NCBI GenBank assembly: GCA_022710935.1
Contig: JAKLFY010000054.1
Coordinates: forward strand, 1-43,357
Direction: 5' to 3'
DNA length: 43,357 nucleotides
Origin: Verrucomicrobiota bacterium
GTDB lineage: Bacteria > Verrucomicrobiota > Verrucomicrobiia > Limisphaerales > J093
The notes beneath the pieces are model-generated. The model did no database searches and was not told the origin of the DNA. It worked only from the letters and a program-made list of their open reading frames with translations. Positions 1-43,357 of the stretch are shown here, one piece after another. The translations under genes and the position numbers were made by a program. Every line of letters begins with the position of its first letter. Positions within the stretch are counted from its first letter, which is position 1.

Positions 1-108
1 CTGGAGCAAGCCGGATTCGCCGACGTGCAGCTCTTCGGCTCCTTCGACGGAACGGCCTACGACCAGAACGCCCAGCGCTTGATCGCGGTGGCACGGAGGC
101 CGGCGTGA
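1..108 (+). CDS. C-terminal end of a protein, probably a SAM-dependent methyltransferase (partial)
   Basis: An open frame runs in from the left edge and stops at TGA 106-108, giving 35 residues. The tail pattern (LEQAGFADVQLFGSFDGTAY, then a hydrophobic strand ending LIAVARRP) resembles the last beta-hairpin of class I SAM-dependent methyltransferases, which often read 'GF..v.l.gdfdg.py....rli.varrp'. No SAM-binding motif is visible because the rest lies outside the window. The stop overlaps the GTG of the next frame as GTGA. The family is inferred from a short tail only. Confidence 0.45.
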   Translation: MEQAGFADVQLFGSFDGTAYDQNAQRLIAVARRPA

Positions 109-689
109 ACGCGCTGCCGTCCGGCGGGGCACCCAACCTATTGGCCGGACCTGTTCGCGACGCTGGGCCTGTCAGATCCCAGAAAGCCAGGGCAACCTGC
201 GGCGACGGAGCGACCCCTCCGATGGTGGCGTTCTGGGCGAGCACCGACAACCTCAACCAGTGCATTTCCCACAGCCGCGACCGCGGCCGCACGTGGACGA
301 AATACCCGAAGAACCCCGTATTGGTTCACCCTTACCGCGATCCCAAGGTGTTCTGGTATGAGCCGGGCAAGAAGTGGGTGATGATCCTCTACGGGCCGTC
401 GGACGAACCATTGCCGCGAACGGTGGCCTACAGGTTCAACGGCGAATCGAACGACGCCCACGACTTGGGGCGAGTGGACCTGGGGAAATGGCAGGCCTGC
501 GTGCTGCGCGTGTTCGGCGATGGCAAGGTCATCGCCACCGATCAAGCCGGCCGCAGGGGCGAATTGTTCGGCTTGCGGTTGGTGATCGACGTCCCCCGCT
601 CGCGGGCTGACCAAGTCGTAGTGACCAGGATCAGCGACCTGCGGACGAGGTCTTCGCACTGGTCAGCAGCTCAAACGCGCTGGCTTTGA
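105..689 (+). pseudogene. Decayed glycoside hydrolase family 32-like remnant
   Basis: The 194-residue frame begins with GTG overlapping the preceding stop. Residues about 37-100 contain an SRDRGRTWTKY segment, then NPVL, then YRDPKVFWYEPGKKWVM. These are the consecutive landmarks of the GH32 (levanase/invertase) five-bladed propeller, including the RDP motif whose Asp is the transition-state stabiliser. GH32 enzymes are about 450-600 residues. Here the signal peptide and the N-terminal nucleophile motif (WMNDPNG) are absent, the spacing between NPVL and RDP is shortened, and after residue 105 the sequence no longer follows GH32. The 3' end overlaps the opposite-strand lipoprotein frame. It reads as an internally deleted relic that cannot be catalytic. 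The last 90 residues are not recognised. Confidence 0.5.
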
Positions 690-948
690 GGAAGGCGCAG
701 AACTGTCGCCGCTCGAATAGGACGCCGTCGTGGCTGAGGTCGCTATGCACGAACAGCAAGCGCTGGTTCTGCAAATCCATCGGGTTCAGGTCCTTCTCGA
801 CACACCTGCGGCAGGGAAGGTTGGCCTGCCCCAAGGCGTCGAGCATTCGCTCGGACTGAAGGGTTGGAGGCATGTCGGGTTGGGCGCACCCAGCCACGCT
901 GAGCAGGGCCAGAAGCGTTGACAGTTGCGTGAGAAGGACCAGTTTCAC
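631..948 (-). CDS. Small predicted lipoprotein next to the sulfatase
   Basis: The frame encodes 105 residues. The N terminus has a charged start, a hydrophobic stretch and LLSVAGC, a good lipobox with Cys21 as the lipidation site, so the mature protein would be anchored in a membrane. The rest is hydrophilic with a CRRC pair near residues 46-49. The GTG start overlaps the TGA stop of the upstream sulfatase (GTGA), which implies translational coupling. No family is recognised. The C terminus runs into the end of the GH32-like relic on the other strand, so the gene may itself be truncated at its 3' end. Confidence 0.5.
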   Translation of the reverse strand: MKLVLLTQLSTLLALLSVAGCAQPDMPPTLQSERMLDALGQANLPCRRCVEKDLNPMDLQNQRLLFVHSDLSHDGVLFERRQFCAFLKASAFELLTSAKTSSAGR

Positions 949-2360
949 GGCCGAGCGGGCGGCGATTGCACAGCCACCAGTTGCGATTCGACGGCAACCA
1001 CGGTTTCCCGGTGCCTCTCGATTTCCTGCAGCAGGTCGGCCACCACCAAGGCGTGGTTCGCGGCCACGTTGAAGGATTCCCCGGGGTCAGTGTTCAAATC
1101 GAACAAGAGCGGTGGATCGTGAACGTCGGGCTGAGGCTGGCCGTAGCCTTTCTGAGTGAACAGGTGCAGCTTCCACTGGTCCTTGCGGACGGCAGAGAGC
1201 CGGGCACCACGATAGTAGATGAGCGAACGCCGGGGGCTGGGTGCACCGTTTAGCAGCAGGGCACTCATATCCATGCCGTCCACGATCCGGTCGCCAGGCA
1301 ACGCCGTGCCCGCCAGCTTCAACGAAGTGGGGAAGAGGTCCAACATGCACATCAGATTCGTGTTCACCACGCCGGCCTTGATCCTGCCCGGCCACCACGC
1401 GATACCGGGCACGCGCATCCCGCCTTCCCACGTGCTGCCTTTGCCTTCACGCAGCAGACCGGCCGAACCGCCCTGCTGGTTCATGGTGAGCCACGGTCCA
1501 TTGTCGCTGGTGAAAAAGACGAAGGTGTTCTTGGCCAGCCCCTCCCGCCGCAGTGTCTCGAGAATCTGACCCACGCTCCAGTCCAGTTCCTCGACCGCGT
1601 CGCCGTAAAGCCCGCGCCGGCTTGTGCCGCGGAACTGAGCCGAGGCGAAAAGCGGGACATGGGGGAAAGTGTGGGCGAAGTAGAGGAAGAACGGCTGGCG
1701 TTTGTGTGCGCGGATGAACCGCTGCGCCTCCTCGGTGTAAACCCGGGTCAATTGCGTCTGGTCGGTCGGCTGGGACACCAGCTCCTCATCCCGATAAAGC
1801 GGCGCATTCCACCAGGCCGGGTCTTGGACTGCCATACCGGGGGCACCCTGCGGCGCCGCGGGCGTGGGGTCCATGTCGTTGGAATGCGGCAGGCCGAGGT
1901 AGGAACCGAATCCATGCCGCTGCGGGTGGCCTGCCGGGTCGATCGACCACACGCCGAGATGCCATTTGCCGACCATGCCGGTGACGTAACCGACCGACTG
2001 GAGCACCTCGGGCAACGTAAGCTCGTTCGCCGGGAGATGACCCGTGGACCGGTTACGCAGCACGCGGAACTGGTCATGCGCCATGCCGCTGCGCACCGGG
2101 TAACGTCCGGTCAGCAGCGCGGCGCGGCTGGGCGTACACACTTCGGCCACCGAATAGAAATCCGAGAAGCGCATGCCCTCCGCGGCCATGCGATCCAGAT
2201 GCGGCGTGCGGATGGTCGGATGGCCATAGCATCCCAGATCCCCGTAGCCCAGGTCATCGGCCAAGATGACGATGACGTTGGGTTTGCGGTCAGCGGCGAG
2301 GGCGGAGAAGCCAGCCAGGCAGGCCACGGCGGCCAGCGGGACGAGCAGGTGGAAGGACAT
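945..2360 (-). CDS. Exported arylsulfatase-type sulfatase
   Basis: A 471-residue type I sulfatase of the alkaline-phosphatase superfamily, which hydrolyses sulfate esters, probably on polysaccharides or sulfated sugars. The ATG at 2360 is chosen because it is followed directly by a signal peptide (MSFHLLVPLAAVACLAGF, cleavage near ALA-AD); the longer upstream frame adds 29 residues without signal character. Calcium ligands sit in ILADDLGYGD (residues about 32-41). The formylglycine motif CTPSRAALLTGRYP has the converted Cys at about residue 75, followed by GKWHLG and FFTSDNGPW. The length is normal for the family. The stop overlaps the start of the small lipoprotein gene. Activity needs a formylglycine-generating enzyme, which is not in this window. 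Confidence 0.93.
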   Translation of the reverse strand: MSFHLLVPLAAVACLAGFSALAADRKPNVIVILADDLGYGDLGCYGHPTIRTPHLDRMAAEGMRFSDFYSVAEVCTPSRAALLTGRYPVRSGMAHDQFRVLRNRSTGHLPANELTLPEVLQSVGYVTGMVGKWHLGVWSIDPAGHPQRHGFGSYLGLPHSNDMDPTPAAPQGAPGMAVQDPAWWNAPLYRDEELVSQPTDQTQLTRVYTEEAQRFIRAHKRQPFFLYFAHTFPHVPLFASAQFRGTSRRGLYGDAVEELDWSVGQILETLRREGLAKNTFVFFTSDNGPWLTMNQQGGSAGLLREGKGSTWEGGMRVPGIAWWPGRIKAGVVNTNLMCMLDLFPTSLKLAGTALPGDRIVDGMDMSALLLNGAPSPRRSLIYYRGARLSAVRKDQWKLHLFTQKGYGQPQPDVHDPPLLFDLNTDPGESFNVAANHALVVADLLQEIERHRETVVAVESQLVAVQSPPARP

Positions 2361-2493
2361 TCGGCAGTTCACGGCCGGGATTGGACACCGGAAGGCGGGC
2401 GGGTTCAATCCTTCACCACGAAACCGAGCCGTTCGAGCAAATGACACACCTCTGCCAGTTTGAACTGGGATCGAACCACTGGGGCCGCCGGGA

Positions 2494-2598
2494 TCAGCCT
2501 AGAAGGGGCAGGAGCCTGCCCAGGTTTTGGAACGCGACTGCTTCAAGTCGGTCATCGAGGCTGTAGTCCCTTTCGCCAGGGTAGATGATGAACACTCG
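2494..2598 (-). pseudogene. C-terminal scrap of an AAA ATPase/DUF4143-type protein
   Basis: A short minus-strand stretch reads FIIYPGERDYSLDDRLEAVA, then FQNLGRLLPLL and stop. The pattern 'YPG.+.Y.L.DR+.AVPL..L..LL' is the usual C terminus of AAA ATPases with a DUF4143 domain. Sequence upstream in the same frame is unrelated and lies inside the plus-strand gene starting at 2585. This appears to be the last 35 residues of a lost gene. The family call rests on pattern memory alone. Confidence 0.4.
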
Positions 2599-3175
2599 GG
2601 TCATGTTCAGGGAAGACATCGAGGCCATCCTGGAGCAGCTTGTCGCCGTCCCGAAGCTCGTATTGCACGAGCACTGGGAACAGTTCCACGAACTGACCCA
2701 GACGATGCCGCGCGCCATCTACCGCTTGCTACGCCGTCGCGTTCTCCTGGCGGCGACGCCGCAAGCCCCGAAGCATTACCAACCACTCCCGGAAGGCTAT
2801 GACTTCGCGCTCAGACTGCCCGGGCTTGGCACGGAATCGGACTACGTTGCCATTTGCGAGGAGCTGTGGCAGCGGGTGCTGAATCGCCAGGAGCCTCTCA
2901 GGCATGACTGGCTTCGGCTCTGGCAGGCAGTAGTTCTTGAGGATACCAAGGCGTGGTTGCCCCGGCTGCTCGATGAGGTGCGCACGGCGCTGTCCGTTGA
3001 CGACCTGCAAGCCTTGACACAATTGCTCCAATGGGATGGTTCATTGGTGGTTCTGCGGTTTCCCGACCTCGCTCGCGCTTTCCTGACACGCGCGAGCGCC
3101 CTCGGCGGCGAACAAACTTCCAGGCGGATCGGCGCGATGCTCTACGCCGTGACGGGTCCGGTCGTTCGCCAGTAG
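2585..3175 (+). CDS. Hypothetical alpha-helical protein
   Basis: The frame encodes 196 residues, with two adjacent ATGs at 2585 and 2588. The protein is soluble, Leu- and Arg-rich and probably all-helical (EAILEQLVAVPKLVLHEHWE; LWQAVVLEDTKAWLPRLLDE), with no signal peptide or transmembrane segment. I do not recognise the family. Its last codons overlap the truncated TfoX-like gene on the opposite strand (3142-3270), and its start abuts the AAA/DUF4143-like scrap. It may therefore be a later arrival or an artefact of rearrangement. The absence of a clear Shine-Dalgarno sequence lowers confidence. Confidence 0.45.
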   Translation: MMNTRVMFREDIEAILEQLVAVPKLVLHEHWEQFHELTQTMPRAIYRLLRRRVLLAATPQAPKHYQPLPEGYDFALRLPGLGTESDYVAICEELWQRVLNRQEPLRHDWLRLWQAVVLEDTKAWLPRLLDEVRTALSVDDLQALTQLLQWDGSLVVLRFPDLARAFLTRASALGGEQTSRRIGAMLYAVTGPVVRQ

Positions 3176-3270
3176 AGCCCAACCCCACCGAACATGGATT
3201 TGGCCGTAACCGGAGCGATCCGCTCAAGCTGTTCGACGACGAAATCCCGATAGCCTTTCGAGAACGCCAT
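3142..3270 (-). pseudogene. Truncated TfoX/Sxy N-terminal-domain protein
   Basis: The 42-residue frame starts at ATG 3270, preceded by a strong GAGGAG ribosome site. It opens MAFSKGYRDFVVEQLERIAP and continues VTAKSMFGGVGLY, the signature opening of TfoX N-terminal-domain proteins (about 100-115 residues). After GLY the family sequence should continue through the middle of the domain, but here it changes to unrelated residues and stops. The break coincides with the end of the plus-strand gene at 3175. The ribosome site overlaps the end of the membrane-protein gene just upstream, so the two were probably co-transcribed. It is non-functional as a domain. Confidence 0.7.
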
Positions 3271-3282
3271 AGCAGTTTCTCC

Positions 3283-4230
3283 TCAACGTCTGACGCGATG
3301 CAGTACCCAAAGGCTGCGGATCAGAAAGATGAAACCGAGTGGCATCGTGACGACGTAAAGTACCCAATTGGTCGGCACGGTCAGCCCCCAGATCGGCACG
3401 GGCGCATAGACGGCGATGGCCGTGAGGGGCATGAACAGGAGCGGCAGGCACGACCGGAGCCGGATGTGGCCGACGAAGGCCTCGACCAGGTCAGGACGCT
3501 GTTCCTGGCGGTGGTTGCGGCGCAGGCCGTAGGCGCACACCAAGAGCAGCGGTGGGAGGATCAGGATGCACCGGGGAGTCGCCGGAACGCGGACAGCCAG
3601 GAAGAACAGCGCCACGACCGCCAGGAGCACCGGTAGTTCAAACCTCCCCGGTCGAAACCACTCCGGTCCAACCCTCCCCAGGACCAGCCAGGCCAAGAGA
3701 AGCGGGACGAACACGGCAACCGTGTGCCCGGCGAAGGCCGCCAGCGACGTGAATTCTCGACCCAACTCCGCAGGCCACCATCCGGCCCAGAGCCCCCAGC
3801 CCAGGCCCACGGTAACCGCGAACAGCGCAACCTTCTTCACGTTCCCCGCGGTCAGCACTCTCCCCTGCCAGTACCAACCGACGCCCACGCTGATCAGCGC
3901 GTGCCAGGCAAGACCGGTGAAGGAAATCGACGCCGGAAACGGATTGTCGGCGTTCCCGTACATCGTATCCACCACGACACCCTCGGCCAGCCAGCCATAC
4001 ACTGCGCCCGCCAGGAACAGCGCCGCGAAAGCACCGATGCGACACTCCCGGACCAACAGCAGGAACACCCAGGCGAGGAGGCTGTAAACGACCCAAGTCA
4101 GCACGAACCCGGCGAGCCTGTCCCCCGGTCGGAGGAACGACCAGAACATGCGTTCCGAGTAGAAGAACAGGATGTAGCCGGTCGCCATCACCACCACGAG
4201 TTTCTGTGCCCAGCGGCGCATCGGATTCAC
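3283..4230 (-). CDS. Polytopic inner-membrane protein of unknown function
   Basis: The protein has 315 residues from GTG 4230; an ATG at 4221 would give 312. It has about eight or nine hydrophobic segments (for example LVVVMATGYILFFY, FVLTWVVYSLLAWVFLLLV, AVFVPLLLAWLVLG, PVLLAVVALFFLAV), separated by short Arg-rich loops and one long polar loop around residues 230-255. No enzyme motif is recognised. It lies directly upstream of the truncated TfoX-like gene on the same strand with a 12-bp gap. A substrate or partner cannot be inferred. Confidence 0.7.
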   Translation of the reverse strand: MNPMRRWAQKLVVVMATGYILFFYSERMFWSFLRPGDRLAGFVLTWVVYSLLAWVFLLLVRECRIGAFAALFLAGAVYGWLAEGVVVDTMYGNADNPFPASISFTGLAWHALISVGVGWYWQGRVLTAGNVKKVALFAVTVGLGWGLWAGWWPAELGREFTSLAAFAGHTVAVFVPLLLAWLVLGRVGPEWFRPGRFELPVLLAVVALFFLAVRVPATPRCILILPPLLLVCAYGLRRNHRQEQRPDLVEAFVGHIRLRSCLPLLFMPLTAIAVYAPVPIWGLTVPTNWVLYVVTMPLGFIFLIRSLWVLHRVRR

Positions 4231-4272
4231 AGCATAAAATGGGTCTCCGATACCAGAAAGCGCGAAGTCCGC

Positions 4273-4491
4273 TCAGACCAACCATCGAACCTGCCTTTGT
4301 ACCAGAACTCCTTCTGTCGGTCCCGAGACGAAGTCCACGGCTGCCACCGGCGACGGCGTTCCTTGCTGGGTGGTGAGCACAAGGTACCGAGCACGGCGGA
4401 GAGTCTCGCCGCCGCGTGAGGAGGTTGCCGGTTCGTTGGCCAGGGCGCTGCCTGCCAGCATCAGAGCGGCCGTAGCGAGGATTGCTTTCAC
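4273..4491 (-). CDS. Small exported protein, unknown function
   Basis: A 72-residue frame from GTG 4491 with a clear Sec signal peptide (MKAILATAALMLAGSALA, cleavage before NEP). The mature part is about 53 residues with short beta-prone stretches (YLVLTTQQG, AAVDFVSG). It lies 42 bp upstream of the membrane-protein gene on the same strand. No family is recognised. The signal peptide is the main reason to believe it is real. Confidence 0.45.
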   Translation of the reverse strand: MKAILATAALMLAGSALANEPATSSRGGETLRRARYLVLTTQQGTPSPVAAVDFVSGPTEGVLVQRQVRWLV

Positions 4492-5122
4492 GCCCCGGAG
4501 TATTGCACCACCACCAAGAGGCTTTCAATTGGAGGCCACCTGCAAGGGCGGCCGGTCCAACTGGCGTCCCGAGGCACAGCGAATCCCAAAGCCCCGTCCA
4601 CCGTGAGACGTCCTTCCCTGTAATCAGGTGGGGTCTCCCGCAGGGCCGATTGTATACTGCCATTGTATACTGTTTGCCCGAAATTGGGCCTCCGAGGGTC
4701 CATGTGGTTCCGCGGCTGCGTGCCAGCAAGCCGCTCGGAATCAACGATTTGTCCTTGTCAGTTTCGGTCGGTCCAAATGGGTGGAACCCCCCATGAAAGA
4801 ACTACGGACAAACAGGCGTCAGACAGCCAGTGATATGAGATCACGTGCCGCCTGGCGACCGAAGGGGCGCCCAGCAGCCGACGGAACGGCCCTCTTTCCT
4901 TCGCGATCTTTGCACCCGCGCCACCCGCAATCTCAAGCGAACGGTCCGTCCGCCCCCCAATCGGAAGCCCGATGGCTAACGGAACTGCTAACGCCTCCAG
5001 TGTTCAAGCGACCCGGCCTCACCCAAACCGTAGCCCGGAGCAGCGGCTCAGCGTGAGTGTAGGCAAAGGCTGTCATCGTGCGCCAACACCTCATCTCCTG
5101 CTGGCAGCCGATTGAGGAGCGC
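4492..5122. other. Intergenic stretch without a supported gene; contains an 11-bp direct repeat
   Basis: No reading frame here has a convincing start, length or family resemblance. The one structured item is ATTGTATACTG at 4649-4659 repeated exactly at 4662-4672 (13-bp period). It is AT-rich against the local GC-rich background and lies upstream of the small exported gene, so it could be an operator or part of a promoter. Nothing else is seen. Confidence 0.4.
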
Positions 5123-6337
5123 CTACGGCTCAGCGGGGAGCATCGGCGCCCGCGCGACCACCAGGAGCCCGTCCTCGGCTGCGGCCAGCACCCGCTTGCC
5201 ATCGCACGAGAAGCCGACGGACTGAACATAGGTCGAGCTGCCGGGGAAGCGAATCCGACCCAACTCGGCGCCGCTCTTCACATCCCAAACCCTTGCGGTG
5301 CTGTCCCCGGACCCTGAAATCAAGCGCCGGCCGTCCGGTGAGAAAGCCAGGGCGACCACCCAATTCTGGTGCCCCTCCAAGTGGCGGAGGATCTCCCGGT
5401 GTTTCACGTCCCAGAGGTAAATCCCCGGATTGCCCTCGGCCACCATCTGGCTGTCCGGCGACACTGCCACGGAGAGCCCTTGCCCCGCATCGGTCACCAA
5501 CTTGGCCATGATCTGCCCCGTCCGCGCATCGAGCAGATACACCCCGCGGTCCTTAAGAATCTTGAAAACCGCCACCCAGTCTCCATTCGGAGCCGCCGCC
5601 AGGTTCTGATAATCAAGGTGTTGCCAGCCGGTGAAGCCCCAGAGGATCTTCCCGTTCTCCACCTCAAAAAGATCTCCCTGAATGTCATGTAACTCTCCCG
5701 GCTCAGGGCCTTTGATCGTCTCTCCGCATGCGCTGCACACCACGGCGCGGCCGGTCTTCCCCAGCCACGTTACCCCGCCAATCTTGTATGGCCGCCCACC
5801 CACCTCCCGCGCCGTGCGGCTTCTGAGATCCCACAGCAGCAGTCTTCCGCCTGCGGTGCCAGCCAGCAATCGCGCGCCGTCTGGCGAGTAGGCGGCCGTC
5901 GTGACTCTCTCCTCCCCGTGACGCAGCTCCTGCAGGACTTTCCCGTCCACGTCGCAGATGAGAACGGCGCCGTCCTCTGCCACCACGGCAAAGGATGGCT
6001 CGGTCGGCGAAAATTCGGCCCGGCAGGTAAAACCAGCCCCAGAGGATTCCCAGACGCGTTCGAGCGCAAGTTTCTTATCCTGAGCCTCCTCTCGCTCACG
6101 AGCCGCCTTCCGCTCGTCCGCCCCCTCCAACCTTTCGGCGATGTCAATCTCGGCATCCACGACGCGATACAATGCGTCAATCTGCCGGCCTTGCTTCTCC
6201 AGTTGTTCCCGGATGGACTGGAGCTCGGACTTGATGGATTCAAGGTCGCCCGCCTCGGCCCCGGACCAAACACCAGCGGCGAGAACAGAACCGAGAATGT
6301 AAGCCGCTACAACAAGGTTCTGCGATTTGCTTTTCAT
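5123..6337 (-). CDS. Exported WD40-repeat protein with N-terminal coiled coil
   Basis: The protein has 404 residues. ATG 6337 is preceded by GGAG at a suitable distance and followed by a signal peptide (LVVAAYILGSVLAAG, cleavage near AEA-GD). Residues about 30-95 form a charged heptad-rich coiled coil (ESIKSELQSIREQLEKQGRQ). Residues about 105-400 hold WD40-like blades with recognisable endings: LLLWDLRSR, IYLWDVKHREI and ARVWDVKSG, and SPDG turns (AYSPDGARLL, AFSPDGRRLI). A CSACG pair near residue 210 may be a structural metal or disulfide site. It is predicted to be a periplasmic or surface scaffold, perhaps oligomerised by the coil. It stands alone as a transcription unit. Confidence 0.8.
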   Translation of the reverse strand: MKSKSQNLVVAAYILGSVLAAGVWSGAEAGDLESIKSELQSIREQLEKQGRQIDALYRVVDAEIDIAERLEGADERKAAREREEAQDKKLALERVWESSGAGFTCRAEFSPTEPSFAVVAEDGAVLICDVDGKVLQELRHGEERVTTAAYSPDGARLLAGTAGGRLLLWDLRSRTAREVGGRPYKIGGVTWLGKTGRAVVCSACGETIKGPEPGELHDIQGDLFEVENGKILWGFTGWQHLDYQNLAAAPNGDWVAVFKILKDRGVYLLDARTGQIMAKLVTDAGQGLSVAVSPDSQMVAEGNPGIYLWDVKHREILRHLEGHQNWVVALAFSPDGRRLISGSGDSTARVWDVKSGAELGRIRFPGSSTYVQSVGFSCDGKRVLAAAEDGLLVVARAPMLPAEP

Positions 6338-6445
6338 GATGGTGCTCTCCCAGCGTCCAGATCACCGACGCGGGCGGCCATACGCGTTCGAATTGGAAAC
6401 TGACGCGGCCCGCCCGCGCTCGGTCCAGTGATCTCGATCGGCGAT

Positions 6446-6679
6446 TCAGTCGCGGTGCCTCTCGATAAGGTCATGGACCAACTCCTCTCCACCGACTATG
6501 TCCTCGGTCCCGAGGAAGCGTGACACTTCCATGTGACCATCATCAAAGACATCCACCTCGACTCGCTCTCCAACCACAGTCATCGTCACAAGCACCGTGT
6601 CATCACGATTTCGTGACAGGCTGAAATGGATATGCGCGTCCTCCAACTTCCTGAGCAGACTGTAAAGCGGGTGCGACAT
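6446..6679 (-). CDS. Small acidic conserved protein, possibly immunity-like
   Basis: A 77-residue protein from ATG 6679, chosen over 6727 because MSHPLYSLLRKLEDAHIHFS reads as a natural helical start. The predicted order is helix, two or three beta strands (TVLVTMTVVGERVEVDVFDD, HMEVSRFLG) and a helix. The pattern 'l..L+...i.f.L.r.R.d.v.V.v.v.GER.EVdf..dG..EV.rF' is shared by many small proteins found next to secreted toxins as immunity partners. No toxin gene is adjacent here, so function stays open. Confidence 0.6.
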   Translation of the reverse strand: MSHPLYSLLRKLEDAHIHFSLSRNRDDTVLVTMTVVGERVEVDVFDDGHMEVSRFLGTEDIVGGEELVHDLIERHRD

Positions 6680-6801
6680 GGTCACGCCGAACAGTATTGT
6701 TGGGATGAAGTCATCGGCAAATGACAAAGTCGATCCTGGCTCGCCATCCGCAGGAATCGTAGGCCGCAGGGTGCGCTCATGGCAACCACAATCCCAACGA
6801 C

Positions 6802-7161
6802 TTGCGCACCGAGATCGTTTCCAACGCCCACCATGCTGCCCGAACTTTGGGCTTGTTCCGTCGCCCAGACAAAGGACGAAGTGACTTTGTCTTCACGCCA
6901 GGCCTTATGAACGCCCAGCCCCTCACCCGAGCCCCGCGTGCCGTCTGGTTTCCCGACTGGTTTCAGGTGCTCTGGCAAACTGATTTGGCGGAGTCCACCC
7001 GCAGTCAGTATCGTACCGTCGTGCTGGAGTCGCTGCGCTTCCGCAAGCAGGTATACGAAACTCAACCATCTCTTCTTCTTACGGCCGATGCCTTTGCTGA
7101 CCCAGGTAATGAACAACGGTGTAGGAATCCCGCCCCTTGGAAGGAGTCAGGTAGATTTTGA
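6802..7161 (+). pseudogene. N-terminal fragment of a tyrosine recombinase beside tmRNA
   Basis: Within this frame, residues about 43-85 read RAPRAVWFPDWFQVLWQTDL, then AESTRSQYRTVVLESLRFRKQ. This is the look of the SAM-like core-binding domain of phage-type and integron-type integrases ('FP.W...L....L...T+..Y+.....FL+F.+Q'). The frame stops at 7161 and no catalytic domain (R...HxxR...Y) follows. The fragment points towards the 3' end of tmRNA about 110 bp away, a classic integration target, so it is best read as the relic of an excised or decayed island. Confidence 0.5.
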
Positions 7162-7273
7162 CGACCGTATGCCCTCGTCTGATCGTCAGGGGAAACTTTG
7201 ACTTTCGCGTGGGTCAAAGTTGTCAGGCATTTGTCAGGAAATCAAACGCTATCTCAAAATACCCAACAAAAGG

Positions 7274-7623
7274 TGGTGGAGGCGGCGGGAGTTGAACCCG
7301 CGTCCCTGACAGAAACCCCAGCCGCGACTACATGCTTAGCCGGAGGTAAAGTCTCGGCGAACGGTTACGCTCCGGCGCGACCCGCCCACCCAGCCCGCTG
7401 TAAAAGTTTCGGTCAGCCGCGCAGCCGGCGCCACGGCCAACCTACCCTGCTGTTGCGTTCGTCCACCCTAGCAGGTGTCAAGCGGCGAACGTCGCGGACT
7501 TAGGCCGCGAGGGCCAATTCACTATTGGCTGTTTTGTTTTGACCCGATGATTAACGAGGCCAACGGATCGTCCTCGGCATGCCGCCTCTGGCGCGTCTTC
7601 CAGGTCGAAACCAGTACGCCCCC
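7274..7623 (-). ncRNA. ssrA: Transfer-messenger RNA (tmRNA)
   Basis: The 5' end reads GGGGGCGTACTGGTTTCGAC and the 3' end ACGCGGGTTCAACTCCCGCC followed by GCCTCCACCA. The acceptor arms GGGGGCG and CGCCTCC pair (one G-U), the T-arm GCGGGTTCAACTCCCGC is perfect, and CCA is encoded. An in-frame tag ending ANSELALAA then TAA is read from 7529 to 7500. A resume codon GCC at 7529-7527 is likely because A-rich sequence precedes it, but an earlier in-frame codon cannot be excluded. The length of about 350 nt is usual. It rescues stalled ribosomes with SmpB and tags products for proteolysis. Confidence 0.95.
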
Positions 7624-7637
7624 ATCGCAGCGGGGAG

Positions 7638-7666
7638 AACATCCGCCATCACACCCCACAGGTCAA
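7638..7666 (-). promoter_or_regulatory. Possible tmRNA promoter
   Basis: Reading on the minus strand, TTGACC (7666-7661) is followed after 17 nt by GATGTT (7643-7638). The start site would fall about 8 nt upstream of the mature tmRNA 5' end. The -35 is good and the -10 is weak (3 of 6). Confidence 0.3.
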
Positions 7667-7736
7667 GCGCAGGCTTCGGGATAAGGCCAAAAGCGCCTGG
7701 ACTTGTCTTCTGTCCGTAAATGTCAACCCATGCGGG

Positions 7737-8825
7737 CTACAGGGCGTAGGCGGTCAAGCGCAGTGCCCAATCTTCGGTGCCCGTCGCCACATAAAGTGTC
7801 GAATCCTGAATGGTGAAGTACCAGACGTTGCCCCCCGGAATGGAGTAACGCTGAACCTCCTGGAGCGAATCGGGATCAATCACAATGATCCAAGTCCCGG
7901 CCGCAACATGGAGTCGGTGATTCCATGCGGTGATCTCGCTAAGAAACGCTATGTCAGGCAGGCGGTCCCCCCCGCGTTGGAGGGGGTGATAGGCGATCGG
8001 CGGCACGGGGCACGCAGGCGCGATGGCTTGGCCCGTCGCCTGGTCGAAACCGTAGACTGCGTTGGTGGTGCCGCAATAGGCGCGGTGGGCGAACAAGGTC
8101 ACCGGCGTGCGAGGATGAGTGTGGACCTGGCTCGACCACTTTGTGTTGCCCTCTTTCTCATCGACGCAATAAACGCGATTGTGCTCGGGACTCCCCCGGG
8201 TCGGTTGCTCGCCTGCCAGGAAAACGCGTCCGTCCTCGACCACGCAGCGGCCGGCATTACTGACACGCTTCGGATCTGTGCAAGTCCATTCTTTCGCCTG
8301 GGTCGCTTCGTTGTATGCGGCGACACCTCCGTTGGTGAATCCGACGAAGACACGCCCGTTCACAACCGTGGCCCGGCACCCAATTCCTCCGTGGGTTGTG
8401 ATTCCCCACTTCCGCGTCGAACAGGGCGTGTGGAGGTAGGCCGCGAGGTCTTCTCTCTGATCGTCCCACGAAGTGCAGTAGAGCGAATCCCCCTCGACCA
8501 GGACGTTGCAGATGCCGTTCCCACCGGACCAGACGCACTCGGGCTCTCCGGCGAGACTCTTGCTCAGCCGGAAGACCCCTTTCTGATAGTGCGGGATGAA
8601 CATGTCACGGGCGGAAAAGGCGGGATGGCCGAGCAACAACGGCCAATCCATGGCACGCTCGTTCCTGGGGTCACCCGTTTTGGCATCGAGCAGTTGCAGC
8701 TTGGATCGACCGAGGACATACACGATGCCGTCGTCCACGGCAAAGAAGCTGAAGAGAATCTCGGCTGCGTCAAATGACCAGAGCTCAGACAACCGCCGGA
8801 TGCGCGGACTGTGGGTGGAGGCCAT
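7737..8825 (-). CDS. PQQ-like beta-propeller protein, cytosolic form
   Basis: From ATG 8825 the protein has 362 residues, made of repeated blades in which a 'g.vYv......l.alDa.TG...W' motif recurs: IVYVLGRSKLQLLDAKTGDP, VFVGFTNGGVAAYNEATQAK, NRVYCVDEKEGNTKWSS, AVYGFDQATGQAI and IIVIDPDSLQEV. This is typical of PQQ-like propellers. No signal peptide is visible from this start, which is unusual for the family. The open frame continues upstream to 9332 through sequence that encodes a recombinase fragment, so the native N terminus may have been lost when that region was rearranged. The stop codon TAG is immediately followed by CCCGCAT, a REP-like arm. Confidence 0.7.
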   Translation of the reverse strand: MASTHSPRIRRLSELWSFDAAEILFSFFAVDDGIVYVLGRSKLQLLDAKTGDPRNERAMDWPLLLGHPAFSARDMFIPHYQKGVFRLSKSLAGEPECVWSGGNGICNVLVEGDSLYCTSWDDQREDLAAYLHTPCSTRKWGITTHGGIGCRATVVNGRVFVGFTNGGVAAYNEATQAKEWTCTDPKRVSNAGRCVVEDGRVFLAGEQPTRGSPEHNRVYCVDEKEGNTKWSSQVHTHPRTPVTLFAHRAYCGTTNAVYGFDQATGQAIAPACPVPPIAYHPLQRGGDRLPDIAFLSEITAWNHRLHVAAGTWIIVIDPDSLQEVQRYSIPGGNVWYFTIQDSTLYVATGTEDWALRLTAYAL

Positions 8826-9047
8826 GGGAATCGCTTGTTTGAATGGAGAGTTGAAATTGCGCTCCGACCATCGATGTTTCAAGCCAAAAGCGGCTCCAAC
8901 CGCCATGAGTCGGGGCTGCGAAGACCGGTTGCCGCCGACAGCGGATCGATTAGAATGCACGAGGACTGACCATGAAGGATATGCGACACATGGAACGTAC
9001 GGCTTGCCGGGCCGGCGAACCGACGCTCCCCGAGACCAAGATAATCG

Positions 9048-9281
9048 GGTGATCGATCGAACGTCCTTTTGCTCGAGTCCGGGCCAACTGCTCAAGAGGG
9101 CGACGATGCGCTGCTCGTAATAGCTCCGGCTGCGCGGCTTCAGGTTGGCGTCGCCGGCAATGCGGGAACGCAGAATCTTGATCGCCTCGCCAACGGACAT
9201 CTTGCCTTGCTTGGCGTTGCCTTGGCTTTCGGCCGTCTGGCGATGGGATTTTTCGAAGTCGCCCAACCGGATTGTCGTTCG
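9048..9281 (-). pseudogene. N-terminal fragment of a second tyrosine recombinase beside tRNA-Arg
   Basis: Encoded residues read RLGDFEKSHRQTAESQ, then KMSVGEAIKILRSRIAGD, NLKPRSRSYYEQRIVALL and SSWPGLEQKDVRSIT. This matches the arm-binding and core-binding region of island-type integrases ('L..A...l.+R+.GD..LKPRT..YYE+RI.aLLksWPGLE..DVR.It'). It ends abruptly there, where the family should continue with a Cys-Leu-Trp-Ala helix, and the frame runs on in phase into the beta-propeller gene. The catalytic domain is absent. It begins about 110 bp from the 3' end of tRNA-Arg on the same strand, the usual place for an island integrase. Confidence 0.7.
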
Positions 9282-9393
9282 GCTTGGCCCGGTGCATGGA
9301 TTTACTGCCGGTTGGCACGAGACAGTATCCAATAGCAGTATCCAAATGTCAGATTCGAGCGTGGGAGAATCCGCGTAAGTCCTTTATTGTTAG

Positions 9394-9470
9394 TGGCGCA
9401 CCCATCAGGAGTTGAACCTGAAACCTTCTGATCCGTAGTCAGATGCTCTATCCAATTGAGCTATGGGTGC
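9394..9470 (-). tRNA. tRNA-Arg (anticodon ACG)
   Basis: The minus strand folds as a full cloverleaf: acceptor GCACCCA with TGGGTGC, D-arm AGCTCAATTGGATAGAGC, anticodon stem TCTGA/TCAGA with loop CTACGGA (ACG at 34-36), and T-arm CAGGTTCAACTCCTG. The discriminator is G and the CCA end is encoded. ACG is normally edited to ICG by TadA to read CGU, CGC and CGA. Confidence 0.96.
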
Positions 9471-9558
9471 GACCGTATGCCGGTCTTGGCCCTGCACGGC
9501 CACACTTTGCCTGGATTTGCGCCGGGAGCAAGCTCATTTGACAAGCTCATTCGTAGGC

Positions 9559-9694
9559 CGTGCATCTGGTTGTTGTCGGTGTTCTGTCGCCCGGTGAGGG
9601 CGCTGCGCCTACACCGGATGGAGACTCCCGCTGGAAGCCGCGTGCCCCCGCGCGGCGCAAACTCGACTTCCATCGACAACCTCGAGATGCACCG
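9559..9694. repeat. Dispersed inverted-end repeat, copy 1 of 3
   Basis: The left end reads GTGCATCTGGTTGTTGTCGG and the right end is its imperfect reverse complement (CGACAACCTCGAGATGCACC). Internal GC-rich palindromes include CCCCGCGCGG-type stems. Related copies lie at 34708-34931 and 41158-41302. No coding capacity. This copy occupies the gap between tRNA-Arg and the ABC permease. Confidence 0.6.
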
Positions 9695-9712
9695 TCCGAA
9701 GGAGCGGGTCGA

Positions 9713-9742
9713 TTGGCTTGAGTTGGCTTGAGTTGGCTTGAG
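9713..9742 (+). repeat. Tandem decamer, three exact units
   Basis: TTGGCTTGAG occurs three times head to tail (9713-9742), followed by a further TT. It lies about 40 bp upstream of the permease start at 9782. Variation in unit number could change promoter or leader spacing, but no promoter elements are clear here. Confidence 0.85.
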
Positions 9743-9781
9743 TTCAGATTCGGCTCATGCTCCAGTCAGTTGCGGGTGGCC

Positions 9782-11404
9782 ATGCGACCGGTGATTCAGC
9801 GAGAACTGCGGGTGGCTTCGCGGCGCAGCCAGACTTGGCAAGTGCGGGTGGTCTTCGGCGTCGGGGCCATGGTCGCCTTGGCGTTCGGGCTGGCGCTTCC
9901 GGACGTTCCGGTTCGGGAGAGGGGACAGGTGGTTCTCATGTGCCTGGCGATTTGCGGATTCGTCCTGTGCCTCTTCTCGGGCACGTACCTGACGGCCGAT
10001 GCGATCAGTCTGGAGAAGAGGGGCGGCACGCTCGGTTTGCTTTTTCTCACCCCGCTGAAGGGCTGGCAGATCGTGCTGGGCAAGGCGGCGATCCACTCGA
10101 TGCAGGTGGGCTACGCGCTGCTCGGGGCGTTCCCGATCCTGTTTATCCCGCTGCTGATGGGAGGGGTCGGCTGGGCGGAGGTGACGCGCATTCTGCTCGT
10201 GTTGATGGCGTCGCTGCTGCTCTCGCTCGCTGTCGGCATGTTCTGGTCGACGATCGCCTTTCAGGCCCAGACCGCGGTCCTTGCTTCGGCCGTGAGCATG
10301 ATCCTGATCACCCTGTTGCCGTGGCTCGAGCCGTTTCTTGAAGGCCTGTTGACCCAGCGTTTCGGGTCGATGATCGGGCCGCCGCAGATCTCGCCCATGA
10401 CGTCGATGGTCTTTGCCTTTGAGGCCAATTACCGGATGCAAGGCGGTTCTGTTGGGCCGGGCAACTCCGGGGCTTTTGTGTATTGGGGATCGCTGGTCCT
10501 GATCGCGGGCTCGGGCGCGGTGTTGCTTGTGATCTCGGGCTGGATGCTCCCGTGGCTCTGGCGTCGGAGCGAGGCGGGCGGGCGGGCGGGGATGTCCGTT
10601 CCGCGCGCATGCCGGCCTCGTTTGCGCGCGATGGCCGAGGCAAGGCTGTCTGCCACGCGCGACCGCGCCCCTCTGGAGTGGTTGTTTCAGAGGCGGCTTG
10701 GGGAGTCGATCTGGCTTCGGTTGGTGCGCGGGGCCGGGTTTTGTTTTTTTGTGATCATGCTGGTGACGTCGGTGACCACCAGGCATTGGAGGGAGGGGTT
10801 CATCGGCGCATTCTGCGCCGCGTATGCGCTGCACCTGGTCACCCGGATCCAGCTTGCGGTGAGCGCCACCGGATCACTGGTCGAGGATCGGCGCAACGGC
10901 GCACTCGAGACGCTGCTTGTGACGCCAGTCACGAATGGCGACGTCGTGGATGCGCATCATCGGGCCCTGAAGCGGGCGTTCCGTCGACCGTTGTGGCTCT
11001 TGCTCGGGATGAACGGGGCTCTGCAACTGTGCGTGGTGGCGTTTCACGAACATCTGCACATGGATCACGGTGCAGGCGCCGTCTTCAGTGTCGGGTTCAT
11101 TGGCGGCGCCTTGGTGACATTGTCGGATTTCGCCGCGTTGAGGTGGTTGTGTTTGCGCGAATCGCTGAGGAGCGCAACGCCTTTGAAAGCGGCGGGGATG
11201 TCGTTGGTGCGACTGAACGCGGTGGCCTGGGCAGCGCTGGGTGTGGTTATTCCGGTCGCGATGGGATTCAATGACGAGGAGGTGGTTGCGGTGATCTTCA
11301 GTCTCTGGATTCTGCTTTGCCTTTTTGTGAACACGGTGTCGTGCCGATCCAGCCGCCGGTGGCTGCGGGCGGGCCTGAGAGGGCGGGTCTCGGAAGGCCG
11401 ATAG
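9782..11404 (+). CDS. ABC-2 type transporter permease, two-module
   Basis: A 540-residue integral membrane protein. ATG 9782 (MRPVIQRELRVASRRSQTWQ) is preferred because ABC-2 permeases usually open with 'P.+.+ELR...R'. The first module contains EKRGGTLGLLFLTPLKGWQI, the hallmark loop of ABC-2 permeases of the NatB/gliding type, and about six membrane spans. A second, similar module follows from residue about 330, with VEDRRNGALETLLVTPVTNG as the matching loop and further spans. It therefore looks like an internal duplication. No ATPase gene is adjacent. The substrate is unknown. Confidence 0.85.
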   Translation: MRPVIQRELRVASRRSQTWQVRVVFGVGAMVALAFGLALPDVPVRERGQVVLMCLAICGFVLCLFSGTYLTADAISLEKRGGTLGLLFLTPLKGWQIVLGKAAIHSMQVGYALLGAFPILFIPLLMGGVGWAEVTRILLVLMASLLLSLAVGMFWSTIAFQAQTAVLASAVSMILITLLPWLEPFLEGLLTQRFGSMIGPPQISPMTSMVFAFEANYRMQGGSVGPGNSGAFVYWGSLVLIAGSGAVLLVISGWMLPWLWRRSEAGGRAGMSVPRACRPRLRAMAEARLSATRDRAPLEWLFQRRLGESIWLRLVRGAGFCFFVIMLVTSVTTRHWREGFIGAFCAAYALHLVTRIQLAVSATGSLVEDRRNGALETLLVTPVTNGDVVDAHHRALKRAFRRPLWLLLGMNGALQLCVVAFHEHLHMDHGAGAVFSVGFIGGALVTLSDFAALRWLCLRESLRSATPLKAAGMSLVRLNAVAWAALGVVIPVAMGFNDEEVVAVIFSLWILLCLFVNTVSCRSSRRWLRAGLRGRVSEGR

Positions 11405-11423
11405 GCGGCCGCGCCCCATGCTG

Positions 11424-11687
11424 CAGGAGAGCGGGGACGTCCGTGTCTTCGACCAATGAAATCGCAGAATGTGCTCGCGGGCGACGAGGACGTCGCCCCT
11501 CCGGCGTGGAGGTTGGCGCAGGCAGGGGTGCGGCGGTTGACCGCCGCTTTCCGAGGACGATGGTCGGTCACGTCCCACGCAAAGCGGTGCTGAAGCACCG
11601 CAGTCCAGACGCTTCGCGCTGTTGAAAGCGTTCGTGCCCAGGCAGCTTCCGTGCAAGATCCGCATCTCAGCCGGCCTTAGGTTGACG
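11424..11687. repeat. Composite dispersed repeat, copy 1 (modules B then inverted A)
   Basis: Module B (11424-11557) runs from GAGAGCGGGGACGTCC through TGCTCGCGGGCGACGAGGAC to GACCGCCGCTTTCCGAGGAC. Module A (11580-11687) reads, in reverse complement, GTCAACCTAAGGCCGGCTGA through TTGCACGGAAGCT to GTGCTTCAGCACCGCTTTG. Both modules recur at 15600-15918 but with a different relative orientation. No gene is seen in the intergenic stretch 11405-11788. Confidence 0.7.
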
Positions 11688-11745
11688 CGTATGCGCGGCT
11701 GCGGGATCGTCCCTTCGAGTCTCGGACGCGGCGCGGTTTTGCCAC

Positions 11746-11790
11746 AGCCCGGATGTGAGACTCCGCGAAGCTCTGTGAAACATCCGGGCT
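11746..11790. repeat. REP-like palindrome overlapping a stop codon
   Basis: AGCCCGGATGT (11746-11756) is the exact reverse complement of ACATCCGGGCT (11780-11790), separated by 23 bp. The right arm overlaps the TAG stop of the minus-strand gene ending at 11789. It can form a hairpin just past the stop, so it may also help termination. Confidence 0.8.
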
Positions 11791-14296
11791 AATGGGTTTG
11801 GACGCGGTAGAAGCGCTGCGCGGCGGCGGGTGTTTGGTCGACGAACGACGCTGTGTTGCCGGCGGCGATGATGGGGCTGCCCAGGTCCTGCCATGCGCCA
11901 TTCAAGGCATCGGCGGCCTGGACCTGATAGGTGACGCCTGCGTTCGATTCCCACTCGAGGACGATGCCGCCCGCGGCGGCGGTAACGCTGAGAATCCTGA
12001 AGGACTCAACAGGCGGGACGTAGGTGGGATCGATGAGGAAGGCCTTGAGTCCGTTGTTGACGCCCAGTGCCACCAGGTAACCTGCGCCGAAGTCGACATT
12101 GCCCTGGAACTCGATGTCCGGATTGTACGTGGTGAAGAGCTCGTTATCGACCCAGAGCGGGCCGGCGGCCATGTCGCGGACGTCGTAGACCGGGACGCTG
12201 ACCGGGGTGGGGGGGCTGCCATTGCGCAGGCCGGCCAGGAGGCCGGTGGCGGCGTCGTACTTAATGCCTGTGACCGACGCAGGGACGCTGCGGGCGCCGG
12301 TGGTGGGGTAAGTCGCCTTGATGGCGCCCAGTCCGGTGTCGAGGTCAAACTCGATGAGATAGAGGTTTCCGACGGCTTTAACCCAGAAGGTGTTGTTGCC
12401 GGGGCCCCAGGCCAGGCCGAACCGGAAGATGTTGGGCGGCGCGTCGGGCACGGTGATTGTTGTGGAGATGAACTCGTAGTTGGGATCGGGTTTGAGGATG
12501 GCGACCGTGCGCACTTCGAGCGGGGTGGGGCTCCATTTGCCCGCGCCGACCAGGATTTCGGTCTCGAGGCCGCCGCCGCGCACATCGAGGTTGGCGCCCC
12601 AGCCGTCGGTGGGCGCGGTCATGCCGTTGCCGGGGTCGCCGCTGAAGGCGAGCCATTGGTCGGGGGTGTAGGGGCTATCGTCGCCGATGCCATAGATGGT
12701 GAAGGGTGTTGTGCCGGTGTTGCCGGTGACGTTGCAGATGTAGATCACGCCGTCATCGGCGACGTCGACCTTGTTCATTCCGCCGTAGAGGGTGAGTCCG
12801 GAGTAATCGATGTAGTGCTTGTGTTCGCCCGTTTGCATGTCGATCACCGCGATCATGTTGGTCGGGTTGAGGCGGGTGACCACGATGACGTTGGTTGTGA
12901 GCGGGTTGATGGCCAACCCGTACTCTTTGTATCCGGATGTGAGATAGGGCCGTGTTCCGGGCAGGACGTTCCAGATGTTCTCGACTTGTGGCGAGGCATT
13001 CGAGGGCATGACCGTGAGTGTCGCGTCGGCGCTGGTTGCCGAGCCGCTGGGATTGCTGACAACGACGCTGTAGGCGCCCTGGCTGGCGGCCGCGATGTGC
13101 GAGAGCGTCAGCGTCGGGGCGGTTGCCCCTTCGATATCCTCGCCGTCGAGCCGCCATTGGTAGGTGAAGGGCTGGGTGCCGCTCACGCCGACCGAGAAGG
13201 TGTAGGTCTCGGCGCCCTCCCACACGGTGGCGTTGGCCGGCTGGGTGGCGATGCCCGGGGGCAGGAAGACTTCTGTCAGGTCGAAGGCCATCATGCCGTT
13301 GTTGGATTCCAGGGCGAAGAGTTTCCCTGCGTAGAGCGCGACGGCGCCGGTGAGGTTGCCATTGGCGTACCCGCCCGGGAAGTCCTTGGCGGCGTCCTGG
13401 AGTTGGGGGGCGGCGGGATTCGAGATGTCGTAAAGTCGGAGTTTGTGGTTGCCGGTGTCGGCCGAGCTTGCCTCGACAATGCCGAGCAGGGCGCGGGCGG
13501 GATCGAGGTCAAGCGGGGCGCCGACGATTCCGGTGATCGTGGTTGTCACGGCCGCGGTGCCGGCATTGGGATCGAGCGTGAACTGTTTGAGATTGCCGCC
13601 GGCCTGCTTGGCCCAGAACGTGTCGCCAAGGCCCCAAGCCAATCCCCAGCGCGTGTCGTCGGCCGCGCAATCGGTGACAATCTTCAGTGCGGTGAACGCG
13701 ACCCCATCCTCGGTGGTGAGCAGGGCGACATTCCTGTCGCGCGTGCCGAGCAGGATCTGGGTGCTCGAGCCCGTGCCGCGCAGGGCGAGCGAGTCGCCGA
13801 ACCGGCGGTTGTTGGCCACTTGGTCGGCCTCGGAAGGATCGCCGGAGTAGACCAGCTCGGGTTGCGCCGTCTCGTCCGCCCAGCGGTAGAGGCGAAACGG
13901 GCCGCTGGCGCCGGTGGTGTCGACGGTGAGGTTGCCCACATAGATGGCGCCGTCGTCGGTGGCTGCAACCATGTTGACCGGGAACGTGCCGCCGGCGATC
14001 ACAGAATCGTCAAACGGGAGCGTCCCGAGTTCCGCGCCCGTGTTGGCATCGAGGATGTGCACCGCCGCCGAGCCGGTGCGGCTCGGCACGAGCAAGTGGC
14101 CGGTCGTGGGGTTATAGGCCAGACCACGCGTCAAGTGGGTGGTGTCGAGGAACGCGACAGCACCCGGCGCGAGGCTCCACAGCGGTGTGAGCTGGTAGGA
14201 TTGTGCGCGCGCGGTGACGCCAAGAGTCAGCGCCAGCACGAGGAGCAGCAGGAATCGGCCGAGGGGGCAGGGATTGGGTTCGTTCGGATGTTTCAT
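11789..14296 (-). CDS. Secreted protein with two homologous propeller-like halves and an Ig-like domain
   Basis: The protein has 835 residues from ATG 14296, followed by a signal peptide (RFLLLLVLALTLGVTARAQS). Residues about 30-330 and 445-755 are homologous halves: both have 'LP..+.YLT....+GLA.NP.T..l.v..R', 'DDG.IY+.N.T', 'LA(W)G.G..FW.K' and 'NNG+.AF'. They resemble the DUF4623-type repeat seen in verrucomicrobial surface proteins (name from memory). Residues about 345-427 form an Ig-like domain (YQWRLDGEDIEGAT, GAYSVVVSNPSGSATSADA). The last 70 residues form a fibronectin-like end module (LEWESNAGVTYQVQAAD, GAWQDLG). A role in surface display or polysaccharide contact is inferred. The TAG stop lies in a REP arm. 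Confidence 0.85.
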   Translation of the reverse strand: MKHPNEPNPCPLGRFLLLLVLALTLGVTARAQSYQLTPLWSLAPGAVAFLDTTHLTRGLAYNPTTGHLLVPSRTGSAAVHILDANTGAELGTLPFDDSVIAGGTFPVNMVAATDDGAIYVGNLTVDTTGASGPFRLYRWADETAQPELVYSGDPSEADQVANNRRFGDSLALRGTGSSTQILLGTRDRNVALLTTEDGVAFTALKIVTDCAADDTRWGLAWGLGDTFWAKQAGGNLKQFTLDPNAGTAAVTTTITGIVGAPLDLDPARALLGIVEASSADTGNHKLRLYDISNPAAPQLQDAAKDFPGGYANGNLTGAVALYAGKLFALESNNGMMAFDLTEVFLPPGIATQPANATVWEGAETYTFSVGVSGTQPFTYQWRLDGEDIEGATAPTLTLSHIAAASQGAYSVVVSNPSGSATSADATLTVMPSNASPQVENIWNVLPGTRPYLTSGYKEYGLAINPLTTNVIVVTRLNPTNMIAVIDMQTGEHKHYIDYSGLTLYGGMNKVDVADDGVIYICNVTGNTGTTPFTIYGIGDDSPYTPDQWLAFSGDPGNGMTAPTDGWGANLDVRGGGLETEILVGAGKWSPTPLEVRTVAILKPDPNYEFISTTITVPDAPPNIFRFGLAWGPGNNTFWVKAVGNLYLIEFDLDTGLGAIKATYPTTGARSVPASVTGIKYDAATGLLAGLRNGSPPTPVSVPVYDVRDMAAGPLWVDNELFTTYNPDIEFQGNVDFGAGYLVALGVNNGLKAFLIDPTYVPPVESFRILSVTAAAGGIVLEWESNAGVTYQVQAADALNGAWQDLGSPIIAAGNTASFVDQTPAAAQRFYRVQTH

Positions 14297-14497
14297 CTCA
14301 GGATGTCCCGTTCGTTGTTGTTCATTTCGTCGTGGTTTCGGACGATGGCGCGGCGACTGCCGGGCCGGCATCCCCATTTGCACTGATGCTGGCGCGCCGG
14401 ACGCGCATGCGTCAAGCGCATCGGGCGCAGAAGGCCACAAATCGTTCAAGATTGGCGCGAACCGTCCAGAATCGGGGCGAGTCGGGCCTGCGGGATG

Positions 14498-14563
14498 ACC
14501 CGGAAATCTCACCCGTGGACCCTCAGGAATGCCACGACGGCCCCACCGGTGAGATTTCCGGGT
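14498..14563. repeat. REP-like palindrome with perfect 16-bp arms in a divergent intergenic region
   Basis: ACCCGGAAATCTCACC (14498-14513) and GGTGAGATTTCCGGGT (14548-14563) are exact reverse complements with a 34-bp spacer. It lies between the divergent genes starting at 14296 and 14620, so it could affect both promoters. Confidence 0.85.
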
Positions 14564-14619
14564 TAGGGATGACTTTGGGCTTGAACGTTCGCGTCCATGA
14601 AGGACTCTAGAAATCGAGA

Positions 14620-15519
14620 ATGGACATGAAGACGTATGAGAGAGCGGATGTCGCGGATTGCGCGCGGGTCAGGCAAGGCGCGCGGCAGTGTGGATTCACC
14701 CTGATCGAGTTGCTCGTGGTGATCGCGATCATTGCGATCCTGGCGGGGATGCTCTTGCCGGCGCTGTCCAAGGCGAAGGTGAAGGCCCAGGCCATTGCGT
14801 GCTTGAACAATGTCAAACAACTTCAGCTCGCTTACGAGCTCTACGCCACCGACAACGGCGACACATTGATGGACAACTCGGTCACCGGCGTCGCCAGCCC
14901 CGGCGAGAAGGCCTGGATCAAAGGCAATGTCCAGGAATATGCCGCCGACTATCCCGATCATCCGCGGTTCGGCGTCCTTTTTCCCTACAACAGTTCCGTC
15001 GAGATCTACCGGTGTCCGTCGAGCCGGGCGCATATTCAGGGCGTGGGCCGCGGTTCCGGCGCGCGCGTCCCTCACAACCGTTCGTATGCGGTTTCGGTCT
15101 GGCTGGGCAACAACCTCGACCTGGGCGCGGACCGCACCGGCCTGATTGCGCACCGATTCAGCGCGGTCAGGAATTCATCCTCGACGTCCGTCTTCATCGA
15201 GGAGAATGCGATCAGCATCGACAATGGCGCCATCGGCTTCAACCGCCCGATTCCGGGCAACGCAGGCAGCGATCCCGGCGGGGTCTGGAACCTGCCCGCG
15301 AATCGCCACAACAACGGCTGCAGTTTCTCCTTTCTTGACGGCCACGGCGAGACGTTTCGCTGGCGCGGACCCCGGATCAAGGAGTTGAATACGCAGTATT
15401 CCGCCGACCACAGCCGCTCGCAGCGCCCGTCGCCAGGGGTCAACCCGATTCACAGTCTGCCATGGGATCCCAAGGACCCGGATTATCAGCGCCTGGCGGA
15501 GACGGCGCCTTTGCTCTGA
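14620..15519 (+). CDS. Prepilin-type pseudopilin with H-X9-DG motif
   Basis: The protein has 299 residues; ATG 14620 or 14626 are equally possible. After a basic leader, [19 protein letters not shown] (residues about 25-43) forms the type IV prepilin-like helix with cleavage after the Gly and N-methylation of Phe, then [10 protein letters not shown], the usual verrucomicrobial/lentisphaeral continuation. The C-terminal part has [12 protein letters not shown], the H-X9-DG motif of this PVC family. Proteins like this are processed by a PilD-type peptidase and are thought to be exported by a type II secretion-like system, but their job is not known. No secretion gene is adjacent. Confidence 0.93.
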
Positions 15520-15599
15520 GGCTTTCCCTGGTTGGGGAAGCCGGGCACCACACGGAACGCGAATCTCGTCGGAGGGCCGATCCCGCAGCGGCGCATCGG

Positions 15600-15918
15600 C
15601 GTCAACCTCAGGCCGGCTGAGATGCCGGCCTTGCACGGAAGCTACCCTGGCACGAACGCGTCCGACAGCGCGAAGTCCCGCATTGCGGAAGAGTGCGTGT
15701 GCTTCAGCACCGCTTGGGAATGGGAACGCACTGAAGACCGTCCTGGGAGAGTGGGGACGTCCCCGTCCCCGACCGATGGGGGCGCGGAATGTGTTCGCGG
15801 GCGACGAGGACCTGCCTGCCCTGCCTGCCCTGCCTGCAGGCAGGCGGCAGGCAGGCGCCGCCCCTCCCGTGCTCTGCCCGCGCATGGGTGCGGCCGCTGA
15901 CCGCCGCTTTCCGAGGAC
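15600..15918. repeat. Composite dispersed repeat, copy 2 (modules A then B)
   Basis: Module A (15600-15716) opens GTCAACCTCAGGCCGGCTGA and continues TTGCACGGAAGCT to GCTTCAGCACCGCTTGG. Module B (15744-15918) opens GAGAGTGGGGACGTCC and ends GACCGCCGCTTTCCGAGGAC. Both recur at 11424-11687, where A is inverted relative to B. B here carries an extra GC-rich hairpin (15811-15856). The surrounding intergenic stretch 15520-16167 has no supported gene. Confidence 0.7.
15811..15856. repeat. GC-rich hairpin inserted in module B
   Basis: Three CCTGCCTGCC-type units are followed by the inverted GCAGGCAGGC units, making a strong hairpin. In the other copy of module B the flanks GACGAGGAC and GCCCCTCC are almost adjacent, so about 43 bp appear to have been inserted or expanded here. 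Confidence 0.7.
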
Positions 15919-16155
15919 CGAGATACTCCGTTTGGTGGTTCCCGTGCGCGCTTAAGGAACGTCGCTCTGGTTGCTCACCTCCTCCCTGAGTCAACTCGGA
16001 TGCGCGCTTGCCCGGTGACACGCTTCGCCAGGAGCCGCAACCGGGCCAGATGCGTGACGCAACTTGACAAACCGGTTCGGCGCAGCCACGTTCACGGCGC
16101 ATTGGTTAGCATATTTAATTTCAAACATTAGATACGAATCATTGACTGAATCCCC

Positions 16156-16161
16156 AGGAGG
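16156..16161 (+). promoter_or_regulatory. Strong Shine-Dalgarno site fixing the start at 16168
   Basis: AGGAGG lies 6 nt before ATG 16168, one of the strongest ribosome sites in the window. Just upstream (about 16100-16150) is an AT-rich pocket in an otherwise GC-rich region, which probably contains the promoter, though no clear -35/-10 pair is assigned. Confidence 0.7.
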
Positions 16162-16167
16162 CTTCGA

Positions 16168-18117
16168 ATGAACTTGAATCTGTTTTGTGTCCGGGTGGTG
16201 GGTTGCGTGAGCCTGGCTTTCGCGGCCTTTGCCGAGTCGGTTGTCTTGCGCTACGAGAGCGCCCCGTCGCCGAACGGTCCCTGGACGCCGGTTGATTCGG
16301 CGGTCATGCATCATCTGCCCGACGGTGCGGCGTCGGTCCACAGCGCGTCGACTCAGGCGTACTTCCGGCTGCGGATCGAGTCTGACGTTGAGGGTCAAGC
16401 CTTGCAGGTGTTGCCGCTGGCCGAGGTTCCCGCGGCAACTCTCGAAGTGGCGCGTCGTCATGTCGAGGGTCTCTTGCGTCCGGCCGATTCCGCGGACGAC
16501 GATGATGTTGACGGATGGGCGGACGCTGAGTTTGGTCCTTTTGCCATTCTGTTATCCCGCGAAGGCGCCCCCTCCGGAGCGCCGGGGTACCTGGAACTCA
16601 AACTCGTCTCCGCGACTTCTGGCGAGCGCCCCCAAGAAGGGTATCTGCGGCAACTGTCGAACGAGCCGACCTCTGTGGATCGGGGGTACATCATTGTCTC
16701 TCTGGATCGGAGCGACCTGCCGGTGCTCGAGTACAACACCGAAGGGCCGACGCCCGTCGAGCGGTTGCTGCGGCGGTGCGGCGGCAAGACTCCCGCGCGG
16801 ATTGTGCGGTTCGGGCCGACGTTTTGGGCGGCCGAGGACGCTCGGGGGGGCCTGATCGCGAATCTGGGCACGGAGCCGTTCAAGATCCCGCACGATTTCG
16901 CGTCTGTGATGGAGGCGCGATTTGCGGGCGAGATCGACACCGCACGAGAGATCCTGGAGCTGCCGCCCGAGTTGAAGCTTCAACTATCGAGTTACGCCAG
17001 TTACGGCGAGCTCAAGGAGGACTACGAGTCCAGTCCGGTGCACAGGCTTCTGCGCGAGCGGCGGGCTGCCCATGCCGGATTGCAGTGGGACATCGAGGCG
17101 GGGAAGGTGCCGCCGATTCTCGAGTTACGGGTGGGCGAGACCAACCTGTTTCTCGGAGGGCGCGTGTTGGAGGATGTGGTGGTGCACTGGGAGGGCTTGC
17201 GGGAGTTGGCTGACGTGAGGCTGTTGCGGAGCGGATTCGAGGCGGTGGGGCGCCAGGCCGGCTCGGCTCCCTTGACGGTGCGGACCTCGCAGGGCCTCGA
17301 GGCTTACGTTTTGCGCGTGAGCGCTCGGGGCGCAGGTTTGGCGTCCGTCGAGCTCGCCTCGGGCGAGCCTTTCTGGCGGACGAAGACCTGGTGGGCTGGC
17401 GGGTGGGGCGACCAGATGCATTACTATCAGCTCAAGGATTCGGACTGGTGCGAGTTGGTCGGGTGCGGGCCCACGGCGGTGGCGATGCTGCTTGGTTACT
17501 GGGATCGCCGGGGTGTACCCAGCGCGTTTTACACGGGGATTGTCGGGTCGGCTGAATTCGATTCACTACGGCTCAGCGATGCCCCTCAGGAGATCGACAC
17601 AGCGAACCGGAAGGCGGTTTTGCGCAAGGTGTATCATCAGCTTCACGACTTGTGCGATGTGATCTGCCCGCCGTTCACGGATTCCGGGGCGACGTGGCCG
17701 GGCGACTTGATCGAGGGATTCGCCGGCTACCTCCACCCTGTGTCGAGTTCGAGCGGAATGGCCTCCCTGCTCTATGGAAAGGGCAACCGATTGGTGAATT
17801 ACTCGTGCTCCTGGGCGTGGGACGGGTGGGGCGACGACTGGCAGGTGTCGGGCGTGCGTGTGGCCAACGGCATCAAGGATGGCCGTCCGGGGATTATTGG
17901 CCTGGGCTGGCTCTGGCACTATGGCGTGGCGTATGGGTATCGTCGCAAGGAGTACGTCGTGCCCTATCCCGGTGGCGAGACTGTGATCCAGGTCAAGCGC
18001 TACTTCCGTGTCAACGAAGGCTGGTCCGATTTCAAGCCTTCGTGGTACAACGCGCACGACGTCTTCCTCGGCCTGACTGCGAACATGACGCAAGCGCGGA
18101 CTCCGCAGATGCCGTAG
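16168..18117 (+). CDS. Secreted C39-like (papain-fold) cysteine peptidase
   Basis: A 649-residue protein with a short signal peptide (VGCVSLAFAAFA). Residues about 25-72 are a 'GPW' fibronectin-like module (YESAPSPNGPWTPV, FRLRI), usually C-terminal in this group but N-terminal here. The catalytic-type region is near the end: WCELVGCGPTAVAMLLGYWD with candidate nucleophile Cys433, LGWLWHYGVAYGY with candidate His584, and RYFRVNEGW with candidate Asn616. This Cys-His-Asn order and the GCGPTA context match C39-like peptidases. The 350-residue middle is not recognised and might act as a propeptide. A substrate is unknown. The TAG stop leads into CCGGATCTCTCA, a REP-like arm. Confidence 0.75.
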   Translation: MNLNLFCVRVVGCVSLAFAAFAESVVLRYESAPSPNGPWTPVDSAVMHHLPDGAASVHSASTQAYFRLRIESDVEGQALQVLPLAEVPAATLEVARRHVEGLLRPADSADDDDVDGWADAEFGPFAILLSREGAPSGAPGYLELKLVSATSGERPQEGYLRQLSNEPTSVDRGYIIVSLDRSDLPVLEYNTEGPTPVERLLRRCGGKTPARIVRFGPTFWAAEDARGGLIANLGTEPFKIPHDFASVMEARFAGEIDTAREILELPPELKLQLSSYASYGELKEDYESSPVHRLLRERRAAHAGLQWDIEAGKVPPILELRVGETNLFLGGRVLEDVVVHWEGLRELADVRLLRSGFEAVGRQAGSAPLTVRTSQGLEAYVLRVSARGAGLASVELASGEPFWRTKTWWAGGWGDQMHYYQLKDSDWCELVGCGPTAVAMLLGYWDRRGVPSAFYTGIVGSAEFDSLRLSDAPQEIDTANRKAVLRKVYHQLHDLCDVICPPFTDSGATWPGDLIEGFAGYLHPVSSSSGMASLLYGKGNRLVNYSCSWAWDGWGDDWQVSGVRVANGIKDGRPGIIGLGWLWHYGVAYGYRRKEYVVPYPGGETVIQVKRYFRVNEGWSDFKPSWYNAHDVFLGLTANMTQARTPQMP

Positions 18118-18210
18118 CCGGATCTCTCATCAACGAATGGATGCATCGGAAATCCGGGGCGGATGGCAGCCTCTTTCGCTGACACCGGCTTCGCGTTGAG
18201 CAAGAGTGGT

Positions 18211-18238
18211 GAGACATGCGCGCTAGCTCGCATGTCTC
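18211..18238. repeat. Short palindrome, REP-family variant
   Basis: GAGACATGCG (18211-18220) pairs exactly with CGCATGTCTC (18229-18238) around an 8-nt loop. AGCTCGCATGTCTCA is close to the arms of the other REP-like palindromes. It lies just downstream of the peptidase gene and could act as a terminator. Confidence 0.65.
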
Positions 18239-18300
18239 AGCGACTTGTGACCACGGCGAAGCCGAAAACTCGAAGACTTGGACCCCTGTGGGATCGAAGA

Positions 18301-18345
18301 AGCCCGGAAACTCGTGTCACCGTCCTGACATGAGACTTCCGGGCT
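18301..18345. repeat. REP-like palindrome between convergent genes
   Basis: AGCCCGGAAACTCGTGTCA (18301-18319) pairs, with a few mismatches, with TGACATGAGACTTCCGGGCT (18326-18345). It sits between the convergent gene ends at 18117 and 18515. The remainder of that gap shows no gene. Confidence 0.75.
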
Positions 18346-18514
18346 GTCTGCCCCCGGTTTCTGTACAGCACCCCCGTTCCGTGCTCGATCCTCAGTGTCC
18401 CTCCTCCCTTTGCCTCGCAAGCACACTAGGGAGCGAGGCGTGGGAGGAGGGACTGGTCGAGGGCTGGGTTTGCCAATACGACTTGGTGTTGCGTTGGGTC
18501 CGAGGCGCGACTCG

Positions 18515-21500
18515 CTAAGGTTTGGCGGCGCGCAGGAACACGGCCTGTTCGGTGCCGATGGGCACGGTGATCGGGGTGTTCGCGCCCGCCTGGGTTGTCC
18601 ACGGACCGTTGATCGAAGGTGCGGTCTGCAGTTCGAATCCGGCCGGCAGCGGTTGCGGGTCGGACGTGATGGTCAGGTTGTTGCCCGAGCGGGCGACGCT
18701 GAGCGTGACTGTTGGCTGTGGCGACGCGGTGCGGGCCCGGTAGGCCTTGAGGGCTGCCGGATTCGATGTGTCGTTGATCAGGATCTTCTCGCCGGAGGGA
18801 GTGACGGTGAACCACTCGAGGTTGGCGCCACCGCCGCCTTCGAACCAGACGCATCGGAACGGATACACGCCCGCCTTGGGGACAGTGAAGGCGAAGATCG
18901 TGTCGGCGGACCCTCGTCCGACGTCGGCCACGCCCAGGGCCGGCGTGTCGTCCGGTGTGAGCGAGGCGATCAGTTCACTGCCCAAGCCTGTCTTGATCTT
19001 GTCGCCATCGGGCATCGAGATCATGACTGCGGGAATGTCCTGGTATCCGGCCACGCCTGCGCCCATTTCGATCGGGAACACGCCTTCGGGCCAGGTCGTG
19101 AGATCATCGCTGCGGTTATTCACAACGACCACCGCGATGGCGCCGGCGTCCTTGGCTGCCCTGATCTTGGCGGTGAATTCGCAGGTGCCGCGGTCGACCA
19201 GAGCGATGTTCCCGCTCAGAGCGGCGGCGTTCACCGGTTCGGTGCATCCGTCAGCCGGGTCCATGTACACCAGCTTGGCGCTGATGGGAGCGGTGAACGG
19301 CTTGGCCGTGGCTGCGGGGGCCACGGCTGTATGGTAACTGCCCGCGGCCGAGGGTGCGCCACTCACGACGAGGGAGAGGTTGTTGGCCGGCGGTGTGTCG
19401 CCCACGTTGACGCGGAAGCCGTCATCGCTGTTGACGCCCATCTGATAGAACCCGGCGGCAGGGAACTCGAGGTAGGCGATGACTTCGGCTGCGATATTGT
19501 CGGTATTGTATGTGGTGTTCCCCGTGCCGGGGATGCCCGGGATCGGCTTATCGGGCCGGCTGGGGGTGCTGCCCGTCTGGAAACTGCCGATTTCGGCTGT
19601 CGCGTGGTCTTGATTCCAATTGACGAGGTCGACGTTGAACGCGCCGTCGACCGCGGTGGTCATGTCGGCCACGTTGGGCCCGATAATTCCGGCCAGCTCC
19701 TGCTCGGCCCGCCGGACATAGTTGAGGAGCCCCACCGTGCCCAGTTGGTCGATCTGCCAAACGCGCGCCTTGAGACCTGGCTTGGTCGAGTCGCCGGTCC
19801 CGGGCGCGGTCCAGAGGTCAGTGCCGACCGCTTCGAAGGTCCCGACGGTGAACTGCCATTCGAGCGTTTCCTGTGCGGTTCCCTCGCCCGGGTAGGTGAG
19901 GGTGGCCTTGTGAGTGGAGCCGACTTCGAAGTAGGGATCGGGGACAAAGCTGACATCGGAGAGCCGGCCAGTCTTCGCAAACGTGAAACTCACCGGTGCG
20001 TCATCCACCTTGAGGCTCACTTTGCTTTGGTCCCAGACGACCGTGCCGTCCATGTGGCGCACATAGATGAGGTCAGGACGCGCCGTCTGGGAGTTGGGCG
20101 CGGGCACGATGGACGTAAACATCCCCGCGGCGGGGAAGTCGTCGAAAGACCAGTACGCGGTGAGTTTGTCCGCGGCGGGGAGCGCCGTGGGCGCCGTGCC
20201 GCCGGCGAGCTGGCCGATTGTGGCTTCGCTCAAGGCGGTTCCGAAGATGGCGAAGTCGTCGATGACACCGCTCATGCGGTTCACTCCCGGAGCGCTGGCG
20301 CCGATGAACAGCTCGGTGAAGTCGGTTGGCAGCGGATCGGTGTTGGCGCCAATGAGGAAGTACTGGCCGTCGATCCAGATTTCCTTGGTCGAGAGGTTCT
20401 TCTGGAAGACGAAGTGATGCCAGTCGTTCCACCATGAGACCTCGCCCGAGTAGTAGGCGAAGGTGTTGATGTTGGCGTAGATGCGTTCGGTTGCGGCGCC
20501 GCAGCAGCCGGACGTGTCGAAGTAGATCTCGCTGGTGCTCCACGGGACGTGCGCCTGGAAACCGCGCTGGTCGGCGGCGCTCGAGGGCGAGTTGGCCCAG
20601 AAGGCGGATCCGGCCTCGATGGCGGGCTTCTTGAGCCAGAACGCGAAGCACATCACATCGTTCTGGGCCAGGGCGTTGAGGAACGTTGCGTCGTGGACTC
20701 GGACCGGACCGGTCAGGTTGCCGAAGTCGGCGCCCAGATCTCCCGGCTGGCCAGTGCGGCCTCCGGCGTCCGCGGTGAAGGTCGAGCCATCGAGGAAGGT
20801 ACCGATCCGGGATGCCACGACGTCCTTGGTGTACGGGCCGACGAGGAAACTCCATTCCGCGGTGACCGGTGTTCCCGCGTCACCGGGGTAGGTGAGTGAC
20901 ACTGTGTGGGTGGTGTGCCCGGTGAACGGAGGGGTGGGGACGTAGGTCAGTGTGGCCGTGATCGCGTCTTTGTTGAAATCGGGCGTCACTGTGGCGCCGT
21001 CCACTTTGAGGGTCACATTGCCAGCCGCCCAGGGGACCACGCCATCGACATGGACGATCCGGATCAGGTTGGGGGCGGCGCCCGTGGCGTTCGGAGCCGG
21101 GCTGACGGAGAGGAAGATGCCCTCGCCCGGAACGTCGTTGAAATCCCAGTAGGCCGTGAGTTTATCGCTGGCCGGCAAAGCGGTTGGAAGCGTGCCGCTG
21201 TAGAGTTGGGCGATCGTCGCCTCGCTCAGCGCCGTGCCGTAGATCGAGAAGTCATCGACCAGCGCATGGAACAGACCGGCGCCGGTGCCGTCGGACCCGA
21301 TGTACATGTCGGTGAAGTCGGTCGGCAACTTGGCGGCCGCGATGCCCGGGTTGGCGGTCTCCTGGTCCAGGAACAACTGGCCGTCGATCCAGATCTGCTT
21401 GTCAGCGCCTTTTTTGACGAAGACGAGGAAGTGCCACGTCAGCCAATCGCCCGACCAGCCGGTCCAGTTGTCCACGTTGGCGTTGATGCGCTGGGGTGCG

Positions 21501-21934
21501 GCGCAGCAGCCGGCGGTATCGAAGTAGACGTTGTTGTTGCTCCAGGGGATGTGGGCCTGAAAACCGCGCGTGCCTTCGCTGCTCGAAGGCGAGTTCATCC
21601 AAAAGCCCGAGCCGTCGGCGGTGTCGTACTTGTAGACCCAGAGCGCAACCGACATCTCGTCATTCTGGGCAAGAGCATTCAGGAACGTGGCGTCCTGAAC
21701 GTACACCGGCCCGGTGCCCATCCCGAAGTCCACCGCGCGATCCCCGGCTTGCCCGGTGTGGCCGAGGCCATCCGGCGTGAAGATGGAGCCGCCCCGAAAG
21801 ACGCCGACGCGGGAGGCGACTTTGTCTTTCGTGGAGAGGACGGGGATTTGGGCTTGCGTCACGCCGACGACAAAACATGCCGTCACAGCGGCGAGCAGGC
21901 CGAGGGGTATGATTCGATTGGTTGGGGTTTTCAT
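18515..21934 (-). CDS. Large secreted LamG protein with PA14-like and PA domains
   Basis: The protein has 1139 residues from ATG 21934 with a signal peptide (IIPLGLLAAVTACFVVGVTQ). Two homologous LamG-type modules (about 36-290 and 368-600) share DATFLNALAQND, RGFQAH(I/V)PWS, YFDT.GCC and IWIDGQ.FL, followed by LTAYW.F(N/D)D and a short linker domain each. From about 721 a PA14-like jelly roll starts (KPGLKARVWQIDQLG, AAGFYQMGVNSDDGFRVNVG), is interrupted at about 886-968 by a protease-associated (PA) domain (GNIALVDRGTCEFTAKIRAA, GAIAVVVVNN), and resumes (VPKAGVYPFRCVWFEGGGGA). A fibronectin-like 'GPW' module ends the chain. No catalytic domain is seen; carbohydrate or cell-surface binding is inferred. 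Confidence 0.88.
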   Translation of the reverse strand: MKTPTNRIIPLGLLAAVTACFVVGVTQAQIPVLSTKDKVASRVGVFRGGSIFTPDGLGHTGQAGDRAVDFGMGTGPVYVQDATFLNALAQNDEMSVALWVYKYDTADGSGFWMNSPSSSEGTRGFQAHIPWSNNNVYFDTAGCCAAPQRINANVDNWTGWSGDWLTWHFLVFVKKGADKQIWIDGQLFLDQETANPGIAAAKLPTDFTDMYIGSDGTGAGLFHALVDDFSIYGTALSEATIAQLYSGTLPTALPASDKLTAYWDFNDVPGEGIFLSVSPAPNATGAAPNLIRIVHVDGVVPWAAGNVTLKVDGATVTPDFNKDAITATLTYVPTPPFTGHTTHTVSLTYPGDAGTPVTAEWSFLVGPYTKDVVASRIGTFLDGSTFTADAGGRTGQPGDLGADFGNLTGPVRVHDATFLNALAQNDVMCFAFWLKKPAIEAGSAFWANSPSSAADQRGFQAHVPWSTSEIYFDTSGCCGAATERIYANINTFAYYSGEVSWWNDWHHFVFQKNLSTKEIWIDGQYFLIGANTDPLPTDFTELFIGASAPGVNRMSGVIDDFAIFGTALSEATIGQLAGGTAPTALPAADKLTAYWSFDDFPAAGMFTSIVPAPNSQTARPDLIYVRHMDGTVVWDQSKVSLKVDDAPVSFTFAKTGRLSDVSFVPDPYFEVGSTHKATLTYPGEGTAQETLEWQFTVGTFEAVGTDLWTAPGTGDSTKPGLKARVWQIDQLGTVGLLNYVRRAEQELAGIIGPNVADMTTAVDGAFNVDLVNWNQDHATAEIGSFQTGSTPSRPDKPIPGIPGTGNTTYNTDNIAAEVIAYLEFPAAGFYQMGVNSDDGFRVNVGDTPPANNLSLVVSGAPSAAGSYHTAVAPAATAKPFTAPISAKLVYMDPADGCTEPVNAAALSGNIALVDRGTCEFTAKIRAAKDAGAIAVVVVNNRSDDLTTWPEGVFPIEMGAGVAGYQDIPAVMISMPDGDKIKTGLGSELIASLTPDDTPALGVADVGRGSADTIFAFTVPKAGVYPFRCVWFEGGGGANLEWFTVTPSGEKILINDTSNPAALKAYRARTASPQPTVTLSVARSGNNLTITSDPQPLPAGFELQTAPSINGPWTTQAGANTPITVPIGTEQAVFLRAAKP

Positions 21935-22246
21935 GGTGTTAGGGTTGACTTTGCATTCATGACAAGAGGCTGGCGAGCTTCGCACTTCCGATTGCCTGGT
22001 CCACGAGCCGTCGCGGCGGAATAACAGGCCGCTCGATCGAGTGGCAGAGCCGTTGTCGTGGAGTCGAGGTGAGACTGATCACCGCGGGACGCGAATGCAA
22101 TACAAAACGACATATAAAATGAGCGGCGAACAACCAGCCGTTCATGGCAGGTCCCGCATCACGCCCGAAGATGGCGGAAGAGGGCCTGCGTTTGTCTTGC
22201 TGCTTTCCGCTTGAGTGGCACGGGGCGCGGGAGCAGGTTCGACGTC
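21935..22246. other. Divergent promoter region of the LamG protein and the ABC exporter
   Basis: This gap separates two divergent genes. An AT-rich patch around 22099-22120 includes TATAAAAT (22113-22120), a possible -10 on the plus strand, but no matching -35 is evident. A TTG at 22211 could extend the ABC ATPase by 12 residues. Confidence 0.3.
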
Positions 22247-23179
22247 GTGCCACTTCTCGAAGTCAACCATCTGGTCAAAGCCTTCGCGACCGTGCGCGCG
22301 GTGGATGACGTGAGCTTCCGGCTCGAACCGGGCGAGATCTACGGGCTGCTCGGCCCGAATGGGGCGGGCAAGACCACGACCCTTTCGATGATCTGCGGCC
22401 TGCTCAAGCCGGACGCAGGGGACGTGACCGTGGACGGATCGAGCTTCTGGAACAATCCGCGGCGCGCGCAGCGGATCATGGGCGTGGTGCCTCAGGAGGT
22501 GGCGCTGTACGAGGAACTGACCGGACGCGAGAACCTCGAGTTCTGGGGTCGGATGGCCGGACTCGAGTCCGCCACGGCAAAGGCCCGCGCGGGCGAGCTC
22601 CTCGAGGCCCTCTCGCTCGCCGATCGCGCCAGGGACACCGTGAAGAAGTACTCGGGCGGCATGAAACGCCGCATCAACCTCGGTGTCGCGCTCATGCACC
22701 GTCCGCGGCTGCTGCTGCTGGATGAACCGACGGTGGGCATCGATCCCCAGGCGCGGGCGAACATTCTCGAATTCATCCGCCGGTTATGTGGCGAGGGAAC
22801 GGGGATTCTGTACACGACGCATTACCTCGAAGAAGCGGAGCAGTTGTGCGCGCGGATCGGCATCATCGACCACGGGCGGCTGCTCGCCGAGGGCACGCTG
22901 GGGCAGCTTCAGGAGCGGCTCGGGGGCGATCGCCTGTTTGTCCTCGAAGGCGATCTCGCCGGCGCGCAGGCCGAGGCGTGGCCGGGCTTTCCCGAGCGTT
23001 TCCGCAAGCTGCAGCAGACCGATCGCCAGCTCATCGTGGCCGCGCTCGGCACTCGCGACCCGGCCGAGTGCCTTCGCGACCTCCTGGCCTTTCCCGTCCA
23101 TGCGGAGAACGTCACCGTCAAGCGGCCCAGCCTGAACGACGTGTTTCTTCAACTCACCGGGCGCGACCTTCGCGAATGA
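22247..23179 (+). CDS. ABC exporter ATP-binding protein
   Basis: The protein has 310 residues from GTG 22247 (VPLLEVNHLVKAFATVRAVD); a TTG at 22211 would add 12. Walker A GLLGPNGAGKTT, Q-loop VVPQEVALY, signature KYSGGMKRR, Walker B LLLLDEPTVGID and switch YTTHYLEEAEQL are all intact. It belongs to the drug/ABC-2 exporter class (CcmA-like). The C-terminal about 90 residues (ending RPSLNDVFLQLTGRDLRE) are the usual extension of this class. Its TGA overlaps the ATG of the first permease (ATGA), and that gene overlaps the second in the same way, so the three form a coupled operon. Confidence 0.95.
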   Translation: MPLLEVNHLVKAFATVRAVDDVSFRLEPGEIYGLLGPNGAGKTTTLSMICGLLKPDAGDVTVDGSSFWNNPRRAQRIMGVVPQEVALYEELTGRENLEFWGRMAGLESATAKARAGELLEALSLADRARDTVKKYSGGMKRRINLGVALMHRPRLLLLDEPTVGIDPQARANILEFIRRLCGEGTGILYTTHYLEEAEQLCARIGIIDHGRLLAEGTLGQLQERLGGDRLFVLEGDLAGAQAEAWPGFPERFRKLQQTDRQLIVAALGTRDPAECLRDLLAFPVHAENVTVKRPSLNDVFLQLTGRDLRE

Positions 23180-24483
23180 AGCCTGGATTTCAGATTACTC
23201 CTGCAAGGGGTGGGAAATCCGGGCTGGGTGTGCTCCTGGCCAAGGATCTGCGGCGGGCGCGTCGCAATCCGCTCCCGTTTCTGATTCACCTGACGGTCCC
23301 GCTGGTGATCACAGCGCTCCTGGGCCTGGTGTTTGGCGGCGGCGGGGGCGGCACGTCCAGCGGCCCGGGCAAGATCAAATTCGCCATCGTGGACGAGGAT
23401 GATTCGGTGGTGACCCAGTTCCTGCGCGGCGCCGTGAACCAGGGGCGGGCGGCCGAGCGGCTGCAGCCGGTGTTTCTCGATCGAACGAACGGGCTTGCGC
23501 AGGTCACGGGCAATGAACTGAGCGCGGTGATCATCATTCCCGCCGGGTTCACCCGCAATTATCTCACGGCGTCGGCGCCCGTGACGATCGAGTTGGTCAA
23601 GAACCCGGCGCAGTCCATCTACCCGGCGGTGATCGAGGAACTGCTGGGCGCGCTCGAGACCGGGTTGAACGCCCTGTCACGCAACTTTGCCGATGAACTG
23701 ACGCTCTGGAGCCGGGTGTTTGACAGGCCGGGCGGACCGGACTTTCGGGTCGTGGCGGACCAGATCGTGAAGACCGGCGAGAAGATCGAAGCCATCGGGG
23801 GTTTCGTGAATCCGCCCCGCGTCAGCTACGAGAAGGAAACGCGCGACGAGGAGACCTCGGCGAAGGGGCCCGGATTCAACCTGTTCGCGTTCCTGTTGCC
23901 CGGGCTGGCGGGCATGTTCCTCCTCTTTCTCGCGGAGGTGTCGGTGCGGGACGTGTACCGGGAGATTCGGCTGCGGACATTCGAGCGGTTCTGCACGCTG
24001 CCCCAGAGCATCCGGTTGTTTGTCGGCGGCAAGGTGGCGGTGGCGGTCGTGATCCTGCTCCTGGGCGCGGCCATCATGCTCGGCGGCGGCGGTCTGATCC
24101 TGCGCATCGATTGGCGCGCGCCGGCAGCCATGGCGCTGGTGGGGGCCAGCTACGCGCTATTCGCCGTGGGCTTCATGATGTTGTTGGCGTCCATCGCGCA
24201 GACGGAGGGCCGTGCCGACGCCTTGGGCAACGTCGTCGCGATGGCGCTTGGCCTGGTTGGCGGGTGTGCGTTTCCCGCCGATGCCCTGCCGACTTTCATG
24301 CGCGAACATCTGACCCCGTTGATGCCGCCCAACTGGTTCGTCGAGGCCATCCGCGGGCTGCAGTCCGGGGCGGACGCGGCGTGGCCATGGGCGGCGGTCA
24401 AGCTGGCGGTTTTCGGGGTGGCGCTCGCCATCATTGCGGCGTGGGTGCTCGAGCGAAAGCTCCGGACAGGAGTGCGCGCATGA
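23176..24483 (+). CDS. ABC-2 exporter permease, first subunit
   Basis: A 435-residue permease. The start at ATG 23176 overlaps the ATPase stop. An N-terminal span (FLIHLTVPLVITALLGLVFG) is followed by a large extracytoplasmic domain of about 190 residues (IKFAIVDEDDSVVTQFLRGA; LSAVIIIPAGFTRNYL), then five or six spans with the ABC-2 loop REIRLRTFERFCTLPQSI and the end FPADALPTFMREHLTPLMPP-NWF. This is the YhgE/DrrB-like ABC2_membrane_3 layout. Codons 2-16 are made by a REP-like palindrome, so the original N terminus may have been different. The substrate is unknown. Confidence 0.92.
   Translation: MKPGFQITPARGGKSGLGVLLAKDLRRARRNPLPFLIHLTVPLVITALLGLVFGGGGGGTSSGPGKIKFAIVDEDDSVVTQFLRGAVNQGRAAERLQPVFLDRTNGLAQVTGNELSAVIIIPAGFTRNYLTASAPVTIELVKNPAQSIYPAVIEELLGALETGLNALSRNFADELTLWSRVFDRPGGPDFRVVADQIVKTGEKIEAIGGFVNPPRVSYEKETRDEETSAKGPGFNLFAFLLPGLAGMFLLFLAEVSVRDVYREIRLRTFERFCTLPQSIRLFVGGKVAVAVVILLLGAAIMLGGGGLILRIDWRAPAAMALVGASYALFAVGFMMLLASIAQTEGRADALGNVVAMALGLVGGCAFPADALPTFMREHLTPLMPPNWFVEAIRGLQSGADAAWPWAAVKLAVFGVALAIIAAWVLERKLRTGVRA
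23180..23225. repeat. REP-like palindrome inside a coding start
   Basis: AGCCTGGATTTC (23180-23191) and GAAATCCGGGCT (23214-23225) are inverted copies with one mismatch and a 22-bp spacer. They encode permease residues 2 to about 17 in frame. The arms match the intergenic REP family. Confidence 0.7.
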
Positions 24484-25610
24484 AGCAGAGCCTTGCCATC
24501 GGGCACAACGACCTGCGCCTCTTTGTGCGCAATCCGTTTTCGCTGGTCTGGCTGTTCGTGGTTCCCTTGGCGTTTGTCTATTTCATGGGCCTCGCAAACC
24601 GGGGTCCGGGCGATCCGGCCAACCCGCGTCCGGCAGTGCTCGTCGAGAATCTCGACACGAACTTCCTCGCCCGCGCCTTCCTGGCGGAACTGGGATTGCA
24701 GGGACTGGCGGTGCTGGACCCCACGAACCGCGACCAGGCGCGACGCGGGATCCGGATCCCCGCGGACTTCACGGAGCGGGTGCGGCGGGGGGAGCAGGCG
24801 AAGGTGCGGTTCTTCACGCTCAAGGGGTCCGGGCCCGATCTCTCCGAGTTGGTCGAGGTGCGGTTGGTGCGCGCCCTCATCGCCCTGAACTCGCATCTGC
24901 TTGAACACGCCGGAAACCACAGGGGCGCACTGCCCGACGAGCCCGCCCTCGAGGCGCTTCGCGCCCGGCCGAATCCCGTCCGGCTCGAGGCGCGGTTCGC
25001 GGGCAGGCGTCCGATCCCGGCGGGCTTTGCTTTGTCCGTGCCTGGGGTGCTGGTGATGTACCTGATGTTAAACCTCCTGGTGTTTGGCGGCGCCGCGTTG
25101 GCGAGCGAACGGCGGTCGGGTCTCATCCGCCGGTTCATGGTCCAACCGCTCGGTCGGAGCGCGCTGATCATGGGGAAGGTGTATGGGTTGGTTCTGCTCG
25201 GCGCGGCGCAGGTCGCGGTCTTCCTCGTGTTGGGCCAGTTTCTCTTCCGGGTCAATCTCGGCTCGGAACTGCCCGGGATTGCGCTGACGCTGCTGATCTA
25301 CTCCTGGCTCTGTGCGTCGCTTGGGGTGTTGATCGGATCGGTGATTGCGGCGGAGGAGCGGATTGTCGGGCTGTGCCTCCTGGTGAGCCTGGTGATGGCC
25401 GCGCTCGGCGGGTGTTGGTGGCCGCTCGAAGTCGTGCCCGAAACGATCCAGACGCTTGCCCATCTGTTCCCGACCGCATGGGCGCTGGATGCGCTCCATC
25501 AGATGATCACGTTCGGCGGCGGATTCGGCGCGGCGAAAGGCGCGGTGGGCGTGCTCGTGCTGTACGGGCTGGCCGCGAATCTGGCGGCCATCAAGTGGTT
25601 CCGCGCGTGA
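24480..25610 (+). CDS. ABC-2 exporter permease, second subunit
   Basis: A 376-residue permease. Start ATG 24480 overlaps the preceding stop (ATGA). The layout mirrors the first permease: one N-terminal span (LVWLFVVPLAFVYFMGLA), an extracytoplasmic domain of about 160 residues, then about five spans with ASERRSGLIRRFMVQPLGRS as the ABC-2 loop and GGCWWPLEVVPETIQTLAHL-FPTAWALDAL near the end, the conserved ABC-2 C-terminal signature. With its partner and the ATPase it should form an ABC heterodimeric exporter. The stop lies 7 bp before a 142-bp inverted-repeat element. Confidence 0.93.
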   Translation: MKQSLAIGHNDLRLFVRNPFSLVWLFVVPLAFVYFMGLANRGPGDPANPRPAVLVENLDTNFLARAFLAELGLQGLAVLDPTNRDQARRGIRIPADFTERVRRGEQAKVRFFTLKGSGPDLSELVEVRLVRALIALNSHLLEHAGNHRGALPDEPALEALRARPNPVRLEARFAGRRPIPAGFALSVPGVLVMYLMLNLLVFGGAALASERRSGLIRRFMVQPLGRSALIMGKVYGLVLLGAAQVAVFLVLGQFLFRVNLGSELPGIALTLLIYSWLCASLGVLIGSVIAAEERIVGLCLLVSLVMAALGGCWWPLEVVPETIQTLAHLFPTAWALDALHQMITFGGGFGAAKGAVGVLVLYGLAANLAAIKWFRA

Positions 25611-25617
25611 GGGCGAA

Positions 25618-25759
25618 GGGTCACATCTTCATATTTGACAATTGACGTTGCGCACGTCGCGTCAATCCCGTCCTGGCGGGCTTTGCCCCGCGGAATCCCT
25701 GACAAACCGGCTTGATGCCCTGAACTGTTGGCAAAATGTCAAATATGAAGATGTGACCC
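25618..25759. mobile_element. 142-bp MITE-like element with perfect 23-bp terminal inverted repeats
   Basis: The left end GGGTCACATCTTCATATTTG plus ACA (25618-25640) is the exact reverse complement of 25737-25759. The interior holds an imperfect palindrome (CCGTCCTGGCGGGCTTTGCC and CGCGG) and no gene. The ends resemble those that surround REP-associated Y1 transposases (TnpA-REP) in other bacteria, but no transposase is present. It fills the 155-bp gap between the convergent gene ends at 25610 and 25766 and may double as a terminator. Confidence 0.85.
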
Positions 25760-25765
25760 CAACGA

Positions 25766-26302
25766 TCACGAGGGCGCGGACCACCACGGGCTGTAGATGA
25801 GGCGGAGATGCTCGTCCGTCGGGTTCCAGAGCCTCCTGAGCAGCGGGATGACCTCGCTGAGATCGAGCCACAAACGGGTTGTAAAGAGCGTCGGTTCATG
25901 ACACCTCACAACCGCGCGAAACGGCACTCCCTGCTTCCCGGCCACCAGGGCGCGAAACGGCGCCGTCTCGCCCGGCTGGAGCCTGCCCGCGCCGACAAAC
26001 GAACTGAACAACTGGCTGGACTTGAGGTGGGGATCCGAAGGGGCCTCGATCACGACGCTCCAATCAATCGCGCGTTGGGTCAGGTTCCGGATCGTAAAGC
26101 GCCCGTAGGGATTCAGGTGAACGCCGCTGGAATCGATGCCGTCGAAGCTGATCGCGATCGGAGCCCTTGCTGGAAGCACCCAAAGCAGGCCGACGGCAAC
26201 GACCACCGCGCCGAGATACAGCAGCGCGTTCCCCCGGAGCCGCTTCTGAAGGGGGCGCGCGGTTGAATCGGCGTGGATGCCTGATGGAGGCGCGGCATTC
26301 AT
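25766..26302 (-). CDS. Membrane-anchored protein of unknown function
   Basis: A 178-residue protein from ATG 26302, preferred because AGGG precedes it and the longer frames would overlap the end of the upstream pseudopilin gene. One N-terminal membrane span (ALLYLGAVVVAVGLLWVLPA, about residues 27-46) is followed by a predicted extracytoplasmic beta-sandwich (AIDWSVVIEAPSD, GRLQPGETAPFRALV, VPFRAVVRCHEPTL) and a C terminus with RLWLDLSEVIPLLRRLWNPT. No family is recognised. It follows the pseudopilin gene on the same strand. Confidence 0.65.
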   Translation of the reverse strand: MNAAPPSGIHADSTARPLQKRLRGNALLYLGAVVVAVGLLWVLPARAPIAISFDGIDSSGVHLNPYGRFTIRNLTQRAIDWSVVIEAPSDPHLKSSQLFSSFVGAGRLQPGETAPFRALVAGKQGVPFRAVVRCHEPTLFTTRLWLDLSEVIPLLRRLWNPTDEHLRLIYSPWWSAPS

Positions 26303-26412
26303 TCCCTGCCGGACAGGAGCACCCCTTTCCGCCCCGCGGGCCGCCCCGCGGGCAAGGCACTTGATCCGCGAGGAGCACCAGTGGCGGCGTTCGGCGTCGT
26401 GCCCGTGATCGG

Positions 26413-27240
26413 TCATCTCAGCGCGGTCGAGCGCTCGATGACCCACTTGATGTCCCGGCTGTTCGGGGCCGGGAAACCGTTGTACTGGGTGCGGCGGATC
26501 TTCACTTCCGTGCTCTTCTCGAGCCAGCGTTTGATCTCGCTATGGCCATCGGCGAAGTTGAACCCGCAGGCGTTGTTGTGGTAACTGGCCGGCAGATCGG
26601 TCCAGTTGTTGGGGTCAGTGACGTTGGTGATTTCCCATCCGTCGTTGATGCTGTCGGGGTGTTCGTCGTTGAGCATCCACAACTGGGCCGGTGCCGGCCT
26701 GATCACGTCGGACACTCTGTTGTACATGCAGTAATTCGGGTACCACGTCGAGCCGCTGGCCGTATTGAGGCTGTAGGCGCCCCCCTCGATGAACCCGTTC
26801 ATGGCATTGCTGCGGACCCGGAGCGCTTTGGTGCGGCCCATATTGACCGGGTAATTGTCGGCCGGGCAGCGGTAGATGCCGACATCGCTTGTGTAGGCGC
26901 CGATCTTGGCCTTGAGGAGGAAGTAGGTGTTGGTGTTGTCCGTGTTGCCCGTATTCCAATCCAGCCATCCGGCGACCCAGCTCACGTTGACATCCTTCGT
27001 GCCGCCGTCCCGGTTGGGTGGAAACCAATCGGCGTTGTCGTGGGTGTACATGAGCACCGCGAGCGCCAGTTGTTTGGTGTTGCTCATGCAGACGATGCCC
27101 GTGGCCTTGGCCTTGGCCTTGCTGAGCGCCGGCAGGAGCATGCCTGCCAGGATCGCGATGATCGCGATCACGACGAGCAGTTCGATGAGGGTAAAGCCGT
27201 GGCGAAGGGCTCTCCTGGTTTGGGTTGACTTGGGGATCAT
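26413..27240 (-). CDS. Prepilin-type pseudopilin with H-X9-DG motif, downstream of lutC
   Basis: The protein has 275 residues. A basic leader ([14 protein letters not shown]) precedes [19 protein letters not shown] and [13 protein letters not shown]. The C-terminal half has [13 protein letters not shown], the H-X9-DG motif. It is a paralogue of the protein at 14620-15519. The ATG lies 4 bp after the lutC stop on the same strand, so it could be read through from the lut operon. No classical Shine-Dalgarno sequence is visible. The function is unknown beyond export as a type II pseudopilin-like protein. Confidence 0.93.
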
Positions 27241-27244
27241 GGTG

Positions 27245-27928
27245 TTAATAGCAGAGGATAGTCAGTTGCCTGGGGCCGTGGGCCCCGAGGACGAGGATAC
27301 GTTCGATGTCGCCGGTCCGGCTGGGGCCGGTGATGAATGAGATCATGCTTGGATAATCGGCGCCGTATTTCGACCTGAGGAGCGCGAATGCCTCCGGCAA
27401 ATCGGCCACCAATTGGTCGCGTCGGGCAAGGACCACGTGATGGGGCGGCAGGACGGACAGGGCGCGCCCGCCGGCGCCGCGGCTGGTGACCAGGACGCTG
27501 CCGGTCTGGGCCACGAGCGCATCGCATGCGGAGAGCCCGGCGGGACATCGTTCGAGATCGGTCTTGTCGTAAGGCTCGTCCGTGAGGAGCACGGGCAGGC
27601 CAAGGGCCGCGCAGGCCGGGTCGGTCAATGCGCCGCGGTGGCTGGCCACGCGATCCCACTGTTCGGCTGCGGCCAGGCGCTTGAGCTCGGCTGCCAGGTC
27701 GGAGGAATTCGCGAGCAGCTTGAATTGGGCGCGGAGATCGGCGGCGTTTTTGGCGAACAGGGACGCACGGGCGTCGAAGGAATCCCCGACGGCGGGCAGG
27801 ACACGGCGCTGGTCGGCGCTGGTGGGCAGGCCGTCGCGGCGGGCCCGGCCATCCTGAGACCCCGGAACGGGAGCGGGCACTGTCAGGGCCTCCCGGATGC
27901 GGGCGAGGATCTGTTCGCGTTCGTTCAT
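27245..27928 (-). CDS. lutC: Lactate utilisation protein C, LUD-domain
   Basis: The protein has 227 residues. It carries the LUD domain of LutC/Ykg[41 protein letters not shown] and the end [26 protein letters not shown], which is highly typical. LutC works with LutA and LutB to oxidise L-lactate to pyruvate and is thought to have an accessory or structural role. It is the third gene of the minus-strand lutABC order, 28 bp after lutB. Confidence 0.93.
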
Positions 27929-27956
27929 GGCATTGTGATGGGGCGGCTGGCGGCGG

Positions 27957-29354
27957 TCATTTCCGGGTTTCTCTCCACCATTCCTTGAAGCTCTGTTTCG
28001 CGATGCGCGGCACGTCGCGCGTCCGGGTCCAGCAATACGCCGGATCGATTGGTGTACCCCTGATCAGGCCATGGAACCGCTGTCCGAAGCGCCCGCCCTT
28101 GGTCACGAGCATCCACGGGATCCGGCCATTGGCGACGGGGGCGAAGAGTTTGAAGGCGATCTTCTGCCACCAGCTCGGTTTGCGGCGCGAGGCGTTGCGG
28201 CGGTTTTGGAGGAGGTGGTGGGCCAGGTCGATCTTGACCGGGCAGGCTTCGGTGCACGCTCCGCAGAGGGAGGAGGAGTAGGAGAGGTGTTTCCAGTCCT
28301 GGAGGCCGCGCAGGTTGGGTGTGATCACGCCGCCGATCGGGCCGGGGTACGTGGTGGCGTAGGTGTGGCCGCCCACGTGGCGGTAGATTGGGCAGACGTT
28401 CAGGCAGGATCCGCAGCGGATGCAGTGGAGCGCGTCTCTCTGCTCGGCATTGGCGAGGAGGGCGGTGCGGTTGTTGTCGAGCAACACCACATGGAACTCC
28501 TCGGGGCCGTCGGTCTCGCCGGGCTGGCGCGGGCCGCCGTAGAGGGTGTTGTAGCCGCTGATGAGCTGACCGGCGCCCACCGTCGCAAGCATCGGCAGCA
28601 AGAGGGCCAGATCGTCCAACCGCGGGACGATCTTCTCGATGCCGAGCAGCGTGATCATGGTTTTGGGCAGCGCGGCCGTGAGGCGCGCGTTCCCCTCGTT
28701 TTCCGTGACCGAAATCATGCCGGTCTCCGCGACGGCGAAATTGGCGCCGGTGAGGCCGATATCGGCGTGGATGTACTTCTGTCGGAGGACGCGGCGGGCG
28801 ACCAGGGTGAGGGCTTCCGGGTTGTCGGAGGGCGCGTCGTGGAGCTTGTCCTTGAAGGTGCGCTGGATTTCGCCGCGGGTGAGGTGCATCGCGGGGAAGA
28901 CGATGTGGTAGGGCGGTTCGTCGCGGAGTTGGACGATGAACTCGCCCAGGTCGGACTCGACCACTTCGAAGCCGGCCTGTTCGAGGGCGCGGTTGAGGTG
29001 GATTTCCTCCGCGGTCATGGCCTTCGACTTCACGATCGAGCGTGCGCTCTTGCTTCGGGCGATGCCGACGATGATGTCGCATGCCTGGCGGGCGGTTGTG
29101 GCCCAGTGCACCTTCGTTCCCCGCGCTTCGAGTCCGCGCACGAACTGATCGAGGTGCCGGTCCAGGCGGTTGATGGCCTCCCACTTGATTTCGGCGGCGA
29201 GCTGGCGCGCCCCGTCATAGTCCTGGAAGAGCGCCTTCTTCTCGTCGCGTTTGACTTCGTAATTGCCGAGGGCGGTCTGGATCAGCGACCGGTGACGCAG
29301 GTCGGCTGTCAGCCGGACGGCATCCCGTTTGAATTGGGAGGCGGAGGCGCTCAT
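27957..29354 (-). CDS. lutB: Lactate utilisation iron-sulfur protein B
   Basis: The protein has 465 residues from ATG 29354, which overlaps the lutA stop (ATGA). The N-terminal two thirds are a LUD domain (KSKAMTAEEIHLNRALEQAG, GANFAVAETGMISVTENEGN). The C-terminal ferredoxin-like part has two CxxCxxCxxxCP clusters, CIRCGSCLNVCP and CGACTEACP, for two [4Fe-4S] centres. LutB passes electrons in L-lactate oxidation. The length fits the family (about 470). The longer open frame upstream is the antiframe of lutA and is not used. Confidence 0.95.
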   Translation of the reverse strand: MSASASQFKRDAVRLTADLRHRSLIQTALGNYEVKRDEKKALFQDYDGARQLAAEIKWEAINRLDRHLDQFVRGLEARGTKVHWATTARQACDIIVGIARSKSARSIVKSKAMTAEEIHLNRALEQAGFEVVESDLGEFIVQLRDEPPYHIVFPAMHLTRGEIQRTFKDKLHDAPSDNPEALTLVARRVLRQKYIHADIGLTGANFAVAETGMISVTENEGNARLTAALPKTMITLLGIEKIVPRLDDLALLLPMLATVGAGQLISGYNTLYGGPRQPGETDGPEEFHVVLLDNNRTALLANAEQRDALHCIRCGSCLNVCPIYRHVGGHTYATTYPGPIGGVITPNLRGLQDWKHLSYSSSLCGACTEACPVKIDLAHHLLQNRRNASRRKPSWWQKIAFKLFAPVANGRIPWMLVTKGGRFGQRFHGLIRGTPIDPAYCWTRTRDVPRIAKQSFKEWWRETRK

Positions 29355-30064
29355 GCGGGTGCGAGGATCTCGGCGAGGTGGATGGTCTTGAGCGGCTGGC
29401 GGCGGCGATCGATCAGCCCCTGGATGTGCATCAGGCAGCTCGAATCGCTCGACACGATATACTCGGCCCCGGTCTCGAGGGCGAGTTCGCACTTCACCTC
29501 GCCCATGGCCGTCGAGATCATCGGGAACTTGGCCGAGAAGGTGCCGCCGAAGCCGCAGCAGACGGTTTGTTTCATCTCGACCAGTTCGAGTCCGTGGACT
29601 CGGGCCATCAGTTGGCGCGGCGCGGCGTGGATGTGCATTTCGCGGAGGCTGTGGCAGCCGTCGTGGTAGGTGACCTTGTGGGGGAACCGGGCTCCGAGAT
29701 CGGTCACGCCCAGCTTGTCCACCAGAAACTGGGAGAACTCGAAGCACTTGGCCGAGACCTGCCTGGCCAGCCCTTCCTGCGGTGTGCCGGCGAACAGGTC
29801 CGGGTAGAACACCTTGATCATCGCGCCGCACGAGCCGCTGGCGATGACCACGACCTCGGCATCCTTCAGTTGCTGGAGCACCTTCACGGCCGTGGCGCGG
29901 CTTTCGTCCCAGTAGCCGGTGTTGAACGCGGGCTGGCCGCAGCATGCGGGACTCTCGGGGCATTCGACGCGGTGCCCGAGCTTCTCGAGTATGCGCACCA
30001 TCGCGATTCCGACCTGCGGGTAAATCAGATCGATGAAGCACGGAATGTAGAGCGTGATGGTCAT
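29351..30064 (-). CDS. lutA: Lactate utilisation protein A, CCG-domain iron-sulfur subunit
   Basis: The protein has 237 residues from ATG 30064 (MTITLYIPCFIDLIYPQVGI), preferred to the earlier start because the family begins here. It has two CCG (cysteine-rich) domains: PACCGQPAFNTGY with SGSCGAMIK, and HDGCHSLRE with VCCGFGGTFS, which bind an unusual iron-sulfur cluster. It is the first gene of lutA-lutB-lutC. A REP-like palindrome lies between its start and the preceding gene's stop, so its promoter must be short or lie within 30065-30193. No lutR or lactate permease gene is nearby. Confidence 0.94.
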   Translation of the reverse strand: MTITLYIPCFIDLIYPQVGIAMVRILEKLGHRVECPESPACCGQPAFNTGYWDESRATAVKVLQQLKDAEVVVIASGSCGAMIKVFYPDLFAGTPQEGLARQVSAKCFEFSQFLVDKLGVTDLGARFPHKVTYHDGCHSLREMHIHAAPRQLMARVHGLELVEMKQTVCCGFGGTFSAKFPMISTAMGEVKCELALETGAEYIVSSDSSCLMHIQGLIDRRRQPLKTIHLAEILAPA

Positions 30065-30124
30065 GGGCCGACGATCGGTTGTTTGGATCGCTTCATTGGA
30101 ATCGGTCTGGAGGCGCGCCTCGCC

Positions 30125-30195
30125 AGCCCGCATTTCAGGTGAAATGTGACGGTGACCGGTCAGATGACATCAAAAGTTGGTGAGAAATGCGGGCT
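30125..30195. repeat. REP-like palindrome overlapping a stop codon, upstream of lutA
   Basis: AGCCCGCATTTC (30125-30136) and GAAATGCGGGCT (30184-30195) are exact inverted copies with a 47-bp spacer. The right arm overlaps the TAG stop of the minus-strand gene ending at 30194. It may separate transcription of that gene from lutA. Confidence 0.8.
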
Positions 30196-32155
30196 AGGGA
30201 TTCAGTTTGGGCGGACGAGGGCTGAAGGTCTTGAGCGTGAACCCGTCCTTCGAGATCTGCCCGGCGTAGACCGTCAGGTGAAAGTACTTGGCGATCTTCT
30301 CGAAAGGCGGGAGCAGCGAGAAATCGAACCATTCCTTCAACGCCTTGTCCGGCTCGCCCGACTTTGGCCCGACCGGGCTCATGGCCAGGGCCTGCGATAT
30401 CAGGTCGCCGTTGTTGCGGAGGATTTCGGTCAGGATCCGGAGGTTCTCGACGTCGTCCTGGTAGCCGAAGAGGCCTGTGGCCATACCGCCCACCTTCCCG
30501 CCCGCCTCGCTCAGGCCGGGCACCGCGGCGAGCGGTTTGGGTTTGGTCTCTCCGCTGCGCAGGTATTCCTCGAGCAACGCCGCGTCCGTCGAGACGGCGA
30601 GGTACCCTCCGCTGGCGGTCATATGCACGCTCTCTTCGGCCGCCGCGCCCCCCTCCTCGGTCGGCAGGGTGGGCATTGGAAGGGAATGGATCTTGCGACC
30701 GAGGAACTCGCGCTCCTTGAAGCTCGCACTGCTCAGCGGCGCCGCGAGCATGGACAGGACCGACTTGAGGCCCTGGAGGAGCTGATCGGGATTGGGCGAG
30801 GAGATCAGGGTCACCGAGGGCGGGCTGATGAGGTCGTCGAGCGTCGTTCCTCGCGGCGTCTTCTGATAGGACACGAAATCGTCGCCGAGGTTCGCGATCA
30901 GGTTCTTTCTGAGGTCAAAGGCGGGCGACTGTTCCTTGATCATCGCCTCGACCTGCATGACAACGAGACCGAGCATGCCTGGCGCAATCTCGTTGGCGAT
31001 GGCTTCCACCGACGCCCAGATGCGCTGGCCGTCCGCGCGCCACCGGCTGAAATTGACGGCCTCAGCCGGGACAAAGGCGGGCGGCGAAGCGTCCTTGGGC
31101 GCGGTGTTCAGGACTGCGAAGAGGCCTTTGCGGGTCTCTTCGGGGACGCCGAGATAGAAATCGAAGAACTCGCCTTCGGCATTTTGGCGCGCATTGAACG
31201 CGAGGGTTCTGAGGCTGCTCAGCCCGAACGCCCCGAGCATCTTGTCCAGGCCGAACGCCATCATCGCGGCCGGATCTCCGTCGGGTGTTCCCTCGCCGGC
31301 GGGGAACATGCGGGCCAGAGTCTCGGCTATGGGGGCGAAGTGAATCCAGCCGTACGACAGGCCGTCCCGCAACATCCCGCGCGCGTCGGCCTCGAACGCC
31401 GGCACTTCCGCCAGTGCGCCTCCGCCTGCGCCCGCCATGCGCGCCAGGACCTGTTCGAGCACCTTGGTGCTGGTGCTCACGAGAAGCGCGGACTCGGCCT
31501 GTCCCACGCTCAACTCGATCGTGGATCCGGCCTGTCCCGAGGGCGACGATGCAGCAGGGGTCGCTCCGTCTTTCGGGGTGTTCGCGCTCCCGGGCCCGGC
31601 GCCCGCCCCGCTGATCGTGCCGAGACCCTCTTCGAGTTGCGCCCGGTCCAGGATGACGGTCGTGAACTCGACGCCGCGAATGGTATCGGTGCGCGTCTTT
31701 CGGCCGGAGTCGGTCAGCTTGCGCTTGACGTCGGCGAGGTTTTTTCTGAGGAGATCGGCCTTGTCCCGGGCGTCCAGCACCAGCAGGAACGCTGGCAGAG
31801 GTTCGCTGGCACCCGTCCAGCCGTTGCGGGTGACAGCGAGGGTGAATTGGCCCTGGAGCAGGTCCGCGTAGTCCGTCAGCTTGGCGCCGAGATCGCGCTC
31901 GATCGGGGCGACGACATCGTTGGTGAGCTTTGCGAGGAACTTGTCGCAAAAGGGGCGCATCGCCGGATCCTTCCACAGCAGCGCGAAGGGGGCCTGCTGC
32001 CGGGCCACGGTGACTTTCGACCAATCGGGCGCGCAGAGCACGGCCAGGGTGTCGCTCGGCAGGAGGCGTTCGGCGGGCGGTATATCCGCCCGCGCCGTGC
32101 AGAGAGCGAGCGGCAGGGTGCAGGCGAAGAGGGCATTCAGAAGCGTTGTTTTCAT
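30194..32155 (-). CDS. Large secreted protein, DUF3352-like
   Basis: The protein has 653 residues from ATG 32155 with a signal peptide (LLNALFACTLPLALCTARA). The mature protein opens with PAERLLPSDTLAVLCAPDWS, a pattern common in DUF3352-type proteins ('LP.DT......pd'), and continues with alternating helices and strands. It includes a Gly/Ala/Pro/Ser-rich linker around residues 200-225 and SPPSVTLISSPNPDQLLQGL. No enzyme motif is seen. It lies 53 bp after the HtrA-like protease on the same strand and may share its transcript. The stop TAG is part of a REP-like arm. The function is unknown; the family name is from memory. Confidence 0.75.
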   Translation of the reverse strand: MKTTLLNALFACTLPLALCTARADIPPAERLLPSDTLAVLCAPDWSKVTVARQQAPFALLWKDPAMRPFCDKFLAKLTNDVVAPIERDLGAKLTDYADLLQGQFTLAVTRNGWTGASEPLPAFLLVLDARDKADLLRKNLADVKRKLTDSGRKTRTDTIRGVEFTTVILDRAQLEEGLGTISGAGAGPGSANTPKDGATPAASSPSGQAGSTIELSVGQAESALLVSTSTKVLEQVLARMAGAGGGALAEVPAFEADARGMLRDGLSYGWIHFAPIAETLARMFPAGEGTPDGDPAAMMAFGLDKMLGAFGLSSLRTLAFNARQNAEGEFFDFYLGVPEETRKGLFAVLNTAPKDASPPAFVPAEAVNFSRWRADGQRIWASVEAIANEIAPGMLGLVVMQVEAMIKEQSPAFDLRKNLIANLGDDFVSYQKTPRGTTLDDLISPPSVTLISSPNPDQLLQGLKSVLSMLAAPLSSASFKEREFLGRKIHSLPMPTLPTEEGGAAAEESVHMTASGGYLAVSTDAALLEEYLRSGETKPKPLAAVPGLSEAGGKVGGMATGLFGYQDDVENLRILTEILRNNGDLISQALAMSPVGPKSGEPDKALKEWFDFSLLPPFEKIAKYFHLTVYAGQISKDGFTLKTFSPRPPKLNP

Positions 32156-32208
32156 GTGTTCCTGACTGGGTCTGGGGCTGTGGAGCCGGGTGTGCGGCCG
32201 AGGTGGTG

Positions 32209-33258
32209 TCAAAGCGCGGGCTGCCCGATCGCCTTCTGCAGCCGCCGCGGCGGTTCGAGGTAGCGATAGGCGTTGCTGGGGTTGTCGTTGTCGTAGGCGA
32301 AGGCATCGCGGTTTTCGAGGAAATGGCGCACGCGCTCGACCGGGATGGCAAAGCCGAGCCCTTCGCCGAAGCTGATCTTCATGTTGGTCACGCCGATGAC
32401 TTCGCCGCGCAGATTGAAGAGCGGACCGCCGCTGTTGCCCGGGTTGATTTGGGTGCTGGTTTGGAGCAGGAGTTCCCCCTGCAACTGGCGGGTCTTGGTG
32501 CTCAAGATCCCTTCGGTGACGGTCCGTTCCAGTCCGTGCGGGCTGCCAATGGCAAAGACACGCTCCCCCACCGCGACGGTCTGCGCGCTCCCGAGCACGA
32601 CCGACACGAACCTGGGCGCCCCCGCATCCTCGATCTTCAACAACGCCAGGTCCTGAAACTTGTTCATGGCGACGATCTTGACCTGCTTGTAAGTCTTGCG
32701 TTCGAGCTCGCCATTTCTCTGATGATAAACCTCGATCGAGATCTGCGTCTCACCCTCGATCACGTGGAAATTCGTGATGAGATACCCTTCGTCATTGATG
32801 AAAAAACCCGATCCCAATCCGCTCGGCGCGCGCACCTGCACCACCGCCTCGCCCAGTTCCTTCACCAACTCCCGCACCGACCGGTCCTGCCCCGCCCCGC
32901 TCGATGCCGCAAACAGACCGCCGCGTCCGGCAGCGCCGCCCAATCCCGGCGCCGGCGCGACCGCGGCGTTCCCCGCAGCCGTGGCGGGGGGGACGGTCTC
33001 CGCGGTCTCCGGGCTGGCCGCGGATTCACGCCCCGGCTGGCGCGGGGCATCCCCCGCGCCGGTCCGGGTGATTGTCTCCACGCGTTCGCGCGGCACGATC
33101 AGCACCGTGTAGCCGACGTCGACCACAAGCTGGTCGGGCTTCTCCGCCAGAATTGTCCCGGTGATTGCCGCCTGGTCCTTGAGCTGGATCACATCGGCCA
33201 TCAACGCCCAGGCCAGCCCGAACGCCGCAGCGGCGCAGTACATTGAGCGTCTCAGCAT
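32209..33258 (-). CDS. Exported HtrA/DegP-like serine protease without PDZ domain
   Basis: The protein has 349 residues from ATG 33258 (MLRRSMYCAAAAFGLAWALM, a signal peptide); an in-frame ATG at 33270 adds four residues. The N-terminal 50 mature residues (VIQLKDQAAITGTILAEKPD, VDVGYTVLIVPRERV) form a small beta domain often preceding such proteases. After a Pro/Ala/Gly linker, the S1C trypsin fold has all three catalytic residues: His in ITNFHVIEG, Asp in QDLALLKIED and Ser in NPGNSGGPLF. It ends soon after the protease domain with no PDZ. A periplasmic quality-control role is inferred. A G-rich tract lies in its promoter region. Confidence 0.9.
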   Translation of the reverse strand: MLRRSMYCAAAAFGLAWALMADVIQLKDQAAITGTILAEKPDQLVVDVGYTVLIVPRERVETITRTGAGDAPRQPGRESAASPETAETVPPATAAGNAAVAPAPGLGGAAGRGGLFAASSGAGQDRSVRELVKELGEAVVQVRAPSGLGSGFFINDEGYLITNFHVIEGETQISIEVYHQRNGELERKTYKQVKIVAMNKFQDLALLKIEDAGAPRFVSVVLGSAQTVAVGERVFAIGSPHGLERTVTEGILSTKTRQLQGELLLQTSTQINPGNSGGPLFNLRGEVIGVTNMKISFGEGLGFAIPVERVRHFLENRDAFAYDNDNPSNAYRYLEPPRRLQKAIGQPAL

Positions 33259-33320
33259 GGGTGGGACCATACAAGCCGGAGTGCCTGTCGGCAAGCACTG
33301 CCGCAGCACTGCCGCGGCGC

Positions 33321-33339
33321 GGGGCGGGGCGGGGCGGGG
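33321..33339 (+). promoter_or_regulatory. G-quadruplex-type tract in a divergent promoter region
   Basis: GGGGCGGGGCGGGGCGGGG has four G4 runs with single-base loops, an ideal intramolecular quadruplex. It lies between the divergent starts at 33258 (HtrA-like) and 33481 (kinase-like). A regulatory effect is possible but unproven. Confidence 0.6.
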
Positions 33340-33480
33340 ACCGGCGGCGGGAAGAAATGGCTTGCTTACGGGCGGCATTAGGTTATGTGTGCGCGCCAGA
33401 TCGACTGAGCGATCTCGATCCAGCGTGGGTTTCTTCGCGTTTTCCGGCCCATGTGGAGATGTGAGATCCGCACCACGAAT

Positions 33481-34590
33481 ATGCCATTGTACCGCGAGCA
33501 GCATTTGCAGGAGATATCCCAGCAATTTCAGATCTACGGACAGATTCTGCACGCCGAGGCGTGCAAGATCGGGCACATCAACGAGACCTACACGGCCACA
33601 TACGATCAGGGCGGCGTGCTGGTTCGTTACATCCATCAGCGGATCAATCAGAGCGTGTTCCGCAATCCCGTCGGGGTGATGGAAAACGTGATGCGGGTGA
33701 CGGCTCACTTGCGCAGCAAGCTTCAGAGCCAGACGGCTCGTCAGATGACGCGCCGCGCTCTGACGATCGTGCCCACGCGCGACGGCAAGCCCTATTATTG
33801 CGACGGCAACGGCGAGTTCTGGCGGACGTTTGTCTTCGTCGAACGCGTGCAGTCGTTCGAATCGGTGCAGACGCCGACCCAGGCTTGCGAGGCCGGGCGG
33901 GCATTTGGCGAGTTCCAGGCCCTGGTTGCCGATCTCCCGGGGGAACGCCTTCACGAGACGATTCCGGACTTTCACAACGCGCGCAAGCGGTTTGAGACCC
34001 TCAAGCGCGCGATCGAGGAGGACCACTGCAATCGGGCCCACTGCGCGGCGCGCGAGATCGAGTTTGCGCTCAAGCAGGAGCCTTGGATTGACACCCTGCT
34101 CAATGCCCACGCCGCGGGCGAGGTGCCGGAGCGCATCACCCACAACGACACGAAGTTCAACAACGTGATGCTCGACTGGGAGACCGGGCGCGCCATGTGT
34201 GTGGTCGACCTCGACACGGTCATGCCGGGCCTGGTGCATTATGACTTTGGCGACATGGTGCGAACCACGACCAGCCCCACTCTCGAGGACGAGAAGGACC
34301 TTTCGAAGGTGAAGATGCAGATGCCCATGTTCCAGGCGTTGGCGCAGGGGTACATGAAGGCGGTCGAGGGATTCTGCACCCCGGCCGAGCGCCGGTATCT
34401 GGCGTTCTCAGGCAAACTGATCACCTACACCATCGGCATCCGCTTCCTGGCCGATTACCTGATGGGCGACAACTACTTCCGAGTCCACCGCCCCGACCAC
34501 AACCTCGACCGCTGCCGCACCCAGTTCCGCCTGGTCGAGTCCATCGCCCAGCAGGAAGAGGCGATGCAGAAGTTCGTGGACGACCTTTGA
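33481..34590 (+). CDS. Aminoglycoside-phosphotransferase-fold kinase, NahK-like
   Basis: The protein has 369 residues from ATG 33481; an ATG at 33451 adds ten. It has the APH/choline-kinase fold: an N-terminal lobe (KIGHINETYTATYDQGG, VLVRYIHQRIN), then the Brenner motif ITHNDTKFNNVMLD with the catalytic Asp at about 223, and the metal-binding CVVDLDTVMPGLVHYDFGDM. The VDLDTVMPG..HYDFGD form is seen in N-acetylhexosamine 1-kinases and their relatives, so phosphorylation of a sugar at C1 is the best guess rather than drug resistance. It is divergent from the protease gene and followed by a dispersed repeat. Confidence 0.85.
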   Translation: MPLYREQHLQEISQQFQIYGQILHAEACKIGHINETYTATYDQGGVLVRYIHQRINQSVFRNPVGVMENVMRVTAHLRSKLQSQTARQMTRRALTIVPTRDGKPYYCDGNGEFWRTFVFVERVQSFESVQTPTQACEAGRAFGEFQALVADLPGERLHETIPDFHNARKRFETLKRAIEEDHCNRAHCAAREIEFALKQEPWIDTLLNAHAAGEVPERITHNDTKFNNVMLDWETGRAMCVVDLDTVMPGLVHYDFGDMVRTTTSPTLEDEKDLSKVKMQMPMFQALAQGYMKAVEGFCTPAERRYLAFSGKLITYTIGIRFLADYLMGDNYFRVHRPDHNLDRCRTQFRLVESIAQQEEAMQKFVDDL

Positions 34591-34707
34591 ACCGGCCCCC
34601 CCTGGGATCCTCCGGCGATTCTGCATTCTGAAGGGTTGAGGCCTGGGGTGCGAGCGAATCGGCTGGCAGGTCAAAGCGAGACTGTCGGCCGGCCGTCCGC
34701 CGGCATC

Positions 34708-34931
34708 CGGTGCATCTGCTGGTTGTCGGTGTGATGCCGCCCGGTGAGGGCGCCGGGCCTACGCCGGATCGAGACTCTCCATGGCAGGCCCCGTTTCCCC
34801 ACGCGGCGGGAAGACAGACATGGGTGCAGACGCCGGGTCAGGGGACCCGGCCTGCTGATGATGCCCATTCTGTAGGCCGCGTGTCCCCACGCGGCGGGAG
34901 CTTGATTCGCACTGACAACCTCCAGACACAG
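34708..34931. repeat. Dispersed inverted-end repeat, copy 2 of 3
   Basis: The left end GGTGCATCTGCTGGTTGTCG and right end CTGACAACCTCCAGACACAG are imperfect inverted copies. The interior holds GGGCCTACGCCGG, GTAGGCCGCGTGTCCCCACG and GCGGCGGGA motifs shared with copy 3. It is longer than the other copies (224 bp) because the central part seems duplicated. It ends about 30 bp before the putative rpoD promoter. Confidence 0.65.
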
Positions 34932-34959
34932 GGGGCGCGCATCTGTTGGCATCTGCCGC

Positions 34960-34988
34960 TTGACTAAGGGAGCCACAAACACAATATT
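34960..34988 (+). promoter_or_regulatory. Putative rpoD promoter
   Basis: TTGACT (34960-34965), a 17-bp spacer and AATATT (34983-34988) make a plausible housekeeping promoter. The start site near 34995 would leave a leader of about 43 nt before ATG 35038. It lies directly after the repeat element. Confidence 0.4.
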
Positions 34989-35037
34989 GTTCGGCCATCT
35001 TGATTTCGCCCGGGCTGGGTTGATCGATCCAAACATT

Positions 35038-36924
<1,887 letters not shown>

Positions 36925-37013
36925 CGCATGGCAATCCTCTTTCGAAGTCTGACCGCTCTGTGCACCGTCGAGGCGCGAAACATGCGGGCTGGATGCACAA
37001 CCGTTCCCGCTCG

Positions 37014-37289
37014 ATGACCCCGCCCCATCACCTCCGTTTTGCGCTCGGCCTGATCGCCGCCTTCGTCGTGGCCGGTTGCCGCACCGCCGACCCGTCCGCC
37101 GGGTGGAGACCGTTGTTTCCCGAGGACGGCGTGCCGCAGGGCTGGCTGGTGCGTCACTGGGCCGATCTGCGCAATCCGCCCCCGGCGGACACCGAGTGGC
37201 GGGTGAGCGGCGGTGTCTTGAGCAACACGGGATCGCGCGGAACATGGCTGATCAGCGAAGCCGAGTACGGAGACTTCGAGCTCGATTGA
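37014..37289 (+). pseudogene. Truncated 3-keto-disaccharide hydrolase-like (DUF1080) lipoprotein
   Basis: The frame encodes 91 residues. The lipobox AAFVVAGC (Cys at about 22) directs lipidation. The mature part reads GWRPLFPEDGVPQGWLVRHW, WRVSGGVLSNTG and WLISEAEYGDFELD, the opening of the DUF1080/3-keto-disaccharide hydrolase jelly roll ('W..LF...G..gW......W.v.dGvL...g....l.t...YgdFel.l.fR'). The family is about 200 residues; here a TGA follows FELD exactly where the next beta strand should begin, and the downstream frames give no good continuation before the carB end at 37335. It is probably a 3'-truncated gene. It starts about 90 bp after rpoD. Confidence 0.7.
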
Positions 37290-37334
37290 GCGGGTCCGCC
37301 CAAGCCCGGACGCAGCCAAGGGGCGGCGGGCGTT

Positions 37335-39125
37335 TCAGGTGTATTCCTGGAGGGCTTTGACTCCGCAGCCGTGGCGTTTGAGGGCCGCGATGCCCAGAAT
37401 CGCTGCGCGGGCGCCGCTCAAGGTAGTCATGATCGGGATGCCGGTGTAGACGGCGGTGGTGCGGATCCTGACCTCATCTGCCCGCGGGGCTTGTCCGGAC
37501 GGGGTGTTCACGACCAGTTGGATCTCGCGGTTCTTGAGGAGGTCGAGGGCGTTTGGACGGCCTTCCTGCAACTTGAAGATCGGCTGAACCTTGACGCCCG
37601 CGTCCGCCAGCACCCGCGCTGTTCCGGGGGTGGACACCAACTCGAATCCCAGCTCGGCGAAGCCTCGGGCGACAGCCGCGGCGTGCGGTTTGTCGGCATC
37701 GTTGACGCTGAAGAAGACGCGTCCGCCCAGCGGCAAGGGCGTACCGGCCGCCATTTGGGACTTTGCGTAGGCGATGCCCAGATCGGCATCCAAACCCATC
37801 ACCTCGCCTGTGGACCGCATCTCCGGCGAGAGGAGGATGTCCTGTCCGCGAAACCGGTTGAAGGGGAAGACAGACTCCTTGACGGCCCAGTGGTCCGGCC
37901 AGGTCTCGGCGGTAAACCCGAGGTCGGCCAGGGTGCGTCCGGCCATGACTCGGGCGGCCAACTTGGCCAGCGGGACGCCGATGGCCTTGCTCACGAACGG
38001 CACGGTTCGGGAGGCCCGGGGATTGACTTCGAGCACATAGACACGCTCGCCTTTGACGGCGTACTGGACGTTCATCAGGCCCACGACCTTGAGTTCGCGC
38101 GCCATCGCGTGCGTGTACGCGCGGATTGTCCGCATCGAGGCGTCGGTCAGCCCGTGCGGCGGCAGAACCATGGCCGCGTCGCCCGAGTGCACGCCGGCGA
38201 ACTCGATGTGTTCGAGCATGCCTCCCATCACCACGTGCCCCTCGTCCGGGGAAGAGAATTGACCCACATCGGCGATGCAATCGACGTCCACTTCCGTGGC
38301 GTCTTCGAGGAACTTGTCGACGAGCACGGGGCGTTGGGGCGACGCCTCGACAGCGAACCGCATGTAGTGCTGCAATTCGGCATCCGAGAAAACGATCTGC
38401 ATGGCGCGTCCGCCGAGGACGAACGAGGGGCGGACCAGGACGGGATAGCTCAGCCTTTGGGCCACCCGAAGGGCCTCGATCTCGTTGGTGGCGATGCCGT
38501 TGGGGGGCTGCGGGATATCGAGCTTCTGGAGCATGGCGGCGAACAACTCGCGATCTTCCGCGATCTCGATGCTCCCGGGCGATGTGCCCAGCACGTTGAC
38601 GCCGTTGCGCTCGAGATCGAGCGCCAGGTTCAGCGGGGTCTGCCCGCCGAACTGGGCGATGGCGCCCCAGCAGCGTTCGCGCCGGTAGATATGGAGGACG
38701 TCTTCAAGCGTGAGCGGTTCGAAGAAGAGGCGGTCGCTCGTGTCGTAGTCGGTCGAGACGGTCTCCGGATTCGAGTTGACCATCACGGTCTCGAATCCGT
38801 CCTCCTTGAGGGCGAAGGCGGCGTGGACGCAGCAGTAGTCAAACTCGATGCCCTGGCCGATGCGATTCGGCCCGCCGCCCAGGATCATCACCTTGCGCCG
38901 ATCCGAGGGCTTGACCTCGTCGTCGCCGCGGTCATACGTCGAGTAGTAATAGGGCGTGTGGGCCTCGAACTCCGCCGCGCACGTGTCCACCAGCCGATAG
39001 CTTGGGACCAAGCCAAGCCGGGCGCGCATCGCGCGCAGGTCGTCCTCGGACCGTCCGGTCAGGAAGGCCAGTTGTTTGTCCGAGAAACCGAGCGCCTTCG
39101 CTTTGGCCAGTTGTTCCGCTGTCAT
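37335..39125 (-). CDS. carB: Carbamoyl-phosphate synthase large chain, C-terminal half (split CarB)
   Basis: The protein has 596 residues. It corresponds to roughly the last 590 residues of a normal 1070-residue CarB: the end of the oligomerisation domain (LGFSDKQLAFLTGRSEDDLR, VDTCAAEFEAHTPYYYSTYD), the second ATP-grasp unit (KVMILGGGPNRIGQGIEFDY, NSNPETVSTDYDTSDRLFFE, VRPSFVLGGRAMQIV, GVHSGDAAMVLP, EVNPRASRTVPFVSKA) and the MGS-like regulatory domain (FFSVNDADKP, NTPSGQAPRADEVRIRTTAV). This half phosphorylates carbamate. The N-terminal synthetase half is not upstream: 67 bp away is the end of glyS. A distant partner gene is implied. Confidence 0.92.
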   Translation of the reverse strand: MTAEQLAKAKALGFSDKQLAFLTGRSEDDLRAMRARLGLVPSYRLVDTCAAEFEAHTPYYYSTYDRGDDEVKPSDRRKVMILGGGPNRIGQGIEFDYCCVHAAFALKEDGFETVMVNSNPETVSTDYDTSDRLFFEPLTLEDVLHIYRRERCWGAIAQFGGQTPLNLALDLERNGVNVLGTSPGSIEIAEDRELFAAMLQKLDIPQPPNGIATNEIEALRVAQRLSYPVLVRPSFVLGGRAMQIVFSDAELQHYMRFAVEASPQRPVLVDKFLEDATEVDVDCIADVGQFSSPDEGHVVMGGMLEHIEFAGVHSGDAAMVLPPHGLTDASMRTIRAYTHAMARELKVVGLMNVQYAVKGERVYVLEVNPRASRTVPFVSKAIGVPLAKLAARVMAGRTLADLGFTAETWPDHWAVKESVFPFNRFRGQDILLSPEMRSTGEVMGLDADLGIAYAKSQMAAGTPLPLGGRVFFSVNDADKPHAAAVARGFAELGFELVSTPGTARVLADAGVKVQPIFKLQEGRPNALDLLKNREIQLVVNTPSGQAPRADEVRIRTTAVYTGIPIMTTLSGARAAILGIAALKRHGCGVKALQEYT

Positions 39126-39192
39126 GGCAATGGAAGAGGGGTCCGCCGGCGGCCCGCGAGCTTGAGACTCCGGGCCCGGCGCGCGGCCGTGT

Positions 39193-41091
39193 CTATCGCA
39201 CCCGATCGAGAAGCCATGGCAGGAGGGCGTCGATCTTCACCCGCACCTGTTGCCCCGTGTCCCGCTCCCGCACCGTCACGGTGTCCCGGAGTTCGGGTCC
39301 GCCCTCGCCGAGCGTGTCGAAATCGACCGTGACGCCGAACGGCGTGCCCGCTTCGTCCTGGCGCGCATAGCGGCGTCCGATCGAACCCGCTTCGTCGTAA
39401 AAGACCGTCAGATGCGGACGCAAGAGGTCGCGGATCGCCCGGGCGGTGCGGACCAGATCCGGCTTGTTCTTGAGGAGGGGGAAGACCCCGACCTTGATGG
39501 GGGCCACGCGGGGGTGGAAGCGCATGATCAAGCGCGTTTCCTTCTTGCCCTTGTCGTCCACACTTTCGATCTCGGTGAAGGCATGGGAGATGAGGGCGAG
39601 GATCAGGCGGTCGACACCCGCGGACGGCTCGATCACATGGGGGACGTACCAGCCCTTGGCCAGCGCATCGGCTTCGATGCGGGCCTGGCTGGCCGCTTTC
39701 TCGGCATCGAAGCCCGTCCGCGCAAGGTAGCCGCGCCGCCCCTCGAAGTAGCGTCGCCACAGGTCGTCCTTTCGGTTCTGCTCGAGCTTCGTCCATGCGG
39801 CCTTCAACTCCTCGTCGAACACCGTCATGGGCTTGCCGGCGAATCGCTGGTGCTGTGAGAGATCGAAATCGCTGCGCGCGGCGATGCCTTCGAGTTCCTG
39901 GGCCCCGAACGGGAACGGGTAGAGCAGGTCCACCGTGGCCCGCGCGTAGTGGGCCAGTTCCTCGGGCTTTTGCCAGTATTCCTCGAGCGAGGCGCGCGGC
40001 AGGCCGACCGATTCGTAGAACCGGATGCGCTGCTCGACCCAGTATTTGTGCCAGACTTCCCAGCCCCAATCCGGCTGCGGCTCGCCCTGCCAGGCCCCGT
40101 CCTCGACCCGGGCGACATGCCCGCAAATCGCCTCGATGGCCTCGTCCGGCTTGATAAAAAACTCGAGTTCCATCTGCTCGAACTCGCGGGATCGGAAGGT
40201 GAAATTCCGGGGTGTAACCTCGTTGCGAAAGGCCTTGCCGACCTGAGCGATGCCGAACGGCACCCGTTGTCTCGAGGTTTCGAGGACGTTCTTGAACTGG
40301 GCGAAGATCGCCTGGGCGGTCTCAGGGCGCAGGTACGCGACGTTCTCCGCGCTCTGGACCGGCCCCACGCAGGTCTGGAGCATCAGGTTGAACGGACGCG
40401 GCTCGGTCAGTTCGGCGCCGTTCTCCGGATTGTAGCGCATCGAGTCCCGGACCGATTCTGTGCCTGCCAGGATCAGCACAGGATTGCTCAGCCCGCGTGC
40501 CGCATAAAAGGCGCGTCCCACCTTGTTCGCGTACTCGGGGTGCTTGCCTGCGGGGATGAGCACGGAGAACGACGCGTCGACGTGCCAGGCCGGATTGAGC
40601 CCGGCGCCCTTCACCGCATCCAGGATGCGCGCGGCGTCGTCCGCGGACAGCGTTCGATACCCGCCCACGAACGTCTCCGGGATGTCTTTGACTCCGGCCT
40701 GGGCTGCGGTATCGAGCCAGCCATCGCCGAAGGCGCCGGCGTAACGGTGCACGTCGCCGCTCTGAGGCTCGACCTGGTCCGCGCGGAACCGCTTTCGCGT
40801 CAGAAGGCAGTCGCACATCGGGTCGCTGAATGTGTCGACGTGCCCGGAGGCCTTCCAGATGGCCGGGTGCATGATGATGGTCGCGTCGAGGCCCACGACA
40901 TCGTCGCGCTGTTGAACCATCGTCCGCCACCAGGCGTCGCGGACGTTGCGTTTGAGATCGGCCCCCAGCGGTCCGTAGTCCCAAAAGCCGTTGATGCCGC
41001 CATAGATTTCAGACGACTGAAAAATGAAACCGCGGCGTTTGCACAGGGAGACGATCTTCTCCATCAACTCGTTCGTTTTCGGTTCGGCCAT
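39193..41091 (-). CDS. glyQS: Glycyl-tRNA synthetase, single-chain (alpha2) type
   Basis: The protein has 632 residues from ATG 41091 (MAEPKTNELMEKIVSLCKRR). It is a class II enzyme of the eukaryotic/archaeal-like family: motif 1 region (IYGGINGFWDYGPLGADLKR), motif 2 (FRNEVTPRNFTFRSREFEQM-ELEFF), motif 3 (PSAGVDRLILALI) and a C-terminal anticodon-binding domain (RVAPIKVGVFPLLKNKPDLV). It charges tRNA-Gly with glycine. Compared with the usual form, the segment between KRFRADQ and AELTEPRPFNLML holds about 125 residues, and the second CxxC pair that normally precedes 'ELTEPR.FNLM' is absent (NPENGAELTEP). It is upstream of carB on the same strand. Confidence 0.95.
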   Translation of the reverse strand: MAEPKTNELMEKIVSLCKRRGFIFQSSEIYGGINGFWDYGPLGADLKRNVRDAWWRTMVQQRDDVVGLDATIIMHPAIWKASGHVDTFSDPMCDCLLTRKRFRADQVEPQSGDVHRYAGAFGDGWLDTAAQAGVKDIPETFVGGYRTLSADDAARILDAVKGAGLNPAWHVDASFSVLIPAGKHPEYANKVGRAFYAARGLSNPVLILAGTESVRDSMRYNPENGAELTEPRPFNLMLQTCVGPVQSAENVAYLRPETAQAIFAQFKNVLETSRQRVPFGIAQVGKAFRNEVTPRNFTFRSREFEQMELEFFIKPDEAIEAICGHVARVEDGAWQGEPQPDWGWEVWHKYWVEQRIRFYESVGLPRASLEEYWQKPEELAHYARATVDLLYPFPFGAQELEGIAARSDFDLSQHQRFAGKPMTVFDEELKAAWTKLEQNRKDDLWRRYFEGRRGYLARTGFDAEKAASQARIEADALAKGWYVPHVIEPSAGVDRLILALISHAFTEIESVDDKGKKETRLIMRFHPRVAPIKVGVFPLLKNKPDLVRTARAIRDLLRPHLTVFYDEAGSIGRRYARQDEAGTPFGVTVDFDTLGEGGPELRDTVTVRERDTGQQVRVKIDALLPWLLDRVR

Positions 41092-41101
41092 AAAGCGGGG
41101 C

Positions 41102-41130
41102 AGTCTTTGGAAAGGAAGTCCCGATGTCAA
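41102..41130 (-). promoter_or_regulatory. Putative glyQS promoter giving a very short leader
   Basis: On the minus strand TTGACA (41130-41125), 17 bp and AAGACT (41107-41102) precede the ATG at 41091. The start site would fall near 41095, so the message would be almost leaderless. The -35 is perfect and the -10 weak. Confidence 0.35.
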
Positions 41131-41157
41131 GGCACCCTCAACGGCCCCTCGACGGGC

Positions 41158-41302
41158 GGTGCATCTGGCTGGTGTCGGCGTTCTGCCGCCCGGTGCAGGC
41201 GCCGGGTCAGGCGACCCGGCCTACAAGCTGATGACACCCATTGTAGGCCGCGCGCCGCCACGCGGCGCATTTTGATTCCCACCGACAACCTCCAGACACA
41301 CC
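41158..41302. repeat. Dispersed inverted-end repeat, copy 3 of 3
   Basis: The left end GGTGCATCTGGCTGGTGTCG and right end CACCGACAACCTCCAGACAC are imperfect inverted copies. Interior motifs GCGCCGGGTCAGGCGACCCG and GTAGGCCGCG recur in copy 2. It lies between the divergent glyQS and response-regulator genes, just outside the putative glyQS promoter. Confidence 0.65.
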
Positions 41303-41370
41303 GCCTTCCCGAACACGCCGGTTGCGGACTTGCCTTGGCGCGTGCCTTTGACCATTGTGTCTCCGAACCC

Positions 41371-42024
41371 ATGACCCGGAAGCGCATCCTGGTAATCGAA
41401 GACGACGATCTGCAGTACGAAATCTATGAAGAGGCGTTGTCCGACTACGACCTGACCCGGGCCAAGACCGGATCAGCGGCCCTGACCTGCGTTTCCAAGC
41501 AGCGTCCGGACGTCATCCTGCTCGATCATGTGCTGGCGCGGGGCGAGCTTGGCCTCGAGTTTCTGCCCGAACTCAAGGAGCTGCTGCCGTACGTGCCGAT
41601 CATCGTGGTGTCAGGCGCCCTCGAGGTCCAACAGCAGATCGAGGCCCTGCAGGGTCCGCGGCGGGCGCATTACTGCCTGCCCAAACCGATCGATCTGGAT
41701 GAACTGCGGCGCACGATCCAGATCGCCATCGAGCAGTGTGGCGAGTCGGAAGTTGTGCGTCAGTTCGAAGCCCTTGAAAGGTCGAAGCGCGTCGACATCG
41801 AGGAGTTGCTGAGCCGGTCGACCGATCGCCTCAGCCGCCAAACCGAAATCCGGCGGCTGCTTGCCGACGCGCAGGGGCGGCCCAACATCTCGAGCCTGGC
41901 CCGCCGATTCAAGGTCGCCCGCCGCACCGTCATCCGCGATCTGCAGGAACTGATCCGCCGCGGCGAAGTCCCCCCCGAGATCTATCCCAAGTGGGAGAGC
42001 GGCGAAGAGAACGGTCTGGATTAG
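41371..42024 (+). CDS. Response regulator with C-terminal HTH
   Basis: A 217-residue protein. The receiver domain (residues 1-120) has the acidic pocket IEDDD, the phospho-acceptor Asp52 in VILLDHV, IIVVSGA with the switch Ser81, and Lys105 in LPKPID. After a linker of about 50 residues, residues about 165-205 read ISSLARRFKVARRTVIRDLQ followed by ELIRRGEVP, a winged-helix/DeoR-like HTH, so it probably binds DNA. The combination of REC and an HTH_11-like reader is uncommon. No histidine kinase is adjacent, so it is an orphan here. The start has no obvious Shine-Dalgarno sequence. Confidence 0.85.
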   Translation: MTRKRILVIEDDDLQYEIYEEALSDYDLTRAKTGSAALTCVSKQRPDVILLDHVLARGELGLEFLPELKELLPYVPIIVVSGALEVQQQIEALQGPRRAHYCLPKPIDLDELRRTIQIAIEQCGESEVVRQFEALERSKRVDIEELLSRSTDRLSRQTEIRRLLADAQGRPNISSLARRFKVARRTVIRDLQELIRRGEVPPEIYPKWESGEENGLD

Positions 42025-42089
42025 CTCCGGAGAGCCACGCGCCACCCGCCGGGACGCAGGGCGCGCCGATGGCGCGGCGACCCGTTCGC

Positions 42090-42128
42090 CCGGAAATCTC
42101 ATGCTGGGACGAGGACAGAGATTTCTGG
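42090..42128. repeat. REP-like palindrome between convergent genes
   Basis: CCGGAAATCTC (42090-42100) pairs with GAGATTTCTGG (42118-42128), one mismatch, 17-bp loop. It sits in the gap between the gene ends at 42024 and 42136 and may terminate both. Confidence 0.7.
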
Positions 42129-42135
42129 TCTGTGG

Positions 42136-42555
42136 CTATTCGCCGATGATTTTGACGAGCACGCGTTTGCGGCGCCGGCCGTCGAACTCCCCGTAGAAGA
42201 TCTGTTCCCAAGGGCCCAGGTCGAGCTTGCCTTTGGTGATCGCCACCACGACTTCGCGGCCCATGACCTGGCGCTTGAGATGCGCGTCCGCGTTGTCTTC
42301 GCCGGTCCGATTGTGATGGTACTGATCCGTCGGGGCGTGGGGCGCCAACTGCTCGAGCCAGACATCGTAGTCGTGGAGCAGTCCGTCCTCGGCATCGTTA
42401 ATGTAAACGCTGGCGGTGATGTGCATGGCATTGACGAGGCACAGGCCCTCCTGCACTCCACTCCTGCCCACCAGCGCCTCGACCTGGTCCGTGATCCTGA
42501 GATACCCGCGCCGTTTTGGCACCTCGAACCAGAGGTAATCGGTCTGTGATTTCAT
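42136..42555 (-). CDS. YjbQ-family (UPF0047) protein
   Basis: The protein has 139 residues from ATG 42555; an ATG at 42561 adds two. The family landmarks are in order: [40 protein letters not shown] with the metal-type His cluster, [18 protein letters not shown] and [13 protein letters not shown]. Members form small trimeric beta barrels; some have secondary thiamine-phosphate synthase activity, but the physiological role is uncertain. The length is normal. It stands alone and is convergent with the response regulator. Confidence 0.9.
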
Positions 42556-42693
42556 GGGCATGATTGGAAAGGCGCTCCGGCCGTTTGCCAACTGCAAAAG
42601 ACCGCCCGCGTCGGCCCGAGCGCATTCAGTCCAAGGCGGCTCCGGCAGACCGCGCGGGGGTCCCGGGCCGACGGCGTCCGGGCAGAGCGTCCC

Positions 42694-42721
42694 TTGACGA
42701 CACGGGCCCGCTGCATATGTT
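42694..42721 (+). promoter_or_regulatory. Putative promoter of the 96-residue gene
   Basis: TTGACG (42694-42699), 16 bp and TATGTT (42716-42721). It would produce a leader of about 110 nt before ATG 42838. Confidence 0.4.
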
Positions 42722-42764
42722 ACCGGCACGGTGCGCCGGGGAGCGTCTTCCATGTAACCGCGGG

Positions 42765-42788
42765 AACACAGCGCGCGTACGCTGTGTT
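42765..42788 (+). promoter_or_regulatory. Perfect hairpin in the leader of the 96-residue gene
   Basis: AACACAGCG (42765-42773) and CGCTGTGTT (42780-42788) are exact inverted copies around a 6-nt loop. The hairpin lies within the predicted leader, about 35 nt before a strong AAGGAG ribosome site. It could be an operator or an RNA stability element. Confidence 0.55.
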
Positions 42789-42837
42789 GGATACCGCGTT
42801 CGGGCCTTCCCCGACCGCCGCAACAAGGAGAAACGAC

Positions 42838-43128
42838 ATGAACATGACCAAACCGCAGATGCCGAACCAACCGGCCCCACAGGCCGCTTCCGGCAACAAC
42901 AGGCCGGCCCAAACCATCCGCCTCGGCGCGATCAAGGCTGCAATCTGGGAGAACACGTTCGGCGACACCACCCGCTACAGCGTCTCGCTCTGCCGCCTCT
43001 ACAAGGACGGCGATCAGTGGAAAACCACCGAAAGCTTCGGGCGCGACGATCTGCTGCTGCTCGCCAAAGTGGCCGACCAGGCCCACACCTGGATCTGCGA
43101 GCAGCATCGCCCGTCCGAACGCGCCTGA
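42838..43128 (+). CDS. Small conserved protein, unknown function
   Basis: The protein has 96 residues. AAGGAG lies 8 nt before ATG 42838. A Pro/Gln/Asn-rich tail of about 25 residues precedes a compact domain: [40 protein letters not shown] and [20 protein letters not shown]. The strand-strand-strand-helix order and basic/aromatic residues resemble small nucleic-acid-associated proteins often found in PVC genomes and on mobile DNA, but I cannot name the family. It is preceded by a plausible promoter and a perfect leader hairpin, so it is likely well expressed. Confidence 0.8.
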
Positions 43129-43316
43129 AAGACCGCTCTCCCCGGATTGGCCCGGACACGGTTCCTCTCGACGCGAGTGGGGTGTCCGGGCCTGACCAGC
43201 GCCAATTCATGAAGACGAGAAGGCTGGAGGGGGGACGGCCAGCCAATACGGGTCAAGCTAAGCGGGAACGAGGTGGGAGCGCAGGCCCTGGGGTCAGCGA
43301 ATGAATCGGATGGGGG

Positions 43317-43357
43317 CTAGGGGATCACGACTTCGAGCCACTGCTCGCAGAGGTTCT
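43317..43357 (-). CDS. C-terminal end of a gene entering from the right edge (partial)
   Basis: On the minus strand the last bases read NLCEQWLEVVIP then TAG at 43319-43317. The aromatic/beta ending is plausible for a secreted protein's last strand, and the stop is followed by CCCCCAT, loosely like the REP arms after other stops. Too short to identify. Confidence 0.3.
   Translation of the reverse strand, partial: NLCEQWLEVVIP

Follow-up and report, generated by a model that had tools for sequence, protein, structure and literature searches.

The window, that is, the whole 43,357-nt stretch of Verrucomicrobiota DNA that was analysed, contains an ABC transporter operon in which an ATPase gene is followed by the genes of two ABC-2 permeases (Table 1). 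The true start of the ATPase gene may be GTG 22247 instead of TTG 22211. At the first junction, the ATG of permease 1 (23176-23178) overlaps the TGA stop of the ATPase gene (23177-23179) in the tetranucleotide ATGA, and permease 2 is again joined to the preceding gene by an ATGA overlap. From its ATG, the first permease reads MKPGFQITPARGGKSGLGVLLAKDLRRARR, and its N-terminal peptide across a palindromic repeat is MKPGFQITPARGGKSGLG. A tmRNA gene (7274-7623) and a tRNA gene (9397-9470), both on the minus strand, also lie in the window.

Table 1. Features of the operon and palindromes in the window (positions are those of the window)
Feature	Position	Strand	Evidence
ABC transporter ATPase gene	22211..23179	+	ORF; Pfam PF00005, PF13732
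ABC-2 permease 1, repeat at codons 2-17	23176..24483	+	Pfam PF12698 5.6e-23; orthologue alignment
ABC-2 permease 2	24480..25610	+	ORF, sequence; Pfam PF12698
Left arm, AGCCTGGATTTC	23180-23191	+	sequence; family alignment
Right arm, GAAATCCGGGCT	23214-23225	+	sequence; family alignment
Putative inserted 42-bp unit, 14 codons, PGFQITPARGGKSG	23182..23223	+	family consensus; orthologue spacing restored on removal
Second copy of the palindrome family	18115..18160	-	abuts stop codon of ORF 16168-18117; pattern and covariance model
Related 71-bp palindrome, P1-like family, similar arm	30125..30195	+	covariance model

An earlier note on this DNA had described a REP-like palindrome at codons 2 to 17 of the first permease gene, directly after the ATGA overlap. 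Both arms were found where the note had placed them, and they correspond exactly to the 46-bp unit, AG-[42]-CT, of the repeat family described below. The stem has 12 bp with one G:U pair, and the loop has 22 nt. Fold prediction gave -25.9 kcal/mol for the 46-nt hairpin RNA alone, while its 111-nt context was not unusual when compared with dinucleotide shuffles (z = -1.44). Palindromes of such shape gave 31 overlapping hits in the window versus 7-14 in shuffled windows; an ungapped repeat finder reported none, and an Rfam search returned no match at its site. Its shape is by itself near chance level and weak evidence. It is the genome-wide family membership of the palindrome that identifies it as a real element, since shape alone is insufficient.

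The family pattern, CCCGGATTTC-N22-GAAATCCGGG, was found at 45 sites at ≤3 mismatches in the 7.5-Mb genome (259 contigs), always with a length of 42 bp, and both 9-base arm cores were exact at 18 sites. The reversed pattern, used as a control in the same genome, gave 0 sites, and one of the 45 sites, C183:46413, resembles a chance match within a gene. A covariance model (R1) revealed about 55 loci at ≥28 bits in the same genome; the window copy, which is one of the 44 training sequences, scored 52 bits (E 1.4e-10). The same model gave about 20 loci in G001, a genome of the same genus, and about 10 in the family-level relative G004; in other relatives there were no hits or weak hits only. The loop subtype of the window copy (II, CAGATxACTCCTTCAAGTGGTGAG) recurs in G001. 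In the aligned flanks, good conservation is confined to the AG before the unit and the CT behind it. Many copies are part of composites of the form P1-P2-P3 or P1-P3, the window copy being a lone P3, and stems are intact in most copies irrespective of location. A codon-score survey suggested that most copies are at gene edges or in intergenic regions.

The family agrees with the broad sense of a REP, as it is a short palindrome (42-46 bp) with a shared motif and many dispersed copies (45 by pattern, about 55 by model). The term "REP-like" in the earlier note thus stands as a description of a dispersed palindrome family, but not as membership of the GTAG-REP superfamily. The GTAG tetranucleotide was not found at the stem end in the flank columns of the family, which ends in CT and then a weak A/G, A/G. 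Twelve matches to PF01797 (Y1_Tnp) were found in the genome as candidate RAYT partners; one of them, C101:833, has a family copy about 1.1 kb away, and none was seen in the other fetched flanks, which gives no clear flanking pattern. Because there is no GTAG tag and no clear RAYT neighbour, we call the family REP-like and do not file it as GTAG-REP.

Palindromes of these families also lie at the ends of genes. In the window, the TAG stop (18115-18117) of ORF 16168-18117 (+) is at the edge of the second copy, like the stop-supplying REP ends that have been reported. For the 71-bp palindrome, about 40 near-relatives exist in the genome. The TAG stop of ORF 30194-32212 (-) comes from the terminal CTAG of this palindrome, and the other arm includes ATG 30131-30133, which is the first in ORF 29351-30133 (-); the true start of that ORF probably lies further in. 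In five copies from G000 and G001 (L015, L010, L074, L068 and L122), a long coding-like frame stops inside the palindrome, and the repeat seems to supply the 3' ends of these genes.

To compare the permease with its relatives, about 36 orthologous permeases were collected from named MAGs, nearly all of them of Verrucomicrobiota, four being the same records as L017-L020. An alignment-based scan of genome contigs gave 43 loci; a contig scan with the single protein as query had found nothing. The earlier note had proposed to check in an alignment of orthologues whether residues 2-17 are absent. Residues 3-16 are indeed missing from all of the approximately 36 orthologues examined, and a search for orthologues that carry the same peptide without the repeat, which would have spoken against the proposal, found none. 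Among orthologues with placeable starts, the ATG is mostly 7 residues before a KDL motif, and 9 or 10 residues before it in a few. The ATG in the window is at -22 from KDL, and it moves to -8 once exactly the 14 codons of the 42-bp unit are taken out. In one orthologue, L019, the ATGA-AGC junction is the same but the unit is missing. The absence of the peptide, together with the restored start spacing, therefore gives good support to an in-frame insertion of 42 bp. The closest orthologue found has 56% identity and the permease gene was not found in G001, and for this reason the exact insertion point is one that we infer.

These findings suggest the following scenario. The ancestral permease would have started approximately with MK-LGVLLAKDL, and a transposition-like process would have placed a 42-bp REP-like palindrome of the dispersed family after codon 2 of the gene, giving the present protein start, MK-PGFQITPARGGKSG-LGVLLAKDL. 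The gene stayed open because the unit has a length divisible by three and, in this subtype, a frame 0 that contains no stop. The added residues precede the first conserved segment and probably form a tolerated, near-neutral extension. We consider it likely that all three parts of this reading hold, namely, insertion in frame, translation from the coupled ATG, and tolerance as a near-neutral extension.

As judged from the sequence, the insert is most likely translated from the ATG that is coupled to the ATPase stop. The permease has no good alternative start codon. The next one, GTG 23230, is at -4 from KDL, which is shorter than in every orthologue with a placed start, and is separated from the ATPase stop by 51 nt; the bases just 5' of it are predicted to be paired in the hairpin stem, whereas AUG 23176 is predicted to be open. 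It has been noted that Rickettsia proteins with an N-terminal RPE-1 are expressed (PMC3733652). The same study cautions that N-terminal REPs are often mis-annotated starts, and many of them were judged extragenic (Di Nocera et al. 2013, PMC3733652). The palindrome at the permease could be intergenic, with the permease starting downstream, at GTG 23230 or at a non-standard CTG (codon 17), and with an open frame that is incidental. This is compatible with the apparent location of most copies in the genome at gene edges and with a frame 0 of the unit that is usually open without protein-level selection, but with a start at GTG 23230 the protein would lack three residues relative to the common orthologue start, and the codon would have the 51-nt distance from the ATPase stop and a predicted hairpin stem directly upstream. 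In addition, the permease orthologue L184, which carries a repeat of its own at the same N-terminus, has no ATG, GTG or TTG after that repeat. We thus regard a downstream start as unlikely.

Translation of the insert does not by itself imply a function. The earlier note had suggested that the repeat was exapted as coding sequence at a translationally coupled start. Exaptation could mean that the hairpin, which begins a single base beyond the ATPase stop, adjusts translational coupling, or that the peptide has a role in the permease. The intact stem, with its predicted stability, is in line with exaptation, and so is the mRNA fold check that the note had proposed: in an in silico comparison, the AUG was unpaired with the unit and paired upon its removal. 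However, this difference comes from a single prediction, so the check speaks for an open AUG and leaves an effect of the hairpin on coupling at that level, and stems are intact in most copies wherever they are located. At the protein level, no constraint was detected. The window copy shows five differences from the closest subtype consensus, of which four alter the amino acid, and among 21 alignable composite elements read in the frame of the permease, synonymous changes were fewer than expected (0.232 versus 0.277), so that there is no synonymous excess among related elements. The claim of a gained function was therefore not borne out, and we rate exaptation as even less probable than a downstream start; the simplest reading is that the extension is near-neutral and tolerated. 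That the palindrome arose by chance in a GC-rich gene is hardly credible, because, although palindromes of this size do arise by chance in the window sequence and shape alone would not decide the matter, the same arms, loop length and related loop sequence are present at 44 other sites against none for the reversed control, and subtype II loops recur in G001.

The type A composites (L005, L059, L063, L002 and others) have one frame that is open for about 59 codons in most copies. We considered a peptide-coding mobile ORF, as the open frame of these composites begins at an ATG and continues across the palindrome (MRARKAKPRPS...PGFRCHLPGGEKSGL), and rejected it because synonymous changes are not enriched; the open frame may follow from the sequence constraints of the palindrome.

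A second gene, which is an independent case, shows the same subtype in the same frame. In a CotH/LTD gene (C1:215787, L147), the repeat is read as MRANPLMALLVVCCALLCVAR-PGSQMTPSSGEKSG-PGAAQPG, and the orthologue in G001, which is 91% identical, is without the repeat and has CCCGGTCTCGGGG at the site, the two genes differing by a net 36 nt in frame. A gain in one species and an imperfect loss in the other cannot be told apart. The permease and the CotH/LTD gene are thus the two genes in which the repeat is in frame inside a real gene and absent from orthologues, as in the palindromic elements of Rickettsia (RPE).

Palindromes were also observed at the permease locus of other genomes. In L184, the in-frame repeat at this N-terminus is another palindrome, of which the L184 genome has about 30 copies. 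L194 also carries a palindrome in frame at the permease, but no further copies of it were found in that genome at ≤3 mismatches; in L191, the intergenic gap at the ATPase/permease junction is widened and contains a palindrome. It is conceivable, though doubtful, that this junction is a recurrent landing place for unrelated palindromes that become translated N-terminal extensions of the permease.

Further copies reach, or may reach, into other coding sequences. A full P1-P2-P3 composite runs in frame into the N-terminus of a pseudopilin (C179:52962, L148) with an N_methyl motif; there is no start codon between the repeat and this motif, and the leader may originate from the repeat. A clear orthologue whose N-terminus could be compared was not found. 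A truncated composite element (C1:210559, L135) extends into the beginning of an apolipoprotein N-acyltransferase gene, whose GTG start may come from the element. At the same gene in the sister species (G001, L228), the repeats are arranged differently; in either species, the CTAG of P1 appears to form the end of the upstream gene. The copy on C205 (L145) has a long open frame, but the true start of its ABC exporter is probably after the repeat, and it was left out of the cases.

In-frame intragenic REPs of the GTAG and CGTC superfamilies, including TAG stops provided by REP ends, were described in 2013, and those of the GTAG type were most numerous in Opitutus terrae, a member of Verrucomicrobiota (PMC3733652). 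For Rickettsia, in-frame palindromic elements were reported from 2000 onwards (Ogata et al. 2000 and 2002, reviewed in PMC10969869). As far as the searched literature shows, the phenomenon of repeats within genes is known though uncommon, and the family and the example are new. As an example, the present locus is clean: the REP-like unit can be demonstrated here along with the family to which it belongs and the lack of it in orthologues. The locus comes from a phylum in which intragenic REPs have been reported and are little studied. Moreover, the permease, the CotH/LTD gene and the L184 orthologue form a small testable set for distinguishing translated N-terminal REPs from mis-annotated starts.

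Like the GTAG and CGTC REPs, the present family consists of short dispersed palindromes, with several families per genome and most copies apparently at gene edges, and some copies are in frame inside genes or supply TAG stops from their ends. Unlike them, it lacks a conserved tag of the GTAG or CGTC type as well as a clear RAYT neighbour, and its 12-bp stem and 22-nt loop are also a difference. With the RPE it shares a palindrome that is in frame in unrelated protein genes and keeps the host gene open, a likeness of behaviour; however, RPE-1 type elements are about 150 bp long and often in gene interiors, whereas the unit described here has 42 bp and its credible coding cases are N-terminal. 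Finally, many copies occur, as in BIMEs, in composites of two or three palindromes, but the modules of these composites are different palindromes, whereas a BIME is built from one repeat in alternating orientation, and the copy at the permease start is a lone P3.

Follow-up and report, generated by a model that had tools for sequence, protein, structure and literature searches.

A 142-bp sequence lying between two convergent genes is very probably a miniature non-autonomous element (MITE) of a family of the terminal inverted repeat (TIR) type, whose full unit of about 1.1 kb carries a Y1/HUH transposase of the TIRYT group (subclass 2.1 TnpA-Y1). This kind of element has already been published (PMC3733652, PMC6006769); what is new is the family and its detail, no description of which was found in the open-access literature searched. 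The element is located in a stretch of 43,357 nucleotides, the whole of which was analysed and is referred to as the window. Coordinates of its features are listed in Table 1.

Table 1. Features of the window element and its immediate flanks
Feature	Position	Strand	Remarks
Whole element, non-autonomous TIR pair	25618..25759	.	142 bp
Left terminal inverted repeat, L-type	25618..25640	+	continues GACAATTG; corresponds to tnpA 3' side in C179 unit
Right terminal inverted repeat, R-type	25737..25759	-	continues GACATTTTG; corresponds to tnpA 5' side
Putative position of decayed tnpA 3' end	25621..25690	-	codons for QLSNMKM, then TGA stop from TIR (25621-25623)
Left flank, permease stop to element	25611..25617	.	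gcgaa, without CWTG preference
Right flank	25760..25765	.	gttg towards element on minus strand, close to CWTG preference

The original prediction, made from this DNA alone, described a 142-bp element with perfect 23-bp inverted ends that nearly fills a convergent intergenic gap. Both points were borne out. The arms are exact reverse complements over 23 nt, and extension to 26 nt leaves them 96% complementary. The gap of 155 bp is delimited by an ABC-2 permease gene (24111-25610, plus strand) and a convergent gene without Pfam match (25766-26446, minus strand), and all but 13 bp of it, 7 on the left and 6 on the right, is occupied by the element. At up to 3 mismatches the 23-mer occurs in the window only twice (mean of 100 shuffles 0.00).

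The exact location between two convergent 3' ends would suit a bidirectional terminator or structured RNA serving both genes, and so would the fold, which is far stronger than in shuffled sequences on both strands (z of -6.9 and -7.8). Any 23-bp inverted repeat would, however, give such a fold, and the stem is not followed by a T run. Rfam search of the window retrieved tmRNA and tRNA only, with nothing at the element. Further, 36 ends of the same type are scattered in the genome among varied gene orders, no end is present behind the permease orthologue of a related genome (G004), and the arms display no covariation (see below). A terminator or RNA is thus highly improbable and was rejected for want of an Rfam family, of the element in G004 and of covariation. 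No host function is demonstrated for the window copy. The original prediction had named a single copy conserved in place in all relatives as the pattern pointing to such a structure; the element is instead multicopy, without conservation of place in relatives examined.

Using the 23-mer as query at up to 3 mismatches, the genome of origin (G000; 7.52 Mb in 259 contigs) was found to contain 36 ends, 18 per strand; the reversed pattern, taken as control, gave 0 matches. These ends form 10 inverted pairs of 89-146 bp, 13 singles (at some of which a decayed partner is still present), one extra end beside a pair, and one pair spanning 1107 bp. They are intergenic or overlap predicted gene ends, the gene calls around ends and brackets being based on open frames and codon-position GC only. 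Over its whole length, the window element is 75-76% identical to the elements on contigs C204, C194 and C225. In the congener G001, 23 ends of the family occur. At two loci (L139:1739-1800 and L143:1956-2023), a single TIR is tandemly duplicated at the element end with a period of 39-42 bp. The end sequence was also encountered once each in two contigs (L200, L207) of metagenome-assembled genomes labelled Deltaproteobacteria and Syntrophobacterales, which represents either transfer or misbinned contigs.

Mismatches between arms are absent over 23 nt in five of 18 family pairs, so that the perfect arms of the window copy are nothing special within the family. Since positions 1-14 and 18-23 of the end are nearly invariant over 57 ends, arm identity is read as a reflection of constraint by end recognition. 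Of the original alternative, "recent or under constraint", the second half therefore fits, whereas the date of insertion is not readable from the arms.

The 1107-bp pair (C179:38107-39213) brackets a gene for a Y1/HUH transposase of 359 amino acids, so the transposase with matching ends that the original prediction proposed to look for does exist. Together with the multicopy end and the lack of conservation in place, it bears out the view of a separate mobile lineage. The C179 protein matches Y1_Tnp with 52 bits (55 bits in the genome search) and contains NHFH and YVHLNP motifs, as in the RAYT-like TIRYT group; the match to the NCBIfam RAYT model, at 65 bits, is under the cut-off of 80. The last codons of tnpA and its stop are supplied by the TIR itself. 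Altogether 12 Y1_Tnp matches were found in G000. Four of the other genes are bracketed by their own, different TIRs of GGGTCR type, about 1.1 kb apart; for the remaining seven, no TIRs of GGGTCR form were found.

Size and TIR length of the short elements are also typical of MITEs derived from a classical DDE insertion sequence, which would then share its ends with the Y1 unit merely by chance. Y1_Tnp is, however, the sole transposase found between these ends, the ends diverge jointly with the Y1 protein, and no target duplications are present at copies inspected. A DDE origin is hence extremely improbable, and was rejected because neither duplications nor a DDE gene between the ends were found.

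The ends fall into two types. Following GACA, the L end, which corresponds to the 3' side of tnpA, continues with ATTG and similar sequences, and the R end (5' side) with TTTG, TTCT, TTGC and the like. One L end is combined with one R end in 16 of 18 pairs and units of G000 and G001, a count that includes orthologous, i.e. non-independent, pairs; both exceptions, R plus R, stand at one orthologous place.

A TnpA-like C-terminus (K[AT]W, a decayed run, QLS) is encoded by the interior adjoining the L end in three elements, those of C194, C225 and G001-C190. When the tnpA strand is read in the frame of the TIR stop, the similarity was reached in 0 of 1000 shuffles for each of the three, by both ungapped and gapped tests. 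The ungapped test, for which one target stood in the wrong frame, covered 19 ends, and the gapped test in the right frame covered 9 of these 19. Intermediate values were obtained for C5 (23 and 33 of 1000, ungapped and gapped, respectively) and C217 (23 and 26 of 1000). In most other pairs the remnant is not significant, nor is it in the window copy taken alone (126 of 1000 ungapped, 909 of 1000 gapped). The latter is grouped with remnant-bearing elements due to its whole-length identity to C194 and C225. From shared ends and sister remnants we conclude that the group comprising C194, C225, G001-C190 and the window copy most likely arose, as MITEs may do, from a full unit that lost its interior by deletion. 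The interiors of other pairs (C1, C220/C181, C124) are unrelated, and a separate origin is possible for these.

Inverted pairs of similar size, decayed singles, intergenic places and a Y1 transposase as likely mover are likewise properties of REPINs, i.e. RAYT-moved pairs of REP hairpins in which each end is a palindrome with GTAG or GTGG foot and hairpin formation by the pair is maintained. The ends of the present family lack the GTAG foot. Single ends are not above shuffles in palindromicity for most of 17 end types, four or five folding somewhat better. Mismatches average 1.39 between arms within an element and 1.55 between elements, with 1538 of 9999 permutations as good; the covariation term in the consensus fold of 8 related pairs is unfavourable (+1.2), and among 22 arm pairs there are 0 two-sided changes. 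These covariation tests are small (18 pairs, very few variable positions) and of limited power. In addition, the transposase carries the motifs of subclass 2.1, and REPs are said to be lacking from that subclass (PMC6006769). A canonical REPIN is therefore very unlikely, and this explanation was rejected on the basis of non-palindromic ends and arms without covariation. Compared with the published description of REPINs and RAYTs (Bertels and Rainey 2011, PMC3116915), the family is alike in that short inverted pairs are mobile, singles are decayed pairs and the likely mover is a Y1 enzyme. It differs in lacking REP palindrome, GTAG foot and compensatory changes, and in that the interior of one group is derived from tnpA.

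To return to the MITE of a Y1 unit, the traces left at the places of its copies are as follows. The original prediction had suggested searching for target duplications and for empty sites in close strains. Neither search was successful: none of the elements inspected showed a target-site duplication, the flanks being read by eye, and no clean empty site was found in relatives examined, flanks being rearranged or changed near the elements. Sequences beside shared elements differ between species over tens of bases. As to the window element, its 140-bp flanks have no match in G001, where orthology of the right neighbour begins only at 26235. The full unit of G001 encodes a protein 93% identical to that of C179 and sits between segments found at two other G000 places. 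Parts of a second transposase copy in G001 are 98.4 and 99.4% identical to the first; the locus of this copy is syntenic on both sides with C179 of G000 at around 66 kb, and G000 lacks an end there. As G000 and G001 differ over about 160 bp to one side and 40 bp to the other, the 66-kb locus represents presence/absence and not a clean empty site. Several rearrangement breakpoints between G000 and G001 (L137, L134, L141 versus G000 contigs) are located at or within a few kb of TIR elements, so that recombination has a share in what is observed. Just outside the ends, composition is biased. G precedes GGGTC at position -1 in 46 of 57 ends (in the window copy, the left end has A and the right end G), T is found at -2 in 36 and C at -4 in 33, orthologous and tandem ends being included in this table.

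Some elements enclose genes. In G000, two inverted 89-bp elements that are 93% alike enclose a PIN/Phd-YefM toxin-antitoxin pair (C1:55142-56052, L059). A Uma2 gene (C124:11479-12548, L060) is likewise enclosed, on one side by an intact element and on the other by one whose right end is decayed. At both orthologous places in G001, a single element is kept and the cassette is missing. An inverted bracket of two elements with another end type was seen once in G013. Pairs of miniature elements could accordingly act as a composite Y1/HUH transposon that moves or captures small accessory cassettes, which we regard as doubtful. As a general rule the idea was rejected: since the genes within other brackets of G010, G013 and G000 are ordinary ones (for methyltransferase, pilin-like and unnamed proteins), most brackets are probably chance neighbours in adjacent gaps.

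Homologs of the C179 transposase were sought in 293 genomes of the order and detected in 31 of them (E <= 1e-40). According to a script, clear TIRs of GGGTC or GTCACATC type flank 19 of 30 homologous loci; the others include contig edges, partial genes and weak or other repeats. End distance tracks protein distance (Mantel r 0.718, n = 20 genes), 0 of 9999 permutations reaching this r. The set consists of 15 relatives with readable ends and 5 G000 genes. Left out were L156, L177 and L178, which have TIRs and a broken or partial gene, and L149, which is the C179 gene itself. The end is the same at 92% protein identity, differs at 1 of 24 positions at 66%, at 4 of 24 at 58-60% and at 8-11 of 24 at 31-36%. 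Families of other ends are also dispersed. The C180 unit has an end that recurs in G000, with 42 occurrences at up to 3 mismatches, mostly as singles; two of them are C1 ends of the present family. A third end type, with 51 ends in G010 and 56 in G013, often forms inverted pairs (79-191 bp among those listed) and brackets its own transposase in G010 and G067.

These data suggest how the elements might spread. The transposase would recognise the 23-nt ends in trans, most likely via its C-terminal region, and its tyrosine would nick and rejoin single-stranded DNA. Copies would be placed in intergenic spots with weak preference for CWTG just outside the ends. A full unit most likely gave rise to a miniature element by internal deletion, and the window copy would have come to lie behind the permease gene. 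That the enzyme moves the elements is our inference.

In the literature, TIRtrons/TIRYTs are RAYT-like genes with long TIRs of the form GGGGWSAS, and their TIR families consist of singles, dimers and groups (Di Nocera and others 2013, PMC3733652). The present family resembles them as described there: a Y1 gene is flanked by long TIRs that follow this motif, in the form GGGGTCAC in most copies, the TIRs overlap gene ends, dispersed singles occur along with dimers, and several TIRYTs with different TIRs coexist in a genome. Features beyond that description are the interiors of one group, most likely derived by deletion, the asymmetry of L and R ends, and the joint divergence of ends and proteins across the order. 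The elements are also like bacterial MITEs as outlined in the same paper, namely non-coding, 70-300 bp long, with TIRs of 15-30 bp and derived from a larger element; unlike MITEs in general, they have a likely Y1/HUH mover and no target duplication was seen.

Most TIRYTs were later assigned, as probable members, to TnpA-Y1 subclass 2.1, with further analyses called for (Quentin and others 2018, PMC6006769). That account gives NHVH or NH[YF]H together with Y[IV]HLNP as motifs, as well as a long C-terminal extension, and the present proteins agree with it. NH[FYV]H and Y[VIL]HLNP are present in all 20 proteins checked, some with an L that is absent from the published motif. Lengths as called are mostly 319-358 amino acids, against a median of 238 given for the subclass (PMC6006769). 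The C-terminus is described there as a helix-turn-helix similar to DnaA_C, HTH_23 or HTH_28; here such resemblance is weak, Bac_DnaA_C matching 2 of 17 proteins, at E 0.0047 for the best, and not the C179 protein. Verrucomicrobia are unnamed in the main text on subclass 2.1 (PMC6006769). The group, named in 2013 (PMC3733652), was in 2018 still in need of further analysis according to the latter source (PMC6006769). One genome and its relatives now offer a consistent picture, in which transposases come with ends of their own, both diverge jointly over the order, and short derivatives outnumber full units. They also provide ready pairs of substrate and enzyme for asking if TIRYTs act on plain inverted repeats or on hairpins, which bears on the origin of REPs.

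Apart from the element, the window contains further repeats. In two related stretches (11426-11718 and 15569-15918), repeat pieces are present both in direct (66 and 37 bp) and in inverted orientation (107 bp, 86%). A further dispersed repeat, roughly 78 bp long (GTGCATCTG...), is found at 9560-9637, 34710-34787 and 41159-41236, with 60-83% identity to a reference copy. A separate inverted repeat of 21 nt (ACCCGGAAATCTCACC...), whose arms are 24 nt apart, occupies 14498-14563 and bears no relation to the element ends.
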